The notes beneath the pieces were generated by a model, which was not told where the DNA came from, did no database searches, and was given only the letters and a program-made list of their open reading frames with translations. A DNA stretch of 64,000 bases from Candidatus Planktophila dulcis (GTDB lineage Bacteria; Actinomycetota; Actinomycetes; Nanopelagicales; Nanopelagicaceae), in assembly GCF_002288225.1 (NCBI RefSeq), contig NZ_CP016777.1, positions 620,001-684,000 of the forward strand. The letters run 5' to 3'. A program made the position numbers and the translations under genes. Below, piece by piece: positions 1 to 64,000 of the stretch (the first letter of the stretch is position 1; every line of letters starts with the position of its first letter).

Positions 1-1092
1 CTAGCAGGCCACCACACCCTTCCTTTGATTGGGGGAGCGACCGGTCTGGTGGGAGATCCCAGCGGTAAGAATGATGAAAGAACCTTGAATACAACTGAGG
101 TTGTTGAGCAATGGGTAAATCGCATGACGAAACAACTCTCGAAGTTTATGGACTTTGAAACAAAACAGAACCCAGCAAAGATGGTCAATAACCTTGACTG
201 GACTGCGCCTATGTCTGCAATCGAATTCTTACGCGATATTGGAAAGCACTTTAGCGTTAATCAAATGCTTAATAAGGATTCAGTTTCAACTCGTCTTGAA
301 AAAGATGGAATCTCGTACACCGAGTTTTCTTATCAAGTCCTGCAATCAATGGATTTCCTCGAGCTCTACCGTAGCTACAACTGCACACTTCAAATTGGTG
401 GTTCAGATCAATGGGGAAATATCACTGCCGGTCTTGACCTCATTCGTCGCGCAGAGGGGGGAAGCGCACACGCTCTTACCGTTCCTCTTCTCACAAAAGC
501 AGATGGTTCTAAATTTGGTAAGACTGCAGGGGGAGCGGTCTGGATTGATCCTGAAATGACATCACCATATGCCTTCTTCCAGTACTGGCTTAACTCTGAT
601 GATAAAGATGTCATCAAGTTCATCAAGGTATTTTCATTTAAATCACGTGCAGAGATTGAAGCGCTGGAAAAAACTCATAACGAAAACCCTGGAGCTCGTG
701 AGGCACATCGCGAACTTGCTCGTGAGTTAACCGCACTTGTGCATTCACCAGAGATTGCGGTCCGTGTTGAAGCTGCAGCACGTGCACTCTTTGGTCAAGG
801 GGATATCAACGAACTTGATGAAGCAACACTTGCATCAGCACTTGCAGAACTTCCACGTACTCAAGTAAAAAGGGGTGAAGAGATTCCTACCTGGGTAGAT
901 CTCTTGGCTGCCACTGGTGTCGTGGACTCGAAATCGGCTGCCCGACGCATCGTTAAAGAAGGTGGCGCATATCTCAATAATGAGAAGATCGAAGGCGAAG
1001 ATTTCCGCCTCGAAAAATCGCACTTTTTATGCGGTAAATATGCAGTTTTGAGAAAAGGCAAGAGGGACCTGGCTGCCGTAGAGCTGATCTAG
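1..1092 (+). CDS. tyrS: Tyrosyl-tRNA synthetase, 5' end cut by window edge
   Basis: Cytosolic enzyme that charges tRNA-Tyr with tyrosine. The reading frame is open from base 1 without a start, so the N-terminus, including the HIGH-type ATP-binding motif, lies outside the window. Visible are GGATGLVGDPSGK at the start, the tRNA/tyrosine-site stretch QIGGSDQWGNI, the KMSKS-equivalent KFGKT, and a C-terminal S4-type RNA-binding region (TWVDLLAATGVVDSKSAARR to the end). The TTG at 25 is an internal codon, not a start. A strong hairpin terminator follows and separates it from the rRNA operon. In M. tuberculosis tyrS also lies upstream of the TPR/tlyA/nadK/recN block. Confidence 0.97.
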   Translation, partial: LAGHHTLPLIGGATGLVGDPSGKNDERTLNTTEVVEQWVNRMTKQLSKFMDFETKQNPAKMVNNLDWTAPMSAIEFLRDIGKHFSVNQMLNKDSVSTRLEKDGISYTEFSYQVLQSMDFLELYRSYNCTLQIGGSDQWGNITAGLDLIRRAEGGSAHALTVPLLTKADGSKFGKTAGGAVWIDPEMTSPYAFFQYWLNSDDKDVIKFIKVFSFKSRAEIEALEKTHNENPGAREAHRELARELTALVHSPEIAVRVEAAARALFGQGDINELDEATLASALAELPRTQVKRGEEIPTWVDLLAATGVVDSKSAARRIVKEGGAYLNNEKIEGEDFRLEKSHFLCGKYAVLRKGKRDLAAVELI

Positions 1093-1109
1093 CTATCTGT
1101 CTTTTCCCG

Positions 1110-1148
1110 AAAACCCCCACTTTTTACGCATAAAAGTGGGGTTTTTTC
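1110..1148 (+). terminator. Rho-independent terminator after tyrS
   Basis: An A-rich left arm with CCCCAC and CTTTTTA pairs with TAAAAGTGGGG followed by a T-run, about 18 nt after the tyrS stop. The loop is roughly ACGCA. It should insulate the rRNA operon from tyrS transcription. Confidence 0.9.
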
Positions 1149-1197
1149 TCATTTAGCCCTATTTGATGGCCTAGGTGGGGGCTCTAAATAGTCCGAT

Positions 1198-1226
1198 TTG
1201 ACCTGTATGGGGCGGGCACCTATAGT
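1198..1226 (+). promoter_or_regulatory. Main promoter of the rRNA operon
   Basis: TTGACC at 1198-1203 and TATAGT at 1221-1226 are separated by exactly 17 nt, a close match to a housekeeping sigma-70-type promoter. Transcription would begin near 1233, giving a leader of about 345 nt before 16S. No equally good second promoter was seen. Confidence 0.8.
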
Positions 1227-1232
1227 TACGCT

Positions 1233-1576
1233 CCTTGCTGTGGAACGCACACTTTGGTGGTCGTACAGCATTACCTCCTAAATTAAGGCCATTACCGCCG
1301 TTTTGACGTGCGCGTAGCCATGGACTAGATTTGGTGGTTCAGCCCTGAAAAGCCGGAGAAATTCAGCGAAGCAGTGCGCATCCGTACCTTGAGAACTCAA
1401 CAGCGTGCCATAAGTCAATGCCAGAGAATGGTGTTAATTCGCCATTCTCTAAATAAATACTTCAATGAAGTATGTACCAGACACTATTTATATCGTCTGG
1501 AAATATTCGTTGATTTCCTTTGGTAAAGACAAAATAAACGACAGTTTGTTTGTCTCGTAAGCCATGAAGAAAACTT
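1233..1576 (+). other. rRNA operon leader with 5' arm of the 16S processing stem
   Basis: This non-coding stretch is the transcribed leader of the rRNA operon. TAAGTCAATGC at 1411-1421 is complementary to GCATTGACTTA at 3154-3164 in the spacer after 16S, so the two arms would bring the ends of pre-16S together for RNase III. Just before it, CTTGAGAACTCAACAGCGTG (1389-1408) resembles the conserved leader element seen before actinobacterial 16S genes. A local hairpin, CAGAGAATGG...CCATTCTCT, lies at about 1422-1450. No gene was seen here. Confidence 0.7.
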
Positions 1577-6473
<4,897 letters not shown>

Positions 6474-6595
6474 CAAAGTTGCTACGCGTCCACTGTGTGG
6501 TTCTCGAGATACGGTCGAGAACCACGAATAAGTAGATCAAATTAATTTTTGATCAGACTTACTTTTCGTAGGTTCATGCCAAAAACTCAATAGCG
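6474..6595 (+). other. 23S-5S spacer with 3' arm of the 23S processing stem
   Basis: GCTACGCGTCCACTGTGTGG plus TTCTC at 6481-6505 is the reverse complement of 3351-3374 with about two mismatches, forming a long stem that closes pre-23S for RNase III. A second hairpin, GGTTCTCGAG...CTCGAGAACC, overlaps it at 6499-6523. No gene was seen. Confidence 0.8.
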
Positions 6596-6713
6596 TTTCG
6601 GCGACCATAGCGAGAGGGAAACACCCGGTCCCATTCCGAACCCGGAAGTTAAGCCTCTCAGCGTCGATGGTACTGCACGGGTGACCTTGTGGGAGAGTAG
6701 AACGTCGCCGGAC
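6596..6713 (+). rRNA. rrf: 5S ribosomal RNA
   Basis: About 118 nt. TTCGGCGACCATAGCG at the 5' end pairs with CGTCGCCGGAC at the 3' end, and the internal CCCATTCCGAACCCGGAAGT and GGGAGAGTAG segments are typical of 5S. It is the last gene of the operon. Confidence 0.96.
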
Positions 6714-6721
6714 TTCTTTTA

Positions 6722-6757
6722 TAAAAAGGGGCGCTTATTTATAGGCGCCCCTTTTTT
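6722..6757 (+). terminator. Rho-independent terminator of the rRNA operon
   Basis: AAAAAGGGGCGC and GGCGCCCCTTTTTT form a strong stem with a short A/T loop ending in a T-run, 9 nt after 5S. Confidence 0.93.
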
Positions 6758-6832
6758 ATTTCTCAACCAATTCTTTTCGGTTCTTTGAGAAAAATAGAAG
6801 TTAAACTTAACAAGTAAATATTGGAGATAGCA

Positions 6833-7783
6833 ATGGAAGAGCGTCCACGTAATAGTGATCGACCAGCGCGCCCATCGAGCGGCCGTCCTTCATCGCGTCC
6901 GTCTTCATCTTCATCAGGGCGTCCGTCATCGGGCAGGCCCTCATCACGTCCAAGCTCTGAGCGTCCATCATCTGCTCGTCCACAATCTCGTGAAGAACGT
7001 CCTGCTCGCGGAGGTCGCTCAGACCGTGCCGGTGCAACCCGTCAAGTCTCCCAAGGTCGTGAAGTCAGTGATCCACGCGGGTTTCGCCCCGCCCCACAAG
7101 AGCGCGATCAATCACGTATACGTCCACGTATCTTTGAGCCAGATATTCCTGAAGATGTCACAGGTGAAGAGCTGGAAAAGAGTGTTCGCGCAGAGCTATT
7201 AAGTTTGTCTGCTGAAAATGCAAAGGTAGTTGCGCGCCATATGGTCTGCGTCAATCTCTATATGGATGTTGATCCTGAGCTCTCTCATAAGCATGCAGTT
7301 GCAGCAGCTCACCATGCAGGTCGTCTTGCAGTAGTACGAGAAACAGCAGGCTATGCCGCTTATCGCGCAGGCCATTATGAAATCGCACTGAAAGAACTGC
7401 GCGCATCAAATCGAATTTCGGGTGATGTGTCGATGTGGCCGGTGATGGCAGATTGCGAACGCGGTCTCGGTAACCCCCTAAAAGCCCTGAATTTGGCTGG
7501 TTCTGATGAGGTCAAGCGACTTGCAAAGCCTGAAGAGATTGAGATGCGCATCGTTGCATCGGGTGCTCGTCGCGACCTCGGTGAATTCGATGCAGCAGTT
7601 GTGACGTTGCAATGCAGAGAACTCAAGAATGAGAATGAAGAGTGGGCTCTTCGTCTTCGCTATGCCTATGCAGATGCCCTCGATGCTGCAGGGCGCAAGG
7701 ATGAGGCGCGCGAGTGGTTTGGTAAGTGCGCAGACCTTGATCCCGATGAACTCACTGATGCTCTTGAGCGCTCACAGAGCTAA
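6833..7783 (+). CDS. TPR-like protein with a low-complexity Arg/Ser/Pro N-terminus
   Basis: 316 residues. ATG 6833 was chosen because GGAG at 6822-6825 is well spaced; a TTG at 6821 overlaps that site. Residues 1 to about 95 are disordered, with repeated R-P-S-S units, then RGGRSDRAG and RIRPRIFEP. Residues from about 105 to the end are helical, with TPR-like pairs (AAHHAGRLAVVRETAGYAAY, HYEIALKELRAS, EFDAAVVTL, DALDAAGRKDEAREWF) and no enzyme motifs. Its place between tyrS and tlyA matches the conserved TPR protein Rv1691 of M. tuberculosis. Function is unknown; a scaffold or RNA/ribosome-associated role is only a guess from the Arg-rich tail and neighbours. Confidence 0.85.
   Translation: MEERPRNSDRPARPSSGRPSSRPSSSSSGRPSSGRPSSRPSSERPSSARPQSREERPARGGRSDRAGATRQVSQGREVSDPRGFRPAPQERDQSRIRPRIFEPDIPEDVTGEELEKSVRAELLSLSAENAKVVARHMVCVNLYMDVDPELSHKHAVAAAHHAGRLAVVRETAGYAAYRAGHYEIALKELRASNRISGDVSMWPVMADCERGLGNPLKALNLAGSDEVKRLAKPEEIEMRIVASGARRDLGEFDAAVVTLQCRELKNENEEWALRLRYAYADALDAAGRKDEAREWFGKCADLDPDELTDALERSQS
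6868..6985 (+). repeat. Low-complexity tandem repeat coding for RPSS units
   Basis: Imperfect direct repeats of CGTCC(T/A)TCATC/G type encode R-P-S-S or G-R-P-S-S about eight times within the TPR protein gene. Such arrays can change length by slippage. Confidence 0.7.
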
Positions 7784-7870
7784 AGAGATATCCACACACT
7801 TCTCGTTTTAGTATCACTGTCCAGCTTTTCTACATCATGATCGTCCCTTCCTAAATAGAGGGGTTGATGC

Positions 7871-8224
7871 ATGGCTGTTACAAAGAAAGTTGCAAAGGGC
7901 AAGCTTGAGTTAGAGGAAGAGATTGATTACTCACTCAATGATTTATTGCTTAGGGGCAGAGTTTCAGCCCCGGCAACAACGAAGGAGTTACCCAGCGGAG
8001 ATAAAGTTGTTGAATTTCGTTTGATCGTCACACGAACTGAGCGAGAAGGAGTGGACACTCTCGATATCGCTGCCTGGAGCGCGAAGATGAGAAAGATTGC
8101 CTTGAGTCTTGAAGGCGATGAATGGGTGGAGATTTCAGGCTCAATTCATCGACGTTTCTGGCAGAGCCCTGGGGGAGTTGCAAGCAGGTGGCAGATTGAG
8201 GCTGCTGAGATTCTCCGCCTCTAG
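7871..8224 (+). CDS. Short SSB-like OB-fold protein
   Basis: 117 residues, shorter than a housekeeping SSB of about 160-180 and without the acidic C-terminal DDDIPF-type tip. The pattern VSAPATTKELPSGDKVVEFRL, DTLDIAAWSAKMRKIALSL and EISGSIHRRFWQ follows the beta-barrel layout of the single-stranded-DNA-binding family. Actinobacteria often carry such a second, tail-less SSB-like protein. A role in binding ssDNA or RNA is inferred from the fold only. It stands between the TPR gene and the small helical genes upstream of tlyA. The ATG at 7871 has no strong Shine-Dalgarno sequence (GGGG at 7860-7863 is close). Confidence 0.75.
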   Translation: MAVTKKVAKGKLELEEEIDYSLNDLLLRGRVSAPATTKELPSGDKVVEFRLIVTRTEREGVDTLDIAAWSAKMRKIALSLEGDEWVEISGSIHRRFWQSPGGVASRWQIEAAEILRL

Positions 8225-8250
8225 TCACACGGAGTCGATACTCTAGCCTC

Positions 8251-8571
8251 ATGGCAAAGTCACCCGTCACCGAGATCTTCTCCACTTTGAAGACCTATGC
8301 GCAGAAACTCTCAGACGGTGAGCGCACTCCAGCCGAGATTGCATCAGCGCTCAATGATTGGGCACATGAGAGCGCGGACTCGGTGCGAGCAAAGATTCAC
8401 GAAGAAGTTGAAGCAGCTGTTCTGAAGATGGGATTTGTAAAGCGCGAAGAGTTTGACGCCCTTGCAAAGCAAGTTGCAGCGCTGAAGAAGAATCCGGCGA
8501 AGAAATCGGCTAAGAAAGCACCGACAAAGAAGATTGCTAAGAAAGCACCGACAAAGAAGGCAGGCAAGTGA
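8251..8571 (+). CDS. Small coiled-coil protein (UbiK/BMFP-like) with Lys-rich tail
   Basis: 106 residues, no signal peptide. An N-terminal helix (PVTEIFSTLKTYAQKLSDG) is followed by AAVLKMGFVKREEFDALAKQ, whose last part closely resembles the V-T-R-E-E-F-D coiled-coil signature of the UbiK/BMFP (DUF526) family. The C-terminus (residues about 86-106) is a KKAPTKK-type lysine repeat like histone-like tails. Its stop overlaps the start of the next small gene (TGATG), so the two are translationally coupled. Function is unknown; the family resemblance is by eye. Confidence 0.7.
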   Translation: MAKSPVTEIFSTLKTYAQKLSDGERTPAEIASALNDWAHESADSVRAKIHEEVEAAVLKMGFVKREEFDALAKQVAALKKNPAKKSAKKAPTKKIAKKAPTKKAGK

Positions 8572-8720
8572 TGAGTGAAGAGCAAGAAGTAGACCTTGTC
8601 CAAGAAGTTCGCAATGAGTTGGAGGAGATTGATGCAAGTGATCTCTCCGAGCACTCAGCACGCTTTGAAGCGCTCCATGAGAAGCTACAAGAATCACTCA
8701 AGTCAATCGATAATCTCTAG
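8571..8720 (+). CDS. 49-residue acidic helical protein
   Basis: A small frame starting ATG 8571 (overlapping the previous stop) and ending TAG 8718-8720: MSEEQEVDLVQEVRNELEEI at the N-terminus and LHEKLQESLKSIDNL at the C-terminus. It is acidic, probably one or two helices, without cysteines or membrane segments. A short conserved protein in the same place, immediately before tlyA, exists in other Actinobacteria (Rv1693 in M. tuberculosis), which supports it being real. Function is unknown. Its acidic charge and coupling to the Lys-tailed neighbour make a complex possible, but this is inference. Confidence 0.7.
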   Translation: MSEEQEVDLVQEVRNELEEIDASDLSEHSARFEALHEKLQESLKSIDNL

Positions 8721-8729
8721 AAGATAGCT

Positions 8730-9518
8730 ATGAAGACACGTCTGGATGCTGAACTCGTACGCCGTGAACTCGCGCGTTCGCGTGAGCATGCAGCAGATCT
8801 GATTGAGTCTCGTTCTGTTCTTGTCAGTGGAATCCCTGCAACAAAGCCAGCGACGCAGGTTGATGCAGAAACGTCGATCACCATTCAAGGAGATCGCGAT
8901 GACTTCGTCTCTCGAGGAGGACATAAGTTAGCGGGAGCCCTCGATGCCTTCGTAGGCGTTGCAGTAGAGGCAAAGACATGTCTTGATGCAGGTGCATCTA
9001 CTGGAGGATTTACCGATGTTTTATTGCGCCGCGGTGCATCACTGGTTGTTGCAGTCGATGTGGGTTATGGCCAATTGGCTTGGGAGCTTCGGCAAGATCC
9101 CCGCGTGAAGATTCTCGATCGCACCAATATTCGCCACCTGACAGGTGAACAAGTGGGTGAAGATATCGATCTTGTCGTTGCAGATCTCTCATTTATCTCA
9201 CTCTCACTTGTTCTTCCAGCACTTGCTGCGGTCTCAAAGCCCGATGCTGATTTTGTCTTGATGGTCAAACCGCAATTTGAAGTGGGACGTGAGAAGTTAG
9301 GCGCTGGGGGAGTTGTTCGCGATCCAGCACTTCGTCGCGCAGCAGTTCTCGATGTTGCAGAGTCAGCTTATGACGTGGGTCTTGGCACGATGGGTATTGC
9401 TGCAAGCCCACTACCGGGGCCTGCAGGAAATGTTGAATACTTCTTATGGCTTCGACGTGGAGCACCTGCTATTAATGAAAGTGAACTCGATACTGCGATT
9501 GCGATGGGACCTGCATAA
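8730..9518 (+). CDS. tlyA: 16S/23S rRNA 2'-O-methyltransferase TlyA
   Basis: 262 residues. Residues 1 to about 60 form an S4 RNA-binding domain (TRLDAELVRRELARSREHA). The FtsJ-like Rossmann methyltransferase follows, with SRGGHKL at 61-67, the SAM-binding CLDAGASTGGFTDVLL at 84-99, VVADLSFISL and LMVKPQFEVG. In mycobacteria TlyA methylates C1409 of 16S and C1920 of 23S rRNA, which is required for capreomycin sensitivity. It overlaps nadK by one base (TAATG) and heads the tlyA-nadK-recN operon, the usual actinobacterial order. Confidence 0.95.
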   Translation: MKTRLDAELVRRELARSREHAADLIESRSVLVSGIPATKPATQVDAETSITIQGDRDDFVSRGGHKLAGALDAFVGVAVEAKTCLDAGASTGGFTDVLLRRGASLVVAVDVGYGQLAWELRQDPRVKILDRTNIRHLTGEQVGEDIDLVVADLSFISLSLVLPALAAVSKPDADFVLMVKPQFEVGREKLGAGGVVRDPALRRAAVLDVAESAYDVGLGTMGIAASPLPGPAGNVEYFLWLRRGAPAINESELDTAIAMGPA

Positions 9519-10375
9519 TGACTATTCGTAGCGCAGCACTTGTTATCAGTCCATCACGAGCAGAAGCGATTGCGGCTGCAAAAGAGCTTGCACCACTTCT
9601 CTACTCAGCAGGTTTCTCCCTCTACACAATCTCAGATGTTTCGATCGAAGGCATCAAGAAGGTTGCGCCAGCTGATTTACCGGACATTGAAATCGCAGTT
9701 GTTCTAGGTGGCGATGGCACGATCTTGCGAGCTGCTGAGATTACGTTAAAGCGCAATGTCCCACTTCTTGGAATCAATATGGGCCATGTGGGATTTATGG
9801 CAGAGGTCAATCGCCCAACTATTGCGGCCATTGCTGAGAGCATCATTGCAAAGAGTTACGTCTCGGAAGATCGCATGATTCTGCGCTTTGCAGTTGAGCG
9901 CGCAGGAGAAGAGATTGGTACTGGTTGGGCGCTCAATGAAGTCACCGTTGAACGCGATGGCACAACGATGGTTGAGCTCTTCGTTGAAATTGATAACAGA
10001 CCACTCTCTCACTGGGGCTGTGACGGCCTTATCTGTTCAACTCCCACAGGTTCTACCGCCTATGCATTCAGCGCAGGAGGCCCAGTTCTTTGGCCTGAAG
10101 TAGATGCTCTCGTTCTCCTTCCCATCTCAGCCCATGCACTCTTTTCCCGTCCTATGGTGGTCTCTCCTAAATCCGAAATCGTTGTCACGATTGAATCATC
10201 GGATGCTCTCTTATCAGCTGATGCTCTGCGAAAGATTCCACTGCATGCAGGTGATCGTGTATTTATCACTCGCGATGATCAGACAATCAAACTCTCGCAT
10301 GTCTCAAAGACTCTCTTCACAGATAGATTGGTAGCAAAGTTCAAACTTCCCGTTGAAGGTTGGCGCGGTGAGTGA
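9518..10375 (+). CDS. nadK: NAD kinase
   Basis: 285 residues. Phosphorylates NAD to NADP using ATP or polyphosphate in the cytosol. The diagnostic GGDGT is at residues 64-68, followed by NMGHVGFMAE, the substrate-binding GCDGLICSTPTGSTAYAFSA, and GGP. Length matches the family. The ATG overlaps the tlyA stop, and the gene overlaps recN by 8 nt. Confidence 0.97.
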   Translation: MTIRSAALVISPSRAEAIAAAKELAPLLYSAGFSLYTISDVSIEGIKKVAPADLPDIEIAVVLGGDGTILRAAEITLKRNVPLLGINMGHVGFMAEVNRPTIAAIAESIIAKSYVSEDRMILRFAVERAGEEIGTGWALNEVTVERDGTTMVELFVEIDNRPLSHWGCDGLICSTPTGSTAYAFSAGGPVLWPEVDALVLLPISAHALFSRPMVVSPKSEIVVTIESSDALLSADALRKIPLHAGDRVFITRDDQTIKLSHVSKTLFTDRLVAKFKLPVEGWRGE

Positions 10376-12089
10376 ACGTTCTTATCTAGAAGAGATCTCC
10401 ATACGAAATCTCGGAATCATTGAGCAATCAGAGCTTGAGTTGGGCCGTGGCCTTAATGTCTTGACCGGTGAAACCGGTGCTGGAAAGACGATGATTCTTA
10501 CAGCATTAAGCCTTGTCCTTGGTGGCAAGAGCGATAGTTCACTTGTTAGACATGGCTCTGAACGTCTTGTTGCAACTGCACAATTTTCAGTGACTTCTGA
10601 TTCCAAAGAACAATTGGATGAGATCGGTGCAGAAGTTGATGGTTCATCGCTCATCGTCACTCGCACAGTCAATAGCGATGGAAAGAGCAAAGCATCATGC
10701 GGGGGAGTCACAGTTCCTGCTGGAACACTCGCTGATGTCACAGAACCGCTGATTGAAATTCATGGTCAGTCTGCGAACTCACAAATTGTGAAACCTGCTC
10801 GCCAGCGAGAATTGCTCGATCGCTTTGGTGGTTCCTCCATTTCAACAACATTGAAGTCATATCAAGATATCTATGGTCAATACTTAGAACTCAAAGATCG
10901 CATCAAAGCGATGAAGGCATCTGCCAATAAGCGAGATGGCGAGATTGCAGAGTTGGAAGAGTTTCTCGCAGCTTGGGCAAAGCTCAAGGCTGTTCGCAAT
11001 GAGGCATCGACCGTTGAAGATGACATAAAGCGACTTTCCAGCGTTGAAGATCTTCGTATTGCATCCAGTGGAGCACTCGGTGCACTTGATTCGGAGGAAT
11101 CAGGTGCGCTCACACTTCTTCACTCGGCCCGTCGCTTCTTAGATGCTGCAAAGGGTAAGGATTCACGCCTTGAGGAGATTGCAGAGCGTGTGGCCGAATC
11201 TCTCTTTATTCTCGATGATGCATCCTCTGATTTAGCATCCTATGCAACAGGGTTAGAGGCAGATCCTGAAAAGCTCGATCATCTGCAAAGTCGCAAGGCT
11301 GAACTTGTTCTCTTCATTAAGCGATGGGGTGGTGCTGGCTCTGCCGATGATGAATTGGTATCACTTGCCGCAAAAGCTAAGAGTGGAAAAGAATCAATCG
11401 CCGATCTTAGAGGTGGCGATGAACGTATTGCAGAGCTTGAAAAAGAACTAGCTCAGGTGAAGATGTTATTGCTTGGTGCGGCGCAGAGTTTGAGCGCTGC
11501 GCGTTTCAGTGCTGCTACATCACTTTCCACATCTGTGACTACAGAGATTCAAGCACTTGCTATGCCACACACGAAGTTCTTCGTTGAAGTAACTTCGCCA
11601 GATTACGCATCTGCGCTTAAAGAGAGTGACTTCACCCAGCTAGGTTGTGATGAGATAGCGATGCAGATTCAAGGGCAGATGGATGGACCAAAGATTGGAC
11701 TTGGTAAGGGTGCAAGCGGTGGCGAGATGTCGCGCATCATGTTGGGCCTTGAAGTAGTGATCGCAAAATCACATCCTGTTGGAACATATATCTTTGATGA
11801 AGTCGATGCTGGTGTGGGCGGCAAGGCTGCTATTGAAGTGGGCAAGCGTCTGCATGCTCTGGCACAAAACGCACAGGTCATTGTCGTGACCCACCTGCCT
11901 CAAGTTGCTGCGTGGGCGGATACGCATTTTGTTGTGAAGAAGAGCAGTGATGGTTCGGTTGTGCAGTCGGGAGTTGCCAAACTTGGACAATCTGAGCGCG
12001 TGGAAGAGATTGCTCGCATGCTTGCAGGGCTTGAGGAGTCATCGAGTGCGCGAGAACACGCGGCCGAGCTTCTAGCGATGCGAGGCTAA
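10368..12089 (+). CDS. recN: DNA repair protein RecN
   Basis: 573 residues. SMC-like ATPase acting at double-strand breaks. The Walker A box GETGAGKT is at residues 34-41, a coiled-coil centre with Glu/Lys/Leu-rich helices covers roughly 160-370, the ABC signature GASGGEMSRIMLGLEVV comes next, then Walker B TYIFDEVDAGVGG and the VTHLPQVAAWAD H-loop. GTG 10368 was chosen because it overlaps the nadK stop and has GAAGG upstream; a TTG at 10353 is in frame but less likely. Third gene of the tlyA-nadK-recN operon. Confidence 0.95.
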   Translation: MSERSYLEEISIRNLGIIEQSELELGRGLNVLTGETGAGKTMILTALSLVLGGKSDSSLVRHGSERLVATAQFSVTSDSKEQLDEIGAEVDGSSLIVTRTVNSDGKSKASCGGVTVPAGTLADVTEPLIEIHGQSANSQIVKPARQRELLDRFGGSSISTTLKSYQDIYGQYLELKDRIKAMKASANKRDGEIAELEEFLAAWAKLKAVRNEASTVEDDIKRLSSVEDLRIASSGALGALDSEESGALTLLHSARRFLDAAKGKDSRLEEIAERVAESLFILDDASSDLASYATGLEADPEKLDHLQSRKAELVLFIKRWGGAGSADDELVSLAAKAKSGKESIADLRGGDERIAELEKELAQVKMLLLGAAQSLSAARFSAATSLSTSVTTEIQALAMPHTKFFVEVTSPDYASALKESDFTQLGCDEIAMQIQGQMDGPKIGLGKGASGGEMSRIMLGLEVVIAKSHPVGTYIFDEVDAGVGGKAAIEVGKRLHALAQNAQVIVVTHLPQVAAWADTHFVVKKSSDGSVVQSGVAKLGQSERVEEIARMLAGLEESSSAREHAAELLAMRG

Positions 12090-12096
12090 GGCCTAA

Positions 12097-13758
<1,662 letters not shown>

Positions 13759-13772
13759 ATTACAGTTGTGCA

Positions 13773-14690
13773 ATGAAGTTCGAGGCGGCGCGTAGTTCAT
13801 ACCTTGATCAATTGCGGATTGAACGCGGCCTTTCTAGTAACTCCATATCTGCCTATGCGAGAGACCTCGGTAAGTTTGAAGAGTTTCTAGGTAATACTCG
13901 CAAGGACTTCGCAAAGCTCATTCCTCAAGATCTCACCGACTTTGAAGTCTCGCTGAAATCGCGTGGCTTGGCACTTTCCAGTAGCAATAGAACCCTGTCG
14001 GCGGTCAAAGGTTTCTATAAGTATGCAAGCCTTGAATTCGATGTAGTAAATCCAACGCTTGAGATCGTCAGCGCAAAGATTGCTCGCAAACTTCCTAAGG
14101 CGTTATCAGTTGATGAGGTAACGAGATTGATTGAATCTGCAAAACGAGAGGGAGATCCGATCTCGCTGCGCGATTTTGCCATTCTGGAACTTCTTTACTC
14201 ATCCGGTGCTCGAGTGAGTGAGATTGTTGGTGTGAACGCCAGTGATATTTCGATATCAAAAACTCCAGATGGTGATGTCACTGTGTTAAAGCTTCGAGGC
14301 AAGGGATCGAAGGAGAGGCTCGTTCCACTGGGTAAATTTGCTGTTTCTGCCCTAGAGGATTACTTCACGCGTACTCGTCCCGCACTTGCTTCCAAGAATT
14401 CGAAGTCAGAAGGTGCGCTCTTTTTGAACTCTCGAGGCAAGCGACTCTCCAGGCAGAGCGCTTGGCAGATTGTTCTCGATGCAGCGGTTGCCACAGGACT
14501 AGAGGGCAGAGTTTCACCTCACGTATTTAGGCACTCCTATGCCACTCACCTTCTTGATGGGGGAGCAGATATACGCGTTGTGCAGGAGTTATTGGGCCAC
14601 TCTTCAGTGACAACAACGCAGATTTATACTCTGATTACCATCGATAAGGTGCGCGAGAGCTATAGCACCGCGCACCCACGTGCGAAGTAG
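13773..14690 (+). CDS. xerD: Tyrosine site-specific recombinase XerD
   Basis: 305 residues. Works with XerC at dif to resolve chromosome dimers, activated by FtsK. An N-terminal SAM-like core-binding domain (residues 1 to about 90) precedes the catalytic domain. Expected catalytic residues are all visible: R147 (SSGARVSEIVG), K177 (RGKGSK), H250 and R253 (HVFRHSYATHLL), H276 (LGHSS) and nucleophile Y285 (TTQIYT). Its place after pyrG matches actinobacterial XerD (Rv1701). A candidate dif lies 13.7 kb downstream. Convergent with the next minus-strand gene, 2 bp apart. Confidence 0.94.
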   Translation: MKFEAARSSYLDQLRIERGLSSNSISAYARDLGKFEEFLGNTRKDFAKLIPQDLTDFEVSLKSRGLALSSSNRTLSAVKGFYKYASLEFDVVNPTLEIVSAKIARKLPKALSVDEVTRLIESAKREGDPISLRDFAILELLYSSGARVSEIVGVNASDISISKTPDGDVTVLKLRGKGSKERLVPLGKFAVSALEDYFTRTRPALASKNSKSEGALFLNSRGKRLSRQSAWQIVLDAAVATGLEGRVSPHVFRHSYATHLLDGGADIRVVQELLGHSSVTTTQIYTLITIDKVRESYSTAHPRAK

Positions 14691-14692
14691 TT

Positions 14693-15106
14693 TTAGATAC
14701 CGCGAAGACGACGAGCAAGGATGCTTTGATCACCCTTTGCTTCAAGGTCAGCAATAATCACAGCGATAGATTCGCGCACGATGCGACCGCGATCGACAGC
14801 AAGTCCTAAATCTCCACGAAGCATCAAACGCGCTTGATCGAGATCAAAGAGTTCATCCGAAGATAAGTAGACAGTGATTTTTTCTTCATGAAGTTCGCGA
14901 CCTGAAGGAGATTTCTCAGCCGCAGTTACTCGGCGACGAGAGATGGTGCGAACACCCTTCTTTGTCTTTGGTGTTGCACTCTGTGTTACAGCAGAGACTG
15001 GTGCTGAAGTTTGAATTGGTTCTGCCACCTGGCGAACAGCGCTGAGGGCTGGTGTGTTAGCGCGGAAGAGTTCATCCGCTCCTGGCAGGCTAGCTCTACG
15101 TGTCAT
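14693..15106 (-). CDS. Probable ribbon-helix-helix-like partner of the ParA-like ATPase
   Basis: 137 residues. The N-terminal half (about 1-75) is flexible and rich in Ala, Pro, Ser and Arg (VRTISRRRVTAAEK). The C-terminal half has EKITVYLSSDELFDLDQARL followed by helices (GRIVRESIAVIIADLEAKGD, ILARRLRGI), which looks like a strand-helix-helix DNA-binding fold. It starts inside the stop of the ParA-like gene (ATGA overlap) so the pair is one transcription unit. The same pairing occurs in other Actinobacteria. A DNA-binding partner role is inferred from fold and context. Confidence 0.75.
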   Translation of the reverse strand: MTRRASLPGADELFRANTPALSAVRQVAEPIQTSAPVSAVTQSATPKTKKGVRTISRRRVTAAEKSPSGRELHEEKITVYLSSDELFDLDQARLMLRGDLGLAVDRGRIVRESIAVIIADLEAKGDQSILARRLRGI

Positions 15107-15987
15107 CGTGCGCCTCCTCGGGCAATTAGTTCGCGTGCTAGGCGACGGTAGGACTGTGCACCTCCAGATGAAGATGCATAAGCTGTAATTGGTTCTCCTG
15201 CAACAGTTGTTTCAGCAAAACGGATTGTTTTTGCAATGATGGTTTCAAAGACATCCTCAGGATACTTCTCCAAGATCGCAGTCAGCACTTCACGATTATG
15301 AAGTGTCTTGCGCTCATACATGGTGGCAAGAATGCCAACCAATTTAAGTTCTGGATTGAGGAAGCTTCGCACCTTATCGATATTGCCTTTTAGCTCGATA
15401 AAGCCGTGGAGAGCGAAGTACTCACATTGCAACGGAACGATTACTTCATCGGATGCAACCAGTGCGTTGATAGTCAATTGACCCATAGTTGGCTGGCAAT
15501 CAATCAAGATCACATCGTATTCAGAGCGCAGGCGAACGAGCGCACGCTTGAGGTATTGCTGCCCACCAATTTCAGAGCCAAGAGTCGTCTCAGCAGTTCC
15601 AAGGTCGCGGTTAGCGGGAAGGAAATCAAGATTTGCAACGGATGATTTCAAAACTATCTCATCAATATTTGCAGTAGGTGTCATGAGTGCGTAGTAGACG
15701 GTGTTCTCAAGGGGGAGTGCGTGTGCATTCACACCAAGGCCAAGAGATAGGCCACCTTGCGGATCGAAGTCAACGAGTAGAACGCGACGTCCAAGTTCTG
15801 CGAGCGCAGCACCTAAATTAATAGTCGAAGTGGTCTTACCTACTCCACCCTTTTGGTTGAAGATAGAGATGACTTTTGCATCGCCATGCTCTGTAATAGG
15901 AGCTGGGATGGGAAAATTCTTGGGAGTCTTACCAAGGAGGTTGGCGGTAGTTGCCACATCATCGTCAAATGTCGATTTAGCGTTCAA
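15103..15987 (-). CDS. ParA-like (Soj/PldP-type) ATPase
   Basis: 294 residues. Deviant Walker A KGGVGKTT at residues 46-53, VDFDPQGGLSLGLG, the Walker B-like DVILIDCQPT, and VIVPLQCEYFALHG identify the ParA/MinD family. Located beside scpAB like Rv1708 and the corynebacterial division protein PldP, rather than in a parAB-parS locus near the origin, so a role in division or segregation control is more likely than origin partitioning. TTG start with AGAGG upstream. Unlike the usual arrangement it is divergent from scpA, not co-transcribed with it. Confidence 0.9.
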   Translation of the reverse strand: MNAKSTFDDDVATTANLLGKTPKNFPIPAPITEHGDAKVISIFNQKGGVGKTTSTINLGAALAELGRRVLLVDFDPQGGLSLGLGVNAHALPLENTVYYALMTPTANIDEIVLKSSVANLDFLPANRDLGTAETTLGSEIGGQQYLKRALVRLRSEYDVILIDCQPTMGQLTINALVASDEVIVPLQCEYFALHGFIELKGNIDKVRSFLNPELKLVGILATMYERKTLHNREVLTAILEKYPEDVFETIIAKTIRFAETTVAGEPITAYASSSGGAQSYRRLARELIARGGAR

Positions 15988-16004
15988 GCGAGAAACCTCT
16001 TTTC

Positions 16005-16040
16005 AGTTGTCGCGACTCTACGCGTAAAGCGCGACGAACT
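16005..16040. promoter_or_regulatory. Dyad in the divergent promoter region of the ParA-like gene and scpA
   Basis: AGTTGTCGCG at 16005-16014 and CGCGACGAACT at 16030-16040 form an inverted repeat (one bulged G), centred on the 8-bp palindrome TACGCGTA (16019-16026). It fills most of the 79-bp gap between the two divergent genes, so it could be an operator for the co-transcribed DNA-binding partner. No binding evidence; it does not resemble parS. Confidence 0.45.
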
Positions 16041-16066
16041 GCAAGTAAGACAAGTAAGGTTCGCTC

Positions 16067-16984
16067 GTGGAAAGTGTCGTCGCGCCTGAGGAAATTACCT
16101 CCGAGCAAGCAGAGTCAATCGCTCCTGAGAGCGCCTTTAGCGTCCACCTTGATAACTTTGATGGCCCCTTTGACCTGCTCTTACAGCTCATCTCACGGCA
16201 TAAAATGGATATCACTGAGGTCTCACTCAGTATGGTCACCGATGAGTTCATCTCCTTTATCCGCGCCCTTGAGGCAAGCGGTGAAGGTTGGCGCCTAGAT
16301 CAAGCAACAGAGTTCCTCGTTATCGCAGCTACCTTGCTCGACCTCAAAGCCGCCCGTCTGCTACCCAGTGGAGAGATCGAGGATGAAGAGGATCTCGCTC
16401 TGCTTGAAGCCAGGGATATCCTCTTTGCCCGACTGCTCCAGTATCGAGCCTTTAAGGAGATCGCAGCCTCATTCCAGGATTCGATTGCCCTTGCCGATAA
16501 GTCCTTTGCACGCGTGGTTGCCCTGGATCCAGCTCTTGCCGCACTTTTGCCTGAAGTCTTAATTGGCGTTGGTCCTGCGCGCTTTGCCGCTATCGCAGAG
16601 CGCGTTCTCACGCCTAAAGCACTGCCTTTGGTTGCCCTCGAGCACCTGCATAGCGCCCTTGTGAGCGTGGCTGAGGAGTCCAAGCTGGTCGTTGAGGCCC
16701 TTCGTAAGGGTCGCACCCTGTCTTTCCGTAACCTGATTCAGGGGGCAGATTCAACTCTGGTTGTTGTGGCGCGATTCCTGGCTCTCCTGGATCTCTATCG
16801 CCAAGGCGCCTTGCGATTTGAGCAAGTCATGGCCCTGGGCGAGCTCCAAATCAGCTGGGTGGGCTCGGATGAGGGGGAGATTTCAGCAACCGATGAGTTT
16901 GATATCCCGCCTGTCCTAGAAGATGAAGAGCCAGTAGCTGCCATTGCTGCCGAAAATGAGACAGAAGAGGAAGAAAATGTCTAA
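16067..16984 (+). CDS. scpA: Segregation and condensation protein A
   Basis: 305 residues. Kleisin subunit of the SMC-ScpAB condensin. The family N-terminus FSVHLDNFDGPFDLLLQLISRH begins near residue 27, then MDITEVSLSMVTDEFI and ATEFLVIAATLLDLKAARLLP. The C-terminus has a winged-helix region followed by an acidic tail. GTG start with AAGG upstream. Overlaps scpB by 8 nt. Alanine codons are more often GCC than in the tlyA-pyrG genes. Confidence 0.94.
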   Translation: MESVVAPEEITSEQAESIAPESAFSVHLDNFDGPFDLLLQLISRHKMDITEVSLSMVTDEFISFIRALEASGEGWRLDQATEFLVIAATLLDLKAARLLPSGEIEDEEDLALLEARDILFARLLQYRAFKEIAASFQDSIALADKSFARVVALDPALAALLPEVLIGVGPARFAAIAERVLTPKALPLVALEHLHSALVSVAEESKLVVEALRKGRTLSFRNLIQGADSTLVVVARFLALLDLYRQGALRFEQVMALGELQISWVGSDEGEISATDEFDIPPVLEDEEPVAAIAAENETEEEENV

Positions 16985-17594
16985 TCCAGAGGTCGAGACT
17001 CCAGCCCTAGAGGTTGTTGAAGATAGCCAGCTATCCCATGTATTTGACCCAGCAACTCTTGCTCGCTCCATTGAAGCAATTCTCATGGTTGTCGATGAGC
17101 CGGTCACCGAGCTCACGCTAGCTTCAGTCCTGCAGGTAACGGTCGATCAGGTTGTCGATGCCCTTGAGGCGCTCGTTCCTAGCTATGAAGACCGTGGATT
17201 TAGCCTGAAGGCGATCAATGGAGGATGGCGCTTTTATAGCCACCCAGATTGCAGCGCAGTGGTTGAGAAGTTTGTCCTTGATGGTCAGCAGAATCGCCTG
17301 ACTCAGGCAGCCCTTGAGACCTTGGCAGTTATCGCCTATCGCCAGCCCGTATCTCGTGCTCGAGTCTCAGCTATTCGTGGGGTCAATGTTGAAGCTGTCA
17401 TGAAGACCTTGATTACCCGAGGCCTCGTTGAGGAGTATGGCGTTGAGAATGAGACCGGTGCGATCCTCTATAAGACCACCAGCTACTTCCTGGAGCGCCT
17501 TGGCTTGAACTCCCTGACCGACCTTCCACCTCTTGCTCCACATCTTCCAGATATCGATGGCCTGGATGAGATCCTCGATTCGCTTACTGACTAA
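16977..17594 (+). CDS. scpB: Segregation and condensation protein B
   Basis: 205 residues. Dimeric winged-helix protein that binds ScpA. Family stretches are ARSIEAILMVVDEPVTELTL, SLKAINGGWRF and LTQAALETLAVIAYRQPVSR, then IRGVNVEAVMKTLITRGLVEE. ATG 16977 was chosen because AGAGGAAG lies just upstream and it overlaps the scpA stop, the usual coupling; an in-frame TTG at 16944 would add a basic stretch absent from the family. Confidence 0.94.
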   Translation: MSNPEVETPALEVVEDSQLSHVFDPATLARSIEAILMVVDEPVTELTLASVLQVTVDQVVDALEALVPSYEDRGFSLKAINGGWRFYSHPDCSAVVEKFVLDGQQNRLTQAALETLAVIAYRQPVSRARVSAIRGVNVEAVMKTLITRGLVEEYGVENETGAILYKTTSYFLERLGLNSLTDLPPLAPHLPDIDGLDEILDSLTD

Positions 17595-17655
17595 GTAACG
17601 CCCTACACTTCTCGCCTAAGCCCTCCGCACTAGTTGGGGGAGTTGACTGTCGAGA

Positions 17656-18387
17656 ATGGATAGCCACATGGCCGAAATGCGCCTTAATAAAATCATCGCC
17701 GACGCTGGAATCACCTCACGCCGAGGGGCGGATGAGCTCATCATGGATGGTCGCGTCACCATTGATGGACATCAGGTTCGCGAGCTCGGAGCCAAATATG
17801 ACCCTGAAAAGGTTAAAGTCGCGGTAGATGGCGAGACAATTGTGCGTTCTTTGTCTAAGACTTATTTAGTACTTCATAAGCCAAAAGGTGTTTTGTCAAC
17901 GATGTTCGACCCAGAAGGTCGCCCTTCACTGGCTGACTTTATTGACCTGCGAACTGAGCGACTCTTCCATGTGGGGCGCCTTGATAAGGATTCTGAAGGA
18001 CTCATTCTGCTCACCAATGATGGCGATCTCACCTTTAGAGCTACCCACCCTTCCTTTGGTCTAGAGAAGACCTACATCATCGAATTCGACGGAAAGCTGC
18101 CCACCGGGGTAGATAAGGTCCTTTTGAAGGGGATCGAACTTGAGGATGGAATGGGACGAGTTTTGAACTTCAAACACCTCTCACCGCAGTGGATTGAGGT
18201 CACCATCCATGAAGGCAGATATCACATCATCCGCCGACTCATGGAGGCCGTGGGGGTCGATGTTCTTCGCCTGATCCGAACCAACTTTGGGCCTATCTCT
18301 TTGGGGGAGACACCCGAGGGAAGATGGCGCGATCTCAATAGCTCTGAATTGATAAGCCTGCAAAAGGCTTTAGATATAAAAGTATAA
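17656..18387 (+). CDS. rluB: 23S rRNA pseudouridine synthase, RluB/RsuA family
   Basis: 243 residues. An S4 domain at about 9-55 (RLNKIIADAGITSRRGADEL) is followed by the RsuA-family catalytic domain, with catalytic Asp at about 110 in VGRLDKDSEGLILLTNDGD and the substrate loop EGRYHIIRRL. The start could be the first or second ATG (17656 or 17668). GGGGGAG at 17636-17642 lies upstream, somewhat far for a ribosome site. Follows scpAB as in most Gram-positive genomes. Confidence 0.92.
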   Translation: MDSHMAEMRLNKIIADAGITSRRGADELIMDGRVTIDGHQVRELGAKYDPEKVKVAVDGETIVRSLSKTYLVLHKPKGVLSTMFDPEGRPSLADFIDLRTERLFHVGRLDKDSEGLILLTNDGDLTFRATHPSFGLEKTYIIEFDGKLPTGVDKVLLKGIELEDGMGRVLNFKHLSPQWIEVTIHEGRYHIIRRLMEAVGVDVLRLIRTNFGPISLGETPEGRWRDLNSSELISLQKALDIKV

Positions 18388-18652
18388 ATCGCTATTGAAT
18401 AGATATGTAGTTTTATCTATAAATCTATACATTCAATATGAGATTGGTAATTAGAGGTTTATCGACATTATTGAGCATGAATTTGGTCAGAAATTACCGC
18501 TTTATCGATAATCTATGGAACGACTAGATCATCGGTTGAAGAACTGATTCATATTGGAGGTAGGGCAGAAGCAAGAAGCAGTCTTAGAGATATGTCGTCA
18601 AAACGCTAAATATATAGAACCGAGATTTGAAGCAGAAGGGTACGATTACACA
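18388..18652. other. AT-rich spacer between rluB and aroH, no gene recognised
   Basis: 265 bp, clearly more A/T-rich than its surroundings, in a window where most gaps are under 100 bp. The part 18554-18652 is open in the aroH frame (translation contains EAVLEICRQNAKYIEPRF) but is not part of the chorismate mutase family, and a stop at 18545 closes it upstream. No confident terminator hairpin for rluB was seen. It could be a decayed gene, or a 5' leader of aroH-tyrA. Confidence 0.5.
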
Positions 18653-19015
18653 ATGTCAGTACGAGCCATACGCGGGGCTACCCAGGTTGAGGCCAATACA
18701 GCCGAGGCGATTACTGCTGCCACCCAGGAGCTCATCCTTGAGATCTTGAGCGTGAACTCCCTGACCCCAGATGATGTCATCTCAGTCCTTTTCACCTCTA
18801 GCCCAGATTTGAATGCGACCTTCCCGGCAGGGGCAGCTCGCTCCTTAGGCTTTGAAAATACCCCACTTATCTGCTCGGTTGAAATTGATGTTCCAGGAGC
18901 GTTGCCTCGCACAGTGCGCGTGATGGCTCACGTTGAAACAGATCTCTCCAAGAGCGAGATAGCCCATATCTATCTTCATGGAGCTAAGGCCCTTCGTCGA
19001 GATATCGCTCAGTAG
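18653..19015 (+). CDS. aroH: Chorismate mutase, AroH type
   Basis: 120 residues, the normal length for the monofunctional trimeric AroH family. Converts chorismate to prephenate. The family N-terminus MSVRAIRGATQVEANTAEAI fixes the start at ATG 18653; the frame runs upstream to 18554 but lacks homologous sequence. Other family stretches are VISVLFTSSPDLNATFPAGAA and VRVMAHVE, and the C-terminal YLHGAKALR holds the conserved Tyr/Arg. It is followed 9 nt later by tyrA, so chorismate is committed to the prephenate branch. Confidence 0.93.
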   Translation: MSVRAIRGATQVEANTAEAITAATQELILEILSVNSLTPDDVISVLFTSSPDLNATFPAGAARSLGFENTPLICSVEIDVPGALPRTVRVMAHVETDLSKSEIAHIYLHGAKALRRDIAQ

Positions 19016-19024
19016 GCCCATCTC

Positions 19025-20077
19025 ATGACACTTTCCCACGTAAAAATTGTTGGATCAGGCTTAATCGGCACCTCGATCGGACTCGGTTTAGCCCTCAAAG
19101 GCGTAGGCGTCACCATGAGTGATTCAGATTCTCGCGCTGCAGGGCTGGCTCAAGATCTGATTAAGAGCCCAACTTCTGCCCCCATCGACCTGGTTATCTT
19201 TGCAACCCCGATAGGAGCCCTCAACTCTGTCCTTGATTCAGAATTCCTAGCCAATCCAAAGGCTGGATTTATAGATATTGGTTCTGTTAAGTCTAAAGTT
19301 AAGGTTGAGGTATCAACATCGAAGCTTGATTCGAAGCGTTTCCTACCAACCCATCCAATGGCAGGACGTGAAGTCGGGGGAGCTGAGTCCGCTCGAGCCG
19401 ACCTATTCCAGGGCCGTCCATGGATTATCGATGCCCAAGGCGTTGACGCAGATGTGGTAGCAGCTGGGGTTGAACTCATTGAGCTCTTAGGAGCCCATCA
19501 GATAGATCTCGATTCAGCCTCTCACGACAAGGCGGTCGCTCTGGTTTCACATCTGCCGCAGCTGGTGGCATCTCTTCTAGCCAAGCAACTCGGTGGGGCA
19601 GAGGAGGGATGGCTGGATTTAGCGGGAGCCGGTCTTCGAGATACGACCCGTATTGCAGGATCTGACTCCAAGCTTTGGAGAGAAATCATCACCGCTAATA
19701 GCAAGGCTTTGAGCCCACTATTGAAATCTCTTCAGGGGGATCTCACTGCACTCATTGCTTCTCTAGAAGATGAAGAAGTGGTGAGCGATTTTATTGAAGC
19801 TGGGCAAAAGGGGCGCGCACGTATTCCCGGTAAGCACGGTGGCAAAGCACGTGAATACACCTACCTTCCTATCGTTATTGAAGATAAGCCAGGTCAATTA
19901 GCAGCTCTCTTTGATGAGTGTGCTGATGCATCTGTCAACGTTGAAGATCTCACGATTGAACATAGCCCTGGACAATTCACTGGACTAATCACCTTGGCGT
20001 TATCAAAGGCAGATGCTGTGACGCTTGCAGAACACCTAAGGAGCAATGGTTGGAGCGTTCATTCACCACGCTCGTAG
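19025..20077 (+). CDS. tyrA: Prephenate dehydrogenase
   Basis: 350 residues. Oxidises prephenate to 4-hydroxyphenylpyruvate for tyrosine synthesis. The Rossmann motif GSGLIGTSIGLGLAL is near the N-terminus, FLPTHPMAGREVGG carries the substrate-binding His and the GRPWIID strand follows. An ACT domain at about 280-350 (IVIEDKPGQLAALFDECADA) suggests feedback control by tyrosine. It follows aroH by 9 nt. Alanine codon use shifts from GCC-rich to GCA-rich near 19.78 kb within this gene. Confidence 0.93.
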   Translation: MTLSHVKIVGSGLIGTSIGLGLALKGVGVTMSDSDSRAAGLAQDLIKSPTSAPIDLVIFATPIGALNSVLDSEFLANPKAGFIDIGSVKSKVKVEVSTSKLDSKRFLPTHPMAGREVGGAESARADLFQGRPWIIDAQGVDADVVAAGVELIELLGAHQIDLDSASHDKAVALVSHLPQLVASLLAKQLGGAEEGWLDLAGAGLRDTTRIAGSDSKLWREIITANSKALSPLLKSLQGDLTALIASLEDEEVVSDFIEAGQKGRARIPGKHGGKAREYTYLPIVIEDKPGQLAALFDECADASVNVEDLTIEHSPGQFTGLITLALSKADAVTLAEHLRSNGWSVHSPRS

Positions 20078-20097
20078 GTAATCACAGCAGTGATTAC
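20078..20097. repeat. Perfect 8-bp inverted repeat after tyrA
   Basis: GTAATCAC (20078-20085) and GTGATTAC (20090-20097) flank AGCA, starting directly at the tyrA stop and about 30 bp before the cmk-der start. No T-run follows, so it may be an operator or RNA hairpin rather than a classic terminator. Confidence 0.5.
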
Positions 20098-20127
20098 GCA
20101 ATAGAATTAACCAACTAAAGATGGGCT

Positions 20128-22104
20128 GTGAAAATGATTGTTGTCGCGCTAGATGGCCCCAGTGGCTCTGGCAAATCCAGCACATCTAAAGCAATAGCTA
20201 TCCGCGCAGGATGGAATTATTTAGATACAGGTGCGCTCTATCGCGCAATCACTTTTCTTGCTTTATCGATAAAGAGTGAAAATCCGAAAGATATTATTGC
20301 GGCAGTCATTGACTCACCGATCACATTTGTTTCTGACCCGCGAGATCCCAAAGTATTCCTAGACGGCAAAGATATTTCAAAAGAGATTCGCTCTCATGAA
20401 GTAACTGAGAAGGTTTCAGTCATCAGCGCGCTTCCTGAGGTAAGAGCAGAACTCTTAACGCTGCAACGCTCGATCATCAAGAAGGCAGATCGCGGCATTG
20501 TTGTTGAAGGACGAGATATTGGAACAGTTGTCTGCGCTGATGCCGCGCTGAAGATCTATCTCACAGCTGATATTTCAGCACGTGCTAACCGCCGAGATGC
20601 AGAGCTTGCCGACCAATCACATGGCGCAGAGGCTGTGGCGCAATCACTTGCTGCCCGCGATGAGATTGATTCAACGCGCACCATTTCACCTCTTGCAATG
20701 GCACAGGATGCCGTCCACATCGATTCAACAGAACTTAACCTTGAAGAGACAGCAGATCGCATCTGGGAACTTCTCTCGCAACGTTCCCTACTCGGTCTTC
20801 CTATCGTTGCAATCTTGGGTCGACCAAACGTAGGTAAATCAACTTTGATTAATCGCTTTATTGGTCGTCGTGAAGCAATCGTTGAAGACACTCCAGGTGT
20901 TACGCGTGATCGTGTTCAGTATGAATGTGAATGGGGCGGACGACGCTTCATGATTATGGATACTGGCGGTTGGGAATCAAAGCCTGATGGAATTTCTGTG
21001 CAGGTGAGTGCAGGTGCTGAGCTTGCGATGGAGGAAGCAGATGTTCTCTGTTTCGTAGTTGATGCACAGGTAGGCGCTCTCGATGAAGATGACGTTTTGG
21101 TGCAAGAGCTTCGTAAGGCGAAGAAGCCAACAATTCTTGTGGCTAATAAAGTCGATGGTGATAACGATGAATCAGATGCTCATGCTCTTTGGAATATCGG
21201 ATTGGGTCAGCCGCACTTTGTTTCTGCCCTGCACGGACGTGGCAGCGGTGATTTACTGGATGCAATCGTCAAAGTGATGCCTGAGGTCGGGGCTGCTCAG
21301 GTGCAAGACGGTTATCGTCGTATTGCACTCATTGGCCGTCCTAACGTTGGTAAATCAAGTTTGTTCAACGCACTCGCTGGTGAGAGCCGCTCCATCGTCG
21401 ATGAAGTTGCGGGCACAACCCGCGATCCCATCGATGAACTCATTGAATTTGGTGGAAGTATCTGGCGATTCGTTGATACTGCGGGGCTTAAAAAGCGAGC
21501 CAATCAGGCAAGTGGCACTGACTACTACGCAACTCTTCGAACACAGACGGCACTTGAACGCTGCGAATGTGCAGTGGTTGTTTTGGATGCCTCCGTTCCT
21601 ATCTCCGAGCAGGATTTGCGCATCATCACTATGGTGGAAGAAGCTGGTAAAGCCATGGTGATTGTGATGAATAAGTGGGATCTGGTGGATGAAGATCGCC
21701 GCACACAATTGGATAAAGAGGTTGAGCGACATCTAGATCAGGTGGAATGGGCGCAGATTGTTAATGTCGCTGCCAAGACTGGTTGGCACCGTGATCGTTT
21801 AGCGCCAGCGCTGCGAACATCGATAGATTCGTGGGAACGTCGTGTTCCGACCTCCAAACTCAACTCATTCTTGGGCGCACTCATTGGTGCGACTCCGCCA
21901 CCTGTTCGTGGAGGCAAGCAGCCTCGCGTCTACTACGCAACACAAGCTGGAATTGCGCCACCGAAATTCGTCGTCTTCTCATCCGGCTGGATTGAAGCCT
22001 CATATCGTAGATTTATCGAACGTCGCCTGCGTGAAGAGTTCAAATTCCCTGGAACTCCTGTTCAAGTGGCCATCCGCGTGAAGGAACGAGATAAGGAGCA
22101 GTAA
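20128..22104 (+). CDS. cmk-der: Fused cytidylate kinase and GTPase Der
   Basis: 658 residues in one uninterrupted frame. Residues 1 to about 220 are CMP kinase: P-loop GPSGSGKSS at 10-18, YLDTGALYRA, VVEGRDIGTVV and DSTRTISPL. From about 225 it is Der (EngA): first GTPase domain GRPNVGKS at 231-238 with DTPGVTRDR and NKVD; second GRPNVGKS at about 403-410 with GTTRDPID and NKWD; then the C-terminal KH-like domain (TPPPVRGGKQPRVYYATQ). Der assists 50S assembly. In M. tuberculosis the two are adjacent separate genes; a fusion is known in several Actinobacteria. Start may be GTG 20128 or ATG 20134. Confidence 0.95.
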   Translation: MKMIVVALDGPSGSGKSSTSKAIAIRAGWNYLDTGALYRAITFLALSIKSENPKDIIAAVIDSPITFVSDPRDPKVFLDGKDISKEIRSHEVTEKVSVISALPEVRAELLTLQRSIIKKADRGIVVEGRDIGTVVCADAALKIYLTADISARANRRDAELADQSHGAEAVAQSLAARDEIDSTRTISPLAMAQDAVHIDSTELNLEETADRIWELLSQRSLLGLPIVAILGRPNVGKSTLINRFIGRREAIVEDTPGVTRDRVQYECEWGGRRFMIMDTGGWESKPDGISVQVSAGAELAMEEADVLCFVVDAQVGALDEDDVLVQELRKAKKPTILVANKVDGDNDESDAHALWNIGLGQPHFVSALHGRGSGDLLDAIVKVMPEVGAAQVQDGYRRIALIGRPNVGKSSLFNALAGESRSIVDEVAGTTRDPIDELIEFGGSIWRFVDTAGLKKRANQASGTDYYATLRTQTALERCECAVVVLDASVPISEQDLRIITMVEEAGKAMVIVMNKWDLVDEDRRTQLDKEVERHLDQVEWAQIVNVAAKTGWHRDRLAPALRTSIDSWERRVPTSKLNSFLGALIGATPPPVRGGKQPRVYYATQAGIAPPKFVVFSSGWIEASYRRFIERRLREEFKFPGTPVQVAIRVKERDKEQ

Positions 22105-22668
22105 GTGCTAACGATTCCTAACGCACTGACCTTTCTCCGTTTTCTGGGCATCCCGCTCTTTATCTATCTGGCGTTAAGCAAGCAGGCCGATGGTTGGGCA
22201 ATCCTTGTCTTAGCTATTGGGGGAGCCACCGATTACTTCGATGGCAAGTTAGCTCGCGCCCTCAACCAAGAATCAAAGTTTGGCGAGATCGCAGATCCGA
22301 CCATTGATCGCCTCTATATCGCAGCCGTCCTCGTCGTCCTCTACATCAGAGATGCAATCCCACTCTGGTTGATTGCCATCCTGGTCGCACGTGATGTGGT
22401 CATGGCAGGGGTTGCCCTCGTTCTTCAACTCAAAGGATTTGCTCCTCTTAAAGTTACCTATCTTGGAAAAGCTGCCACCTTCAATCTTCTTTATGCATTC
22501 CCTTTCCTACTCCTTGCCTTAAGTGATACTTGGTATGGAACGGGTGCATTCATTTTCGGATGGGCCTTTGCCATCTGGGGAGTTACGCTCTATGTGGGCA
22601 CGGCGGTTGGATATTTCCGAACCGCGGTAAAGACCATTACAGTTCGACCACACATTACCGAGGGCTAG
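22105..22668 (+). CDS. pgsA: CDP-alcohol phosphatidyltransferase (PgsA-like)
   Basis: 187 residues, multi-pass membrane protein. Carries the full CDP-alcohol phosphotransferase signature: DYFDGKLAR, then G and two Asp in FGEIADPTIDRLY. Probably makes phosphatidylglycerophosphate from CDP-diacylglycerol and glycerol-3-phosphate, by analogy to pgsA2 (Rv1822), which also precedes the gcvH-garA block; substrate assignment within this family is uncertain. GTG start directly after the der stop with AAGGAG upstream, so it is co-transcribed with cmk-der. Confidence 0.88.
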   Translation: MLTIPNALTFLRFLGIPLFIYLALSKQADGWAILVLAIGGATDYFDGKLARALNQESKFGEIADPTIDRLYIAAVLVVLYIRDAIPLWLIAILVARDVVMAGVALVLQLKGFAPLKVTYLGKAATFNLLYAFPFLLLALSDTWYGTGAFIFGWAFAIWGVTLYVGTAVGYFRTAVKTITVRPHITEG

Positions 22669-22678
22669 TAGGAGCGCA

Positions 22679-23059
22679 ATGTCGAATATCCCAGCAGATC
22701 TTCACTACACAAAAGAGCACGAGTGGGTAGCTCCTACCTCAACGCCACTTCGTATTCGCATGGGAATTACTGATTACGCACAAGGCGCACTGGGCGACAT
22801 CGTCTATGTGCAGATGCCAAAGATGGGTGAAACAGTCGTTGCAGATAAAGTCTGTGGCGAAGTTGAATCCACAAAGAGCGTCTCAGAAATCTTTGCACCT
22901 GTTACTGGAACTGTGGTGGGAATCAATGATGCGTTGGTCAACGCACCAGAGTTGATCAACTCAGATCCCTATGGCGCAGGTTGGCTTGTTGAGATTGAGG
23001 TCCCATCTGAACCGACTGGATTGCTCTCAGCTGCGGAATATGGCGCAATTACAGCCTAA
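22679..23059 (+). CDS. gcvH: Glycine cleavage system H protein
   Basis: 126 residues. Lipoyl carrier that shuttles the aminomethyl group between GcvP, GcvT and Lpd. The lipoylated lysine sits in GEVESTKSVSEIFAP, and HEWV, GITDYAQGALGDIVYV and NSDPYGAGWLVEIE are typical. TAGGAG precedes the start. It begins the conserved gcvH-garA-ftsR-DUF151-merR-gcvP stretch; gcvT and lpd are not in this window. Confidence 0.97.
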   Translation: MSNIPADLHYTKEHEWVAPTSTPLRIRMGITDYAQGALGDIVYVQMPKMGETVVADKVCGEVESTKSVSEIFAPVTGTVVGINDALVNAPELINSDPYGAGWLVEIEVPSEPTGLLSAAEYGAITA

Positions 23060-23152
23060 ATCCCGGCTTGATTTATCTTTTCTAACTCTCTAGTGTCACC
23101 CTTAAGTTGACGTCCAAAGTCGAGGGCAGTTCTAAGTGTGAAGGAGAGTCTC

Positions 23153-23620
23153 ATGGCAGCAGTTGATGCAGATCGCGAACTCACCAGCACCCTCCACCTC
23201 GGCCTTCGATCAGTAGTCGGCAATTCCCCAGCCGATCTCGTGGATGAACTCATCTCCCAAGCCTCATCTGAAGAGCGCAACGTTATTGAAGGCGTGCTCG
23301 CAGGTGATGGCAACTCTGCAATGGTGATCATCCATCGCGGAGCTCAAAAGGGAGCGCGTTTTCTCGTCTCATCTGATGGCGTTGCCATCGGGCGCGCAAC
23401 GGATAGTTCGATCTTTCTCGATGATGTCACTGTTTCTCGCAAACATGCATCGATTGAAAAGGTGGGAAAGCGTTTTACTTTCAAAGATTTAGGCAGTTTG
23501 AATGGTTCTTACGTCAACAATGCATCCGTTACTGAGAAGGTTCTGATCTCAGGGGATGCAATACAAATTGGAAAATTCCATCTGCTCTTTATAGGCAGCA
23601 CACTCACGGGGGAGAATTAA
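23153..23620 (+). CDS. garA: FHA-domain protein, GarA/OdhI family
   Basis: 155 residues. In relatives the FHA protein, controlled by Ser/Thr kinase phosphorylation, binds and inhibits 2-oxoglutarate dehydrogenase and acts on glutamate metabolism. The FHA domain covers about 65-140: GVAIGRATDSSIFLDDVTVS then SRKHASIEK, LGSLNGSYVN and IQIGKFHLLFI, with the conserved GR, S-R-K-H and NG residues. The N-terminus has ELTSTLHLG instead of the classical ETTSVF phosphosite. ATG 23153 was chosen for AAGGAG upstream. Located after gcvH as in Rv1827. Confidence 0.9.
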   Translation: MAAVDADRELTSTLHLGLRSVVGNSPADLVDELISQASSEERNVIEGVLAGDGNSAMVIIHRGAQKGARFLVSSDGVAIGRATDSSIFLDDVTVSRKHASIEKVGKRFTFKDLGSLNGSYVNNASVTEKVLISGDAIQIGKFHLLFIGSTLTGEN

Positions 23621-23621
23621 G

Positions 23622-24344
23622 TTGAGCGTTCCAGCACGGGCATATTTAAGTATCGGAGAAGTTCTGACCAAATTGCGTGGAGACTTCGCAGATATCACGA
23701 TCTCTAAAATTCGCTTCCTTGAATCAGAAGGACTTATCGAACCTCAGCGCACACCTTCGGGATATCGCAAATTCACAACAACAGATTTAGATCGACTTCG
23801 CTATGTGCTCCTTGCTCAGCGCGATCAGTACTTGCCACTGAAGGTCATTAAGGAGAACCTTGATGCACTCGATCGTGGACTGCAGCCTGCAGCTCAAGGG
23901 GGAGTGCCATCACCTCGTCCCACACTGGGTCTTGCAACTATCGATGGAGAGTTCGCTCCTGCCGCCTTTGCCGAGCAGTCAGAGATGCGTCTATCTCGTG
24001 AAGAGCTATTGAAGGCTTCAAACCTTGAAGATGGGCAACTTGTTGAACTTGAGTCTTATGGACTTATTACTATTCGCGGTCGCCACTATGACGGTGATGC
24101 ACTCGCTGTTGCTAAGGCAGTTGCGGAGATGGCAGGTTTTGGAATTGAACCTCGCCACTTGCGTTCCTTTAAGTCTGCTGCCGATCGTGAGATCGGTTTG
24201 ATTGAACAAGTGATTACGCCGTTTACGCGACAGAAGAGCAGTGAAGCAAAGGCTCGCGCCGAGGAAGTGCAGAAAGAGATTGCCTCCCTTTCTGTGCGCC
24301 TTCATGCAGCTCTTGTTCGCGGCGGATTACACCGTCCTCGTTAA
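23622..24344 (+). CDS. ftsR: MerR-family regulator, FtsR-type
   Basis: 240 residues. N-terminal MerR winged helix: YLSIGEVLTKLRGDFADITI, then RFLESEGLIEPQRTPSGYRKF. A second, C-terminal winged-helix-like region (SREELLKASNLEDGQLVELE, YGLITIRG) is typical of the actinobacterial Rv1828/FtsR group, which in Corynebacterium activates ftsZ. TTG start, 1 nt after the garA stop, with GGGGGAG as ribosome site at 23608-23614. Confidence 0.88.
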   Translation: MSVPARAYLSIGEVLTKLRGDFADITISKIRFLESEGLIEPQRTPSGYRKFTTTDLDRLRYVLLAQRDQYLPLKVIKENLDALDRGLQPAAQGGVPSPRPTLGLATIDGEFAPAAFAEQSEMRLSREELLKASNLEDGQLVELESYGLITIRGRHYDGDALAVAKAVAEMAGFGIEPRHLRSFKSAADREIGLIEQVITPFTRQKSSEAKARAEEVQKEIASLSVRLHAALVRGGLHRPR

Positions 24345-24366
24345 CTGAATCCCTAGGTATTTATCC

Positions 24367-24870
24367 GTGTTGGTCCAAGTAGAGGTAGTCGGCGTTCGCA
24401 TTGAGATGCCCTCCAACCAACCGATTGTTCTTCTCAAAGAAATTGAAGGCACGCGCTTTCTTCCCATCTGGGTCGGAGCAGTGGAGGCGACATCGATTGC
24501 CTTTGCTCAACAGGGTCTAGAAGCCCAACGCCCTCTGACCCATGATCTGATTCGCGATCTCTTGGAGCGAGTAGACATAACTTTGACGAGTGTCCACATC
24601 ACCTCCATCAAAGATGGGGTCTTCTACGCAGACCTTCTTCTTCGAAATGGAGAGGGAGCTATTGAGCCGCTCTCAGTGCGGCCATCAGATGCGATCGCTG
24701 TTGCCCTTCGCACTAAGAGCAACATCATGGTCAGCAGTGAACTCCTTGATGAGGTCGGTATCGATATCCCAGAGCAGATTGCCAACGATGTTTCGGCTGC
24801 GGGGGACCAGGAGTTAGAGGCCTTTCGCGAGTTTCTCGATGGGATCAACCCAGAGGATTTTGCTGGATAG
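24367..24870 (+). CDS. DUF151 (bifunctional nuclease) family protein
   Basis: 167 residues. Family features are VEVVGVRIEMPSNQPIVLLK, LPIWVGAVEATSIAFAQQG, RPLTHDLIRDLLERV and LSVRPSDAIAVALRTKSNIM, with acidic residues thought to bind metal. Members have been reported as bifunctional DNase/RNase, but in-cell function is unclear. Equivalent to Rv1829 between the two MerR genes. GTG start, 22 nt after ftsR; no clear ribosome site. Confidence 0.88.
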   Translation: MLVQVEVVGVRIEMPSNQPIVLLKEIEGTRFLPIWVGAVEATSIAFAQQGLEAQRPLTHDLIRDLLERVDITLTSVHITSIKDGVFYADLLLRNGEGAIEPLSVRPSDAIAVALRTKSNIMVSSELLDEVGIDIPEQIANDVSAAGDQELEAFREFLDGINPEDFAG

Positions 24871-24883
24871 AGCGTAAAAGTCT

Positions 24884-24907
24884 GAACCTCAAGTAGAGGT
24901 TAGGTTC
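24884..24907. promoter_or_regulatory. Candidate MerR-type operator upstream of the second merR gene
   Basis: AACCTC-AAGTA-GAGGTT (24885-24901) is a perfect dyad with a 5-nt centre, followed by a partial repeat AGGTTC (24902-24907). Position, about 80 bp before the next merR start, and G/C-arm symmetry suit a MerR-family site. No experimental or comparative support was available. Confidence 0.45.
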
Positions 24908-24983
24908 GTGTCGCTCTCTCATTTCTAACCTTTCTGGGCGTAGCCTTTACCCAACCCCACTACGTGAAAGCGAGCCCCCTCTC

Positions 24984-25484
24984 GTGACAGATCAAGAATT
25001 TGAAATTGGATATCGCGGCGCTACTGCATGCTCCGCGGCCGGAATTTCTTATCGTCAATTAGATTATTGGGCACGTACTGGTTTAGTTGAGCCTTCGATT
25101 CGCACAGCAACAGGTTCAGGAAGTGCGCGCCTCTACGGTTTCCGCGACATTCTGGTTCTCAAGATTGTTAAGCGCCTTCTCGATGCTGGTGTTTCACTTC
25201 AAAATATTCGCACAGCTGTTAATCATCTTCGTAGTCGCGGTGTGACTGAACTCGAGCGCATCACTTTGATGAGCGATGGCGCATCTATCTATGAGTGCGC
25301 AAGCCCTGATGAAATCATCGACCTTCTCGCAGGTGGCCAAGGAGTCTTCGGCATTGCAGTCGGTAAGGTCTGGCATGAAGTTGAGGGCTCACTTGCCACG
25401 TTGCAAGGTGAAGTTAACGGTGAGGCTGTCGGTGGGGAAAATAACGATGAACTCTCTCTACGTCGAAAGGCGAAAGGCGCTTAA
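24984..25484 (+). CDS. MerR-family transcriptional regulator (Rv1830-like)
   Basis: 166 residues. Winged helix in residues about 5-75: [20 protein letters not shown] and [23 protein letters not shown], then [21 protein letters not shown]. The C-terminal part lacks cysteines clustered for metal binding, so a metal sensor is unlikely. GTG start following GAGCCCCCTCTC with no Shine-Dalgarno, possibly leaderless. Gene order with gcvH, garA, ftsR, DUF151 and gcvP matches Rv1826-Rv1832. Confidence 0.9.
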
Positions 25485-25543
25485 CCCTTCTATATTTCTC
25501 TCCTAGCGTGCGCTCAATGCGCAATGGGCAGGGGAGTAGTTCG

Positions 25544-28390
25544 TTGAGTAACTATCAAGACTTCGAAGATCGCCATATAGGTCCATCGGCATCCGATGAA
25601 GCGCAGATGCTCGGCGTCTTGGGTTACTCCGATATCAAGAAGTTTATTGCAGATGTAGTTCCTGAAAATATCCATATTGCAAAGCAACTCAAAGATGTAC
25701 TCGATGGCCCGAAGAGTGAAGTAGATGTGATTGCTGAACTTCGCCAGATTGCATCCCAGAATCAAGTATTTACATCTTTGATCGGTAATGGCTACTACGG
25801 AACAATTACGCCTCCGGTTATCAAGCGCAATGTTTTAGAAAATCCTGCCTGGTATACCGCATACACACCATATCAACCTGAAATTTCACAAGGTCGCCTT
25901 GAAGCGCTTTTTGCATTCCAAACAGTGATCTGCGATATGACCGCACTCGCTCTCTCTAACGCATCAATGCTTGATGAAGGGACTGCGGCAGCGGAAGCAA
26001 TGACACTTGCGCGTCGCAGCTCAAAGGTTGCAGATGATGCAGTCTTCCTGATTGATAAGGGTGTTCACGCACAAACCAAGGCAGTCGTTGCTACGCGTGC
26101 AAAGCCGCTTGGAATCACTGTTCTAGAAGTTGATTCACTATCGATTCCATCAGGCACTTCCTACTTCGGTCTGCTAGTTCAATACCCTGACACAACGGGT
26201 GCGATTGTTGACTATTCAAAAGTTGCAGAGGCAGCACATGATGCTGGCGCACTCGTAATCGCTGCTACTGATCTTCTTGCGCTGACACTTCTCAAAGCAC
26301 CAGGGGAGTGGGGCGCAGACATTGCTGTGGGATCAGCGCAACGCTTCGGTGTTCCCATGGGATTTGGTGGACCACACGCTGGCTTCATGGCAGTGCGTAC
26401 AGGGCTTGAGCGCTCTCTTCCGGGTCGTCTTGTTGGACAGAGCGTTGATGCTCATGGGAATCCAGCATTTCGTTTAGCACTACAAACTCGTGAGCAACAT
26501 ATTCGACGCGATAAGGCGACAAGCAACATCTGCACAGCGCAAGTTCTCCTTGCCAATATGAGTGCCTTCTATGCGATGTGGCACGGGCCAGCAGGACTTA
26601 CTCGAATCGCAGAGCGAATTCATAACTATGCTGCGCAGTTGGCGTCCGTTGTCGACACCGAGAATAAGAGCTACTTCGACACCCTCACCATCAAGGTTGC
26701 AGATGCTTCAGCAATTCACGCAAAGGCGAAGACTCTCAAGATTAATTTGGGTGTTGTGGATGCGAATCATGTTCGAATCTCCTTCGATGAAACAATTACC
26801 GATTCGATCTTTGCTTCAATTACTTCGATCTTTGGCGTCAAGGTTTCACCTGCGCAGGGGAGTGGCATCGCAACAGCTATCAAGCGCACCTCGTCATTCT
26901 TGCAACACCCAGTCTTTAATACCTACTTCTCAGAAACCTCTATGTTGCGATACCTGCGCACATTGGCAGATCGCGATCTCGCACTCGATCGCACAATGAT
27001 TCCTCTCGGCTCCTGCACCATGAAACTCAATGCAACCACTGAGATGGAAGCTGTGACATGGCCAGAGTTTGCATCCCTTCACCCCTTTGCACCTGCCGAG
27101 CAGACGCAGGGTTCACGCCTTCTCATCGATCAACTCTCCAAGTGGCTCGTTGAAATCACTGGTTATGACGCAGTCTCACTACAACCTAATGCCGGAAGCC
27201 AAGGCGAATTCGCAGGGCTTCTTGCAATCAGGAATTATCACGATTCGCGCGGTGATGCATCGCGCAATATCTGTCTTATTCCATCGAGTGCTCACGGCAC
27301 CAATGCAGCAAGTGCTGTGATGGCTGGAATGAAGGTTGTTGTCATCGAATGTGATGAAGCTGGAAACGTAAGCCTTGATGATCTCAAAGCAAAGATTGCA
27401 GATCACGGCAACACTCTTGCCGCCTTGATGGTCACTTACCCATCAACTCACGGCGTATTTGAATCAGCGATTTCCGAGATTTGTGCACTTGTCCATGATG
27501 CAGGTGGCCAGGTCTATGTTGATGGTGCAAATCTCAACGCTCTTGTTGGCACAGCTCAACCTGGAAAATTTGGCGCAGATGTTTCGCACCTCAATTTGCA
27601 TAAGACATTCTGCATTCCTCACGGTGGTGGGGGACCGGGTGTTGGTCCGGTGATCGCAAAGGCGCACTTGGCACCATTCCTGCCGAACCATCCACTCGAT
27701 GCTCTCGCAGGACCTGCAACTGGACCTGGTCCAATATCAGCAGCCCCATTTGGTTCAGCAAGTATCTTGCCGATTTCATGGGCATATATTCGCTTGATGG
27801 GGGGAGAGGGCCTCACTCACGCAACAGAGGTTGCAATTCTCAATGCTAATTACATGGCCTACCGCCTTAAGGATTCCTACCCAATTCTTTATACAGGTAA
27901 TAAGGGTCTTGTTGCTCACGAATGTATCCTCGATGTTCGTGAGATCACCAAGGAATCTGGTGTCACAGTTGATGACATTGCAAAGAGATTGATGGACTTT
28001 GGATTCCACGCACCAACAATGTCTTTCCCGGTTGCTGGAACTTTGATGATTGAACCTACTGAGTCTGAAGATATTCTTGAGATGAATCGCTTCATCGATG
28101 CGATGATTGCAATTCGCTACGAGATCTCCGAAATCACCGATGGCAAGATTGCGGTTGAGGATTCAGCTCTTCGCCATGCACCTCACACCATTGGCACGAT
28201 CGCATCGAGCACATGGGAGAGAAGTTACCCACGTGAGCGCGCAGCCTTCCCAGCGACCCTCACAGGCCTTATTCCAGGTGAATTAATCGGTATGAAGGGT
28301 AAGTATTGGCCGACTACAGGGCGTATTGATGGCGCATACGGGGATAGGAACCTCGTCTGTTCTTGTCCACCGGTGGAGGCCTTCGCATAG
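25544..28390 (+). CDS. gcvP: Glycine dehydrogenase (decarboxylating), P protein
   Basis: 948 residues. PLP enzyme that decarboxylates glycine and passes the aminomethyl group to lipoyl-GcvH. Both halves (P1 and P2) are in one chain: FEDRHIGPS at the N-terminus, [12 protein letters not shown]-like [12 protein letters not shown] in the middle, and the PLP lysine in [21 protein letters not shown] 25544 was preferred because GGGGAG lies 8 nt upstream; GTG 25508 or ATG 25517 are in-frame alternatives. Last plus-strand gene before the dif site, convergent with ppm1. Confidence 0.95.
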
Positions 28391-28401
28391 ATTGATTGTA
28401 G

Positions 28402-29145
28402 TTACTTTACATAATGTAACTTATCGGCGTTAGGCCGTAAGCGTCGACCAAATCCCCACAGGGTCGTCTGCCACAGCGCCTCAATAACAATTGCTCTGCT
28501 CATCTTTGAAACTCCATTAATGCGCTCGACAAAGGTGATCGGAACTTCCACCATTGTGGCACCAGCAAGCTCTGATGCCATTGCCATTTCAATTTGAAAA
28601 CAATAACCGGTCGCAGTCATCTGACTGAGATTTAGTTTTTCCAGTAATTGGGAGCTATAAACCCTAAATCCACCAGTTAAGTCATTGAGTGGAATTCCGA
28701 GTGCAATGCGTGCATATTTGGTGCCAGATTTGGATAGTAATTGTCTACTTTTTGGCCAATTCACTACCGATCCACCAGGCATCCAGCGAGTTCCTAGTGT
28801 TATTGAGACAGGTGCATCTGTTGCATCCAGCATGAAAGGAAGATCTGCAACGCGATGGGAACCATCTGCATCCATCGTGACGACCTTTGAATACTTCTTC
28901 ATAGGCAGAACATGGGCAAAACCTGCACGATATGCGGCGCCAAGACCTGCTTTTGCGGGACGACGCAAGACGCTGACCCAAGTCAGATTCATGGAGTCGA
29001 CAATATCTGCAGTTTTATCGGGTGAATTATCATCAAGGACTACAACATCAAAATCTCGTGAGTTATGTAAAGTCGATAATGAGTTCAACAATTCAACAAT
29101 AGCAACCGATTCGTTATAGGTAGGGATAAGAATTACTGGTTTCAT
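28402..29145 (-). CDS. ppm1: Polyprenol-phosphate mannosyltransferase-like GT2
   Basis: 247 residues. GT-A fold family 2: PVILIPTYNESVAIVELLNS, VVLDDNSPDKTADIV, the metal-binding TMDADGSH and GGFRVYSSQLLEKL are as in dolichol/polyprenol-phosphate mannose synthases. It would transfer mannose from GDP-mannose to a lipid carrier for cell-envelope glycans; no C-terminal membrane domain is present. ATG 29145 with AGGAGG 8 nt upstream; GTG 29148 is an alternative. The final NADKLHYVK plus stop is encoded by the dif site. Last gene of the trmI-to-ppm1 run. Confidence 0.85.
   Translation of the reverse strand: MKPVILIPTYNESVAIVELLNSLSTLHNSRDFDVVVLDDNSPDKTADIVDSMNLTWVSVLRRPAKAGLGAAYRAGFAHVLPMKKYSKVVTMDADGSHRVADLPFMLDATDAPVSITLGTRWMPGGSVVNWPKSRQLLSKSGTKYARIALGIPLNDLTGGFRVYSSQLLEKLNLSQMTATGYCFQIEMAMASELAGATMVEVPITFVERINGVSKMSRAIVIEALWQTTLWGFGRRLRPNADKLHYVK
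28404..28431 (-). other. dif: Candidate dif site (XerC/XerD recombination site, replication terminus)
   Basis: Read on the minus strand, an 11-6-11 arrangement is seen: XerC-side arm AACGCCGATAA, centre GTTACA, XerD-side arm TTATGTAAAGT. The XerD arm matches the E. coli arm TTATGTTAAAT at 9 of 11 positions, the XerC arm ends in the ATAA typical of dif, and CGCCGATAA...ACATTATGT is of the kind seen in actinobacterial dif sites (from memory). It lies between convergent genes, at the point where gene strand and GGGGGAG polarity flip. It overlaps the last nine codons and stop of ppm1. Confidence 0.85.
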
Positions 29146-29157
29146 CACAATCCCCTC

Positions 29158-30060
29158 CTACCAACCTAACGCTGATATTAATCTATCAACGCTTGCCCCT
29201 AGGCCATATTCATCCTTCATCTGGTATATATGCGATAAGTCATCGGGCTTCTTTGGCATGGCAATATCCATCTGCGGGATCGCGACATCATTGGCGCACT
29301 GCACCAGAGTGGGTGCAATCTTGAGATAGTCCGCTCCATCGATGATTTTCTTAGCAAGGGATTTCGTGAGAGCTTCGTGCTCGCTCTTAGCTCCAGCTAA
29401 AGCTTCATCCACCGTAGCGAAATGATTAGCGATTAAAGCAGCCCCCTTCTCACCAATTCCCCGCACTCCTGGCAGTCCATCGGATGGATCACCGCGGAAC
29501 ATGGCAAAGAGGGCATACCTATCCCCCGGGATTCCATACTTTTCAGAGACCCATTTGATATCAACTAAATCATGTTGGGAAACTCCGCGAGCAAGATAAA
29601 CGACCTTCACATCGCGCTTATCATCAACAAGTTGGAAGAGGTCCCTATCCCCCGTCACAACGCGGATTGGCCCCTTCTCCTTCACTGCAAAAGTTGCCAT
29701 CACATCATCGGCTTCATAGTCATCAACACCGAGCATAGGAATACCAAATGCATCGAGGAGATCAAGCAGAACGGGGATCTGCGGAGTCAGAGTCTCTGGC
29801 TCTTCCTCTTCATCGCTCTCATCTTCAAGACGATTAGCTTTGTAAGCCGGGAAGATATCCACACGCCAACTTGGGCGCCAATCACCTTCGATGCAAGCAA
29901 CAATTCTGTTGGGTGAATACATTCCAATAAGGCGCGCTGTCATATCGAGATATCCGCGTATTGCATTCACCGGCATCCCTGTAGGTGAGAGAAGCGTGTC
30001 AGGCATACCGTAGTAAGCGCGATACCAGAGAGATGCGCTATCTAAAAGCATCAGTGTCAT
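29158..30060 (-). CDS. 5'-3' exonuclease (Pol I N-domain-like, FEN family)
   Basis: 300 residues. Separate flap-nuclease domain without a polymerase. Family motifs are LLDSASLWYRAYYGMP, FPAYKANR, the metal-binding YEADDVMATFA and VTGDRDLFQLV, and GDPSDGLPGVRGIGEKGAA (helix-hairpin-helix). Same place as Rv2090, between ppm-type and helY genes. Starts in the helY stop (ATGA overlap), indicating coupling. Likely removes flaps or RNA primers in repair. Confidence 0.92.
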   Translation of the reverse strand: MTLMLLDSASLWYRAYYGMPDTLLSPTGMPVNAIRGYLDMTARLIGMYSPNRIVACIEGDWRPSWRVDIFPAYKANRLEDESDEEEEPETLTPQIPVLLDLLDAFGIPMLGVDDYEADDVMATFAVKEKGPIRVVTGDRDLFQLVDDKRDVKVVYLARGVSQHDLVDIKWVSEKYGIPGDRYALFAMFRGDPSDGLPGVRGIGEKGAALIANHFATVDEALAGAKSEHEALTKSLAKKIIDGADYLKIAPTLVQCANDVAIPQMDIAMPKKPDDLSHIYQMKDEYGLGASVDRLISALGW

Positions 30061-32432
30061 AGATCGCCCAACATATATGAGATTACGCCTCTATCCAAGC
30101 GTTTTATCCCATCGCGACAAGCAGGTCGTAGCTCTTCAGCTGCTCCACCTATTTGAGTGAGCAAGTCTATGAGTTGCTTAATGCTTCGTACGAAATCTCC
30201 CACAGTCATATCAGTTCCTTTAAGAACGCTACTTAAGGAGTGACCGTTTGCCCATCGATATGCTGCGTAACAGAATCCGAAATCTGGTTCGCGTTGTGTC
30301 TTTACATCAAATTGATTCTCAATAGCTTCCAATTCAATCCAGATCTTTGAGACAGCAACGAGTGCGTTTGCCACATTGTCATTCGGCATCTTGGGTGCAT
30401 AAGCTTCAGTACTTCGACCCTGATAAATCATTGCTGAGGCCACCGATAAGAGCTCTGGTGGTGTTAGTGAGTCGAAGACTCCGCGTCGAATAGATTCTGT
30501 GAGCAAGAGATCGGATTCTGCGAAAATCTTGGCAAGGATTTTGCCCTGTTCAAGTGGCTTCTCCCCCTCGATATATCCAAGGTGTGTGAGAACGTCACAG
30601 ATGCGGTCAAAAGTCTTGGCAATAACGTGAGTGCGGTTCTCAACCCGATCACGTAAACCATCAGATTCACGATTGAGTCGATCGGCCTTCTCAGCAAAAC
30701 GGGCGTGAGTTTCACGATCATTACATGCATGGCATGAATGTTGGCGAAGAGCTCGGCGCATTCCATCGAGTTCGTTCTCAAGTTTGACTCTTTGACGTTG
30801 GTCTATCCCGCGTCGACCATCTCGCTTACTGAGTAATCTCTCCATCTCCTTAATATCTCTTCGCATGCGCGAGTAATCGCTGAAATCTCCCAGGTGACAT
30901 TGCGCCGAATCCGTAAGTTCTGCGGCAGCTGAATTGTTCTTCTTTATCTGCCTTACTAGGCCGACAACTGCCCTATCTGCTTGGAATTGAGCGAAGGAAG
31001 ATTCAAGGCTTCCGTGTGCTCTCTCTCGCCCAAAACGAGCAATGAGATTGATTGACATGTTGTACGTCGGAGTAAATGAGGAACGAAGTGGATAGGTTCG
31101 AGTCGATGCAAGGCCAGCTGCAGTTGCTGAATCCACTGTGGGCGACCATTGCACGACAGCATTGCCTTCAATATCGATGCCGCGACGGCCAGCACGGCCA
31201 GTGAGTTGTGTGTACTCCCCCGGAGTGATTGAGACGTGAGCCTCACCATTCCATTTGGTAAGTTTTTCAAGAACTACTGTGCGCGCTGGCATATTGATTC
31301 CAAGTGCCAACGTTTCTGTGGCAAAGACGGCCTTCACAAGTCCCCGTTTGAAAAGATCTTCGACTGCGCCTTTAAAGCTAGGTAATAGACCTGCATGGTG
31401 AGCGGCCACTCCCCGTTCGAGAGCAATGAGCCAGTCACGATAACCAAGAACTTCTAGATCCTCTTCGGCAAGATTCTGTGTGTATTTTGCAGCAGTTGCC
31501 GCAATCTCAACTCGCTCTTCGGTTGTCGTGAGCTTTAGCCCTGCAGCCAAGCACTGCTTCACAGCTGCATCGCATCCAGCGCGAGAGAAGATAAAGGTGA
31601 TCGCAGGAAGGAGATTCTCCCGTTGCAACTTCTCAATAATGTCCGGCCGTGTCAGCCTGTTATCGCTCTCACCGAATCTTTCACGTCGATGTCGTGGGGT
31701 ACGAACTTGTCGAAGCGCTTCGCGCTCAAGTCCCAAGATTTCAGGGTTGATGCGCCCTTGCTCGCGGAAGAGGTCAACAAGTCGATCACCGATGAGAACA
31801 TGCTGATATAACGGAATAGGTCGCACTTCAGAAACAATTACTTCTGTCGAGCCTCTGACTTCTCCTAGCCAATCTCCGAATTCTTCAGCATTGGAAACGG
31901 TGGCTGAAAGTGAGATGACTTGAACACTCTCCATGAGGTGGATTAGAACTTCTTCCCACACCGCACCTCGCGACTTATCAGCAAGGTAATGGACCTCATC
32001 CATGACTACAGAACCTAAGTTCTTCAGTGTGCTGGAGTTCGCATACAACATATTGCGAAGAACCTCGGTAGTCATGACCAAGATATCTGCTTCTGAGTTG
32101 ATATTGGTATCGCCCGTTAAGAGCCCCACCCGATCTTCGCCAAAACGCTCTACAAACTCTTGGAACTTCTGATTTGATAACGCCTTAATTGGAGTTGTAT
32201 AGAAACACTTCTTGCCTTGGGCGAGTGCGCTAAAGGCCGCGAATTCGCCAACGACAGTCTTTCCTGCACCCGTAGGAGCTGCGACAAGGACCCCTTTGCC
32301 ATCTTCAACGGCTTGGCAGGCAATAATCTGGAATTCATCAAAACCGAAATCAAATTGCTCTATGAATTCGATCGTGAGTGGATGTTGGCCGCGCACCTTG
32401 GCGGCAGCAAATCGTTCTGCAGGAGTTGTCAT
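30057..32432 (-). CDS. helY: DEAD/DEAH-box helicase HelY (Ski2/Mtr4-like)
   Basis: 791 residues. Superfamily 2 helicase: Walker A VAAPTGAGKTVVGEFA, the DExH box MDEVHYLADKSRG, motif III SLSATVSN, ATETLALGINMPARTVV and TGRAGRRG. The long C-terminal part (DSHCP and coiled-coil arch like Ski2) has a CHAC cluster near residue 570. ATG 32432 overlaps the diacylglycerol kinase stop (ATGA), which supports it over an in-frame start 33 nt upstream. Equivalent to Rv2092c; presumably RNA processing or decay. Confidence 0.93.
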   Translation of the reverse strand: MTTPAERFAAAKVRGQHPLTIEFIEQFDFGFDEFQIIACQAVEDGKGVLVAAPTGAGKTVVGEFAAFSALAQGKKCFYTTPIKALSNQKFQEFVERFGEDRVGLLTGDTNINSEADILVMTTEVLRNMLYANSSTLKNLGSVVMDEVHYLADKSRGAVWEEVLIHLMESVQVISLSATVSNAEEFGDWLGEVRGSTEVIVSEVRPIPLYQHVLIGDRLVDLFREQGRINPEILGLEREALRQVRTPRHRRERFGESDNRLTRPDIIEKLQRENLLPAITFIFSRAGCDAAVKQCLAAGLKLTTTEERVEIAATAAKYTQNLAEEDLEVLGYRDWLIALERGVAAHHAGLLPSFKGAVEDLFKRGLVKAVFATETLALGINMPARTVVLEKLTKWNGEAHVSITPGEYTQLTGRAGRRGIDIEGNAVVQWSPTVDSATAAGLASTRTYPLRSSFTPTYNMSINLIARFGRERAHGSLESSFAQFQADRAVVGLVRQIKKNNSAAAELTDSAQCHLGDFSDYSRMRRDIKEMERLLSKRDGRRGIDQRQRVKLENELDGMRRALRQHSCHACNDRETHARFAEKADRLNRESDGLRDRVENRTHVIAKTFDRICDVLTHLGYIEGEKPLEQGKILAKIFAESDLLLTESIRRGVFDSLTPPELLSVASAMIYQGRSTEAYAPKMPNDNVANALVAVSKIWIELEAIENQFDVKTQREPDFGFCYAAYRWANGHSLSSVLKGTDMTVGDFVRSIKQLIDLLTQIGGAAEELRPACRDGIKRLDRGVISYMLGDL

Positions 32433-33295
32433 AGCGCCCACGTAAGCCCGGCGTCGCGAACACACTCAGCAGATATCGGGGCAGGACCAATGCGTTCACC
32501 ATCGGCATAGGCAATTGCATTGGCAACCAGAGTTAAACGCTTGGTGCGCAAGATCTTGACCTGAGGATGTGTGATGTGAGAGCCCGAATAGACCTTGGGA
32601 AATACTTTTAGGAATTCAATCTTTGAGACAGGTTCAAGAATCATCACATCGAATAGACCGTCATGCATTTGAGCCTGAGGACATACATACATCCCTCCCC
32701 CATAGGAACGGCCATTGCCAACTGCTATGAGCATCGCCTTTGTTGTGAATGAGTGCGTGTCGACGGTAATTTCATATTCAAGCGGCTTGAATTTAGGAAG
32801 TTCCATAGCAATAGCGACGTTATATCGTTGAGGACCTTTTGGCCACGATAACGAATTCGCTCTCTCATTGACCACAGAATCAAAGCCAGTGGATAAGATG
32901 GCAGCGAACCATTCGGAATCAACGTTTCCAAGATCTATGGGTGCAGCAGCAGTCGTCGTCACGCGATCAAGATGGCTTTCAATGTCATCAAGGGACCAAC
33001 CTAATGTGCGGACAATGTCATTGCCTGTGCCTGCGGGCATTGCCGCAAATGGAATATGTCGGGGAACAGCCACTTGCAAAATCAAATGAGCTAATCCATC
33101 GCCGCCAACGCTTATGATTCCTTCGCATGGTCCTGAATCAAGAAATTGCTCCAGGGAAGTTCTTAGCTCATGGGCGCTATGACCAGAGAAGACCTGATAA
33201 TTGAGATTGCGCGCTGCGAAGAATGAAACAACCTTCTCCCCAACTGCAATACCTCTTCCGTGACCGGCGGTCGGATTGATTGCTATCGCCCACAT
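32429..33295 (-). CDS. Diacylglycerol kinase-like lipid kinase
   Basis: 288 residues. Two-domain DAGK/LCB5 fold: INPTAGHGRG phosphate loop, ISVGGDGLAHLIL (GGDG motif), AMPAGTGNDIVRTLG, and GNGRSYGGGMYVCPQAQMHDG. Would phosphorylate diacylglycerol or another lipid with ATP. Sphingosine kinase-like substrates cannot be excluded. Lies between tatC and helY and overlaps helY by 4 nt; its presence here is not part of the standard helY-tatC order, where these two are adjacent. Confidence 0.87.
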   Translation of the reverse strand: MWAIAINPTAGHGRGIAVGEKVVSFFAARNLNYQVFSGHSAHELRTSLEQFLDSGPCEGIISVGGDGLAHLILQVAVPRHIPFAAMPAGTGNDIVRTLGWSLDDIESHLDRVTTTAAAPIDLGNVDSEWFAAILSTGFDSVVNERANSLSWPKGPQRYNVAIAMELPKFKPLEYEITVDTHSFTTKAMLIAVGNGRSYGGGMYVCPQAQMHDGLFDVMILEPVSKIEFLKVFPKVYSGSHITHPQVKILRTKRLTLVANAIAYADGERIGPAPISAECVRDAGLTWAL

Positions 33296-33311
33296 GGGAC
33301 GACCCTATCGG

Positions 33312-34127
33312 CTATTCGGTAATTGGGCCTGGTGCAGCAATCTTGGTACTACCAGTTTCTGTGCTTTCAATTTTTCTATCGCGCTTTCTATCTACGAGCA
33401 GAGCGATTCCGCCTGCCATAAAGTAGAAGAGGATTAATGGCGCAGACAGAAGAGCCATACTCAATGGATCCCCAGTTGGTGATAGAGCTGCGACTGCAAA
33501 AAAGATGGAGAATACCCACGCACGCCATGGCTTGAGGATGGTGCGCCCTCTCAGGAATCCAATCAAATTAAAGGTGAGAAGAAATATAGGAAGTTCAAAG
33601 GCGAGTCCTACGAACAGAATTATTCGAAGAACGAAATCTAGGTAATCATCGATGCGCACCAAGTTGCTCACCGCATTTGGAGTGAAGCCAAAGAGAGCAT
33701 CTATAGCAATGGGAAGAATCAGGTAACCGAGGGTTGCTCCCATAACAAAGAACGGAGTCGCAGCTGCAACGAAGAGAATGCTGTTGCGTTTCTCCTTTCT
33801 ATGAAGTGCAGGAGCGATGAAGGCCCAAAGTTGGTAGAGCCAAAATGGTGCCGAGACAATGACTGCAGTCATCAGAGCAACCTTGATTTGTAGATCTAGT
33901 GGACCCAAAACACCGCTGATATAGAGAGCGCCACAACTGGCAGCTCCTGAAGCTTGAGCTGCACGAAGGTCACATACTGGTTTGGCTAGAGTGACGAGGA
34001 TCGAATTGTAAAAAAACCAACCTCCACAACCAGCCACGACAATTGCAATCGCTGAACTCAGAACTCGTTTCCGAAGTTCCCGCAGGTGGTCGATGAGCGG
34101 CATCTGCCCTTGTGGTGTAGATGCCAT
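33312..34127 (-). CDS. tatC: Sec-independent translocase subunit TatC
   Basis: 271 residues, six membrane segments. N-terminal MPLIDHLRELRKRVLSSAI motif holds the conserved Glu that recognises twin-arginine signals; later LWAFIAPALHRKEKRN and FELPIFLLTFNLIG are family stretches. ATG 34127 follows the tatA stop by 4 nt; an in-frame start at 34160 would lie inside tatA and adds a non-homologous lysine-rich piece. TatB is not nearby. Confidence 0.94.
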   Translation of the reverse strand: MASTPQGQMPLIDHLRELRKRVLSSAIAIVVAGCGGWFFYNSILVTLAKPVCDLRAAQASGAASCGALYISGVLGPLDLQIKVALMTAVIVSAPFWLYQLWAFIAPALHRKEKRNSILFVAAATPFFVMGATLGYLILPIAIDALFGFTPNAVSNLVRIDDYLDFVLRIILFVGLAFELPIFLLTFNLIGFLRGRTILKPWRAWVFSIFFAVAALSPTGDPLSMALLSAPLILFYFMAGGIALLVDRKRDRKIESTETGSTKIAAPGPITE

Positions 34128-34131
34128 CAGA

Positions 34132-34314
34132 TTACTTCTCTTTTTTGCCGTCTTCTTCAATAACAGAATCGTCAGCCTTCATCTCTTTCATCTCACTCTT
34201 GAAGATTCGCATTGAACGACCGAGAGAACGAGCAGAATCAGGAAGACGCTTTGCGCCGAAAAGGACCAGAACAACAATAAGCAGAATGACGATTTCTCTT
34301 GGACCTAGATTCAT
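34132..34314 (-). CDS. tatA: Sec-independent translocase subunit TatA
   Basis: 60 residues. Short N-terminal transmembrane helix EIVILLIVVLVLF, the FGAKRLP hinge with conserved Phe-Gly, an amphipathic helix SARSLGRSMRIFKSEMKEM and a charged tail. AAGGAG precedes the ATG. Located between pafC and tatC, the standard actinobacterial order. Confidence 0.94.
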   Translation of the reverse strand: MNLGPREIVILLIVVLVLFGAKRLPDSARSLGRSMRIFKSEMKEMKADDSVIEEDGKKEK

Positions 34315-34385
34315 ACTGTGAACTCCTTAACGTAAGATTTGACCTTAGATTACACCAGGTATCTTTGATTGGGTAGGCGAGGTAA

Positions 34386-35312
34386 TTACCCCTCATAACG
34401 ATTGAGTATCAATTCGGCTCTTTTGGCGAGTTCACTACGAATCTCCTCTGGAGACAGTAATTCGACAGCCCCTCCAGATGCCAAGACAGATCGTGCAATC
34501 CAATGCTGTGAAAATGACGAACCTTTGAAAACAGTTCCAGCTTCCAGGTTGGATTCCTCAAAGCGTTCAGCAACATCCCTAGTAGGCCTCACCACCTTTA
34601 CCGAAAAACCAATTTTCTCTGGATTTACCGGCAATGCTGTCGAAGGCTTTTCTACCTCCACTGAATGTGCTGATTGAATTCTATCTATCCGAAAATGTCT
34701 GAAATCAAGCGCTGTGAAGCAGTACGCGTGCAGATACAAATATCCCTGACTATCAAGAATCTCAAGTGGGAGTATAACTCGTGAGGAGATTACATCCTTA
34801 TAGAGTGAGTGATACGAGATCTGCAGACCACTTCGATGAGCTATCGCATCCTTCACTGAAGTTGTTACTTCTTGGCTGATGTTGCTGGATGCGGATAGCG
34901 CTAACGGAAGATTAACTAGGCGAGCGATACGTTGTGAAAGTGAAGCAATTGCTTCAATTAGATCAAGTCTTTCGCTCGAGATTCCAGATCGCAGGACATC
35001 CAAACCGAGAACGAGCGCTACGCCCTCTTCGTGTGTGATGGATCGAGGCCTTGCAAGGGTAGGCGCATTTCTTATCGTGACATAGCCAGATTCAAAATCT
35101 AAATCCATGAGTTCTAGGGGTGTGTAGCCAGGGAGACCGCACATCCATAGTGTTGTTAAATCGCTGATCATTTGGTCGGTGGAAACCTCGAATACTTCAG
35201 CCAATTCAACGAGAGAGATACCCTGATGCGTATTGATATACGGAACGAGATCTAGCAATCGAGAAGTGCGCTCTAAAGGGCTCACAGCATTCTTTGACTC
35301 GTTCTTAGCCAT
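34386..35312 (-). CDS. pafC: WYL-domain regulator PafC
   Basis: 308 residues. N-terminal winged helix (TSRLLDLVPYINTHQGISLV, ELAEVFEVSTDQM), then a WYL-type domain (GLQISYHSLYKDVISSRVIL, PLEILDSQGYLYLHAYC, RHFRIDRI) and a WCX-like C-terminal domain. With PafB it forms the RecA-independent DNA-damage activator of Actinobacteria. Overlaps pafB by 8 nt. Confidence 0.9.
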   Translation of the reverse strand: MAKNESKNAVSPLERTSRLLDLVPYINTHQGISLVELAEVFEVSTDQMISDLTTLWMCGLPGYTPLELMDLDFESGYVTIRNAPTLARPRSITHEEGVALVLGLDVLRSGISSERLDLIEAIASLSQRIARLVNLPLALSASSNISQEVTTSVKDAIAHRSGLQISYHSLYKDVISSRVILPLEILDSQGYLYLHAYCFTALDFRHFRIDRIQSAHSVEVEKPSTALPVNPEKIGFSVKVVRPTRDVAERFEESNLEAGTVFKGSSFSQHWIARSVLASGGAVELLSPEEIRSELAKRAELILNRYEG

Positions 35313-36246
35313 GTGCCTTCACTATCTCTTTGAGGCTTGAAACGATGCTCTCCCGAAGCTCCACTGGTGAATGAACATAGACATCGTCTCCGTGCCAGAG
35401 GATCAAGGCAGAGAGACTCTTCACATCTAGGATTGGAATCTGCAACTGATCCCACTCACCGATCGACTTCGTCGATGATGCGAGAGCGCGCAGTGAGGTG
35501 CCTTTTCCGCGACGAACATCAACTACTGCGTAAAAACTCTCCACTCTTTCGAATAGATTTTGAGAATCAAAGTTTTCAGGAGTTTCGAAATTCTTAGGTC
35601 CTTTCTTCACAGTGAAGCTTCCGATTACCCGATCAAAACGGAAGGTACGAACCTCCTCGATGCTCTGATCTACTCCGGTCAAATACCAGTAGCCTGAGCG
35701 AGTTGATAGTCCTATCGGGACCACGCGTCTATTTTCCTCCGACAAGTCATAGTTTCGGTAGATGAATTCAAGAATCTGGTGCTCTGCAATAGCGTGCGTG
35801 ATCTTTGGAAGATCTAAACCGCCATCGGAGAGGAAGGGTATAGAGACCGGCAAGTTTGTTTCATCCACTGCAATTCCAAGTGAATTCAACTTAACTAGAG
35901 CGCGCTGCGCTGCATCATCTAGTGAAGCTCCTTGCCATGCCTGAGCAGCTAAGGAGAGAAGAGAAATTTCAAGGGTAGTTATATCGCCAAGATCTAGTTG
36001 GTATCTCTCCTGCTTAATGCGATAACCGGCCTCATCATTAAAGAGAGGGTCGAAGGAACCAACTTCAATCTCTATGCCAAGAGTGCGTAAATCATCTTTA
36101 TCTCGTTCGAACATTCTCTCTTTAGATTCAGAACTTCCTTCGTACCCTTCAATAGTCTTGAAGATTTCAGATTTAGTGATAAATCTCTTCGTTGCCAAGA
36201 GCGCAATCGTGAGATTAATGAGTCTCTCACTCTTCCGGGACACCAT
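35305..36246 (-). CDS. pafB: WYL-domain regulator PafB
   Basis: 313 residues. Winged-helix N-terminus (RKSERLINLTIALLATKRFI, TKSEIF), WYL domain (EFIYRNYDLSEENRRVVPIG, LSTRSGYWYLTGVD, RTFRFDRV) and a C-terminal WCX-like domain. Partner of PafC. ATG 36246 with AAAGG upstream was preferred; GTG 36252 or 36243 are possible. It starts 20 nt inside the end of trmI. In other Actinobacteria pafA, prcAB, pup, dop and mpa lie between these two genes; here they are missing. Confidence 0.9.
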   Translation of the reverse strand: MVSRKSERLINLTIALLATKRFITKSEIFKTIEGYEGSSESKERMFERDKDDLRTLGIEIEVGSFDPLFNDEAGYRIKQERYQLDLGDITTLEISLLSLAAQAWQGASLDDAAQRALVKLNSLGIAVDETNLPVSIPFLSDGGLDLPKITHAIAEHQILEFIYRNYDLSEENRRVVPIGLSTRSGYWYLTGVDQSIEEVRTFRFDRVIGSFTVKKGPKNFETPENFDSQNLFERVESFYAVVDVRRGKGTSLRALASSTKSIGEWDQLQIPILDVKSLSALILWHGDDVYVHSPVELRESIVSSLKEIVKAHG

Positions 36247-37078
36247 ATGCACCTTTAGCTGGTCTACGTCTTCGGGCTAGGACCTCTACTCCAGGTGCCA
36301 TGCGCCTACTTTGGATAAGAAATCCTGTGTGCCCAATCATCCGTTGCTGAGGACGCACAGCAAGACCTTCATGATGCCAACCGCGAACGATTGTCTCTGA
36401 ACTCTCTGGCTCTGTGAAATGACCATCCTCTTTTAACGCTTCAGCTGTTGCAGAAAGTTGTGTCGTGGTTGCAACATAGGCCAGGAATACTCCACCTGGA
36501 CGAAGAACTTTCGCTGCCATTTCTACACATTCCCATGGCGCCAACATGTCGAGGATGACGCGATCGAAGGTGGTCGTGAACTCTTGTTCCTGCACAGAAC
36601 CTACATTCAGGCTCCAGTTTGTAGGCATAGCTCCAAAGTAACTTGTGATGTTGGCTGTTGCATTATCAGCAAAGTCTTGACGTCGCTCAACGGAATGAAC
36701 TGAACCTTCTGAACCCACTGCGCGAAGGAGAGAGAGTGTGAGTGCGCCACTTCCAACACCTGCTTCAAGTACTCGCGCACCCGGATAGATATCGGCAACG
36801 CCGACAATCATCGCCGCATCTTTTGGATAGACAATGGTTGCACCACGCGGCATAGACAAGACGAAATCTGCAAGAAGTGGAATAAATGCCGTGAATTTCA
36901 AACCTGCAGTAGTGCTCACAACCGAACCTTCAGGAAGACCAATCAAATCATCATGAGTGATCCAGCCCTTATGGGTATGCCACTCTTTTCCAGGAGTTAT
37001 CGTGAAGCTATAGAGCTTTCCTTTGGGATCGGTGAGTTGAATACGATCGCCGGCTTTGAAATACCCTGGATTAGACAC
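36227..37078 (-). CDS. trmI: tRNA (adenine-58-N1)-methyltransferase TrmI
   Basis: 283 residues. N-terminal beta domain (FKAGDRIQLTDPKGKLYSFT) and a SAM-dependent Rossmann domain: VLEAGVGSGALTLSLLRAVG, EGSVHSVERRQDFA, FDRVILDMLAPWECV, GGVFLAYVATTTQL. Makes m1A58 in the T-loop of tRNAs. First gene of the long minus-strand run, divergent from the recB-like gene with a 58-bp gap. Confidence 0.93.
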   Translation of the reverse strand: MSNPGYFKAGDRIQLTDPKGKLYSFTITPGKEWHTHKGWITHDDLIGLPEGSVVSTTAGLKFTAFIPLLADFVLSMPRGATIVYPKDAAMIVGVADIYPGARVLEAGVGSGALTLSLLRAVGSEGSVHSVERRQDFADNATANITSYFGAMPTNWSLNVGSVQEQEFTTTFDRVILDMLAPWECVEMAAKVLRPGGVFLAYVATTTQLSATAEALKEDGHFTEPESSETIVRGWHHEGLAVRPQQRMIGHTGFLIQSRRMAPGVEVLARRRRPAKGAYGVPEE

Positions 37079-37136
37079 ATGCGCATCTTAGGTGAAAGTC
37101 GTCCATGTGTCGGTACTGCGCTGTATCGTCTGCGTG

Positions 37137-37889
37137 ATGGAACCGTTACGCCTCTCCCCTAGTCGTATGAACGATTTCACCAATTGCCCACAACTCTATA
37201 AATATCGAGCTATCGACCAACTCCCTGAACCTCCCAGTATCGATGCTGAGCGAGGTAAGTTGATTCACGCAGTACTTGAAGATCTCTTCGAGCTACCTGC
37301 CGAATCACGAACTTTTGAATCAGCTATCGAGCTCCTGCCGAAGAAGTGGAGTGCGCAGTTAGAAGGCACCCCGGAGCTCGCTGCTCTGGTTCTTGATGAA
37401 AAGGAATGGTTTGATCGCGCTCAATCACTTCTTACCAATTACTTTTCGCTTGAAAAGCCATCGACATTTGAGTCAACATATCGCGAACTCCATCTTGAGC
37501 GAGATATCTCAGATGAGATATATCTCCACGGCTATGTCGACCGTCTTGATATCGCACCCACAGGTGAAGTTCGCATCGTTGATTACAAGACTGGAAAATC
37601 ACCCAAGCCGGGTTGGGAGGAGAAGGCGCTCTTCCAGCTTCGCGTCTATGCACTGCTCTATTGGCAGAACGAAGGAGTACTCCCCCGCCTTCTTCAATTG
37701 ATTTACTTGGGTGATTCCAAAATAGTAAAGAGTGAGCCGAATGAAGCCCAGCTGAAGTCTACAGAGAAGATACTTAAGAATATTGGTGCTGAAATTCTCA
37801 CAGCTATCGAACAGAATGATTTTCCAACAAAGAAATCACGGCTCTGTGATTGGTGTTTCTTTAAGGCGATCTGCCCAGCTCATAACTAA
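37137..37889 (+). CDS. RecB-family PD-(D/E)XK nuclease with Fe-S-type cysteines
   Basis: 250 residues. Single-domain nuclease like Cas4 or the C-terminus of RecB/AddB. Residues: LSPSRMNDFTNCPQLYKYR, GKLIHAVLEDLF (conserved His), GYVDRLDIAPTGEVRIVDYK, TGKSP, and FQLRVYALLYW. One Cys near the N-terminus plus CDWCFFKAIC at the C-terminus give the four ligands of a 4Fe-4S cluster. Equivalent to Rv2119. TATCGT at 37124-37129 stands 7 nt before ATG 37137 with no Shine-Dalgarno, consistent with a leaderless transcript. Confidence 0.88.
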   Translation: MEPLRLSPSRMNDFTNCPQLYKYRAIDQLPEPPSIDAERGKLIHAVLEDLFELPAESRTFESAIELLPKKWSAQLEGTPELAALVLDEKEWFDRAQSLLTNYFSLEKPSTFESTYRELHLERDISDEIYLHGYVDRLDIAPTGEVRIVDYKTGKSPKPGWEEKALFQLRVYALLYWQNEGVLPRLLQLIYLGDSKIVKSEPNEAQLKSTEKILKNIGAEILTAIEQNDFPTKKSRLCDWCFFKAICPAHN

Positions 37890-37898
37890 GACGAGGAT

Positions 37899-40800
37899 TT
37901 AGTTGGCGTTGAAGTACTTGGCTTCTGGGTGGTGCACGATGATTGCAGATGTCGATTGCTCAGGATGGAGCTGGAACTCCTCAGAGAGTTCAACACCGAT
38001 ACGTCCGGGCTCTAGGAGCTCACAGAGCTGAGTCTGTTGTTCGATATCAGGACATGCTGGATATCCAAATGAGTAGCGGGAACCGCGATAACCCTGATCC
38101 AAGATTCCTTGCAGATCCGGTGAATCATCACCACGAACAGCCATCTCTTCACGAATACGCGCATGCCAATGTTCTGCCAGAGCCTCTGTTAACTGAACAG
38201 ATAGACCATGAAGTTCTAGGTAATCACGGTAGGCATCGGCTGCAAAGAGTTCATTAGCTGCTTTACTGACCGTATTACCCATAGTGACAACATGGAAGGC
38301 GACAACATCAGTCTTTCCTGAATCCTTGGATGCAAAGAAGTCTGCAAGACATAATCTGCGATCACGTGATTGACGAGGGAATGAGAAACGAGTTCTCTCT
38401 TTTCCAGCATCTGGTCCTTCATGATGCAAGATAACCAAATCGTTTCCATCTGAGACACATGGGAAATACCCATAGACAACAGCAGCTTCCAACCAACCAT
38501 TGGATTGAACTTCGTTAAGAAGTTTGCGAAGGCGTGGACGACCTTCAGTCTCAGCCATTGCTTCGAATTCACCGCGAGCACCCTTGAGACCCCACTGGCC
38601 CATAAAGAGTGCGCGTTCATCAAGCATTCCTACGTAATCAGCGAGCGGAATTCCCTTAACAATGCGAGAACCAAAGAACGGTGCTTTTGGAATTCCAACG
38701 TCGAGGGCCACATCACTGCGCACCGTATCTAGTGGACGTATCTCATCCTTGCGCGATACGGCTTTGACTTTGCGCTCTCGAAGAGCGGGAAGTTCTGCGC
38801 CTTCATCGCCACGTTTAACTGCCATGATCGCATCCATCAAGCGCAAGCCTTCAAATGCATCGCGTGCATAGCGAACTTCACCAGGGAAGATTGCAGCGAG
38901 ATCTTGTTCAACATAGGCACGCGTGAGCGCTGCTCCACCTAGAACGACTGGCCATTTATTAGATAACCCACGAGATGCGATCTCTTCCAAGTTCTCTTTC
39001 ATGATGACAGTTGATTTCACCAAGAGTCCGGACATTCCAATTGCATCCACCTCATTTTCAAGGGCTGCATCAATAATCTGATTAATGGTCTGTTTAATTC
39101 CGATATTAACTACTTGGTAACCATTATTTGAGAGAATGATGTCAACGAGGTTCTTGCCAATATCGTGAACATCGCCCTTTACGGTTGCTAGCAACATGCG
39201 ACCGCGGCCAGCATCACCAGTCTTTTCCATATGTGGTTCAAGGTATGCAACAGCTGATTTCATTACTTCAGCGCTCTGGAGTACGAATGGGAGCTGCATC
39301 TCGCCCTTACCGAAGAGCTCACCAACTACCTTCATGCCTTCTAGAAGATGCTCATTAATGATTGCAAGAGGTGCGATTCCCTCGGTCATTGCGGTGTCGA
39401 GATCATCGGTGAGACCGACCTTCTCGCCATCGATGATGCGGCGCTCAAGTCGCTGGCGTAGTGGAAGTGCTGCAAGTTCTGAGGCGCGGATATTGCGTGA
39501 TGCGGCAAGCTCAACACCTTCGAAGAGTTGAAGGAACTCTTGAAGTGGATCGTAGGTGCAATTCTCTCCTTCGTATGTGCGACAGTCATAGATGAGATCG
39601 AGGGCTACTTCTTTATGTCGAGCTTCAATTCTTGCAAGCGGCATGATCTTTGATGGGTGAACGATTGCGGAATCAAGACCTGCTGCAACACATTCATGCA
39701 GAAAGACTGAATTGAGCACTACGCGAGATGCTGGATTAAGACCAAATGAAACGTTGCTCACTCCAAGAGTTGTCTGCACGCCGGGGAATTCTGTCTTCAG
39801 TGTTCTTATGGCGCTAATGGTCTCTAGCCCGTCGCGACGGGTCTCTTCTTGCCCTGTTGCGATGGGAAATGTCAGAGTATCGATCAAGATATCTCCAACG
39901 TTCATATTCCAGTTCTCGGTTAAGTCCTTAATCAAGCGACGAGCAACTCGAAGCTTCCACTCTGCTGTTCGGGCCTGACCTTCTTCATCGATAGTCAGCG
40001 CAACAACAGATGCACCATGTTCTTGAACCAAAGGCATGATGCGAGCGAAGCGAGATGTGGGGCCATCGCCATCTTCATAGTTGACTGAGTTAATAACGCA
40101 GCGGCCACCTAGGGCTTCAAGTCCTGCCTTTATCACTCCAGGCTCCGTTGAGTCGAGCATGATGGGAAGAGTTGAGGCAGTTGCAAAGCGAGAAGCAATT
40201 TCAAACATATCGCGTGCTCCATCGCGGCCGACATAATCGACAGAGAGATCGAGCATATGAGCCCCATCGCGGATTTGATCGCGAGCTATCTCAACACATG
40301 TTGCCCAATCCTCAACGATGAGCGCATCACGAAAGGCGCGTGAACCATTTGCATTGGTGCGCTCACCTATTGCAAGGTAAGTCTTATCCTGTCTAAAAGG
40401 AACATATTGATAGAGAGATGAGGCACCCGGGTCTATCTCAGGGATGCGGTTCTTGACCGCATGTCGATCAAGGCGATTGACCACTGCTGCAAGATGCTCA
40501 GGTGTAGTGCCACAGCATCCACCGATAAGTCCGATTCCATAATCGTTGACGAATGTTTCAAGTGCGGTTGCTAACTCTTCAGGACCAAGTGGATATTCGG
40601 CGCCTTTTGCGCCCAAGATGGGAAGTCCAGCATTGGGCATCACTGAGATTGCGCACGTTGCGTTCTTAGAAAGATAACGTAGGTGCTCAGACATTTCAGC
40701 AGGACCTGTTGCACAGTTGAGTCCAATGAGGTCAATGTTCAAAGGTTCTAGCGCATTCAACGCTGCGCCAATTTCAGAACCAAGCAACATGGTTCCAGTC

Positions 40801-41411
40801 GTTTCAACAGTGACCTGGGCTATGAGCATTACGTCGCGGTTTGATTCGGCTACCGCTTGACGCGCACCATTGACTGCAGCTTTTGCCTGAAGTAGATCCT
40901 GAGTAGTTTCAATCAGAAGAGCATCCGCTCCCGAATCCACAAGACCCTTGCATGCAATGTAGTAATTTTCCTTCAAATGTGAATAGGTCGCGTGACCAAG
41001 GCTCGGTAGCTTTGTGCCTGGCCCTAGTGAACCTAAGACAAATCGTGGTTTTTCAGGCGTGCTGAAAGCATCGGCTGCTTCTCTGGCAATCTTTCCACCG
41101 GCAAATGCCAGCTCGTAGATGCGATCTTCAATTCCATATTCAGCCAAATTTGCCCAGTTAGCACCGAAGGTATTTGTCTCGATGGCATCGACTCCAACAG
41201 CGAGATAAGCATCGTGAACAGAGCGCACGAGATCTGGGCGGGTGATGTTGAGAATCTCATTACAGCCCTCATGGTTCTGGAAATCTTCAAGAGATGGGTC
41301 AGCTGCCTGCAACATTGTTCCCATTGCTCCATCGGCAATGACTGTGCGCGTTTGAAGGGCGTGACGAAGCAAGCCTTCGTTGAGGTCTTGAGGTCCTCTT
41401 CCGCTCGTCAC
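37899..41411 (-). CDS. metH: Cobalamin-dependent methionine synthase
   Basis: 1170 residues, full length. Methylates homocysteine from methyl-tetrahydrofolate via B12. Domains in order: homocysteine-binding (DGAMGTMLQ, zinc ligands in LNCATGP and GGCCGTTPEH), pterin-binding (ANGSRAFRD, LDLSVDYVGRDG), cap and B12-binding with the DxHxxG loop KGDVHDIGKN near residue 748, and a C-terminal SAM-binding activation domain. Divergent from the PAC2 gene with only 28 bp between starts; no cobalamin riboswitch could fit there. Confidence 0.97.
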   Translation of the reverse strand: MTSGRGPQDLNEGLLRHALQTRTVIADGAMGTMLQAADPSLEDFQNHEGCNEILNITRPDLVRSVHDAYLAVGVDAIETNTFGANWANLAEYGIEDRIYELAFAGGKIAREAADAFSTPEKPRFVLGSLGPGTKLPSLGHATYSHLKENYYIACKGLVDSGADALLIETTQDLLQAKAAVNGARQAVAESNRDVMLIAQVTVETTGTMLLGSEIGAALNALEPLNIDLIGLNCATGPAEMSEHLRYLSKNATCAISVMPNAGLPILGAKGAEYPLGPEELATALETFVNDYGIGLIGGCCGTTPEHLAAVVNRLDRHAVKNRIPEIDPGASSLYQYVPFRQDKTYLAIGERTNANGSRAFRDALIVEDWATCVEIARDQIRDGAHMLDLSVDYVGRDGARDMFEIASRFATASTLPIMLDSTEPGVIKAGLEALGGRCVINSVNYEDGDGPTSRFARIMPLVQEHGASVVALTIDEEGQARTAEWKLRVARRLIKDLTENWNMNVGDILIDTLTFPIATGQEETRRDGLETISAIRTLKTEFPGVQTTLGVSNVSFGLNPASRVVLNSVFLHECVAAGLDSAIVHPSKIMPLARIEARHKEVALDLIYDCRTYEGENCTYDPLQEFLQLFEGVELAASRNIRASELAALPLRQRLERRIIDGEKVGLTDDLDTAMTEGIAPLAIINEHLLEGMKVVGELFGKGEMQLPFVLQSAEVMKSAVAYLEPHMEKTGDAGRGRMLLATVKGDVHDIGKNLVDIILSNNGYQVVNIGIKQTINQIIDAALENEVDAIGMSGLLVKSTVIMKENLEEIASRGLSNKWPVVLGGAALTRAYVEQDLAAIFPGEVRYARDAFEGLRLMDAIMAVKRGDEGAELPALRERKVKAVSRKDEIRPLDTVRSDVALDVGIPKAPFFGSRIVKGIPLADYVGMLDERALFMGQWGLKGARGEFEAMAETEGRPRLRKLLNEVQSNGWLEAAVVYGYFPCVSDGNDLVILHHEGPDAGKERTRFSFPRQSRDRRLCLADFFASKDSGKTDVVAFHVVTMGNTVSKAANELFAADAYRDYLELHGLSVQLTEALAEHWHARIREEMAVRGDDSPDLQGILDQGYRGSRYSFGYPACPDIEQQTQLCELLEPGRIGVELSEEFQLHPEQSTSAIIVHHPEAKYFNAN

Positions 41412-41439
41412 GGCGCTGAGGTTACCGTAAGGTGTCGAT

Positions 41440-42303
41440 GTGGAGATTCATCAAATACCTAGTCTTCGTTCACCTGTGATGGTTATCGCGTTTTCAGGCT
41501 GGAATGATGCAGGTGAAGCAGCAACAGGGGCTGCATCGCATCTTCTTGCATCATGGACTGATTCATCTACAGATGTGGTCCCAGAATTGATCGCTGATGT
41601 GGATCCCGAAGACTTCTATGATTTTCAAGTAAATCGCCCCACTGTCTATGTCGATGATTCACACATTAGAAGTCTGACATGGCCTGGAACGCAAGTGTTT
41701 GGATTGCGCACTCCTGAGATTGATCATGACTTCGTCATTGTTCGCGGTGTTGAACCATCGATGAAGTGGAAGACCTTTGCGGCAGATATTCTCGATCTCG
41801 CTGATGATTTAGAAGTCGACATGGTCATCACACTTGGATCAATGTTGGCAGATACTCCGCACACACGGCCTATCACCGTCAGCGGCAGTGGAGCACATCC
41901 TGAGATTGCTCGACGTCTTGGCGTTGAGATTAGTAAGTATGAGGGACCTACGGGAATTCTTGGAGTTATTCAGGATGCATGTGTTCGTCGCGGAATAGAT
42001 GCAATCTCACTATGGGCCGCGATTCCACATTATGCATCTAACTCTCCTTCTCCTAAAGCGACCCTTGCTCTCGTTAACGCGCTGGAAGATTTTCTAGAAG
42101 TATCACTTCCGCAAGGAGATCTTCATGACGAATCTACTGCGTGGGAAGAAGAGGTCACAGAGTTGGCCAAAGAAGATTCTGATGTTGCGGAGTATGTGAA
42201 AGCTCTCGAAGAAAGTAAGGATTCATCAGATCTACCTGAAGCAACCGGTGAATCAATAGCCCGTGAACTGGAGAGATTTCTTCGCAGGCAGAGCGAGAGT
42301 TAA
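41440..42303 (+). CDS. PAC2-family protein (proteasome assembly chaperone-like)
   Basis: 287 residues. Family features include PVMVIAFSGWNDAGEAATGA, RPTVYVDDSHIRSLTWPG, VEPSMKWKTFAADILDLA, VITLGSMLADTPHTRPI and YEGPTGILGVIQDACVRRGI. Equivalent to Rv2125. In eukaryotes PAC2 helps assemble the proteasome; the bacterial role is unknown. No proteasome genes are visible in this window. An acidic C-terminal tail follows. GTG start with TAAGGTG upstream. Overlaps the convergent mshC by 4 nt. Confidence 0.88.
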   Translation: MEIHQIPSLRSPVMVIAFSGWNDAGEAATGAASHLLASWTDSSTDVVPELIADVDPEDFYDFQVNRPTVYVDDSHIRSLTWPGTQVFGLRTPEIDHDFVIVRGVEPSMKWKTFAADILDLADDLEVDMVITLGSMLADTPHTRPITVSGSGAHPEIARRLGVEISKYEGPTGILGVIQDACVRRGIDAISLWAAIPHYASNSPSPKATLALVNALEDFLEVSLPQGDLHDESTAWEEEVTELAKEDSDVAEYVKALEESKDSSDLPEATGESIARELERFLRRQSES

Positions 42304-43541
42304 AGAGTAAGCCCAAGCAAGGTATCGAGGGCGCGGCCAAGTTCTCCTGCGACTCCCCCAGTTTTCCCTGATTCAGTCTCCTGCATCCACCGAGTGATCG
42401 CTTTGAGAGCGCGAGGTGTATCGATATTTGATGAGAGTGCCTCAATAATTTCTCGAATTACTAGATCAGTGGGTGCAACTTCCATGCGTGCAAGATTAAG
42501 TTGTAATCTCTCAATCTCAATAGATGCAGCTTCCAAGAGATGATCTGTCCACATAAGATCATCGGCGAAAGGATGTTGCATCAGCGCCCAACGAATAGCT
42601 GCAGGACTCACACCTGATGCAATCAGGCTCGAGACAAAGACAAGATTTCCCAGTGACTTACTCATCTTCTCGCCGTTAAGACCAATCATTCCTGTATGAA
42701 CATAGGTTCGAGCAAACCTCTGATTAGTCATGCTGCGACTTTGAGCGGCAGACATTTCATGGTGAGGAAAAATCAAATCACTTCCACCGCCTTGGATATC
42801 GATAGCAAAGTCATCGTCTAGGTCTGGTTGCAAGTAATGCAGAGCAATCGCACAACATTCAATATGCCATCCGGGGCGACCTGGACCGAAAGGACTTGAC
42901 CACCCAGGTTCTCCATCTCTTTGTGATAACCAAACAAGAGCATCAAGGGGTTCCTCTTTACCTACTTTGTCGGGATCTCCCCCGCGCTCTGCAAAGATTG
43001 TGAGCATCTTCTCTTGTGAGTAGTGAGAACGTTGACCGAACTCTGCGTCTGAATGAACGCGATAATAGATATCTGAACCAACTTCATACGTTGTGCCAGC
43101 ACTGCGCAATTTCTCAACCGCATCGACCACTAGCTGCATCGCCTCAACAACACCAATGTAATCCTTGGGCGGAATGACATGCAGGTCTGTCATATCTCCT
43201 TTAAAGAGGTCAATCTGTGAACGGGCGAGATCCTTCCAATCAATATTGTCTCGTTTTGCTCGCTCCAGAAGCGGATCATCAATATCGGTAATGTTTTGAA
43301 CAAAATCAACAGTTGCGCCAGTTGCCCGTAAGTATCTGTTGATGAGGTCGAAGGTTAGATAAGTCGCCGCGTGACCTAGATGCGTTGCATCATATGGAGT
43401 AATACCGCACACATACATGCGATATCGCTTCTTCTCAGGAAGCGTCTCAACCTTCTGAGATGCCGTATTGAAGAGTGATAGCGATGGCACTGCAAAGCGT
43501 GATGGCAATTGCGGTAGATAGATATCGGGCCATGCGTGCAT
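42300..43541 (-). CDS. mshC: Cysteine--glucosaminyl-inositol ligase MshC (mycothiol synthesis)
   Basis: 413 residues. Class I synthetase-like ligase that joins cysteine to GlcN-Ins. It resembles CysRS: zinc Cys in YVCGITPYDATHLGH (HIGH-like), HIECCAIALHYL, HHEMSAAQS and KMSKS in GEKMSKSLGN. Features separating it from CysRS are the GITPYDATHLGHAATYL form, the short C-terminus, and location next to the SCO1664/DUF3090/phosphatase genes as in Rv2130c-Rv2135c. Implies mycothiol is the main low-molecular-weight thiol. Confidence 0.9.
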   Translation of the reverse strand: MHAWPDIYLPQLPSRFAVPSLSLFNTASQKVETLPEKKRYRMYVCGITPYDATHLGHAATYLTFDLINRYLRATGATVDFVQNITDIDDPLLERAKRDNIDWKDLARSQIDLFKGDMTDLHVIPPKDYIGVVEAMQLVVDAVEKLRSAGTTYEVGSDIYYRVHSDAEFGQRSHYSQEKMLTIFAERGGDPDKVGKEEPLDALVWLSQRDGEPGWSSPFGPGRPGWHIECCAIALHYLQPDLDDDFAIDIQGGGSDLIFPHHEMSAAQSRSMTNQRFARTYVHTGMIGLNGEKMSKSLGNLVFVSSLIASGVSPAAIRWALMQHPFADDLMWTDHLLEAASIEIERLQLNLARMEVAPTDLVIREIIEALSSNIDTPRALKAITRWMQETESGKTGGVAGELGRALDTLLGLTL

Positions 43542-43555
43542 AGATGAACTCTAAC

Positions 43556-44257
43556 TTAGAACGGAGGCCATGGAACGGCCGGCCATTCATCACTCGGAGA
43601 CGGAAAAGTTCCCTCATGTATAAGTATGTTGATTCGCGCTAGAAGCGCCTTCAGCTCATTTTCGGTAATGAGTGCGAGTAATTCTTCAGTCGAGTTCTTG
43701 ATAGCGCTCTCAAGTTCAGTAAGTTGCTCTATTTCTGAATCTGATAACGGTTTATCGGCCCATTGCCAAAGTACTGTGCGCAACTTATCTTCTTCATGAA
43801 AAGTAACACCATGATCGCAACCAAGAACCCGATCGGCGCTAATCGGAAGTAGATGTCCAATCTTGCGGTCTGTGTTATTGATTACCGCATCAAAGAGCGC
43901 CATCTTTCTCAATTCTGAACTATCAGTTCGATAGAACTCTGCCAGATCTACTGATTCATCAATATCTATCCACTGTTGAACCATCCCGATACCGAACGGA
44001 CCTTCACGAAGGACCGTAGGGGGTACGACATGGAATTTTCCCATCTCACTAATGACATATGCCGCGTATTCTCGCTGAGCAAGGTTTCCATCCGGAAAAT
44101 CCCACAGTGGGCGCTCTCCCGCTACAGGTTTATAAATAACTGCCATCAAATTTTCATCAAGGGAACACTGTCCATACAGAGTTGCATTTGAAGCATCAAC
44201 CAGTCGACCTGTGACCTCAAGTTCGCCTTGGGCAAGATGTTCTAGGACAGATTTCAT
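43556..44257 (-). CDS. SCO1664-family (PI3/PI4 kinase-like) conserved protein
   Basis: 233 residues. ATG 44257 overlaps the DUF3090 stop (ATGA). Recognisable: LEVTGRLVDASNATLYGQCS, AVIYKPVAGERPLWDFPDG, REYAAYVISEMG, MVQQWIDIDE, FDAVINNTDRKIGHLLPIS and GCDHGVTFHEEDKLR. N-N-x-D and D-H-G match the kinase-like catalytic and metal loops, so it may be a phosphotransferase; the substrate is unknown. Second-last gene of the four-gene mshC operon, matching Rv2133c. Confidence 0.8.
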   Translation of the reverse strand: MKSVLEHLAQGELEVTGRLVDASNATLYGQCSLDENLMAVIYKPVAGERPLWDFPDGNLAQREYAAYVISEMGKFHVVPPTVLREGPFGIGMVQQWIDIDESVDLAEFYRTDSSELRKMALFDAVINNTDRKIGHLLPISADRVLGCDHGVTFHEEDKLRTVLWQWADKPLSDSEIEQLTELESAIKNSTEELLALITENELKALLARINILIHEGTFPSPSDEWPAVPWPPF

Positions 44258-44805
44258 CGACGATAGCCGTTTGCTCGCGGACATAAATGACCACGCATAT
44301 CGATAGGTCCACCACAGAACGGACAAGGCAAGCGACCAGCACTCACAACAGAGATTGCACGCTTGGCGAATTGATCGGCCATCGAAGGTGAGATGAGGAC
44401 ACGCATAATGTCTTGATCTCCAGTGAGATCATCCACATCAATAAAATCAGGTTCTTCCTCATCCCCTTCGGAGACAGCTTGCAGATCAATCTGAATCAAT
44501 TCACGGGATGCATCAAATGCGATACCAATAACACCGATGCGAAACTCTTCTTCAATAGGTGTCTCAAGCGGTGCGTCATCGCGAGTCAACCGTTGAATCA
44601 CAATGGTGGGATCACTCTGCTTAATCTCTCGGATCATGTAGGTAAGGCGCTCGGAAAGCGCTTGGACTTGAGTCTTCTCGAGTGAGACCGAGATGAGCCT
44701 AGCCCCGGTACGCGCTTGGATGAAGAATGTTCGCTCTCCAGGTTGGCCAACAGTGCCGGCGACAAACCTTTCCACCGGATCAAAGAGAAGGATGCGCGAA
44801 GTCAT
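44254..44805 (-). CDS. DUF3090 family protein with C-terminal zinc-ribbon-like motif
   Basis: 183 residues. Family start RILLFDPVERFVAGTVGQPG and RTFFIQARTGARLISVSLEK. The C-terminus has PCPFCGG and HLCP, three cysteines and a His likely to bind zinc. Function unknown. Translationally coupled on both sides by ATGA overlaps. Equivalent to Rv2134c. Confidence 0.85.
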   Translation of the reverse strand: MTSRILLFDPVERFVAGTVGQPGERTFFIQARTGARLISVSLEKTQVQALSERLTYMIREIKQSDPTIVIQRLTRDDAPLETPIEEEFRIGVIGIAFDASRELIQIDLQAVSEGDEEEPDFIDVDDLTGDQDIMRVLISPSMADQFAKRAISVVSAGRLPCPFCGGPIDMRGHLCPRANGYRR

Positions 44806-45494
44806 CTCTTTGTTGCCCGTGACTTGCGAGCACCACCACCGAGGAGCATCTTCGTAGACTTCTCCATCTTGGTCATGGGCGCGATAGAGCTATGAGTGTC
44901 GTTAAAAGCTAACAGACGAGATTTACTCCCATCGAAGTCAATTATTGTCACTGAAGCTGGATCGATAACCAGGGATTGGAAATCATCGAGCTTGATTTTA
45001 AGAAGTGATGCCACAACCGCTTTGAGAACATCACCATGGGAGACGAATAGATGTGTTCCATTCTTCTTATCGTCCACAGCTTGCATGATGCTGCCAAGAG
45101 CTCGCTTTTGCATTGCCTTGATGCGTTCACCTTCGGGAAATTGCACGGTGCTCGGCTTATCTTGAATTATCTTCCACATCTTCTCGCGGGAAAGACTTGA
45201 GAGTTTTCGCCCGCTCCATGTTCCATAATCAACTTCAATCAATGACTCATCAATTTCGTAAGCTTTAAGACCTCGCGAATACCCAGATTTAAGCCATGGC
45301 GCAATCGTTTCTTCACAGCGTTGCATGGGACTGACTCGGATACTGTCGAATTCACTGGAGCCTAATCGTTCAACAAGTAGCTCGGCCTGCTTCCGTCCTT
45401 CTTTACTCAAAGAGATTCCAGGTAATTGCCCACTTAAGATCCCAGCATCATTGGCTGTTGAATGTGCATGTCGAATAAATACTAAGCGGGCCAC
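44802..45494 (-). CDS. Histidine-phosphatase family protein
   Basis: 230 residues. Phosphoglycerate-mutase-like fold. The nucleophile His is in FIRHAHSTAN (RHA instead of RHG), with SPMQRCEETI (second Arg), VDYGTWSGRK and the catalytic VSHGDVLKAVVA. Actinobacterial relatives of this group (Rv2135c type) sit with DUF3090, SCO1664 and mshC; substrate unknown. GTG start; first gene of the operon, divergent from the aldo/keto reductase. Confidence 0.87.
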   Translation of the reverse strand: MARLVFIRHAHSTANDAGILSGQLPGISLSKEGRKQAELLVERLGSSEFDSIRVSPMQRCEETIAPWLKSGYSRGLKAYEIDESLIEVDYGTWSGRKLSSLSREKMWKIIQDKPSTVQFPEGERIKAMQKRALGSIMQAVDDKKNGTHLFVSHGDVLKAVVASLLKIKLDDFQSLVIDPASVTIIDFDGSKSRLLAFNDTHSSIAPMTKMEKSTKMLLGGGARKSRATKR

Positions 45495-45561
45495 AACACG
45501 AAGATTACCGTGCTATTTCTAATAACGAATTTTCAACCCTTCTATTGCTAGGGTCTGGCTC

Positions 45562-46509
45562 ATGGAGATGAGAAGAGCAGGCAAGAGTGGCCTCTCACTC
45601 TCCCGATTAGGTCTTGGGACGATGACATGGGGTCGAGATACTGATACCCATGAAGCAGCGGATCAATGTCGCGCATTCATTGAAGCTGGCGGTAATTTCA
45701 TTGACACCTCATCCACGTATGGCGATGGCGATAGCGAACGCGTTATTGGCGGTCTGATAGGCACTCTCTTTAAACGCGATGATGTTGCCATTGCCACCAA
45801 GGCTGGAGTCACATTTCCTGAAGGATTGCGCACCGTGAATAACTCGCGCCAGACTCTTATTGCAGAACTCGATAAATCCCTTGCTCGCCTTGAGACCGAT
45901 TATGTAGATATCTGGCAGATCCATTCATGGGATCCTCACAATCCACTGGAAGACACACTCTCGGCTCTCGATTACGCATATACCTCCGGTAAAGCGCGGT
46001 ATGTGGGAATCTCCAATTTCTCAGGATGGCAAAGTGCGAGGGCGATAACTATTCAAGAGACAAATTCAGCTAAGGCGCCCATCGTTACGCATCAAGTCGA
46101 GTACTCACTTCTTAATCGAAATATCGAATTAGAGGTACTCCCCTGTGCTGATGAAACTGGAATTGGAATTTTGGCCTGGGCACCACTAGGACGAGGAGTG
46201 CTCACCGGTAAATACCGGAAGGGAATTCCAAGTGATTCACGCGCTGCAGCTCCGCACTTTGTGAAGCATGTTGAACCATACCTGCGCGAGAAACCTCAAC
46301 GTATTGTGGAGGCAGTTGCAGTTGCTGCAGAGGGTCTAGGTTTTGCACCCCTTGAAGTTGCACTTGCTTGGGTGAGAGATACGCCAGGCATCACCAGCGC
46401 CATCGTTGGCGCACGAACGGGTGCTCAACTACGAGGAATCCTTACTTCAGAGGAAATCACATTGCCAGATATCGTGCGTGATGCACTCAATGAAATATCT
46501 GCGCCTTAA
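45562..46509 (+). CDS. Aldo/keto reductase
   Basis: 315 residues. TIM-barrel NADPH oxidoreductase: LGLGTMTWGRDTD, FIDTSSTYGDGDSE (catalytic Asp/Tyr), AIATKAGV (Lys), YVDIWQIHSWDP (His), VEYSLLNRN, WAPLGRGVLTGKY and AIVGARTGAQL (cofactor). No neighbour gives a substrate. Convergent with the M20 peptidase, overlapping by 4 nt. Confidence 0.9.
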   Translation: MEMRRAGKSGLSLSRLGLGTMTWGRDTDTHEAADQCRAFIEAGGNFIDTSSTYGDGDSERVIGGLIGTLFKRDDVAIATKAGVTFPEGLRTVNNSRQTLIAELDKSLARLETDYVDIWQIHSWDPHNPLEDTLSALDYAYTSGKARYVGISNFSGWQSARAITIQETNSAKAPIVTHQVEYSLLNRNIELEVLPCADETGIGILAWAPLGRGVLTGKYRKGIPSDSRAAAPHFVKHVEPYLREKPQRIVEAVAVAAEGLGFAPLEVALAWVRDTPGITSAIVGARTGAQLRGILTSEEITLPDIVRDALNEISAP

Positions 46510-47801
46510 CAGTTTTCTAGGAAGTCAGCTAAAACATTGACTCCAAATTCAAGACCAGAAATCGGTACCCGCTCATCTACTCCGTGAAAGAGCGCCATAA
46601 AATCAAGATCTGCTGGAAGTTTTAGAGGACTAAATCCATAGCCAATGATTCCCAACTCTGAGAGTGCTTTATTATCTGTTCCACCGCTCATCAAATATGG
46701 CACAGGAACTCCTTCAGGATCATGACGCGTAATGGCAGCGCACATTGATTCAACTAGATCGCCTTCAAACTCAACCTCAAGTGCGATATCTCTCGAGATA
46801 GTTTCGATAGTGATGTCAGGCCCAATAATGGATCGGATCGTTTCATTGAGTTCTTCTTCGTAGCCGGGCAAGAAACGGCCATCAATGACTGCAGTCGCAC
46901 TTCCAGGAATGACATTGGCCTTATAGCCGGCCTCCAACATTGTTGGGTTGGCCGTATTTTGCAACGTCGCACCGATCATGCGGGCGGTGGGGCCAATCTC
47001 CTTCAGCAACGGTCTTAAATCAGCTTCGTTATAGGGCTTACCAGTTGCGTGAGCGATTCTTTCAAAAAGAACTTTGACAGTCTTTGTGTAGCGCTGTGGC
47101 CAATCAAATCTGCCGATTTTTGCTACTGCCTCTGAAATCGCAGTAAGAGCATTCTCATCATTCATCATGGAGCCGTGGCCTGCGCGGCCAGCCGCAGTAA
47201 GTCGCATCCAGTGGATTCCCTTCTGCGCAGCTTCGACGAAATAGAGGCGTTTTCCATCTCCGACGGTCACAGAGAATCCACCTACCTCAGAAATCGCCTC
47301 AGTGCACCCTGCAAATACCTCTGGATGATTCGCAGCCATCCATCGAGAGCCATACGTCATGCCCGCTTCTTCATCGGCGAAGAATGCTAGAACAATGTTT
47401 CGTGGTGGTTTATACCCAGAACGCGCCCATTTACGAATGATGGCAAGAATCATTGCATCAGTGTTTTTCATATCGACAGCGCCGCGACCCCAAATCATTC
47501 CATCACGGATTTCTGCAGCAAATGGATCCACAGACCAATCAGCAGCATTTGCTGGCACAACATCGATATGCCCGTGAACAACAAGTCCTGGTCTCGATGG
47601 GTCAGAGCCTTCGATATTGGCTATGACATTGCAACGGTTCGGAGCAGATTCATAAATCTTTGCAGGGATTCCAACTTCAGCAAGGGATGCAACGACATAC
47701 TCTGCTACTGCCTTCTCATCGCCTTTTCCTTCACCAAAATTGACAGAGGGAATGCGGATGAGATCCTGACAAATCTTTACAACTTCTTCTTCGAGAGTCA
47801 T
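46506..47801 (-). CDS. M20 family metallopeptidase
   Basis: 431 residues. Zinc dipeptidase/deacylase family: LVVHGHIDVVPAN (metal His and catalytic Asp), WGRGAVDMKNTDA (bridging Asp), FFADEEAGMTYGS (general base Glu and metal Glu), and MSGGTDNKAL near the C-terminus. A dimerisation domain lies around 190-310. No signal peptide, so cytosolic. Equivalent to Rv2141c. Likely cleaves small peptides or N-acyl amino acids. Confidence 0.9.
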   Translation of the reverse strand: MTLEEEVVKICQDLIRIPSVNFGEGKGDEKAVAEYVVASLAEVGIPAKIYESAPNRCNVIANIEGSDPSRPGLVVHGHIDVVPANAADWSVDPFAAEIRDGMIWGRGAVDMKNTDAMILAIIRKWARSGYKPPRNIVLAFFADEEAGMTYGSRWMAANHPEVFAGCTEAISEVGGFSVTVGDGKRLYFVEAAQKGIHWMRLTAAGRAGHGSMMNDENALTAISEAVAKIGRFDWPQRYTKTVKVLFERIAHATGKPYNEADLRPLLKEIGPTARMIGATLQNTANPTMLEAGYKANVIPGSATAVIDGRFLPGYEEELNETIRSIIGPDITIETISRDIALEVEFEGDLVESMCAAITRHDPEGVPVPYLMSGGTDNKALSELGIIGYGFSPLKLPADLDFMALFHGVDERVPISGLEFGVNVLADFLENC

Positions 47802-47854
47802 ATACGTATTCTGCCTCGTTTATCGCCCTATAGGTTCCATGGCTCGGCTCACTT

Positions 47855-47883
47855 TTGCGCGAGAAGGCACGGCTAGATATAGT
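47855..47883 (+). promoter_or_regulatory. Candidate promoter of tRNA-Leu
   Basis: TTGCGC at 47855-47860 and TATAGT at 47878-47883 are separated by 17 nt. The expected start near 47890 lies about 50 nt before the tRNA. Confidence 0.55.
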
Positions 47884-47941
47884 TACCCAGTTATTTCGGC
47901 CTGAACGCTTAGACTTCGAATCTAAAGCGAGCGGGTTACTC

Positions 47942-48025
47942 GTCCGGGTGGCGGAATTGGCAGACGCGCTAGCTTGAGGTGCTAGTTCTCGCAAGGGATT
48001 CGGGGTTCAAGTCCCCGTTCGGACA
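47942..48025 (+). tRNA. tRNA-Leu (anticodon GAG)
   Basis: Acceptor arm GTCCGGG (47942-47948) pairs with TTCGGAC (48018-48024, two G-U pairs). The anticodon stem CTAGC/GCTAG holds loop TTGAGGT, so the anticodon is GAG, reading CUC/CUU. A long variable arm (TTCTCGCAAGGGA) confirms class II, and the T-arm GGGGTTCAAGTCCCC is standard. CCA is not encoded. Confidence 0.96.
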
Positions 48026-48049
48026 CAGTTACGGTGGTTGGATATCAAA

Positions 48050-48577
48050 ATGGATGTGAACAGCGCACTCTCTCTCATTCGCGCCATCCCTGATTATCCA
48101 AAGCCAGGCATTCTCTTTCAAGATATTACTCCCATGCTCTCCAATGGGGCAGCCCTGGATGCAGTCATCACAGAGCTTGCAACCTTTGATCAAGAATCAG
48201 AGATCGTTATCGGCATCGAAGCCCGAGGTTTCATTCTCGCAAGTGCTTTAGCTGTGAAGAGAAATATTGGCTTTGTTCCGATTCGTAAAAAAGGAAAGCT
48301 TCCCGGAGATACTTTTGCCCGATCTTATGGCCTGGAATATGGCATCGATGAGATTGAGATTCATCGTGATGCATTTCTACCTGGCACTAAAGTCACTCTG
48401 ATTGATGATGTTCTTGCCACGGGTGGCACTCTTGAAGCCGCGATCTCTCTTGTTGCCGATGCTGGTGGAACCATCACAAGCATCATCGTTCTCTTGGAAA
48501 TTCCGGCACTTCAAGGTCGCCAACGTATAGAAAAGGCCGCTCCAGGCGCGCCTCTGCATGCATTGGTGATCACGTAA
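48050..48577 (+). CDS. apt: Adenine phosphoribosyltransferase
   Basis: 175 residues. Salvages adenine to AMP using PRPP. IPDYPKPGILFQDITPML, IGIEARGFILA, and the PRPP loop VTLIDDVLATGGTLEAA identify it. ATG 48050 gives the family length; an in-frame TTG is 12 nt upstream. TAATG overlap with the following acyltransferase gene. Confidence 0.95.
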   Translation: MDVNSALSLIRAIPDYPKPGILFQDITPMLSNGAALDAVITELATFDQESEIVIGIEARGFILASALAVKRNIGFVPIRKKGKLPGDTFARSYGLEYGIDEIEIHRDAFLPGTKVTLIDDVLATGGTLEAAISLVADAGGTITSIIVLLEIPALQGRQRIEKAAPGAPLHALVIT

Positions 48578-50430
48578 TGCGTATTCCGCAAATTCAGGCT
48601 TTACGAGCCTTCGCAGCTGTTCTCGTAGTTATCTATCACGCCAAGATTACAAGTGGTGGGTATATCGGAGTGGATATCTTTTACGTCATCTCTGGTTATC
48701 TCATCACCGGGCTGCTCCTACGAGAGCTGGAGAATTCAGGAACTCTCAATCTTAGAGCTTTCTATCTACGACGAGTAAAGCGACTTCTACCCACATCGTT
48801 CTTCGTACTAGCGATAACTGCCATTACAGCTTGGTATCTCTACCCAGCCACAATGAGAGCAGATCTCGGACGCGATATCGCGGCGGCAGGAATCTATGTT
48901 TCAAACTACCTCTTTGCTTTTTGGCAGATGGATTATCAGAATCTCAGCGCTATCCCACCAGTAGTCATTCATTATTGGTCACTAGCGGTAGAAGAACAGT
49001 TCTATATCTTCTGGCCGTTCATCATATTTGCTCTCTTTAAGCGCGGTGGTCGCGCAACCGTTGGCAAGGGCGTTGCACTCATTACTGTTGCATCATTTCT
49101 CTTTAGTCTCTATCAAACATCGAGTGCGCCTATCTGGGCTTTCTACTCTCTTCCAACCAGAGCGTGGGAGCTCGGAGTTGGCGCTCTTCTTCTCTTTATC
49201 CCCACACGAATCAAGTTTTCGCAGAATTATCTCTGGATAGCTCTCGCTTTATTTGTCTATGGAACGTTGCAATTTCGCGACAGCACTCCTTTTCCGGGGA
49301 CGGCAGCTCTTGTTCCTGTAGCTGCAACGGCGATTTCAATTGCAGCAGTGCATTCCTGGCCAAAGGTTCTCAACCTCATCGGTAACCATCGGATCGTTCA
49401 ATGGTTGGGTGCGATCTCCTATCCGCTCTACTTATGGCATTGGCCTCTCTTGGTAATGCCTGTTGTGTATCTCGGTCGAGGACTCAGTATTTATGAACGA
49501 TTCCTCTGTGTGCTTGCCACACTTCTCTTCGCAGATCTCACTCATCGATTCATAGAAGAGCCTCTGCGCCATTCGCAGCCGAAGTCCACAACGATTATTC
49601 GTAGTGGTGCAATCGCAACTGCCTTATCCCTTGCCATTAGTCTCGGTATCTACACATCGCATTCTGATTTGATCAAGTTGCCTAATGGAACTATCTACTC
49701 GCTTACTGAGGTGATGCAAAAGCCGATTGTGTATGAAGACGATTGCCATGTTAATAATGGTGAGATAACTTCTCCAGAATGTCGATATGGCTCCATCGGT
49801 TCCAAGCGCAAGATCGTTCTCTTCGGTGATTCACACGCGGCTCAATGGATGCCCACACTTGAAAAACTAGGACTGGAGAAGGATTTTGAATTGATCTCCC
49901 TCACCAAGTCAGCATGCCCAGGTCCTGCCGTTCGCAAGGTAGACACCGGGGAATACAAGAACGCTGACTGCTCCGCCTGGCGCGATTACGCATTTAAGAG
50001 AATTAAGGCAATTAATCCCGAAGCTGTCATTGTTGCTGGCATGCAATATTTCGACATTCCTTCTGGATATACAGACCGAACTTCATGGTGGCGTGAAGGA
50101 TTGAGAAAGACTCTGTCCTCACTTCGTGGATCTTCTCCTCACATCATCTCGATCGCTGACACTCCTCACCCAAATAGAGATATTCCAAGCTGTATTGCAG
50201 CTGGCAAGTTCGACCGATGTAATGGCTCTGAACGTTCAACGCCAATTTTCATATCTGGTTACCAGCAGATAGATCCAAACCCGTGGCTGTGTACTCCCTC
50301 ATGTCCAGGAATAATCGGTTCCACCGTTGTCTATCGTGACTCCTCTCACCTGAGTGTTGCAATGGCTCGCAAACTATCTCCCCAGTTTGAAAAGGCGCTG
50401 ACTCGTCTTGGAGTATTCGCAACCTCCTAA
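48577..50430 (+). CDS. Acyltransferase 3 / SGNH-hydrolase fusion, membrane-bound
   Basis: 617 residues. OafA-type protein: N-terminal membrane domain with about ten helices (residues 1 to about 370), catalytic H in VVIYHAKI, R in YLRRVKRLLP, and YWSLAVEEQFYIFWP. C-terminal periplasmic SGNH domain (about 390-617): FGDSHAAQWMP (Ser), and DSSHLS (Asp/His pair) near the end. Such proteins O-acetylate cell-surface glycans; the target here is unknown. Coupled to apt by start/stop overlap only, with no pathway link. Confidence 0.9.
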   Translation: MRIPQIQALRAFAAVLVVIYHAKITSGGYIGVDIFYVISGYLITGLLLRELENSGTLNLRAFYLRRVKRLLPTSFFVLAITAITAWYLYPATMRADLGRDIAAAGIYVSNYLFAFWQMDYQNLSAIPPVVIHYWSLAVEEQFYIFWPFIIFALFKRGGRATVGKGVALITVASFLFSLYQTSSAPIWAFYSLPTRAWELGVGALLLFIPTRIKFSQNYLWIALALFVYGTLQFRDSTPFPGTAALVPVAATAISIAAVHSWPKVLNLIGNHRIVQWLGAISYPLYLWHWPLLVMPVVYLGRGLSIYERFLCVLATLLFADLTHRFIEEPLRHSQPKSTTIIRSGAIATALSLAISLGIYTSHSDLIKLPNGTIYSLTEVMQKPIVYEDDCHVNNGEITSPECRYGSIGSKRKIVLFGDSHAAQWMPTLEKLGLEKDFELISLTKSACPGPAVRKVDTGEYKNADCSAWRDYAFKRIKAINPEAVIVAGMQYFDIPSGYTDRTSWWREGLRKTLSSLRGSSPHIISIADTPHPNRDIPSCIAAGKFDRCNGSERSTPIFISGYQQIDPNPWLCTPSCPGIIGSTVVYRDSSHLSVAMARKLSPQFEKALTRLGVFATS

Positions 50431-50467
50431 ATGAGCATCCCCATCAAAAAAGTGGCAAGATGCCGCC

Positions 50468-51112
50468 GTGGCTGAATTAATCTATTACTGCGGAACTATG
50501 GATAGTGGAAAGTCGACTCTTGCCTTGCAGACCGCCCATAACCACAAGAGCCGTGGTCGCACTGGATTGATCTTTACCAATAAAGATCGCGCTGGAACTG
50601 GCGTCATAAGTTCGCGTTTAGGTCTGCAATCTGAAGCGATCGAAGTTGAGCCAGAACTCGATATTCATAGATTTGTTGTTGAGCATCTATCTATGGGTGA
50701 TCGTATTGATTACATCATCTGTGATGAAGCCCAGTTCTACCAACCTGAACAGATAGATGGCCTCGCAAAGATCGTTGATGGTCTTGGGATAGATGTGTAT
50801 GCATTCGGAATCCTCGCAGACTTTAGAACAAAACTTTTTCCTGGGTCTGCAAGGCTGGTTGAGCTGGCAGATCGCGTGAATACGCTCCAGGTGGAAGCTC
50901 TTTGCTGGTGTGGCTCGCGTGCAACACATAATGCCCGAACTGTGAATGGCGTTATGGTCACAGAAGGTGAACAGGTGGTTGTCGGTGATGTGGGTAAGAG
51001 TGATGAGATCGCCTATGAAGTTCTCTGTCGCCGCCACCATATGCGCCAAGTAACAGCTCGCGCCTCACGCGCAGGACATATCAGCAGTGACCCACTCCCC
51101 TTTACCGAATAG
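50468..51112 (+). CDS. tdk: Thymidine kinase (TK1 type)
   Basis: 214 residues. Salvages thymidine to dTMP. P-loop GTMDSGKST at 9-17, ICDEAQFYQPEQID (catalytic Glu), lasso/zinc region CWCGSRA and CRRHH, consistent with the two-Cys-pair zinc site. GTG start. 37 nt after the acyltransferase. Together with apt and the purine permease this makes a small nucleoside/base salvage neighbourhood. Confidence 0.94.
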   Translation: MAELIYYCGTMDSGKSTLALQTAHNHKSRGRTGLIFTNKDRAGTGVISSRLGLQSEAIEVEPELDIHRFVVEHLSMGDRIDYIICDEAQFYQPEQIDGLAKIVDGLGIDVYAFGILADFRTKLFPGSARLVELADRVNTLQVEALCWCGSRATHNARTVNGVMVTEGEQVVVGDVGKSDEIAYEVLCRRHHMRQVTARASRAGHISSDPLPFTE

Positions 51113-51141
51113 CTCACACCTCCAACATAGATAGGCAGATA

Positions 51142-52182
51142 ATGAATACACGCGCATATGCAGTTATGGAAGCCCGTAAGCCATTGGTTCCTTATGAGTT
51201 CGATCGGCGCGAAGTTGGAGCGCACGATGTTGCTCTCGACATTGCTTATTCAGGTATCTGCCATAGCGACATTCACCAGGCACGCGAAGAGTGGGGTCCT
51301 GCCATATTTCCCATGGTTCCAGGTCATGAAATCGCAGGCACTGTCACCTCTGTTGGAGCATCCGTAACAAAGTTCAAAGTCGGGGACAAAATTGGAGTTG
51401 GCGTATTCGTTGACTCTTGTCGCACATGCGAGAACTGTGTCGCTGGTTTGCAACAGTATTGCTTAGAGGGAATGACTGGTACCTATAACCAATTAGAACG
51501 TGATGGAAAGACGCCGGCTATGGGTGGATATTCCAATCGATTTGTCATAAATGAAGATTATGCAGTTCACATCCCAGCCAATCTTCCACTCGAAGGCGTG
51601 GCTCCCCTGCTCTGTGCGGGAATCACTTTGTACTCACCGATCAAGCACTGGAAGGTTGGTCCTGGAAAGAAAGTTGCTGTGATGGGACTCGGTGGTTTGG
51701 GACATATGGGTGTGAAGTTTGCAGTTGCTATGGGAGCAGAAGTCACAGTCCTTTCACACTCTCCCAAGAAGAAAGATGATGCCTTGTCTATGGGTGCACA
51801 CCACTTCGTAGCAACCAACGATGAATCAGTATTCAAGACTCATTCGAAATCATTCGACGTGATTCTCAATACCGTCAGCGCTGAGATTGATATCGATAAG
51901 TACATCTCACTTCTAAAGCTCAATGGAACTCTCGTTGTTATCGGTCTTCCTGGTAAGCCCTATGCGGTCAATGTGGGAACACTTCTGAATGGTCGACGTG
52001 GAATTGCCGGGTCAATGATTGGTGGCATTCCAGAGCTTCAAGAGATGCTCAATTTCTGTGGTGAGAAGAATATTGTCAGTGATGTTGAGGTTATCAAGGC
52101 TGACTACATCAATGAAGCATACGAGCGCACAGTTGCTAGCGATGTGAAGTATCGCTTTGTGATTGACGCTTCAACTATTTAA
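51142..52182 (+). CDS. Zinc-dependent alcohol dehydrogenase (MDR family)
   Basis: 346 residues. Catalytic zinc ligands in GICHSDIH, VPGHEIAG and the later LCAGITLY Cys; structural zinc ligands in DSCRTCENCVAGLQQYC. Cofactor-binding GLGGLGHMGVKFA followed by LSHSPKK suggests NADP. Resembles the cinnamyl-alcohol dehydrogenase/YahK group. Substrate unknown. Overlaps the convergent DUF554 gene by 8 nt. Confidence 0.92.
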   Translation: MNTRAYAVMEARKPLVPYEFDRREVGAHDVALDIAYSGICHSDIHQAREEWGPAIFPMVPGHEIAGTVTSVGASVTKFKVGDKIGVGVFVDSCRTCENCVAGLQQYCLEGMTGTYNQLERDGKTPAMGGYSNRFVINEDYAVHIPANLPLEGVAPLLCAGITLYSPIKHWKVGPGKKVAVMGLGGLGHMGVKFAVAMGAEVTVLSHSPKKKDDALSMGAHHFVATNDESVFKTHSKSFDVILNTVSAEIDIDKYISLLKLNGTLVVIGLPGKPYAVNVGTLLNGRRGIAGSMIGGIPELQEMLNFCGEKNIVSDVEVIKADYINEAYERTVASDVKYRFVIDASTI

Positions 52183-52909
52183 TGAGGTGTAACACGGTGG
52201 CGAGAGCGGGTGCGATAACAAGTGCCGGCAATAAGTTCGCCACTGGAATCCTCTTGATATCCAGGAGTCTGAGTGAGATTCCAACGAGCATCAATCCCCC
52301 ACAGATTGTCATCGCATCAATTTGATATTGCGACAGGACTGATCCCGCAGCAAGACCGATGATCGTCCAAAATCCCTGATAGATAGCAACAGGAATTGCA
52401 GATGCTGCAACGCCCCAACCCAGGGTTGATGCAAATGCCATTGCCGCGAAAAAGTCGAGTGATGATTTGAGAATGAGTTGATCTATCCCCTGAGACATCC
52501 CATCGCTCACGCTTCCTAGAATGGCTAGAGGGCCGATGACAAAGAGAAGTGATGCGGTGACAAACCCTTCAACAAATGGACTCTCTTGCGAAGCCTTAAA
52601 TCTCGTGCGCAAGTTCTCGCCGAAAGCATCAAGCCGCGTTTCCAGTGAGAGCGCTGAACCAATGAGTCCACCGATCAGCATCGATGCCAAGATGACAAGG
52701 AGCGCTGAGCTTTTAGGAAGAGCTGCTTCAAAAGTTGGCGACCACAAGGGAGAGAGTGCGGAGGCAGCACCGAGTGCAGTAATTAAACCGAGGACATCAG
52801 TGATTAGGCTCTGCGATTTCTTGGTGATACGTGCACCAGCCAGGATTCCAATGGATGAACCAATGAGAATTGCAACAACATTAATCAACGTACCGACGCC
52901 TGCAAACAT
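52175..52909 (-). CDS. DUF554 family membrane protein
   Basis: 244 residues, about seven hydrophobic helices. Recognised from GVGTLINVVAILIGSSIGIL, ASMLIGGLIGSAL, EGFVTASLLFVIGPLAILGS, KSSLDFFAAMAFASTLGWGV, and GLMLVGISLRLLDIKRIPVA, NLLPALV. Function is unknown; transport is a guess. Divergent from the YczE-like gene with 22 bp between starts. Confidence 0.85.
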   Translation of the reverse strand: MFAGVGTLINVVAILIGSSIGILAGARITKKSQSLITDVLGLITALGAASALSPLWSPTFEAALPKSSALLVILASMLIGGLIGSALSLETRLDAFGENLRTRFKASQESPFVEGFVTASLLFVIGPLAILGSVSDGMSQGIDQLILKSSLDFFAAMAFASTLGWGVAASAIPVAIYQGFWTIIGLAAGSVLSQYQIDAMTICGGLMLVGISLRLLDIKRIPVANLLPALVIAPALATVLHLIK

Positions 52910-52931
52910 TGTTTAACTATAGACTCTCCAA

Positions 52932-53600
52932 ATGCATTTCAGTGATGTCATAGCCTTCTTCAAGCCTCATAAGACGGTTCCCATCACCCCGTGGCGTGCC
53001 GACCATCGTTGGCAGTTATCCCTTTCTCGAGTTGCCATCCTCTTCTTTGGTCTTGCAATCTTCGGTCTCGGAGATTCTTTGCTAGTGCAAGGTGATGTGG
53101 GAAATGCTCCCTGGACTGTCTTTTCTCAAGGTCTTACCTATAAGACCGGCTTAAGTATTGGTTGGGCCACAGCAATCATCAGCATCTTTGTTCTCTTGAT
53201 CTGGATTCCACTTAATGAGAAGCCGGGGTTTGGAACACTTTCCAATATTGTTTTGATTGCAGCGTTCATTGAAATCGGAACTCATATATTTCCGAAACAG
53301 ACCAGCACCTTGGCTGGAGTTGTATTCGCTCTCGTGGGTATTGCGATGGTGGGTCTAGGTTCTGCCCTCTACATCACCTGTGGTCTAGGCCCTGGTCCAC
53401 GAGATGGCGCTATGACCGGTATCCACTTCAAGACCGGCATTCGCGTCGGTCGCGTTCGCATGGGTATTGAGCTTGTCGTTTTGACTATTGGCTGGCTCAT
53501 GGGTGGGCGCGTAGGCATAGGAACCGCCCTCTTTGCCCTGCTTATTGGTCAATCTGTGGCGATATTCCTCGGCATTGTTGCGCGCCTGACCCGCAAGTAA
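52932..53600 (+). CDS. YczE/YitT-like membrane protein
   Basis: 222 residues, five or so membrane helices. Typical stretches are FFGLAIFGLGDSLLVQGDVG, NAPWTVFSQGL, SIGWATAIISIFVLLIWIPL and GLGPGPRDGAMTGIH. Function unknown. Stands alone between DUF554 and the purine permease; small conserved inner-membrane families often flank transporters, but no link is shown. Confidence 0.82.
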   Translation: MHFSDVIAFFKPHKTVPITPWRADHRWQLSLSRVAILFFGLAIFGLGDSLLVQGDVGNAPWTVFSQGLTYKTGLSIGWATAIISIFVLLIWIPLNEKPGFGTLSNIVLIAAFIEIGTHIFPKQTSTLAGVVFALVGIAMVGLGSALYITCGLGPGPRDGAMTGIHFKTGIRVGRVRMGIELVVLTIGWLMGGRVGIGTALFALLIGQSVAIFLGIVARLTRK

Positions 53601-53657
53601 CTATCTGCTGAACTAACCTCATCTCATCTTCCCTCGGTCTGTGAGCCGTCACTTCAC

Positions 53658-53679
53658 ACGGGGTCGCAAACACCCCCGT
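53658..53679 (+). other. Hairpin in the leader of the purine permease gene
   Basis: GGGGT (53660-53664) pairs with ACCCC (53672-53676) around CGCAAAC, extended by C-G and A-T past a bulged C. It ends 23 nt before the start codon. It has no T-run and does not show the conserved core of a purine riboswitch. Confidence 0.4.
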
Positions 53680-53702
53680 TACCAAAATCAGGAAGGTTCG
53701 TC

Positions 53703-55139
53703 ATGCTTGATACTTTCTTCAAAATATCAGAACGTGGCTCAACCGTCGGACGTGAAGTTCGCGGTGGTCTCGTTACATTCTTCACGATGGCATATATCGT
53801 CGCCCTCAATCCACTCATCATCGGTCTTGCAAAAGATGCTGATGGCAAGTTCATCGGTGGCGGAGATGCTCCTAACCTAGCTCTCGTTGCGGCGATGACA
53901 GCTCTCATGGCTGGTGTCCTTACGATCCTCATGGGTCTTGTCGGTAATTACCCGATGGCTCTTGCAACAGGTCTAGGACTCAATACATTCGTAGCCGTTG
54001 GCATTGCATCGCAGATGACATGGGCTGATGCGATGGGACTTATTGTTCTTGAAGGCATCATCATCACCATCCTTGTTCTCACAGGATTTAGAACAGCTGT
54101 CTTTAAGGCAGTGCCTGCACAGCTCAAGATTGCAATCTCAGTCGGTATCGGTCTCTTTATCGCTTTGATCGGTCTCGTCGACGCTGGTTTCGTTCGCCGC
54201 ACAGGTTCTGGACCAGTTCCAGTAACTCTTGGCGATGGAGGAACTCTTGTCGGATGGCCAATCATCGTCTTCGCACTTGGACTCTTCCTCACCATCGGTT
54301 TGATGGTCAAGAAGGTTAAGGGCGCAATTTTGATCGGCATAGTTGTTTCCACAATCGTCGCAGTATTTATCGAAACAACGCTAAAGATTGGTCCTAACTT
54401 TGATGGAGCAACTGGCAAGGTAAATCCAAAGGGTTGGGGACTTAACGTTCCAGCGATGCCAGAGAAGGTTGTAGCAACTCCAGATTTCAGTCTCTTCGGA
54501 CAGTTCAATCTCTTCGGTTCACTCGATCGCGTTCCATTGATCACCATGATTCTCTTGGTCTTCACTCTTTTGCTCTCAGACTTCTTCGACACAGTCGGAA
54601 CAGTTACGGCGATTGGGCACGAAGCAGGACTTGTTGATCGCGATGGAAATATTCCGAATAACGACCGCATCTTGCTTGTTGACTCACTTGCAGCAGTCGG
54701 TGGCGGAGTTGGAAGCATTTCATCTAACACCAGCTACATTGAATCGGCAGCAGGTGTCGGTGAAGGTGCTCGCACAGGGCTTGCATCAATAGTGACGGGT
54801 GTCTGCTTCTTGCTGACTACCTTCCTCGCGCCACTTGTAGCAATCATTCCTTATGAGGCTGCAACACCAGCTCTGGTTATCGTCGGATTCTTGATGATGA
54901 CACAGATCAAGGGAATTGATTGGGAAGATTACGGAATTGCGATTCCTGCATTCCTCACAATCATCTTGATGCCATTCACATACAACATCTCCGTAGGTAT
55001 TGGCGCAGGCTTCGTATCTCACGTTGTAATCCGTTATATCCAAGGTCGTCGCAAGGATGTTCATCCTTTGATGCTCTTGGTATCGGGTCTATTCATGATT
55101 TACTTCCTGACTTCACCAATCAACACCTGGGTTGGCTAA
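53703..55139 (+). CDS. NCS2 purine permease (AzgA-like)
   Basis: 478 residues, 12-14 membrane helices. Hypoxanthine/guanine/adenine importer subfamily: GREVRGGLVTFFTMAYIVAL, NPLIIG, GLVGNYPMALATGLGLNTFV, ATGLGLN, LSDFFDTVGTVTAIG (conserved Asp), and SNTSYIESAAGVGEGARTGL. Works with apt nearby to salvage adenine. GGAAGG at 53691-53696 serves as ribosome site. A strong terminator follows. Confidence 0.93.
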   Translation: MLDTFFKISERGSTVGREVRGGLVTFFTMAYIVALNPLIIGLAKDADGKFIGGGDAPNLALVAAMTALMAGVLTILMGLVGNYPMALATGLGLNTFVAVGIASQMTWADAMGLIVLEGIIITILVLTGFRTAVFKAVPAQLKIAISVGIGLFIALIGLVDAGFVRRTGSGPVPVTLGDGGTLVGWPIIVFALGLFLTIGLMVKKVKGAILIGIVVSTIVAVFIETTLKIGPNFDGATGKVNPKGWGLNVPAMPEKVVATPDFSLFGQFNLFGSLDRVPLITMILLVFTLLLSDFFDTVGTVTAIGHEAGLVDRDGNIPNNDRILLVDSLAAVGGGVGSISSNTSYIESAAGVGEGARTGLASIVTGVCFLLTTFLAPLVAIIPYEAATPALVIVGFLMMTQIKGIDWEDYGIAIPAFLTIILMPFTYNISVGIGAGFVSHVVIRYIQGRRKDVHPLMLLVSGLFMIYFLTSPINTWVG

Positions 55140-55154
55140 GTAACTCAATTCATA

Positions 55155-55193
55155 CAGAAGGTCCCCGTCTCAATGTGAGGCGGGGACCTTCTG
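55155..55193. terminator. Bidirectional terminator between purine permease and ung
   Basis: CAGAAGGTCCCCGTCTCA and TGAGGCGGGGACCTTCTG form an 18-bp stem (one G-U pair) around ATG. It lies between two convergent genes and ends next to short T/A runs, so it can serve both. Confidence 0.9.
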
Positions 55194-55195
55194 CT

Positions 55196-55840
55196 TTAGA
55201 GAGACCAATCGATTGGAGTGCAGCCACTTGATGTGAGCAGTTCATTTACTTGTGAAAATGGACGAGAGCCGAAGAATCCCCGATAGGCACTGAGTGGACT
55301 CGGATGCACTCCTTCAACACGTAATGGGAAATATCGAGAAAGTTCCTGTGCTTGTTTCCCCCACAATATTGCGACAACCCCACGCTTACCGAGCTCTTGC
55401 GCTATGTGATCTGTAATCTTCTGCCATCCATAGGTTGCATGAGCGTTGGACTCCCCCGCACGAGTTGTGAGAACACGATTCAATAGCAATACCCCAGATT
55501 GCATCCAGCAAGATAAATCACCGGAAGCGGGAGATGCAATACCTTGGTCGCTTTCTAGTTCAGAGAATATGTTTTTCAAACTCGCTGGAATCTTGCTGAC
55601 GTTTGCATTGATTGAAAAGGCAAGTCCCATCGCATTACCCGGTGTTGGATAAGGATCTTGTCCCACAATCACACAGCGAACTAATGAAAGCTCCATCTGA
55701 AAGGCTGCAAATATAGATTCTTTAGGTGGTGCGCACTCTTCATCTTCAAGAGACTGCATAACTGAATCGATCTGTCCTTGAAGCGGCTTAAATATCGGAT
55801 CCCAGCTAGAGTGCACGCGCAAAGAAACGTGATCCTTCAT
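55196..55840 (-). CDS. ung: Uracil-DNA glycosylase
   Basis: 214 residues. Family 1 UDG: catalytic Asp in VIVGQDPYPTPGNAMGLAFS, LLLNRVLTTRAGESNAH, and HPSPLSAYRGFFGSRPFSQ (His). ATG 55840 with GGAAG 6 nt upstream; an in-frame ATG at 55864 would overlap the ABC gene further. Overlaps the ABC ATPase gene by 35 nt. Confidence 0.94.
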   Translation of the reverse strand: MKDHVSLRVHSSWDPIFKPLQGQIDSVMQSLEDEECAPPKESIFAAFQMELSLVRCVIVGQDPYPTPGNAMGLAFSINANVSKIPASLKNIFSELESDQGIASPASGDLSCWMQSGVLLLNRVLTTRAGESNAHATYGWQKITDHIAQELGKRGVVAILWGKQAQELSRYFPLRVEGVHPSPLSAYRGFFGSRPFSQVNELLTSSGCTPIDWSL

Positions 55841-56594
55841 TTCGTACTTCCATAGGTAGTTCAAAGACAGCCGACATATGCTCAGAGGTAATCACTTCAT
55901 GGATAGGACCTGAAACCGCAGCGACACCATCTTTAAGGATGAGTGCGTGTGTAGTGCCACTTGGAATCTCTTCGATGTGGTGAGTGACCAAAATTGAAGC
56001 AGGAGCTAGCGGATCGGATGCAAAATCTGAGAATCGCTTTAAGAGATCCTCGCGACCACCAAGATCAAGACCGGCAGTTGGTTCATCGAGAAGGAGCAGT
56101 TCAGGATCTGCCATCAGAGCGCGAGAAATCTGCACTCTCTTCTTCTCGCCATCGCTTAAGGTGCCATAATCTCGATCGGCCATATCGCGCACACCGAAGG
56201 TAGTTAGCAGAGCAACAGCGCGGGACTGATCCCATAAGTCATAAGCCTCATTCCAACGACCTAAAACTGCATAAGCCGCGGTCAGAACAACATCACGAAC
56301 CTTCTCGCCATAAGGAATATCTTCGGAGATGAGGGTGCCGCAGATTCCAATTCGGTTTCGAAGCTCCCACAGATCAACGCGCCCCATCTCTTTATCAAGA
56401 ACCTTCACAACTCCCTGTGTGGGGAAAATTCTCGTAGCCATTATTTGTAGAAGGGTTGATTTACCTGCCCCGTTAGGACCCAGGACCACCCAGCGTTCGT
56501 CTTCGGCGATTGCGAAATTCAGGGGGCCAAGAATCGTGCGATCTCCGCGACGCACAGAAACATCCCGTAATTCAAGGACGCGTTGGCTACTCAT
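55806..56594 (-). CDS. ABC transporter ATP-binding protein (soluble, no partner seen)
   Basis: 262 residues. Walker A GPNGAGKST, Q-loop region near NRIGICGTLIS, signature LSDGEKKRVQISRAL, Walker B LLLLDEPTAGLD, H-loop VTHHIEEIPSG. No permease gene is adjacent. A homologous ABC gene beside serB exists in M. tuberculosis (Rv3041c-Rv3042c), supporting conserved linkage. Signature LSDGEKKR is that of the YlmA/ModF-like group. Divergent from serB. Confidence 0.88.
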   Translation of the reverse strand: MSSQRVLELRDVSVRRGDRTILGPLNFAIAEDERWVVLGPNGAGKSTLLQIMATRIFPTQGVVKVLDKEMGRVDLWELRNRIGICGTLISEDIPYGEKVRDVVLTAAYAVLGRWNEAYDLWDQSRAVALLTTFGVRDMADRDYGTLSDGEKKRVQISRALMADPELLLLDEPTAGLDLGGREDLLKRFSDFASDPLAPASILVTHHIEEIPSGTTHALILKDGVAAVSGPIHEVITSEHMSAVFELPMEVRNEGSRFFARAL

Positions 56595-56676
56595 AGGGCT
56601 AAAAGATATATCGTCTTGCTCGAAATCACTCGTAATTCTCTCTCTTGGTGAAGTGATTCGCGATAACCTGCGCCAT

Positions 56677-57879
56677 ATGAGCGATGAGAAGAGTCAATTT
56701 ACGGGGTTAATTCTCGTCTCAGGTATCGATAGCCCAGGAATCACACAATCTCTCTTTGACACACTCGCACCGTTTGCCATCACCGTTCTCGACATTGAAC
56801 AGGTGGTAATCCGTGAGCGCTTGATCCTCACCGTGCTGATCTCTCTCAACCCTGCTCATGCCCAATCTATTGAGGAAGATTTGGAAGCTTGTGCGCAGAA
56901 ATTGGATGTGGATATCGCCACATCTTTCCAAGAACAAGGGCAATCAACGATTGCAGCAAAATCTGGTCTTGTTCATGTAGTCGCACTCGGTAACCCTCTT
57001 GCACCTGCAACCATCGCAGCAATCGCTGCTGCAATCGCAACCCGTGGTGGAAATATTGAGCGCATTCATCGCACAGCCAGCTATCCCATAACTGCCATTG
57101 AGTTTATCGTCTCAGGAGCTGATCAAACCAAGATTCGCCAATGTTTAGCGCAAGTAACTCTTACACACTCCGTTGATATCGCAGTCTCCCCTGGCGGATT
57201 GATGCGCTGGGCCAAGAAACTCGTTGTCATGGATGTTGATTCGACTCTCATCCAACAGGAAGTTATTGAACTACTTGCTCACAAGTCTGGTGCACAAGAG
57301 AAGGTAAAAGAGATTACTGATTCTGCAATGCGTGGTGAGTTGGATTTTGAAGCGAGCCTCAAAGCTCGAGTAGCTCTTCTTGCAGGGCTTCCTGACTCAG
57401 TAATTAGTGAAGTTCAAAGTGAAATTTCGTTAACTCCAGGTGCTCGCACTCTCGTGAAGACGCTGCACCAACTAGGTCATAGCGTGGCTGTTGTGTCAGG
57501 AGGTTTCACGCAAGTGATTGAGCCTCTGATCAAAGAGTTGGGAATCGTGCATTATCGAGCCAATACTCTTGAGATTATCGATGGCAAGATAACCGGAAAA
57601 GTTCTTGATCCCATCATTGATCGAGCGGCAAAGGCGACAGCTTTGCAAGATTTTGCCAAGATTGAAGGAGTTCAACTCGAGCAGACTATTGCTATCGGCG
57701 ATGGCGCCAATGATCTCGACATGATTTCTATTGCAGGTTTAGGTATCGCCTTCAATGCAAAACCTGCTGTGAAAGCTGCAGCCGATAGCTCTGTCAGTGC
57801 TCCCTATCTTGATTCAGTTCTCTATCTCTTGGGAATTACTCGCGAGGAAGTTGAAGAAGCTGGGGCTAAGCGAAAGTAA
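56677..57879 (+). CDS. serB: Phosphoserine phosphatase with two ACT domains
   Basis: 400 residues. Last step of serine synthesis. ATG 56677; the frame is open upstream for 116 codons, but that part is antisense to the ABC gene. ACT domains at about 5-80 (LILVSGIDSPGITQSLFDTL) and 95-170 (HVVALGNPLAPATIAAIAAA), then a HAD phosphatase: VMDVDSTLIQQEVIELLAHK (nucleophile Asp), VVSGGFTQVIEPL and GDGANDLDMISIAGLGIAF. The ACT domains resemble mycobacterial SerB2 and suggest serine feedback. Convergent and abutting hisG. Confidence 0.95.
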   Translation: MSDEKSQFTGLILVSGIDSPGITQSLFDTLAPFAITVLDIEQVVIRERLILTVLISLNPAHAQSIEEDLEACAQKLDVDIATSFQEQGQSTIAAKSGLVHVVALGNPLAPATIAAIAAAIATRGGNIERIHRTASYPITAIEFIVSGADQTKIRQCLAQVTLTHSVDIAVSPGGLMRWAKKLVVMDVDSTLIQQEVIELLAHKSGAQEKVKEITDSAMRGELDFEASLKARVALLAGLPDSVISEVQSEISLTPGARTLVKTLHQLGHSVAVVSGGFTQVIEPLIKELGIVHYRANTLEIIDGKITGKVLDPIIDRAAKATALQDFAKIEGVQLEQTIAIGDGANDLDMISIAGLGIAFNAKPAVKAAADSSVSAPYLDSVLYLLGITREEVEEAGAKRK

Positions 57880-58725
57880 TTACAGTCGGCAGGCGTGAAT
57901 ATCTGTGACAAGAATTCCACGCGCTCCGAGTGCCCAGAGTTCATCCATAAGTCGATTGGTATCTTTACGAAGAACCATGGCGCGCACTGCAACCCAGTCC
58001 GCTTTTTGTAGCGGTGAAATTGTTGGAGATTCAAGACCAGGTGTTACCGCACACGCCTTATCAAGTCCAGATGTAGGAATGTCATAATCCAGAAGAACAT
58101 ACTGACGTGCAGTCACAACACCTTGAAGACGTCGCACAAGAATTTCGAGTCCTGCAGGTAGAACAGAGCCAGCACGTTTAATCAAAATCGCCTCTGAAAC
58201 CAAAATGGGATCTCCAAAGACCGCAAGACCTGCCTGCTTTAAGGTGTTACCGGTACTCACCACATCTGCAATCAGATCTGCAACTCCAAGGCGGACGCTA
58301 CTTTCTACTGCGCCATCTAGACGAACCACCGATGCGGAAATCTTCAGATCTTTTAGGTGCTTTTCAACTAAACCTGGATAGGCGGTAGCAACTCTCTTGC
58401 CGGCGATATCAGCTGGCTTCCATGAAGTTGTAGAAGGTGCTGCGAATCTAAAGGTAGATCCTCCGAAATCGAGTGCGAGAACTTCTTCCGCTGGCGCTGC
58501 TGAATCAATAAGTAAATCGCGACCGGTGATTCCAGCTTCCAACTCACCAGATCCCACATAGATAGCGATATCACGTGGTCTTAGGTAGTAAAACTCAACA
58601 GAGTTATCAGGATCTGCCAGAACTAAGTCCCGAGAATCTGTGCGCTGTCTATATCCAGCCTCTTTGAGAATAGCGATAGAGGAATCGGCTAACGAGCCCT
58701 TATTTGGTACGGCAATTCTTAACAT
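57880..58725 (-). CDS. hisG: ATP phosphoribosyltransferase (long form)
   Basis: 281 residues. First step of histidine synthesis. ATG 58725 is preceded by AGGGGAG. Periplasmic-binding-like catalytic part: [54 protein letters not shown], then the C-terminal regulatory domain (from about 205, [20 protein letters not shown]) that binds histidine, so no HisZ is needed. Follows hisE by 18 nt. Confidence 0.95.
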
Positions 58726-58743
58726 CGTCTCCCCTAGCAATTG

Positions 58744-59007
58744 TTAAAGATACTTATAGATGTCATCTGGCGTTAGACCACGTGCGAGCATGAGCGTTTG
58801 AAGATGGTAGATAAGCTGACTGATTTCCTCAGCCAAAGCTTCATCTGACTCATGTTCTGCTGCAAGCCAGACTTCACCAGCTTCTTCGAGAATCTTCTTA
58901 CCAATCGAATGAATACCTGCATCCAGAGCTGCCACTGTTCCAGAACCCTCTGGTCGGGTCGCAGCCTTTGTAGCAAGCTCACTCCAGAGCGCATCGAATG
59001 ATTTCAT
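58744..59007 (-). CDS. hisE: Phosphoribosyl-ATP pyrophosphatase
   Basis: 87 residues. All-alpha MazG-like enzyme for the second step of histidine synthesis. [32 protein letters not shown] (metal-binding EExxE) and [19 protein letters not shown] are characteristic. The ATG lies 2 nt after the rpe stop. Confidence 0.94.
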
Positions 59008-59009
59008 GG

Positions 59010-59675
59010 CTAGAGTTTACTGGAGAGCGCTCTCTCCCGTAGGGCAATAACCATCTGTGCAGGATCTTCTGCTTTAAAGACCGCACTACCTGCGACAAAT
59101 GTGTCTGCCCCTGCCTCTACTGCAATTTCAATAGTTTCGAGCGAGATTCCTCCATCGACTTGAAGCCAGATAGGGCGCGAACCGATTAACTTCCTTGTTC
59201 TGCGTACCTTCTCCATCATCGACTCCATAAATTTTTGACCACCAAAACCTGGCTCAACAGTCATAATCAGAAACATATCCACCTCGTCCACGTAACTCTC
59301 ATAGCCATCAATCTCAGTTCCAGGCTTAAGGGCAAGAGCTGAACGAGCGCCATGGAATCTAATTCCTTTGAGCGTCGCTCGAATATCGTGGGTGGCTTCG
59401 GCATGAATGGTCACACTTGCAGAACCTGCTTGTGCATAATCAATTGCGATTTGGTCGACATCGGCCACCATAAGATGAGAATCAATAGGGATAGGTGAGC
59501 TCTTGATGATTTTGGTTGCTGCATCAAAGTCGAAGGTAAAGTTTGGAACAAAGACATCATCCATCACATCAAGATGGATGTAATCACTGACAGAGGCAAT
59601 CTTGGCGATCTCACTATCTAATTGAGAAAAATCCGCATTGAGAATGCTGGGTGTTATACGGAGATGTGAACTCAC
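59010..59675 (-). CDS. rpe: Ribulose-phosphate 3-epimerase
   Basis: 221 residues. TIM-barrel enzyme interconverting ribulose-5-P and xylulose-5-[30 protein letters not shown] (metal His/Asp), [20 protein letters not shown] and [10 protein letters not shown] are the full set of family motifs. Between rsmB and hisE, as in many Actinobacteria. Confidence 0.96.
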
Positions 59676-59684
59676 TGGATAAGC

Positions 59685-61052
59685 CTAAACGCTCTTCTTG
59701 AACAGTGCCAGAAACATTGAATCCGTGTCATGGACGCTAGTCCATAGCGCCATGCATCCATCACGAACGGCTCCGTCAAGGTTTGTTGGCAGGTATGGTG
59801 AAACATCCATTTGCTCTAGCTCAGGATGGCCTTTAAGAATAATCTTCACCTGCCCAAATGTCTCAGCAAAGTGAGGGCTACAGGTTGCATAGCCAAAGAT
59901 TCCGCCAACTTCGAGAGTTGCAATCGCTGCCTCCGATAGTTCACGTTGCAATTCAGTGAGGGCTCGCAGATCCTGAACCGTTCTGCGCCATCTCACTTCT
60001 GGGCGGCGGCGAAGTGCACCAAGTCCGGTGCATGGAACATCGGCAATGATCGCATCAAAGAGTTGATTATGAGAAGAAATCTCCCTGCCATCACCAACCC
60101 AGACTGGAAACTTACCCACTACATTCTTAACAAGCTTTGCTCTCGCTTCTGAAACTTCATTTGCTACGAAATCTCTACCTTCAACATCGCAGATATGAGA
60201 GATAAGTGCAGCCTTTCCGCCAGGACCAGCACAGAGATCAAGAACATTTTTTGCTGATTGGGTAGCTCGAGAGAAAGCTAAAGCGACCAGTTGAGATCCT
60301 TCATCTTGAACACCAGCCTTACGGTGACGAATGAGATCTAGGGACCCAGGCGGACCATCAAACTTTGCCCCATACGGTGAATAGCGAGTTGCCACCGCAC
60401 CTTCTGCTACCAATTCTTCTTGTGTTGAAGAACCGGGCCATGAGACAAGTGTTGGCATGGCTGGGACATTGTTGGAAGCTAGCTCTGCCTCAACGCGATG
60501 GAAGTCTTTGAGTAGATCAAAGTAGGCAGAGACAATCCATTCAGGATGCGAATATTGGATAGAGAGGCGAGTAACAGGATCACTGATGAGTGAGACTGGC
60601 TCAAGCCACTCCTCCAGAGTCTTCGCACTCACCTTTCGTAAAATGGCGTTGACGAACGATGCTTTGGATTCTCCAATGACCTTGCGTGCTAACTCAACGG
60701 TTGCTGAGACTGCAGCGTGGGTTGCTACTCGCATCTCGAAGAGTTGGTGCACGCCTAATCGGCAAATATCGACGATTCCTTCATCGACCTCACTCCATGG
60801 TCGATCTGATACTTGAGCCAGTATGTAGTCGTGACGACCTTGCATGCGCAAAGTTCCATAGAGAAGCTCTGTCACAAACCCTTTATCGCGTTGATCAAAG
60901 TTGCTCGCATTGAGCGCCCCCGGGAGAAGAAGGTTTGAATATCCCCCACGTCGGTTTACCTCAGAGAAGATGTCATAGACAAGAACGCGTGGAGCATCTG
61001 GCTTTGGTGATTTAAATGAATCCCTACGCGCCTTAACCAAAATATTCGCCAT
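59685..61052 (-). CDS. rsmB: 16S rRNA (cytosine-967-C5)-methyltransferase
   Basis: 455 residues. N-terminal NusB-like RNA-binding domain (VYDIFSEVNRRGGYSNLLL through ASFVNAILRKVS), then the RsmB catalytic domain: DLCAGPGGKAALISHI (SAM), DAIIADVPCTGLGALRRRPE (catalytic Cys), and GGIFGYATCSPHFAE (second Cys). ATG 61052 overlaps fmt by 20 nt; TTG 61040 or ATG 61070 are alternatives. Confidence 0.93.
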   Translation of the reverse strand: MANILVKARRDSFKSPKPDAPRVLVYDIFSEVNRRGGYSNLLLPGALNASNFDQRDKGFVTELLYGTLRMQGRHDYILAQVSDRPWSEVDEGIVDICRLGVHQLFEMRVATHAAVSATVELARKVIGESKASFVNAILRKVSAKTLEEWLEPVSLISDPVTRLSIQYSHPEWIVSAYFDLLKDFHRVEAELASNNVPAMPTLVSWPGSSTQEELVAEGAVATRYSPYGAKFDGPPGSLDLIRHRKAGVQDEGSQLVALAFSRATQSAKNVLDLCAGPGGKAALISHICDVEGRDFVANEVSEARAKLVKNVVGKFPVWVGDGREISSHNQLFDAIIADVPCTGLGALRRRPEVRWRRTVQDLRALTELQRELSEAAIATLEVGGIFGYATCSPHFAETFGQVKIILKGHPELEQMDVSPYLPTNLDGAVRDGCMALWTSVHDTDSMFLALFKKSV

Positions 61053-61938
61053 CTGTGATTCGTGCTCCATTGATCCAGGAAAGTGCCTCCATGCGAGACT
61101 TTCCCGAAGGTGTAAGGAATCCAATCGCTAATGCATTACTTCCTGTTCCAACAATGAGCTTCTTATCGACAATATGTAAGGTTCCTGGTTTCAGTGAAGA
61201 ATCTTCTAAAGAAACTGAATCAATCTTGAGCGTATCTCCCCTAAAACGCGTCCACGCCCCAGGGTTTGATGTGAAGGCTCGAACTTTCTGGGAGATAACC
61301 TGCGCAGAGAGACTCCAATCAATCTCGCACTCCTGCTTTGTAATCTTGGAAGCTTTTGTAGCACCTTCACCTGATTGCGTAGTAGGCCGTTTACCATCAG
61401 TAATCGCCTGCAAAGAATCCATCACCGCTTCAACACCAAGCTCGGCTAACTCAATAAGGAGTTCATCACTTGTAATGTCAGTGTCTAAAGCGAATCTCTT
61501 TGTTGAAAATATCGGGCCAGTATCCATACCTTCATCTAATTGAAAGACAGTCACGCCAGAGAGTGAATCTCCTGCCTCAATCGCACGTTGCACAGGCGCT
61601 GCTCCTCGCCAACGAGGCAGAAGTGAGAAGTGAAGGTTGAGACATCCATGGCGAGGGAGTGTGAGAATCTCTGTAGGTAGTAGAACTCCATAACCAATCG
61701 TGAGAAGTACGTCGCAGTCTCTAACAAGAAGGGCAGTCTCGGCGAGGTCTTGCGGCTTAAAGCATTCGACAGAGTTCTCATAAGCCCACTGTGAGACAAC
61801 AGAGCCTTTAAGCTCTCGACCACGTCCAGCAGGACGATCCGGCTGCGTGATGACGGCAGCAAGAACATGCTCTGAATTCAATAACCAATTTAATGTTGGG
61901 ACTGCAACACCAGGGGTTGCAGCAACGATAATTCTCAA
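61033..61938 (-). CDS. fmt: Methionyl-tRNA formyltransferase
   Basis: 301 residues. Formylates initiator Met-tRNA. QPDRPAGRGRELKGSVVSQW, the catalytic region GCLNLHFSLLPRWRGAAPVQ (Asn, His) followed by RAIEAGDSLSGVTVFQLDEG, MDTGPIF (Asp), and a C-terminal OB-fold (RAFTSNPGAWTRFRG). ATG follows directly after the def stop, so def-fmt are coupled. Confidence 0.96.
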   Translation of the reverse strand: MRIIVAATPGVAVPTLNWLLNSEHVLAAVITQPDRPAGRGRELKGSVVSQWAYENSVECFKPQDLAETALLVRDCDVLLTIGYGVLLPTEILTLPRHGCLNLHFSLLPRWRGAAPVQRAIEAGDSLSGVTVFQLDEGMDTGPIFSTKRFALDTDITSDELLIELAELGVEAVMDSLQAITDGKRPTTQSGEGATKASKITKQECEIDWSLSAQVISQKVRAFTSNPGAWTRFRGDTLKIDSVSLEDSSLKPGTLHIVDKKLIVGTGSNALAIGFLTPSGKSRMEALSWINGARITDGEYFG

Positions 61939-62499
61939 CTACAGCCCTCTGCCAAATGGATCATGCGGAGAGACTTTGATTTGTGGCTGTAGTCCCAAAG
62001 CATCTGCCATGCCGAACCAATCAGATTCTCGGATTTCTTTCATCGCTAATTTACGATCTTCTTCAGAAAGTCGATCAATAAAGAGAATGCCATCAAGATG
62101 ATCTGTCTCGTGTTGTAGTGCTCGCGCAAGAAGTTCGGTACCTTCAATCGTGACAGGTTCACCATGGATATTGAAACCTTTAGCGACTGCTCTAAAGGCG
62201 CGCGGGGTTGGATAGAGCAACTCGGGAAAACTCAAACAGCCCTCATCTCCCTCTTGCATCTCTTCACTCAGATCAAGGGTTGGGTTGATCAGATGTCCAA
62301 GTGCTTCATCGACATCCCAGACAAAAACTCGAAGTGGAACACCGATCTGAGGGGCCGCAAGACCTGCGCCAGGAGCATCAAGCATCGTTTCGGTCAGATC
62401 TTTGACCAGCACTCGCAACTCCTTATCGAAGTCAATAACTTCAGATGCCGGTGTCACAAGGACAGGGTCTCCGAAGTGGCGAATTGGCTTGATGGACAT
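61939..62499 (-). CDS. def: Peptide deformylase
   Basis: 186 residues. Removes the formyl group from nascent chains. All three metal-site motifs are present: GAGLAAPQIG, EGCLSFPE and HETDHLDG. ATG 62499 with AGGA at suitable distance; an ATG two codons earlier lies too close to that site. It pairs with fmt, the enzyme that adds the formyl group. Confidence 0.96.
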   Translation of the reverse strand: MSIKPIRHFGDPVLVTPASEVIDFDKELRVLVKDLTETMLDAPGAGLAAPQIGVPLRVFVWDVDEALGHLINPTLDLSEEMQEGDEGCLSFPELLYPTPRAFRAVAKGFNIHGEPVTIEGTELLARALQHETDHLDGILFIDRLSEEDRKLAMKEIRESDWFGMADALGLQPQIKVSPHDPFGRGL

Positions 62500-62511
62500 G
62501 TGCATATCCTA

Positions 62512-64000
62512 CTATCGAGAGAGCGAATACGGATCTATGCGAATGGAGGCGAGCGTCTTCTTAGAAGAACTTCTCCTCCGCTGAAACTCATGAAGAAGAG
62601 AGATGAGTTCTTCGCCATCATTTAATGGAGTCAAAATAACAATGCGATCAGTATCGCCCTTAAGTTGAGACGGACCCAGAATGGTTGTTGATGAAGGAAG
62701 ACGACCATCCTCTTGTGATTTCTTCAACCCTCTCAAGAGTGATTGAGATTCCGAATTGACAATATCCAATGTAATTGCGCGTGTGAAAGGGGGAAGTTGA
62801 ACTTCCAACCTCTCGCGAAGTTCTCGCTGAGAAATGAGTGAAGGCTTCCATGCCGATAATGCTCCAACTATTGGATGGTTCCCAGCCATTACCAATGCAA
62901 CGATTCCCGATTGTGAAGCTAAGGCAGAATGAGCGAAGAAGAGCTCGCGACTACGTTCATGTGCACGAATATCAGATTGCGTGAAGAACCTCTCCCCCTC
63001 AAGAATTACCACCATTGCATATCCATCTGGTGCGAGGGGTGCAGCCCCTGGTGTGGAGATGACAAAACCTGTCCCCTCGCTGTATTCATCAATCATGCTC
63101 TCGGCAGAACTTTGAACTATTTGAGTCCCTGGGAACGCTGCACCGATTTCATATGCAAAGCGATCGCTGCCACGTCCCAGTAGGAAAGGAGTTGTGCCCT
63201 GACACCACGTGCACTTCCATTCACTTATTGACTGTGCGCAGATAACGCACGAGACAGGAGACTGCGCACTCCTCTGAGAAAGCTTTCCTCCACACTCACA
63301 CATTGCAATATTCCTGCATTTGGAACAAGTTATTGCTTGGGAATAACCCTTACGTGGTGAGATGAAGAGGATTGGCCCCACCTTCATCGCTTTTCGAATC
63401 TCAGACATCAGCCGACTAGGCAGAAGCTCTCCCTGTGTCTGTTGAAATGATGCGACGTTGACTCTGTGTATAGATGATGAGTAGTCAATCCATCTAGATT
63501 CAATCAGACGTGCAATCTCAGAATTCGGTGAATACCCGACAAAATTTAACGAAATATTTGCCCGCATAGAACGCAAGATGGCCACATCCCGGACATTCCA
63601 CCCTGGGGTTCGTACCTCGTAGTGGTTCTCCGAACCTTCATCGATGACGAATATGGAAGACAAGTCCCCAAGCGGTGCGAATATCGCACTGCGAGTGCCG
63701 ATAACGATCAGATTCCTACCGTTGCGTATGCGAAGAAAATTGTCATAACGCTCTGATCTTTCGAGTGAGGAATCAAGGAGAATGGAACCCTGAATCATTT
63801 TTTGTAGTCGGTTGGCAGAGTTTGAATCAGGTAGAACAAGCAACGTTGAGCCTTGGGATGATGACTGTGTAATGAGCGTTTCGATGAACTTAAAGCGATC
63901 CACAACAGGTGGAATTTGAATATAGGTGCGCTTGGCCTTACTACCCGATGGGCGCAGATCCACCTCGAGAAAGCTCTGCTTATCGATAGAAGCAACGCGA
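62512..64000 (-). CDS. priA: PriA-like primosomal protein, 5' end beyond window
   Basis: At least 496 residues are visible; the frame stays open to base 64000, so the N-terminal DNA-binding domain is outside. IVIGTRSAIFAPLGDLSSIF and VIDEGSENHYE correspond to PriA motif II, with DEGS in place of DEEH. The zinc-cysteine block CSKCRNIAMCECGGKLSQRS is followed by CVIC and CTWC. No Walker A is recognisable in the visible part. Actinobacterial PriA proteins are known to lack helicase motifs, so it probably acts in restart without ATP-driven unwinding. GTG 63963 is not the start. Confidence 0.88.
   Translation of the reverse strand, partial: RVASIDKQSFLEVDLRPSGSKAKRTYIQIPPVVDRFKFIETLITQSSSQGSTLLVLPDSNSANRLQKMIQGSILLDSSLERSERYDNFLRIRNGRNLIVIGTRSAIFAPLGDLSSIFVIDEGSENHYEVRTPGWNVRDVAILRSMRANISLNFVGYSPNSEIARLIESRWIDYSSSIHRVNVASFQQTQGELLPSRLMSEIRKAMKVGPILFISPRKGYSQAITCSKCRNIAMCECGGKLSQRSAQSPVSCVICAQSISEWKCTWCQGTTPFLLGRGSDRFAYEIGAAFPGTQIVQSSAESMIDEYSEGTGFVISTPGAAPLAPDGYAMVVILEGERFFTQSDIRAHERSRELFFAHSALASQSGIVALVMAGNHPIVGALSAWKPSLISQRELRERLEVQLPPFTRAITLDIVNSESQSLLRGLKKSQEDGRLPSSTTILGPSQLKGDTDRIVILTPLNDGEELISLLHEFQRRRSSSKKTLASIRIDPYSLSR

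Follow-up and report, generated by a model that had tools for sequence, protein, structure and literature searches.

Almost all Nanopelagicales, a freshwater group, have very probably lost the Pup-proteasome system (PPS) by one ancestral deletion of the whole gene block and some of them, later, an FKBP gene in a second deletion, while PafBC appears to have been kept as a stand-alone activator of RecA-NDp promoters that would sense single-stranded DNA (ssDNA). We reached this view from gene presence and absence, synteny, a tree, conserved residues, selection and promoter motifs, starting from a stretch of 64,000 nucleotides of Candidatus Planktophila dulcis (hereafter the window). The junction described here is a natural deletion of the PPS block with PafBC left in place. 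Comparison can now address the reason for PafBC being placed in the PPS locus, and the need for pupylation to end the DNA-damage response. The loss of dispensable genes is expected in small genomes; less expected are how complete this loss is across the order, that PafBC and its promoters have survived, and how the LexA/PafBC composites are spaced.

The trmI-pafBC-tatAC locus

The genes of the locus lie on the minus strand of the window in the order trmI, pafB, pafC, tatA, tatC. Its 5' border is trmI (36227..37078), which encodes a TrmI-type tRNA methyltransferase (PF14801 TrmI-like_N and PF08704 GCD14). Next come pafB (35305..36246 from the ATG), encoding a WYL-type transcription activator subunit (PF13280; PDB 7p5x and 9fnd, E ~1e-35), and pafC (34386..35312), encoding the partner subunit with the domain order HTH_PafC, WYL, WCX (PF19187, E 1.5e-31; PafC of 7p5x, E 6.4e-28). 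The Tat translocase subunit genes follow: tatA (34138..34302), given by its tblastn extent only and identical in position across 14 compared loci, is the 3' neighbour, and tatC (33312..34160), assigned by synteny and tblastn, ends the putative pafB-pafC-tatA-tatC recombination tract. A previous reading, made from the sequence alone, had described a trmI/pafB overlap of about 20 nt and an overlap of pafB with pafC. Both were confirmed: the former (36227..36246, minus strand) measures 20 nt if pafB starts at its ATG and 26 nt if the in-frame GTG at 36252 is taken as the start, and the latter 8 nt. The trmI/pafB overlap is the site at which two relatives of genus g8 hold the PPS block and two FKBP genes. 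Since pafB lies directly behind trmI and their ends overlap, pafBC is probably transcribed from the trmI operon.

PafB and PafC match the M. smegmatis-type PafB/PafC and the Arthrobacter PafBC in PDB, and their tandem arrangement together with the domains of PafC identifies them as PafBC. In PafB, the WYL domain is over cut-off and the WCX domain just below it (21.8 vs 23.9 bits); the HTH is visible through alignment to the solved mycobacterial and Arthrobacter PafB. The pair is not found downstream of pafA, which is absent, and sits between trmI and tatA/tatC as in g8. We regard a position downstream of pafA as an association that does not have the status of a functional criterion. The TrmI of the window is at most 92% identical to that of Candidatus Planktophila records, and Ca. 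Nanopelagicaceae are also among its relatives. A number of related loci (L110, L113, L116, L121, L127, L159 and others) have titles naming Bifidobacterium breve or Streptomyces griseus, with TrmI 78-89% identical to that of the window; the records so titled that have a Planktophila-type junction are probably mislabelled environmental assemblies.

Conservation of PafB and PafC

The HTH of PafC was detected in 97 of 101 genomes of the order and in 12 of its 12 genera. We compared the residues of PafB in 96 and of PafC in 88 of 102 loci, the others being dropped for want of a match or because of a short ORF. An excerpt of PMC6789036 proposes HTH arginines for DNA contact, and one of PMC11804915 describes WYL residues whose mutation matters for ssDNA binding. 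Among the 87 PafB rows from PPS-less loci, the HTH arginines 44 and 48 are present in all, R181 and R214 in 86 each and Y196 in 85; R208 is R or K in 87/87 and R211 is R or K in 86/87. The PafB of the window retains R181, Y196, R208, R211 and R214, which we count as having kept the ssDNA residues, and carries I in place of R204, a position that is often K in other rows. At R211, V is found in both g8 rows. Of 79 PafC rows, 67 keep the arginine of R201 and 62 that of R204.

The dN/dS ratios (Nei-Gojobori) of pafB and pafC range from 0.05 to 0.20 in two comparisons, those with L110 being rough (dS >1.6), and both genes appear to be under purifying selection. Nevertheless, PafB and PafC have changed far more rapidly than the genes beside them: L107 and L110 aside, identity in the listed loci is 34-54% for pafC, as against 75-97% for trmI. 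Such divergence might be expected if PafBC were a vanishing remnant, or had been re-tasked and no longer served a DNA-damage response.

RecA-NDp motifs and SOS boxes

We take the RecA-NDp consensus to be TGTCRGTG, a spacer of 8 nt and TANNNT. Motifs of this type mark PafBC targets, according to the portion of PMC8223512 consulted. The recA gene of the window's own genome is preceded by TGTCAGTG-GCTCCTGC-TACCTT, which fits the consensus. The exact motif occurs at 5 sites in this genome, against 0 for the reversed pattern, and at 59 sites in 21 genomes of the window's genus, against 9; from base composition about 24.5 sites would be expected in the 21 genomes, so that the excess by this measure is only 2.4-fold. 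With one mismatch allowed, 35 sites stood against 40 for the control in the own genome, and because these show no excess, enrichment was judged on exact matches only. A pattern with a 7-nt spacer and two mismatches gave no exact match and counts (436 and 435) below the control (632 and 649), and was replaced by the 8-nt spacer.

The recA upstream region could be anchored in 27 genomes; three g3 genomes were missed by the anchor pattern and excluded from the motif count. By chance, the strict motif would be expected at about 0.013 loci among these 27. It is present in 12 of 16 genomes of genus g1; three more have TGTCAGCC and one has neither. None of the 11 anchored genomes of g2, g4, g5 and g6 carries it, loose matches being seen only in L097 and L104. 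These four genera keep PafC without the strict recA motif, and the link to recA is therefore established for genus g1 only. By eye, a GGCGTGTC-like string precedes the SOS box upstream of recA in g2, g4, g5 and g6, at the place of the PafBC motif of g1.

Downstream of the 59 exact sites, the assignments include a recA cluster of 14 (in L223 only a short ORF is visible), NlpC/P60 genes at 6 sites, with gene starts 226-296 nt away, and LysM genes at four clustered sites, plus L262 by sequence. The contig ends at the L244 site, which has a motif and an SOS box like those at recA. Single sites precede genes for a DnaE-type polymerase (start 349 nt away; a 383-aa fragment whose best NCBIfam models, DnaE and error-prone polymerase, are below cut-off), a RadA-like protein (named by eye, with consistent domains) and a C5 methylase-like protein (its domain was checked in the L197 homologue). 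Other downstream ORFs encode small membrane proteins, TPR and CarD proteins, and at 25 of the 59 sites there is either no ORF downstream or one that clusters with no other. Of the three genomes checked for lexA next to the LysM gene, the own genome and G056 have the two genes directly facing each other, and G020 has its lexA match about 7 kb off. In the own genome, one-mismatch sites, a class not enriched overall, lie 6-7 nt before rmuC and before a UvrD-type helicase gene.

LexA was found in 93 of the 101 order genomes, the window's own included, and a GAACN4GTTC box in 27/27 anchored recA upstream regions. Where recA is preceded by TGTCAGTG or TGTCAGCC, in 15 g1 genomes, this SOS box begins 24 nt downstream of the first base of the PafBC element, which puts it 2 nt after TANNNT. 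Among the 59 exact sites, 22 have an SOS box within -80..+88 and 37 have none there. A +24 position is shared by 13 sites of the recA cluster, L244 and the site before the DnaE-type gene; five LysM-type sites have the box at +31, one recA site has it at +46 and one TPR site at -70. The fixed spacing suggests joint control by PafBC and LexA, either at a shared start or at a pair of adjacent ones. Spacings of exactly 24 or 31 nt can be viewed in L189 and other recA upstream regions, in L188 and in L233.

The absence of the strict recA motif from the 11 anchored genomes outside g1 adds to the case for PafBC as a remnant or re-tasked protein. However, this reading is unlikely given the low dN/dS, the nearly invariant ssDNA-contact and HTH residues over 87 rows, a PafC HTH in every genus, and composites of motif and SOS box at recA, the LysM gene and the DnaE-type gene. 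The sequence-only reading had proposed that PafB and PafC are retained, and the conserved residues, the dN/dS well below 1 and the RecA-NDp motifs at repair genes support this. Most likely, then, the damage response under PafBC operates in the absence of pupylation.

A stand-alone PafBC activator would work as follows; transcription, ssDNA sensing and shut-off are the steps that we infer. By analogy with Mycobacterium, the WYL domain of PafB would bind ssDNA after damage, the PafBC heterodimer would insert between sigma-A and the promoter, and genes behind a TGTCRGTG-N8-TANNNT promoter would be turned on. Candidate targets in the window's genus are recA, the LysM gene facing lexA (own genome) and the DnaE-type polymerase gene (one genome), with LexA boxes just downstream of the motif as a putative second lock. 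Shut-off, which in Mycobacterium depends partly on pupylation and degradation of RecA, would here have to depend on LexA re-repression and other proteases.

Origin of the junction

In the Nanopelagicales sample, Pup ligase, Pup, 20S subunits and Mpa are each over cut-off in 2 of 101 genomes, always G034 and G059; TIGR03689 was matched in all 101, in 99 of them only below cut-off. PPS is lacking in 99/101 genomes, and in 87 of the 89 with at least 90% completeness and at most 5% contamination. The loss of pupylation proposed by the sequence-only reading is thus borne out, but as a nearly order-wide trait and not as a peculiarity of this genome alone.

Both PPS-bearing genomes are drafts and belong to the single genus g8. 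In them, trmI is followed by mpa, dop, pup, prcB, prcA and pafA, then by two FKBP genes on the opposite strand and by pafB, pafC, tatA and tatC, so that the sister genomes hold the block from mpa to pafA exactly between trmI and pafB, where it had been described as missing from the window. Domains were confirmed for pup, the two 20S subunits, both Pup_ligase-fold proteins, one FKBP and mpa; gene order served to distinguish dop from pafA and prcA from prcB. Among 15 loci compared at the trmI/pafB junction, two have the block, eight an FKBP gene alone, one a cyclophilin-type gene and four, the window included, the overlap. The cyclophilin-type isomerase gene (PF00160) is that of genus g5 (L042 2428-3177) and stands in place of the FKBP gene of other genera. 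Among 80 named trmI loci, the trmI and pafB matches overlap in 58, and an FKBP gene is at the junction in 20, which come from other genera than the window's; one of the remaining two has a 249-nt gap with no FKBP match and the other ends before pafB. The 80 loci gave no PPS match, though several end soon after trmI.

A FastTree phylogeny of four concatenated proteins was built from 43 taxa. These comprise the 15 compared loci, a further 20 taken from the 80 named ones, and eight outgroups (one without trmI and two without tatC). The tree places g8 as sister to all PPS-less loci, with local support of 0.854 for the 35-taxon ingroup, 0.995 for the 33-taxon PPS-less clade and 1.0 for the 12-taxon overlap clade; branches within a genus are unreliable, because pafB and pafC are among the proteins used and appear to undergo recombination inside the genus. 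As g8 branches first, a single loss of the whole block fits best, and a single FKBP loss after it accounts for the tree and the junctions. The whole block mpa-dop-pup-prcB-prcA-pafA would have been deleted in the ancestor of almost all Nanopelagicales after g8 had split off. A second deletion, in the common ancestor of genus g2 and the genus of the window, would have removed the remaining FKBP gene and left pafB directly behind trmI. The earlier idea of a loss exactly at this junction stands, but no fewer than two deletions are required to explain the tight overlap, the FKBP gene being still present at 20 of the 80 named loci.

The occurrence of PPS in one genus and two draft genomes of 101 could also be explained if the ancestor of Nanopelagicales had no PPS and g8 acquired it by horizontal transfer, as the available part of PMC3511204 proposes for a pupylation system in Nitrospirae. 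We consider this very unlikely. In g8 the block has its canonical order between trmI and pafB, with the flanking FKBP, tatA and tatC genes, and a gain would demand insertion at the exact ancestral site. Moreover, an FKBP gene occupies the same spot in 8 of the 12 PPS-less sister loci that were set beside the window, and a Pup ligase match is present in 328 of 353 genomes of the class outside the window's family.

Search of the own genome

The window's genome is one contig of 1,348,019 bases and 99.93% complete. No match was obtained there for PF03136 (Pup ligase/Dop), PF00227 (20S subunits) or PF05639 (Pup), and the four matches to TIGR03689 (Mpa) are all below cut-off; of the two that were checked, the best is FtsH (845.7 bits vs a cut-off of 600) and the second scored best as FtsH-like, below the cut-off of 600. 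Taken over the components of a PPS locus (pup, pafA, dop, mpa, prcBA), none is over its model cut-off. In the window, tblastn with the block genes of the sister genus found no PPS match (threshold >38 bits), in keeping with the block being absent exactly between trmI and pafB. The whole-genome search for pafA, pup, dop, prcA, prcB and mpa suggested by the sequence-only reading thus returned none over cut-off, and no copy elsewhere speaks against the loss. PPS genes could in principle lie elsewhere, and many genomes of the order are drafts, but relocation or an assembly gap is already refuted for the own assembly by these searches of a one-contig genome and is extremely unlikely overall, with the same absence in 99/101 order genomes and 87/89 high-quality ones.

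Distribution in the class

In 394 genomes of the class, a Pup ligase match was found in 329, among them 1 of 41 in the window's family. Of the PPS families this sample covers Pup ligase, and absence outside the window's family means that a genome is missing from the match list. Outside that family, 25 genomes have no Pup ligase match: 20 are all the sampled members of family f36, and 3 of the other 5 are 60-81% complete. A PafC-type HTH match is present in 383/394 genomes, and in 23 of these 25. The PafC-type HTH is more widely kept than Pup ligase (383 vs 329 of 394).

Family f36 (G189, G200, G210 and 17 more) resembles the window's family, at the level of profile matches, in that all 20 genomes have no Pup ligase match and all 20 have PafC-type HTH matches; it differs in its larger genomes of 2.8-4.3 Mb.

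Comparison with known systems

The locus shares with the mycobacterial PafBC response (M. smegmatis, M. tuberculosis) the pafB/pafC tandem, the WYL ssDNA residues and the RecA-NDp promoter type, and recA is among the putative targets together with LexA control. In contrast to mycobacteria, pafA is not upstream of pafB and pafBC directly follows trmI, no pupylation or proteasome is there to remove RecA afterwards, and the SOS box at recA starts 2 nt after the motif. The Corynebacterium-type proteasome-less loci, as treated in parts of PMC3511204 and PMC8223512, are alike in being a secondary gene loss from the PPS locus in an Actinobacteria lineage. In these texts, however, Corynebacterium has lost the proteasome subunits and kept the pupylation genes and the ATPase, whereas here the complete block is gone. 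An extract of PMC6466877 states that about half of the sequenced species lost the core subunits yet kept pupylation, and one of PMC2588565 that Pup is present in all major lineages. The open-licence literature on Nanopelagicales and Planktophila yielded no account of PPS loss, nothing was found there on pupylation in Microbacteriaceae, and among the titles listed by broader searches none concerned this loss; an earlier mention may exist elsewhere.

Probable recombination of the pafBC-tatAC tract

Between the window and L105, recB and trmI are 83-86% and dgk 73% identical, but pafB to tatC only 40-72%. Between the window and L107 the pattern is reversed, with 74-77% for recB and trmI and 66% for dgk, but 85-96% nucleotide identity from pafB to tatC. 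Synonymous divergence to L107 is 0.26 for pafB, 0.36 for pafC and 0.72 for tatC, and 2.74 (near saturation) for trmI. From these identities of flanks and tract and from the synonymous divergence, pafB-pafC-tatA-tatC (33312-36246, minus strand) has most likely been exchanged as a unit. The left end of this recombination tract would be the trmI/pafB junction itself.

A bolder and rather doubtful idea joins two features of this locus. Planktophila PafBC, freed from the proteasome, might be a two-key switch, with LexA boxes at fixed distances of 24 or 31 nt from the start of a PafBC-type element, at recA, at a LysM gene next to lexA and, in one genome, at the DnaE-type gene; induction would need both ssDNA-loaded PafBC and LexA cleavage, and LexA re-repression would replace pupylation as shut-off. 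At the same time, pafBC with tatAC would be a rapidly diverging cassette swapped between lineages by recombination.

Downstream of pafC in L049 (G020), tatA-tatC is present twice in tandem (4428-5373 and 5926-6871), and the matches to both copies score the same.
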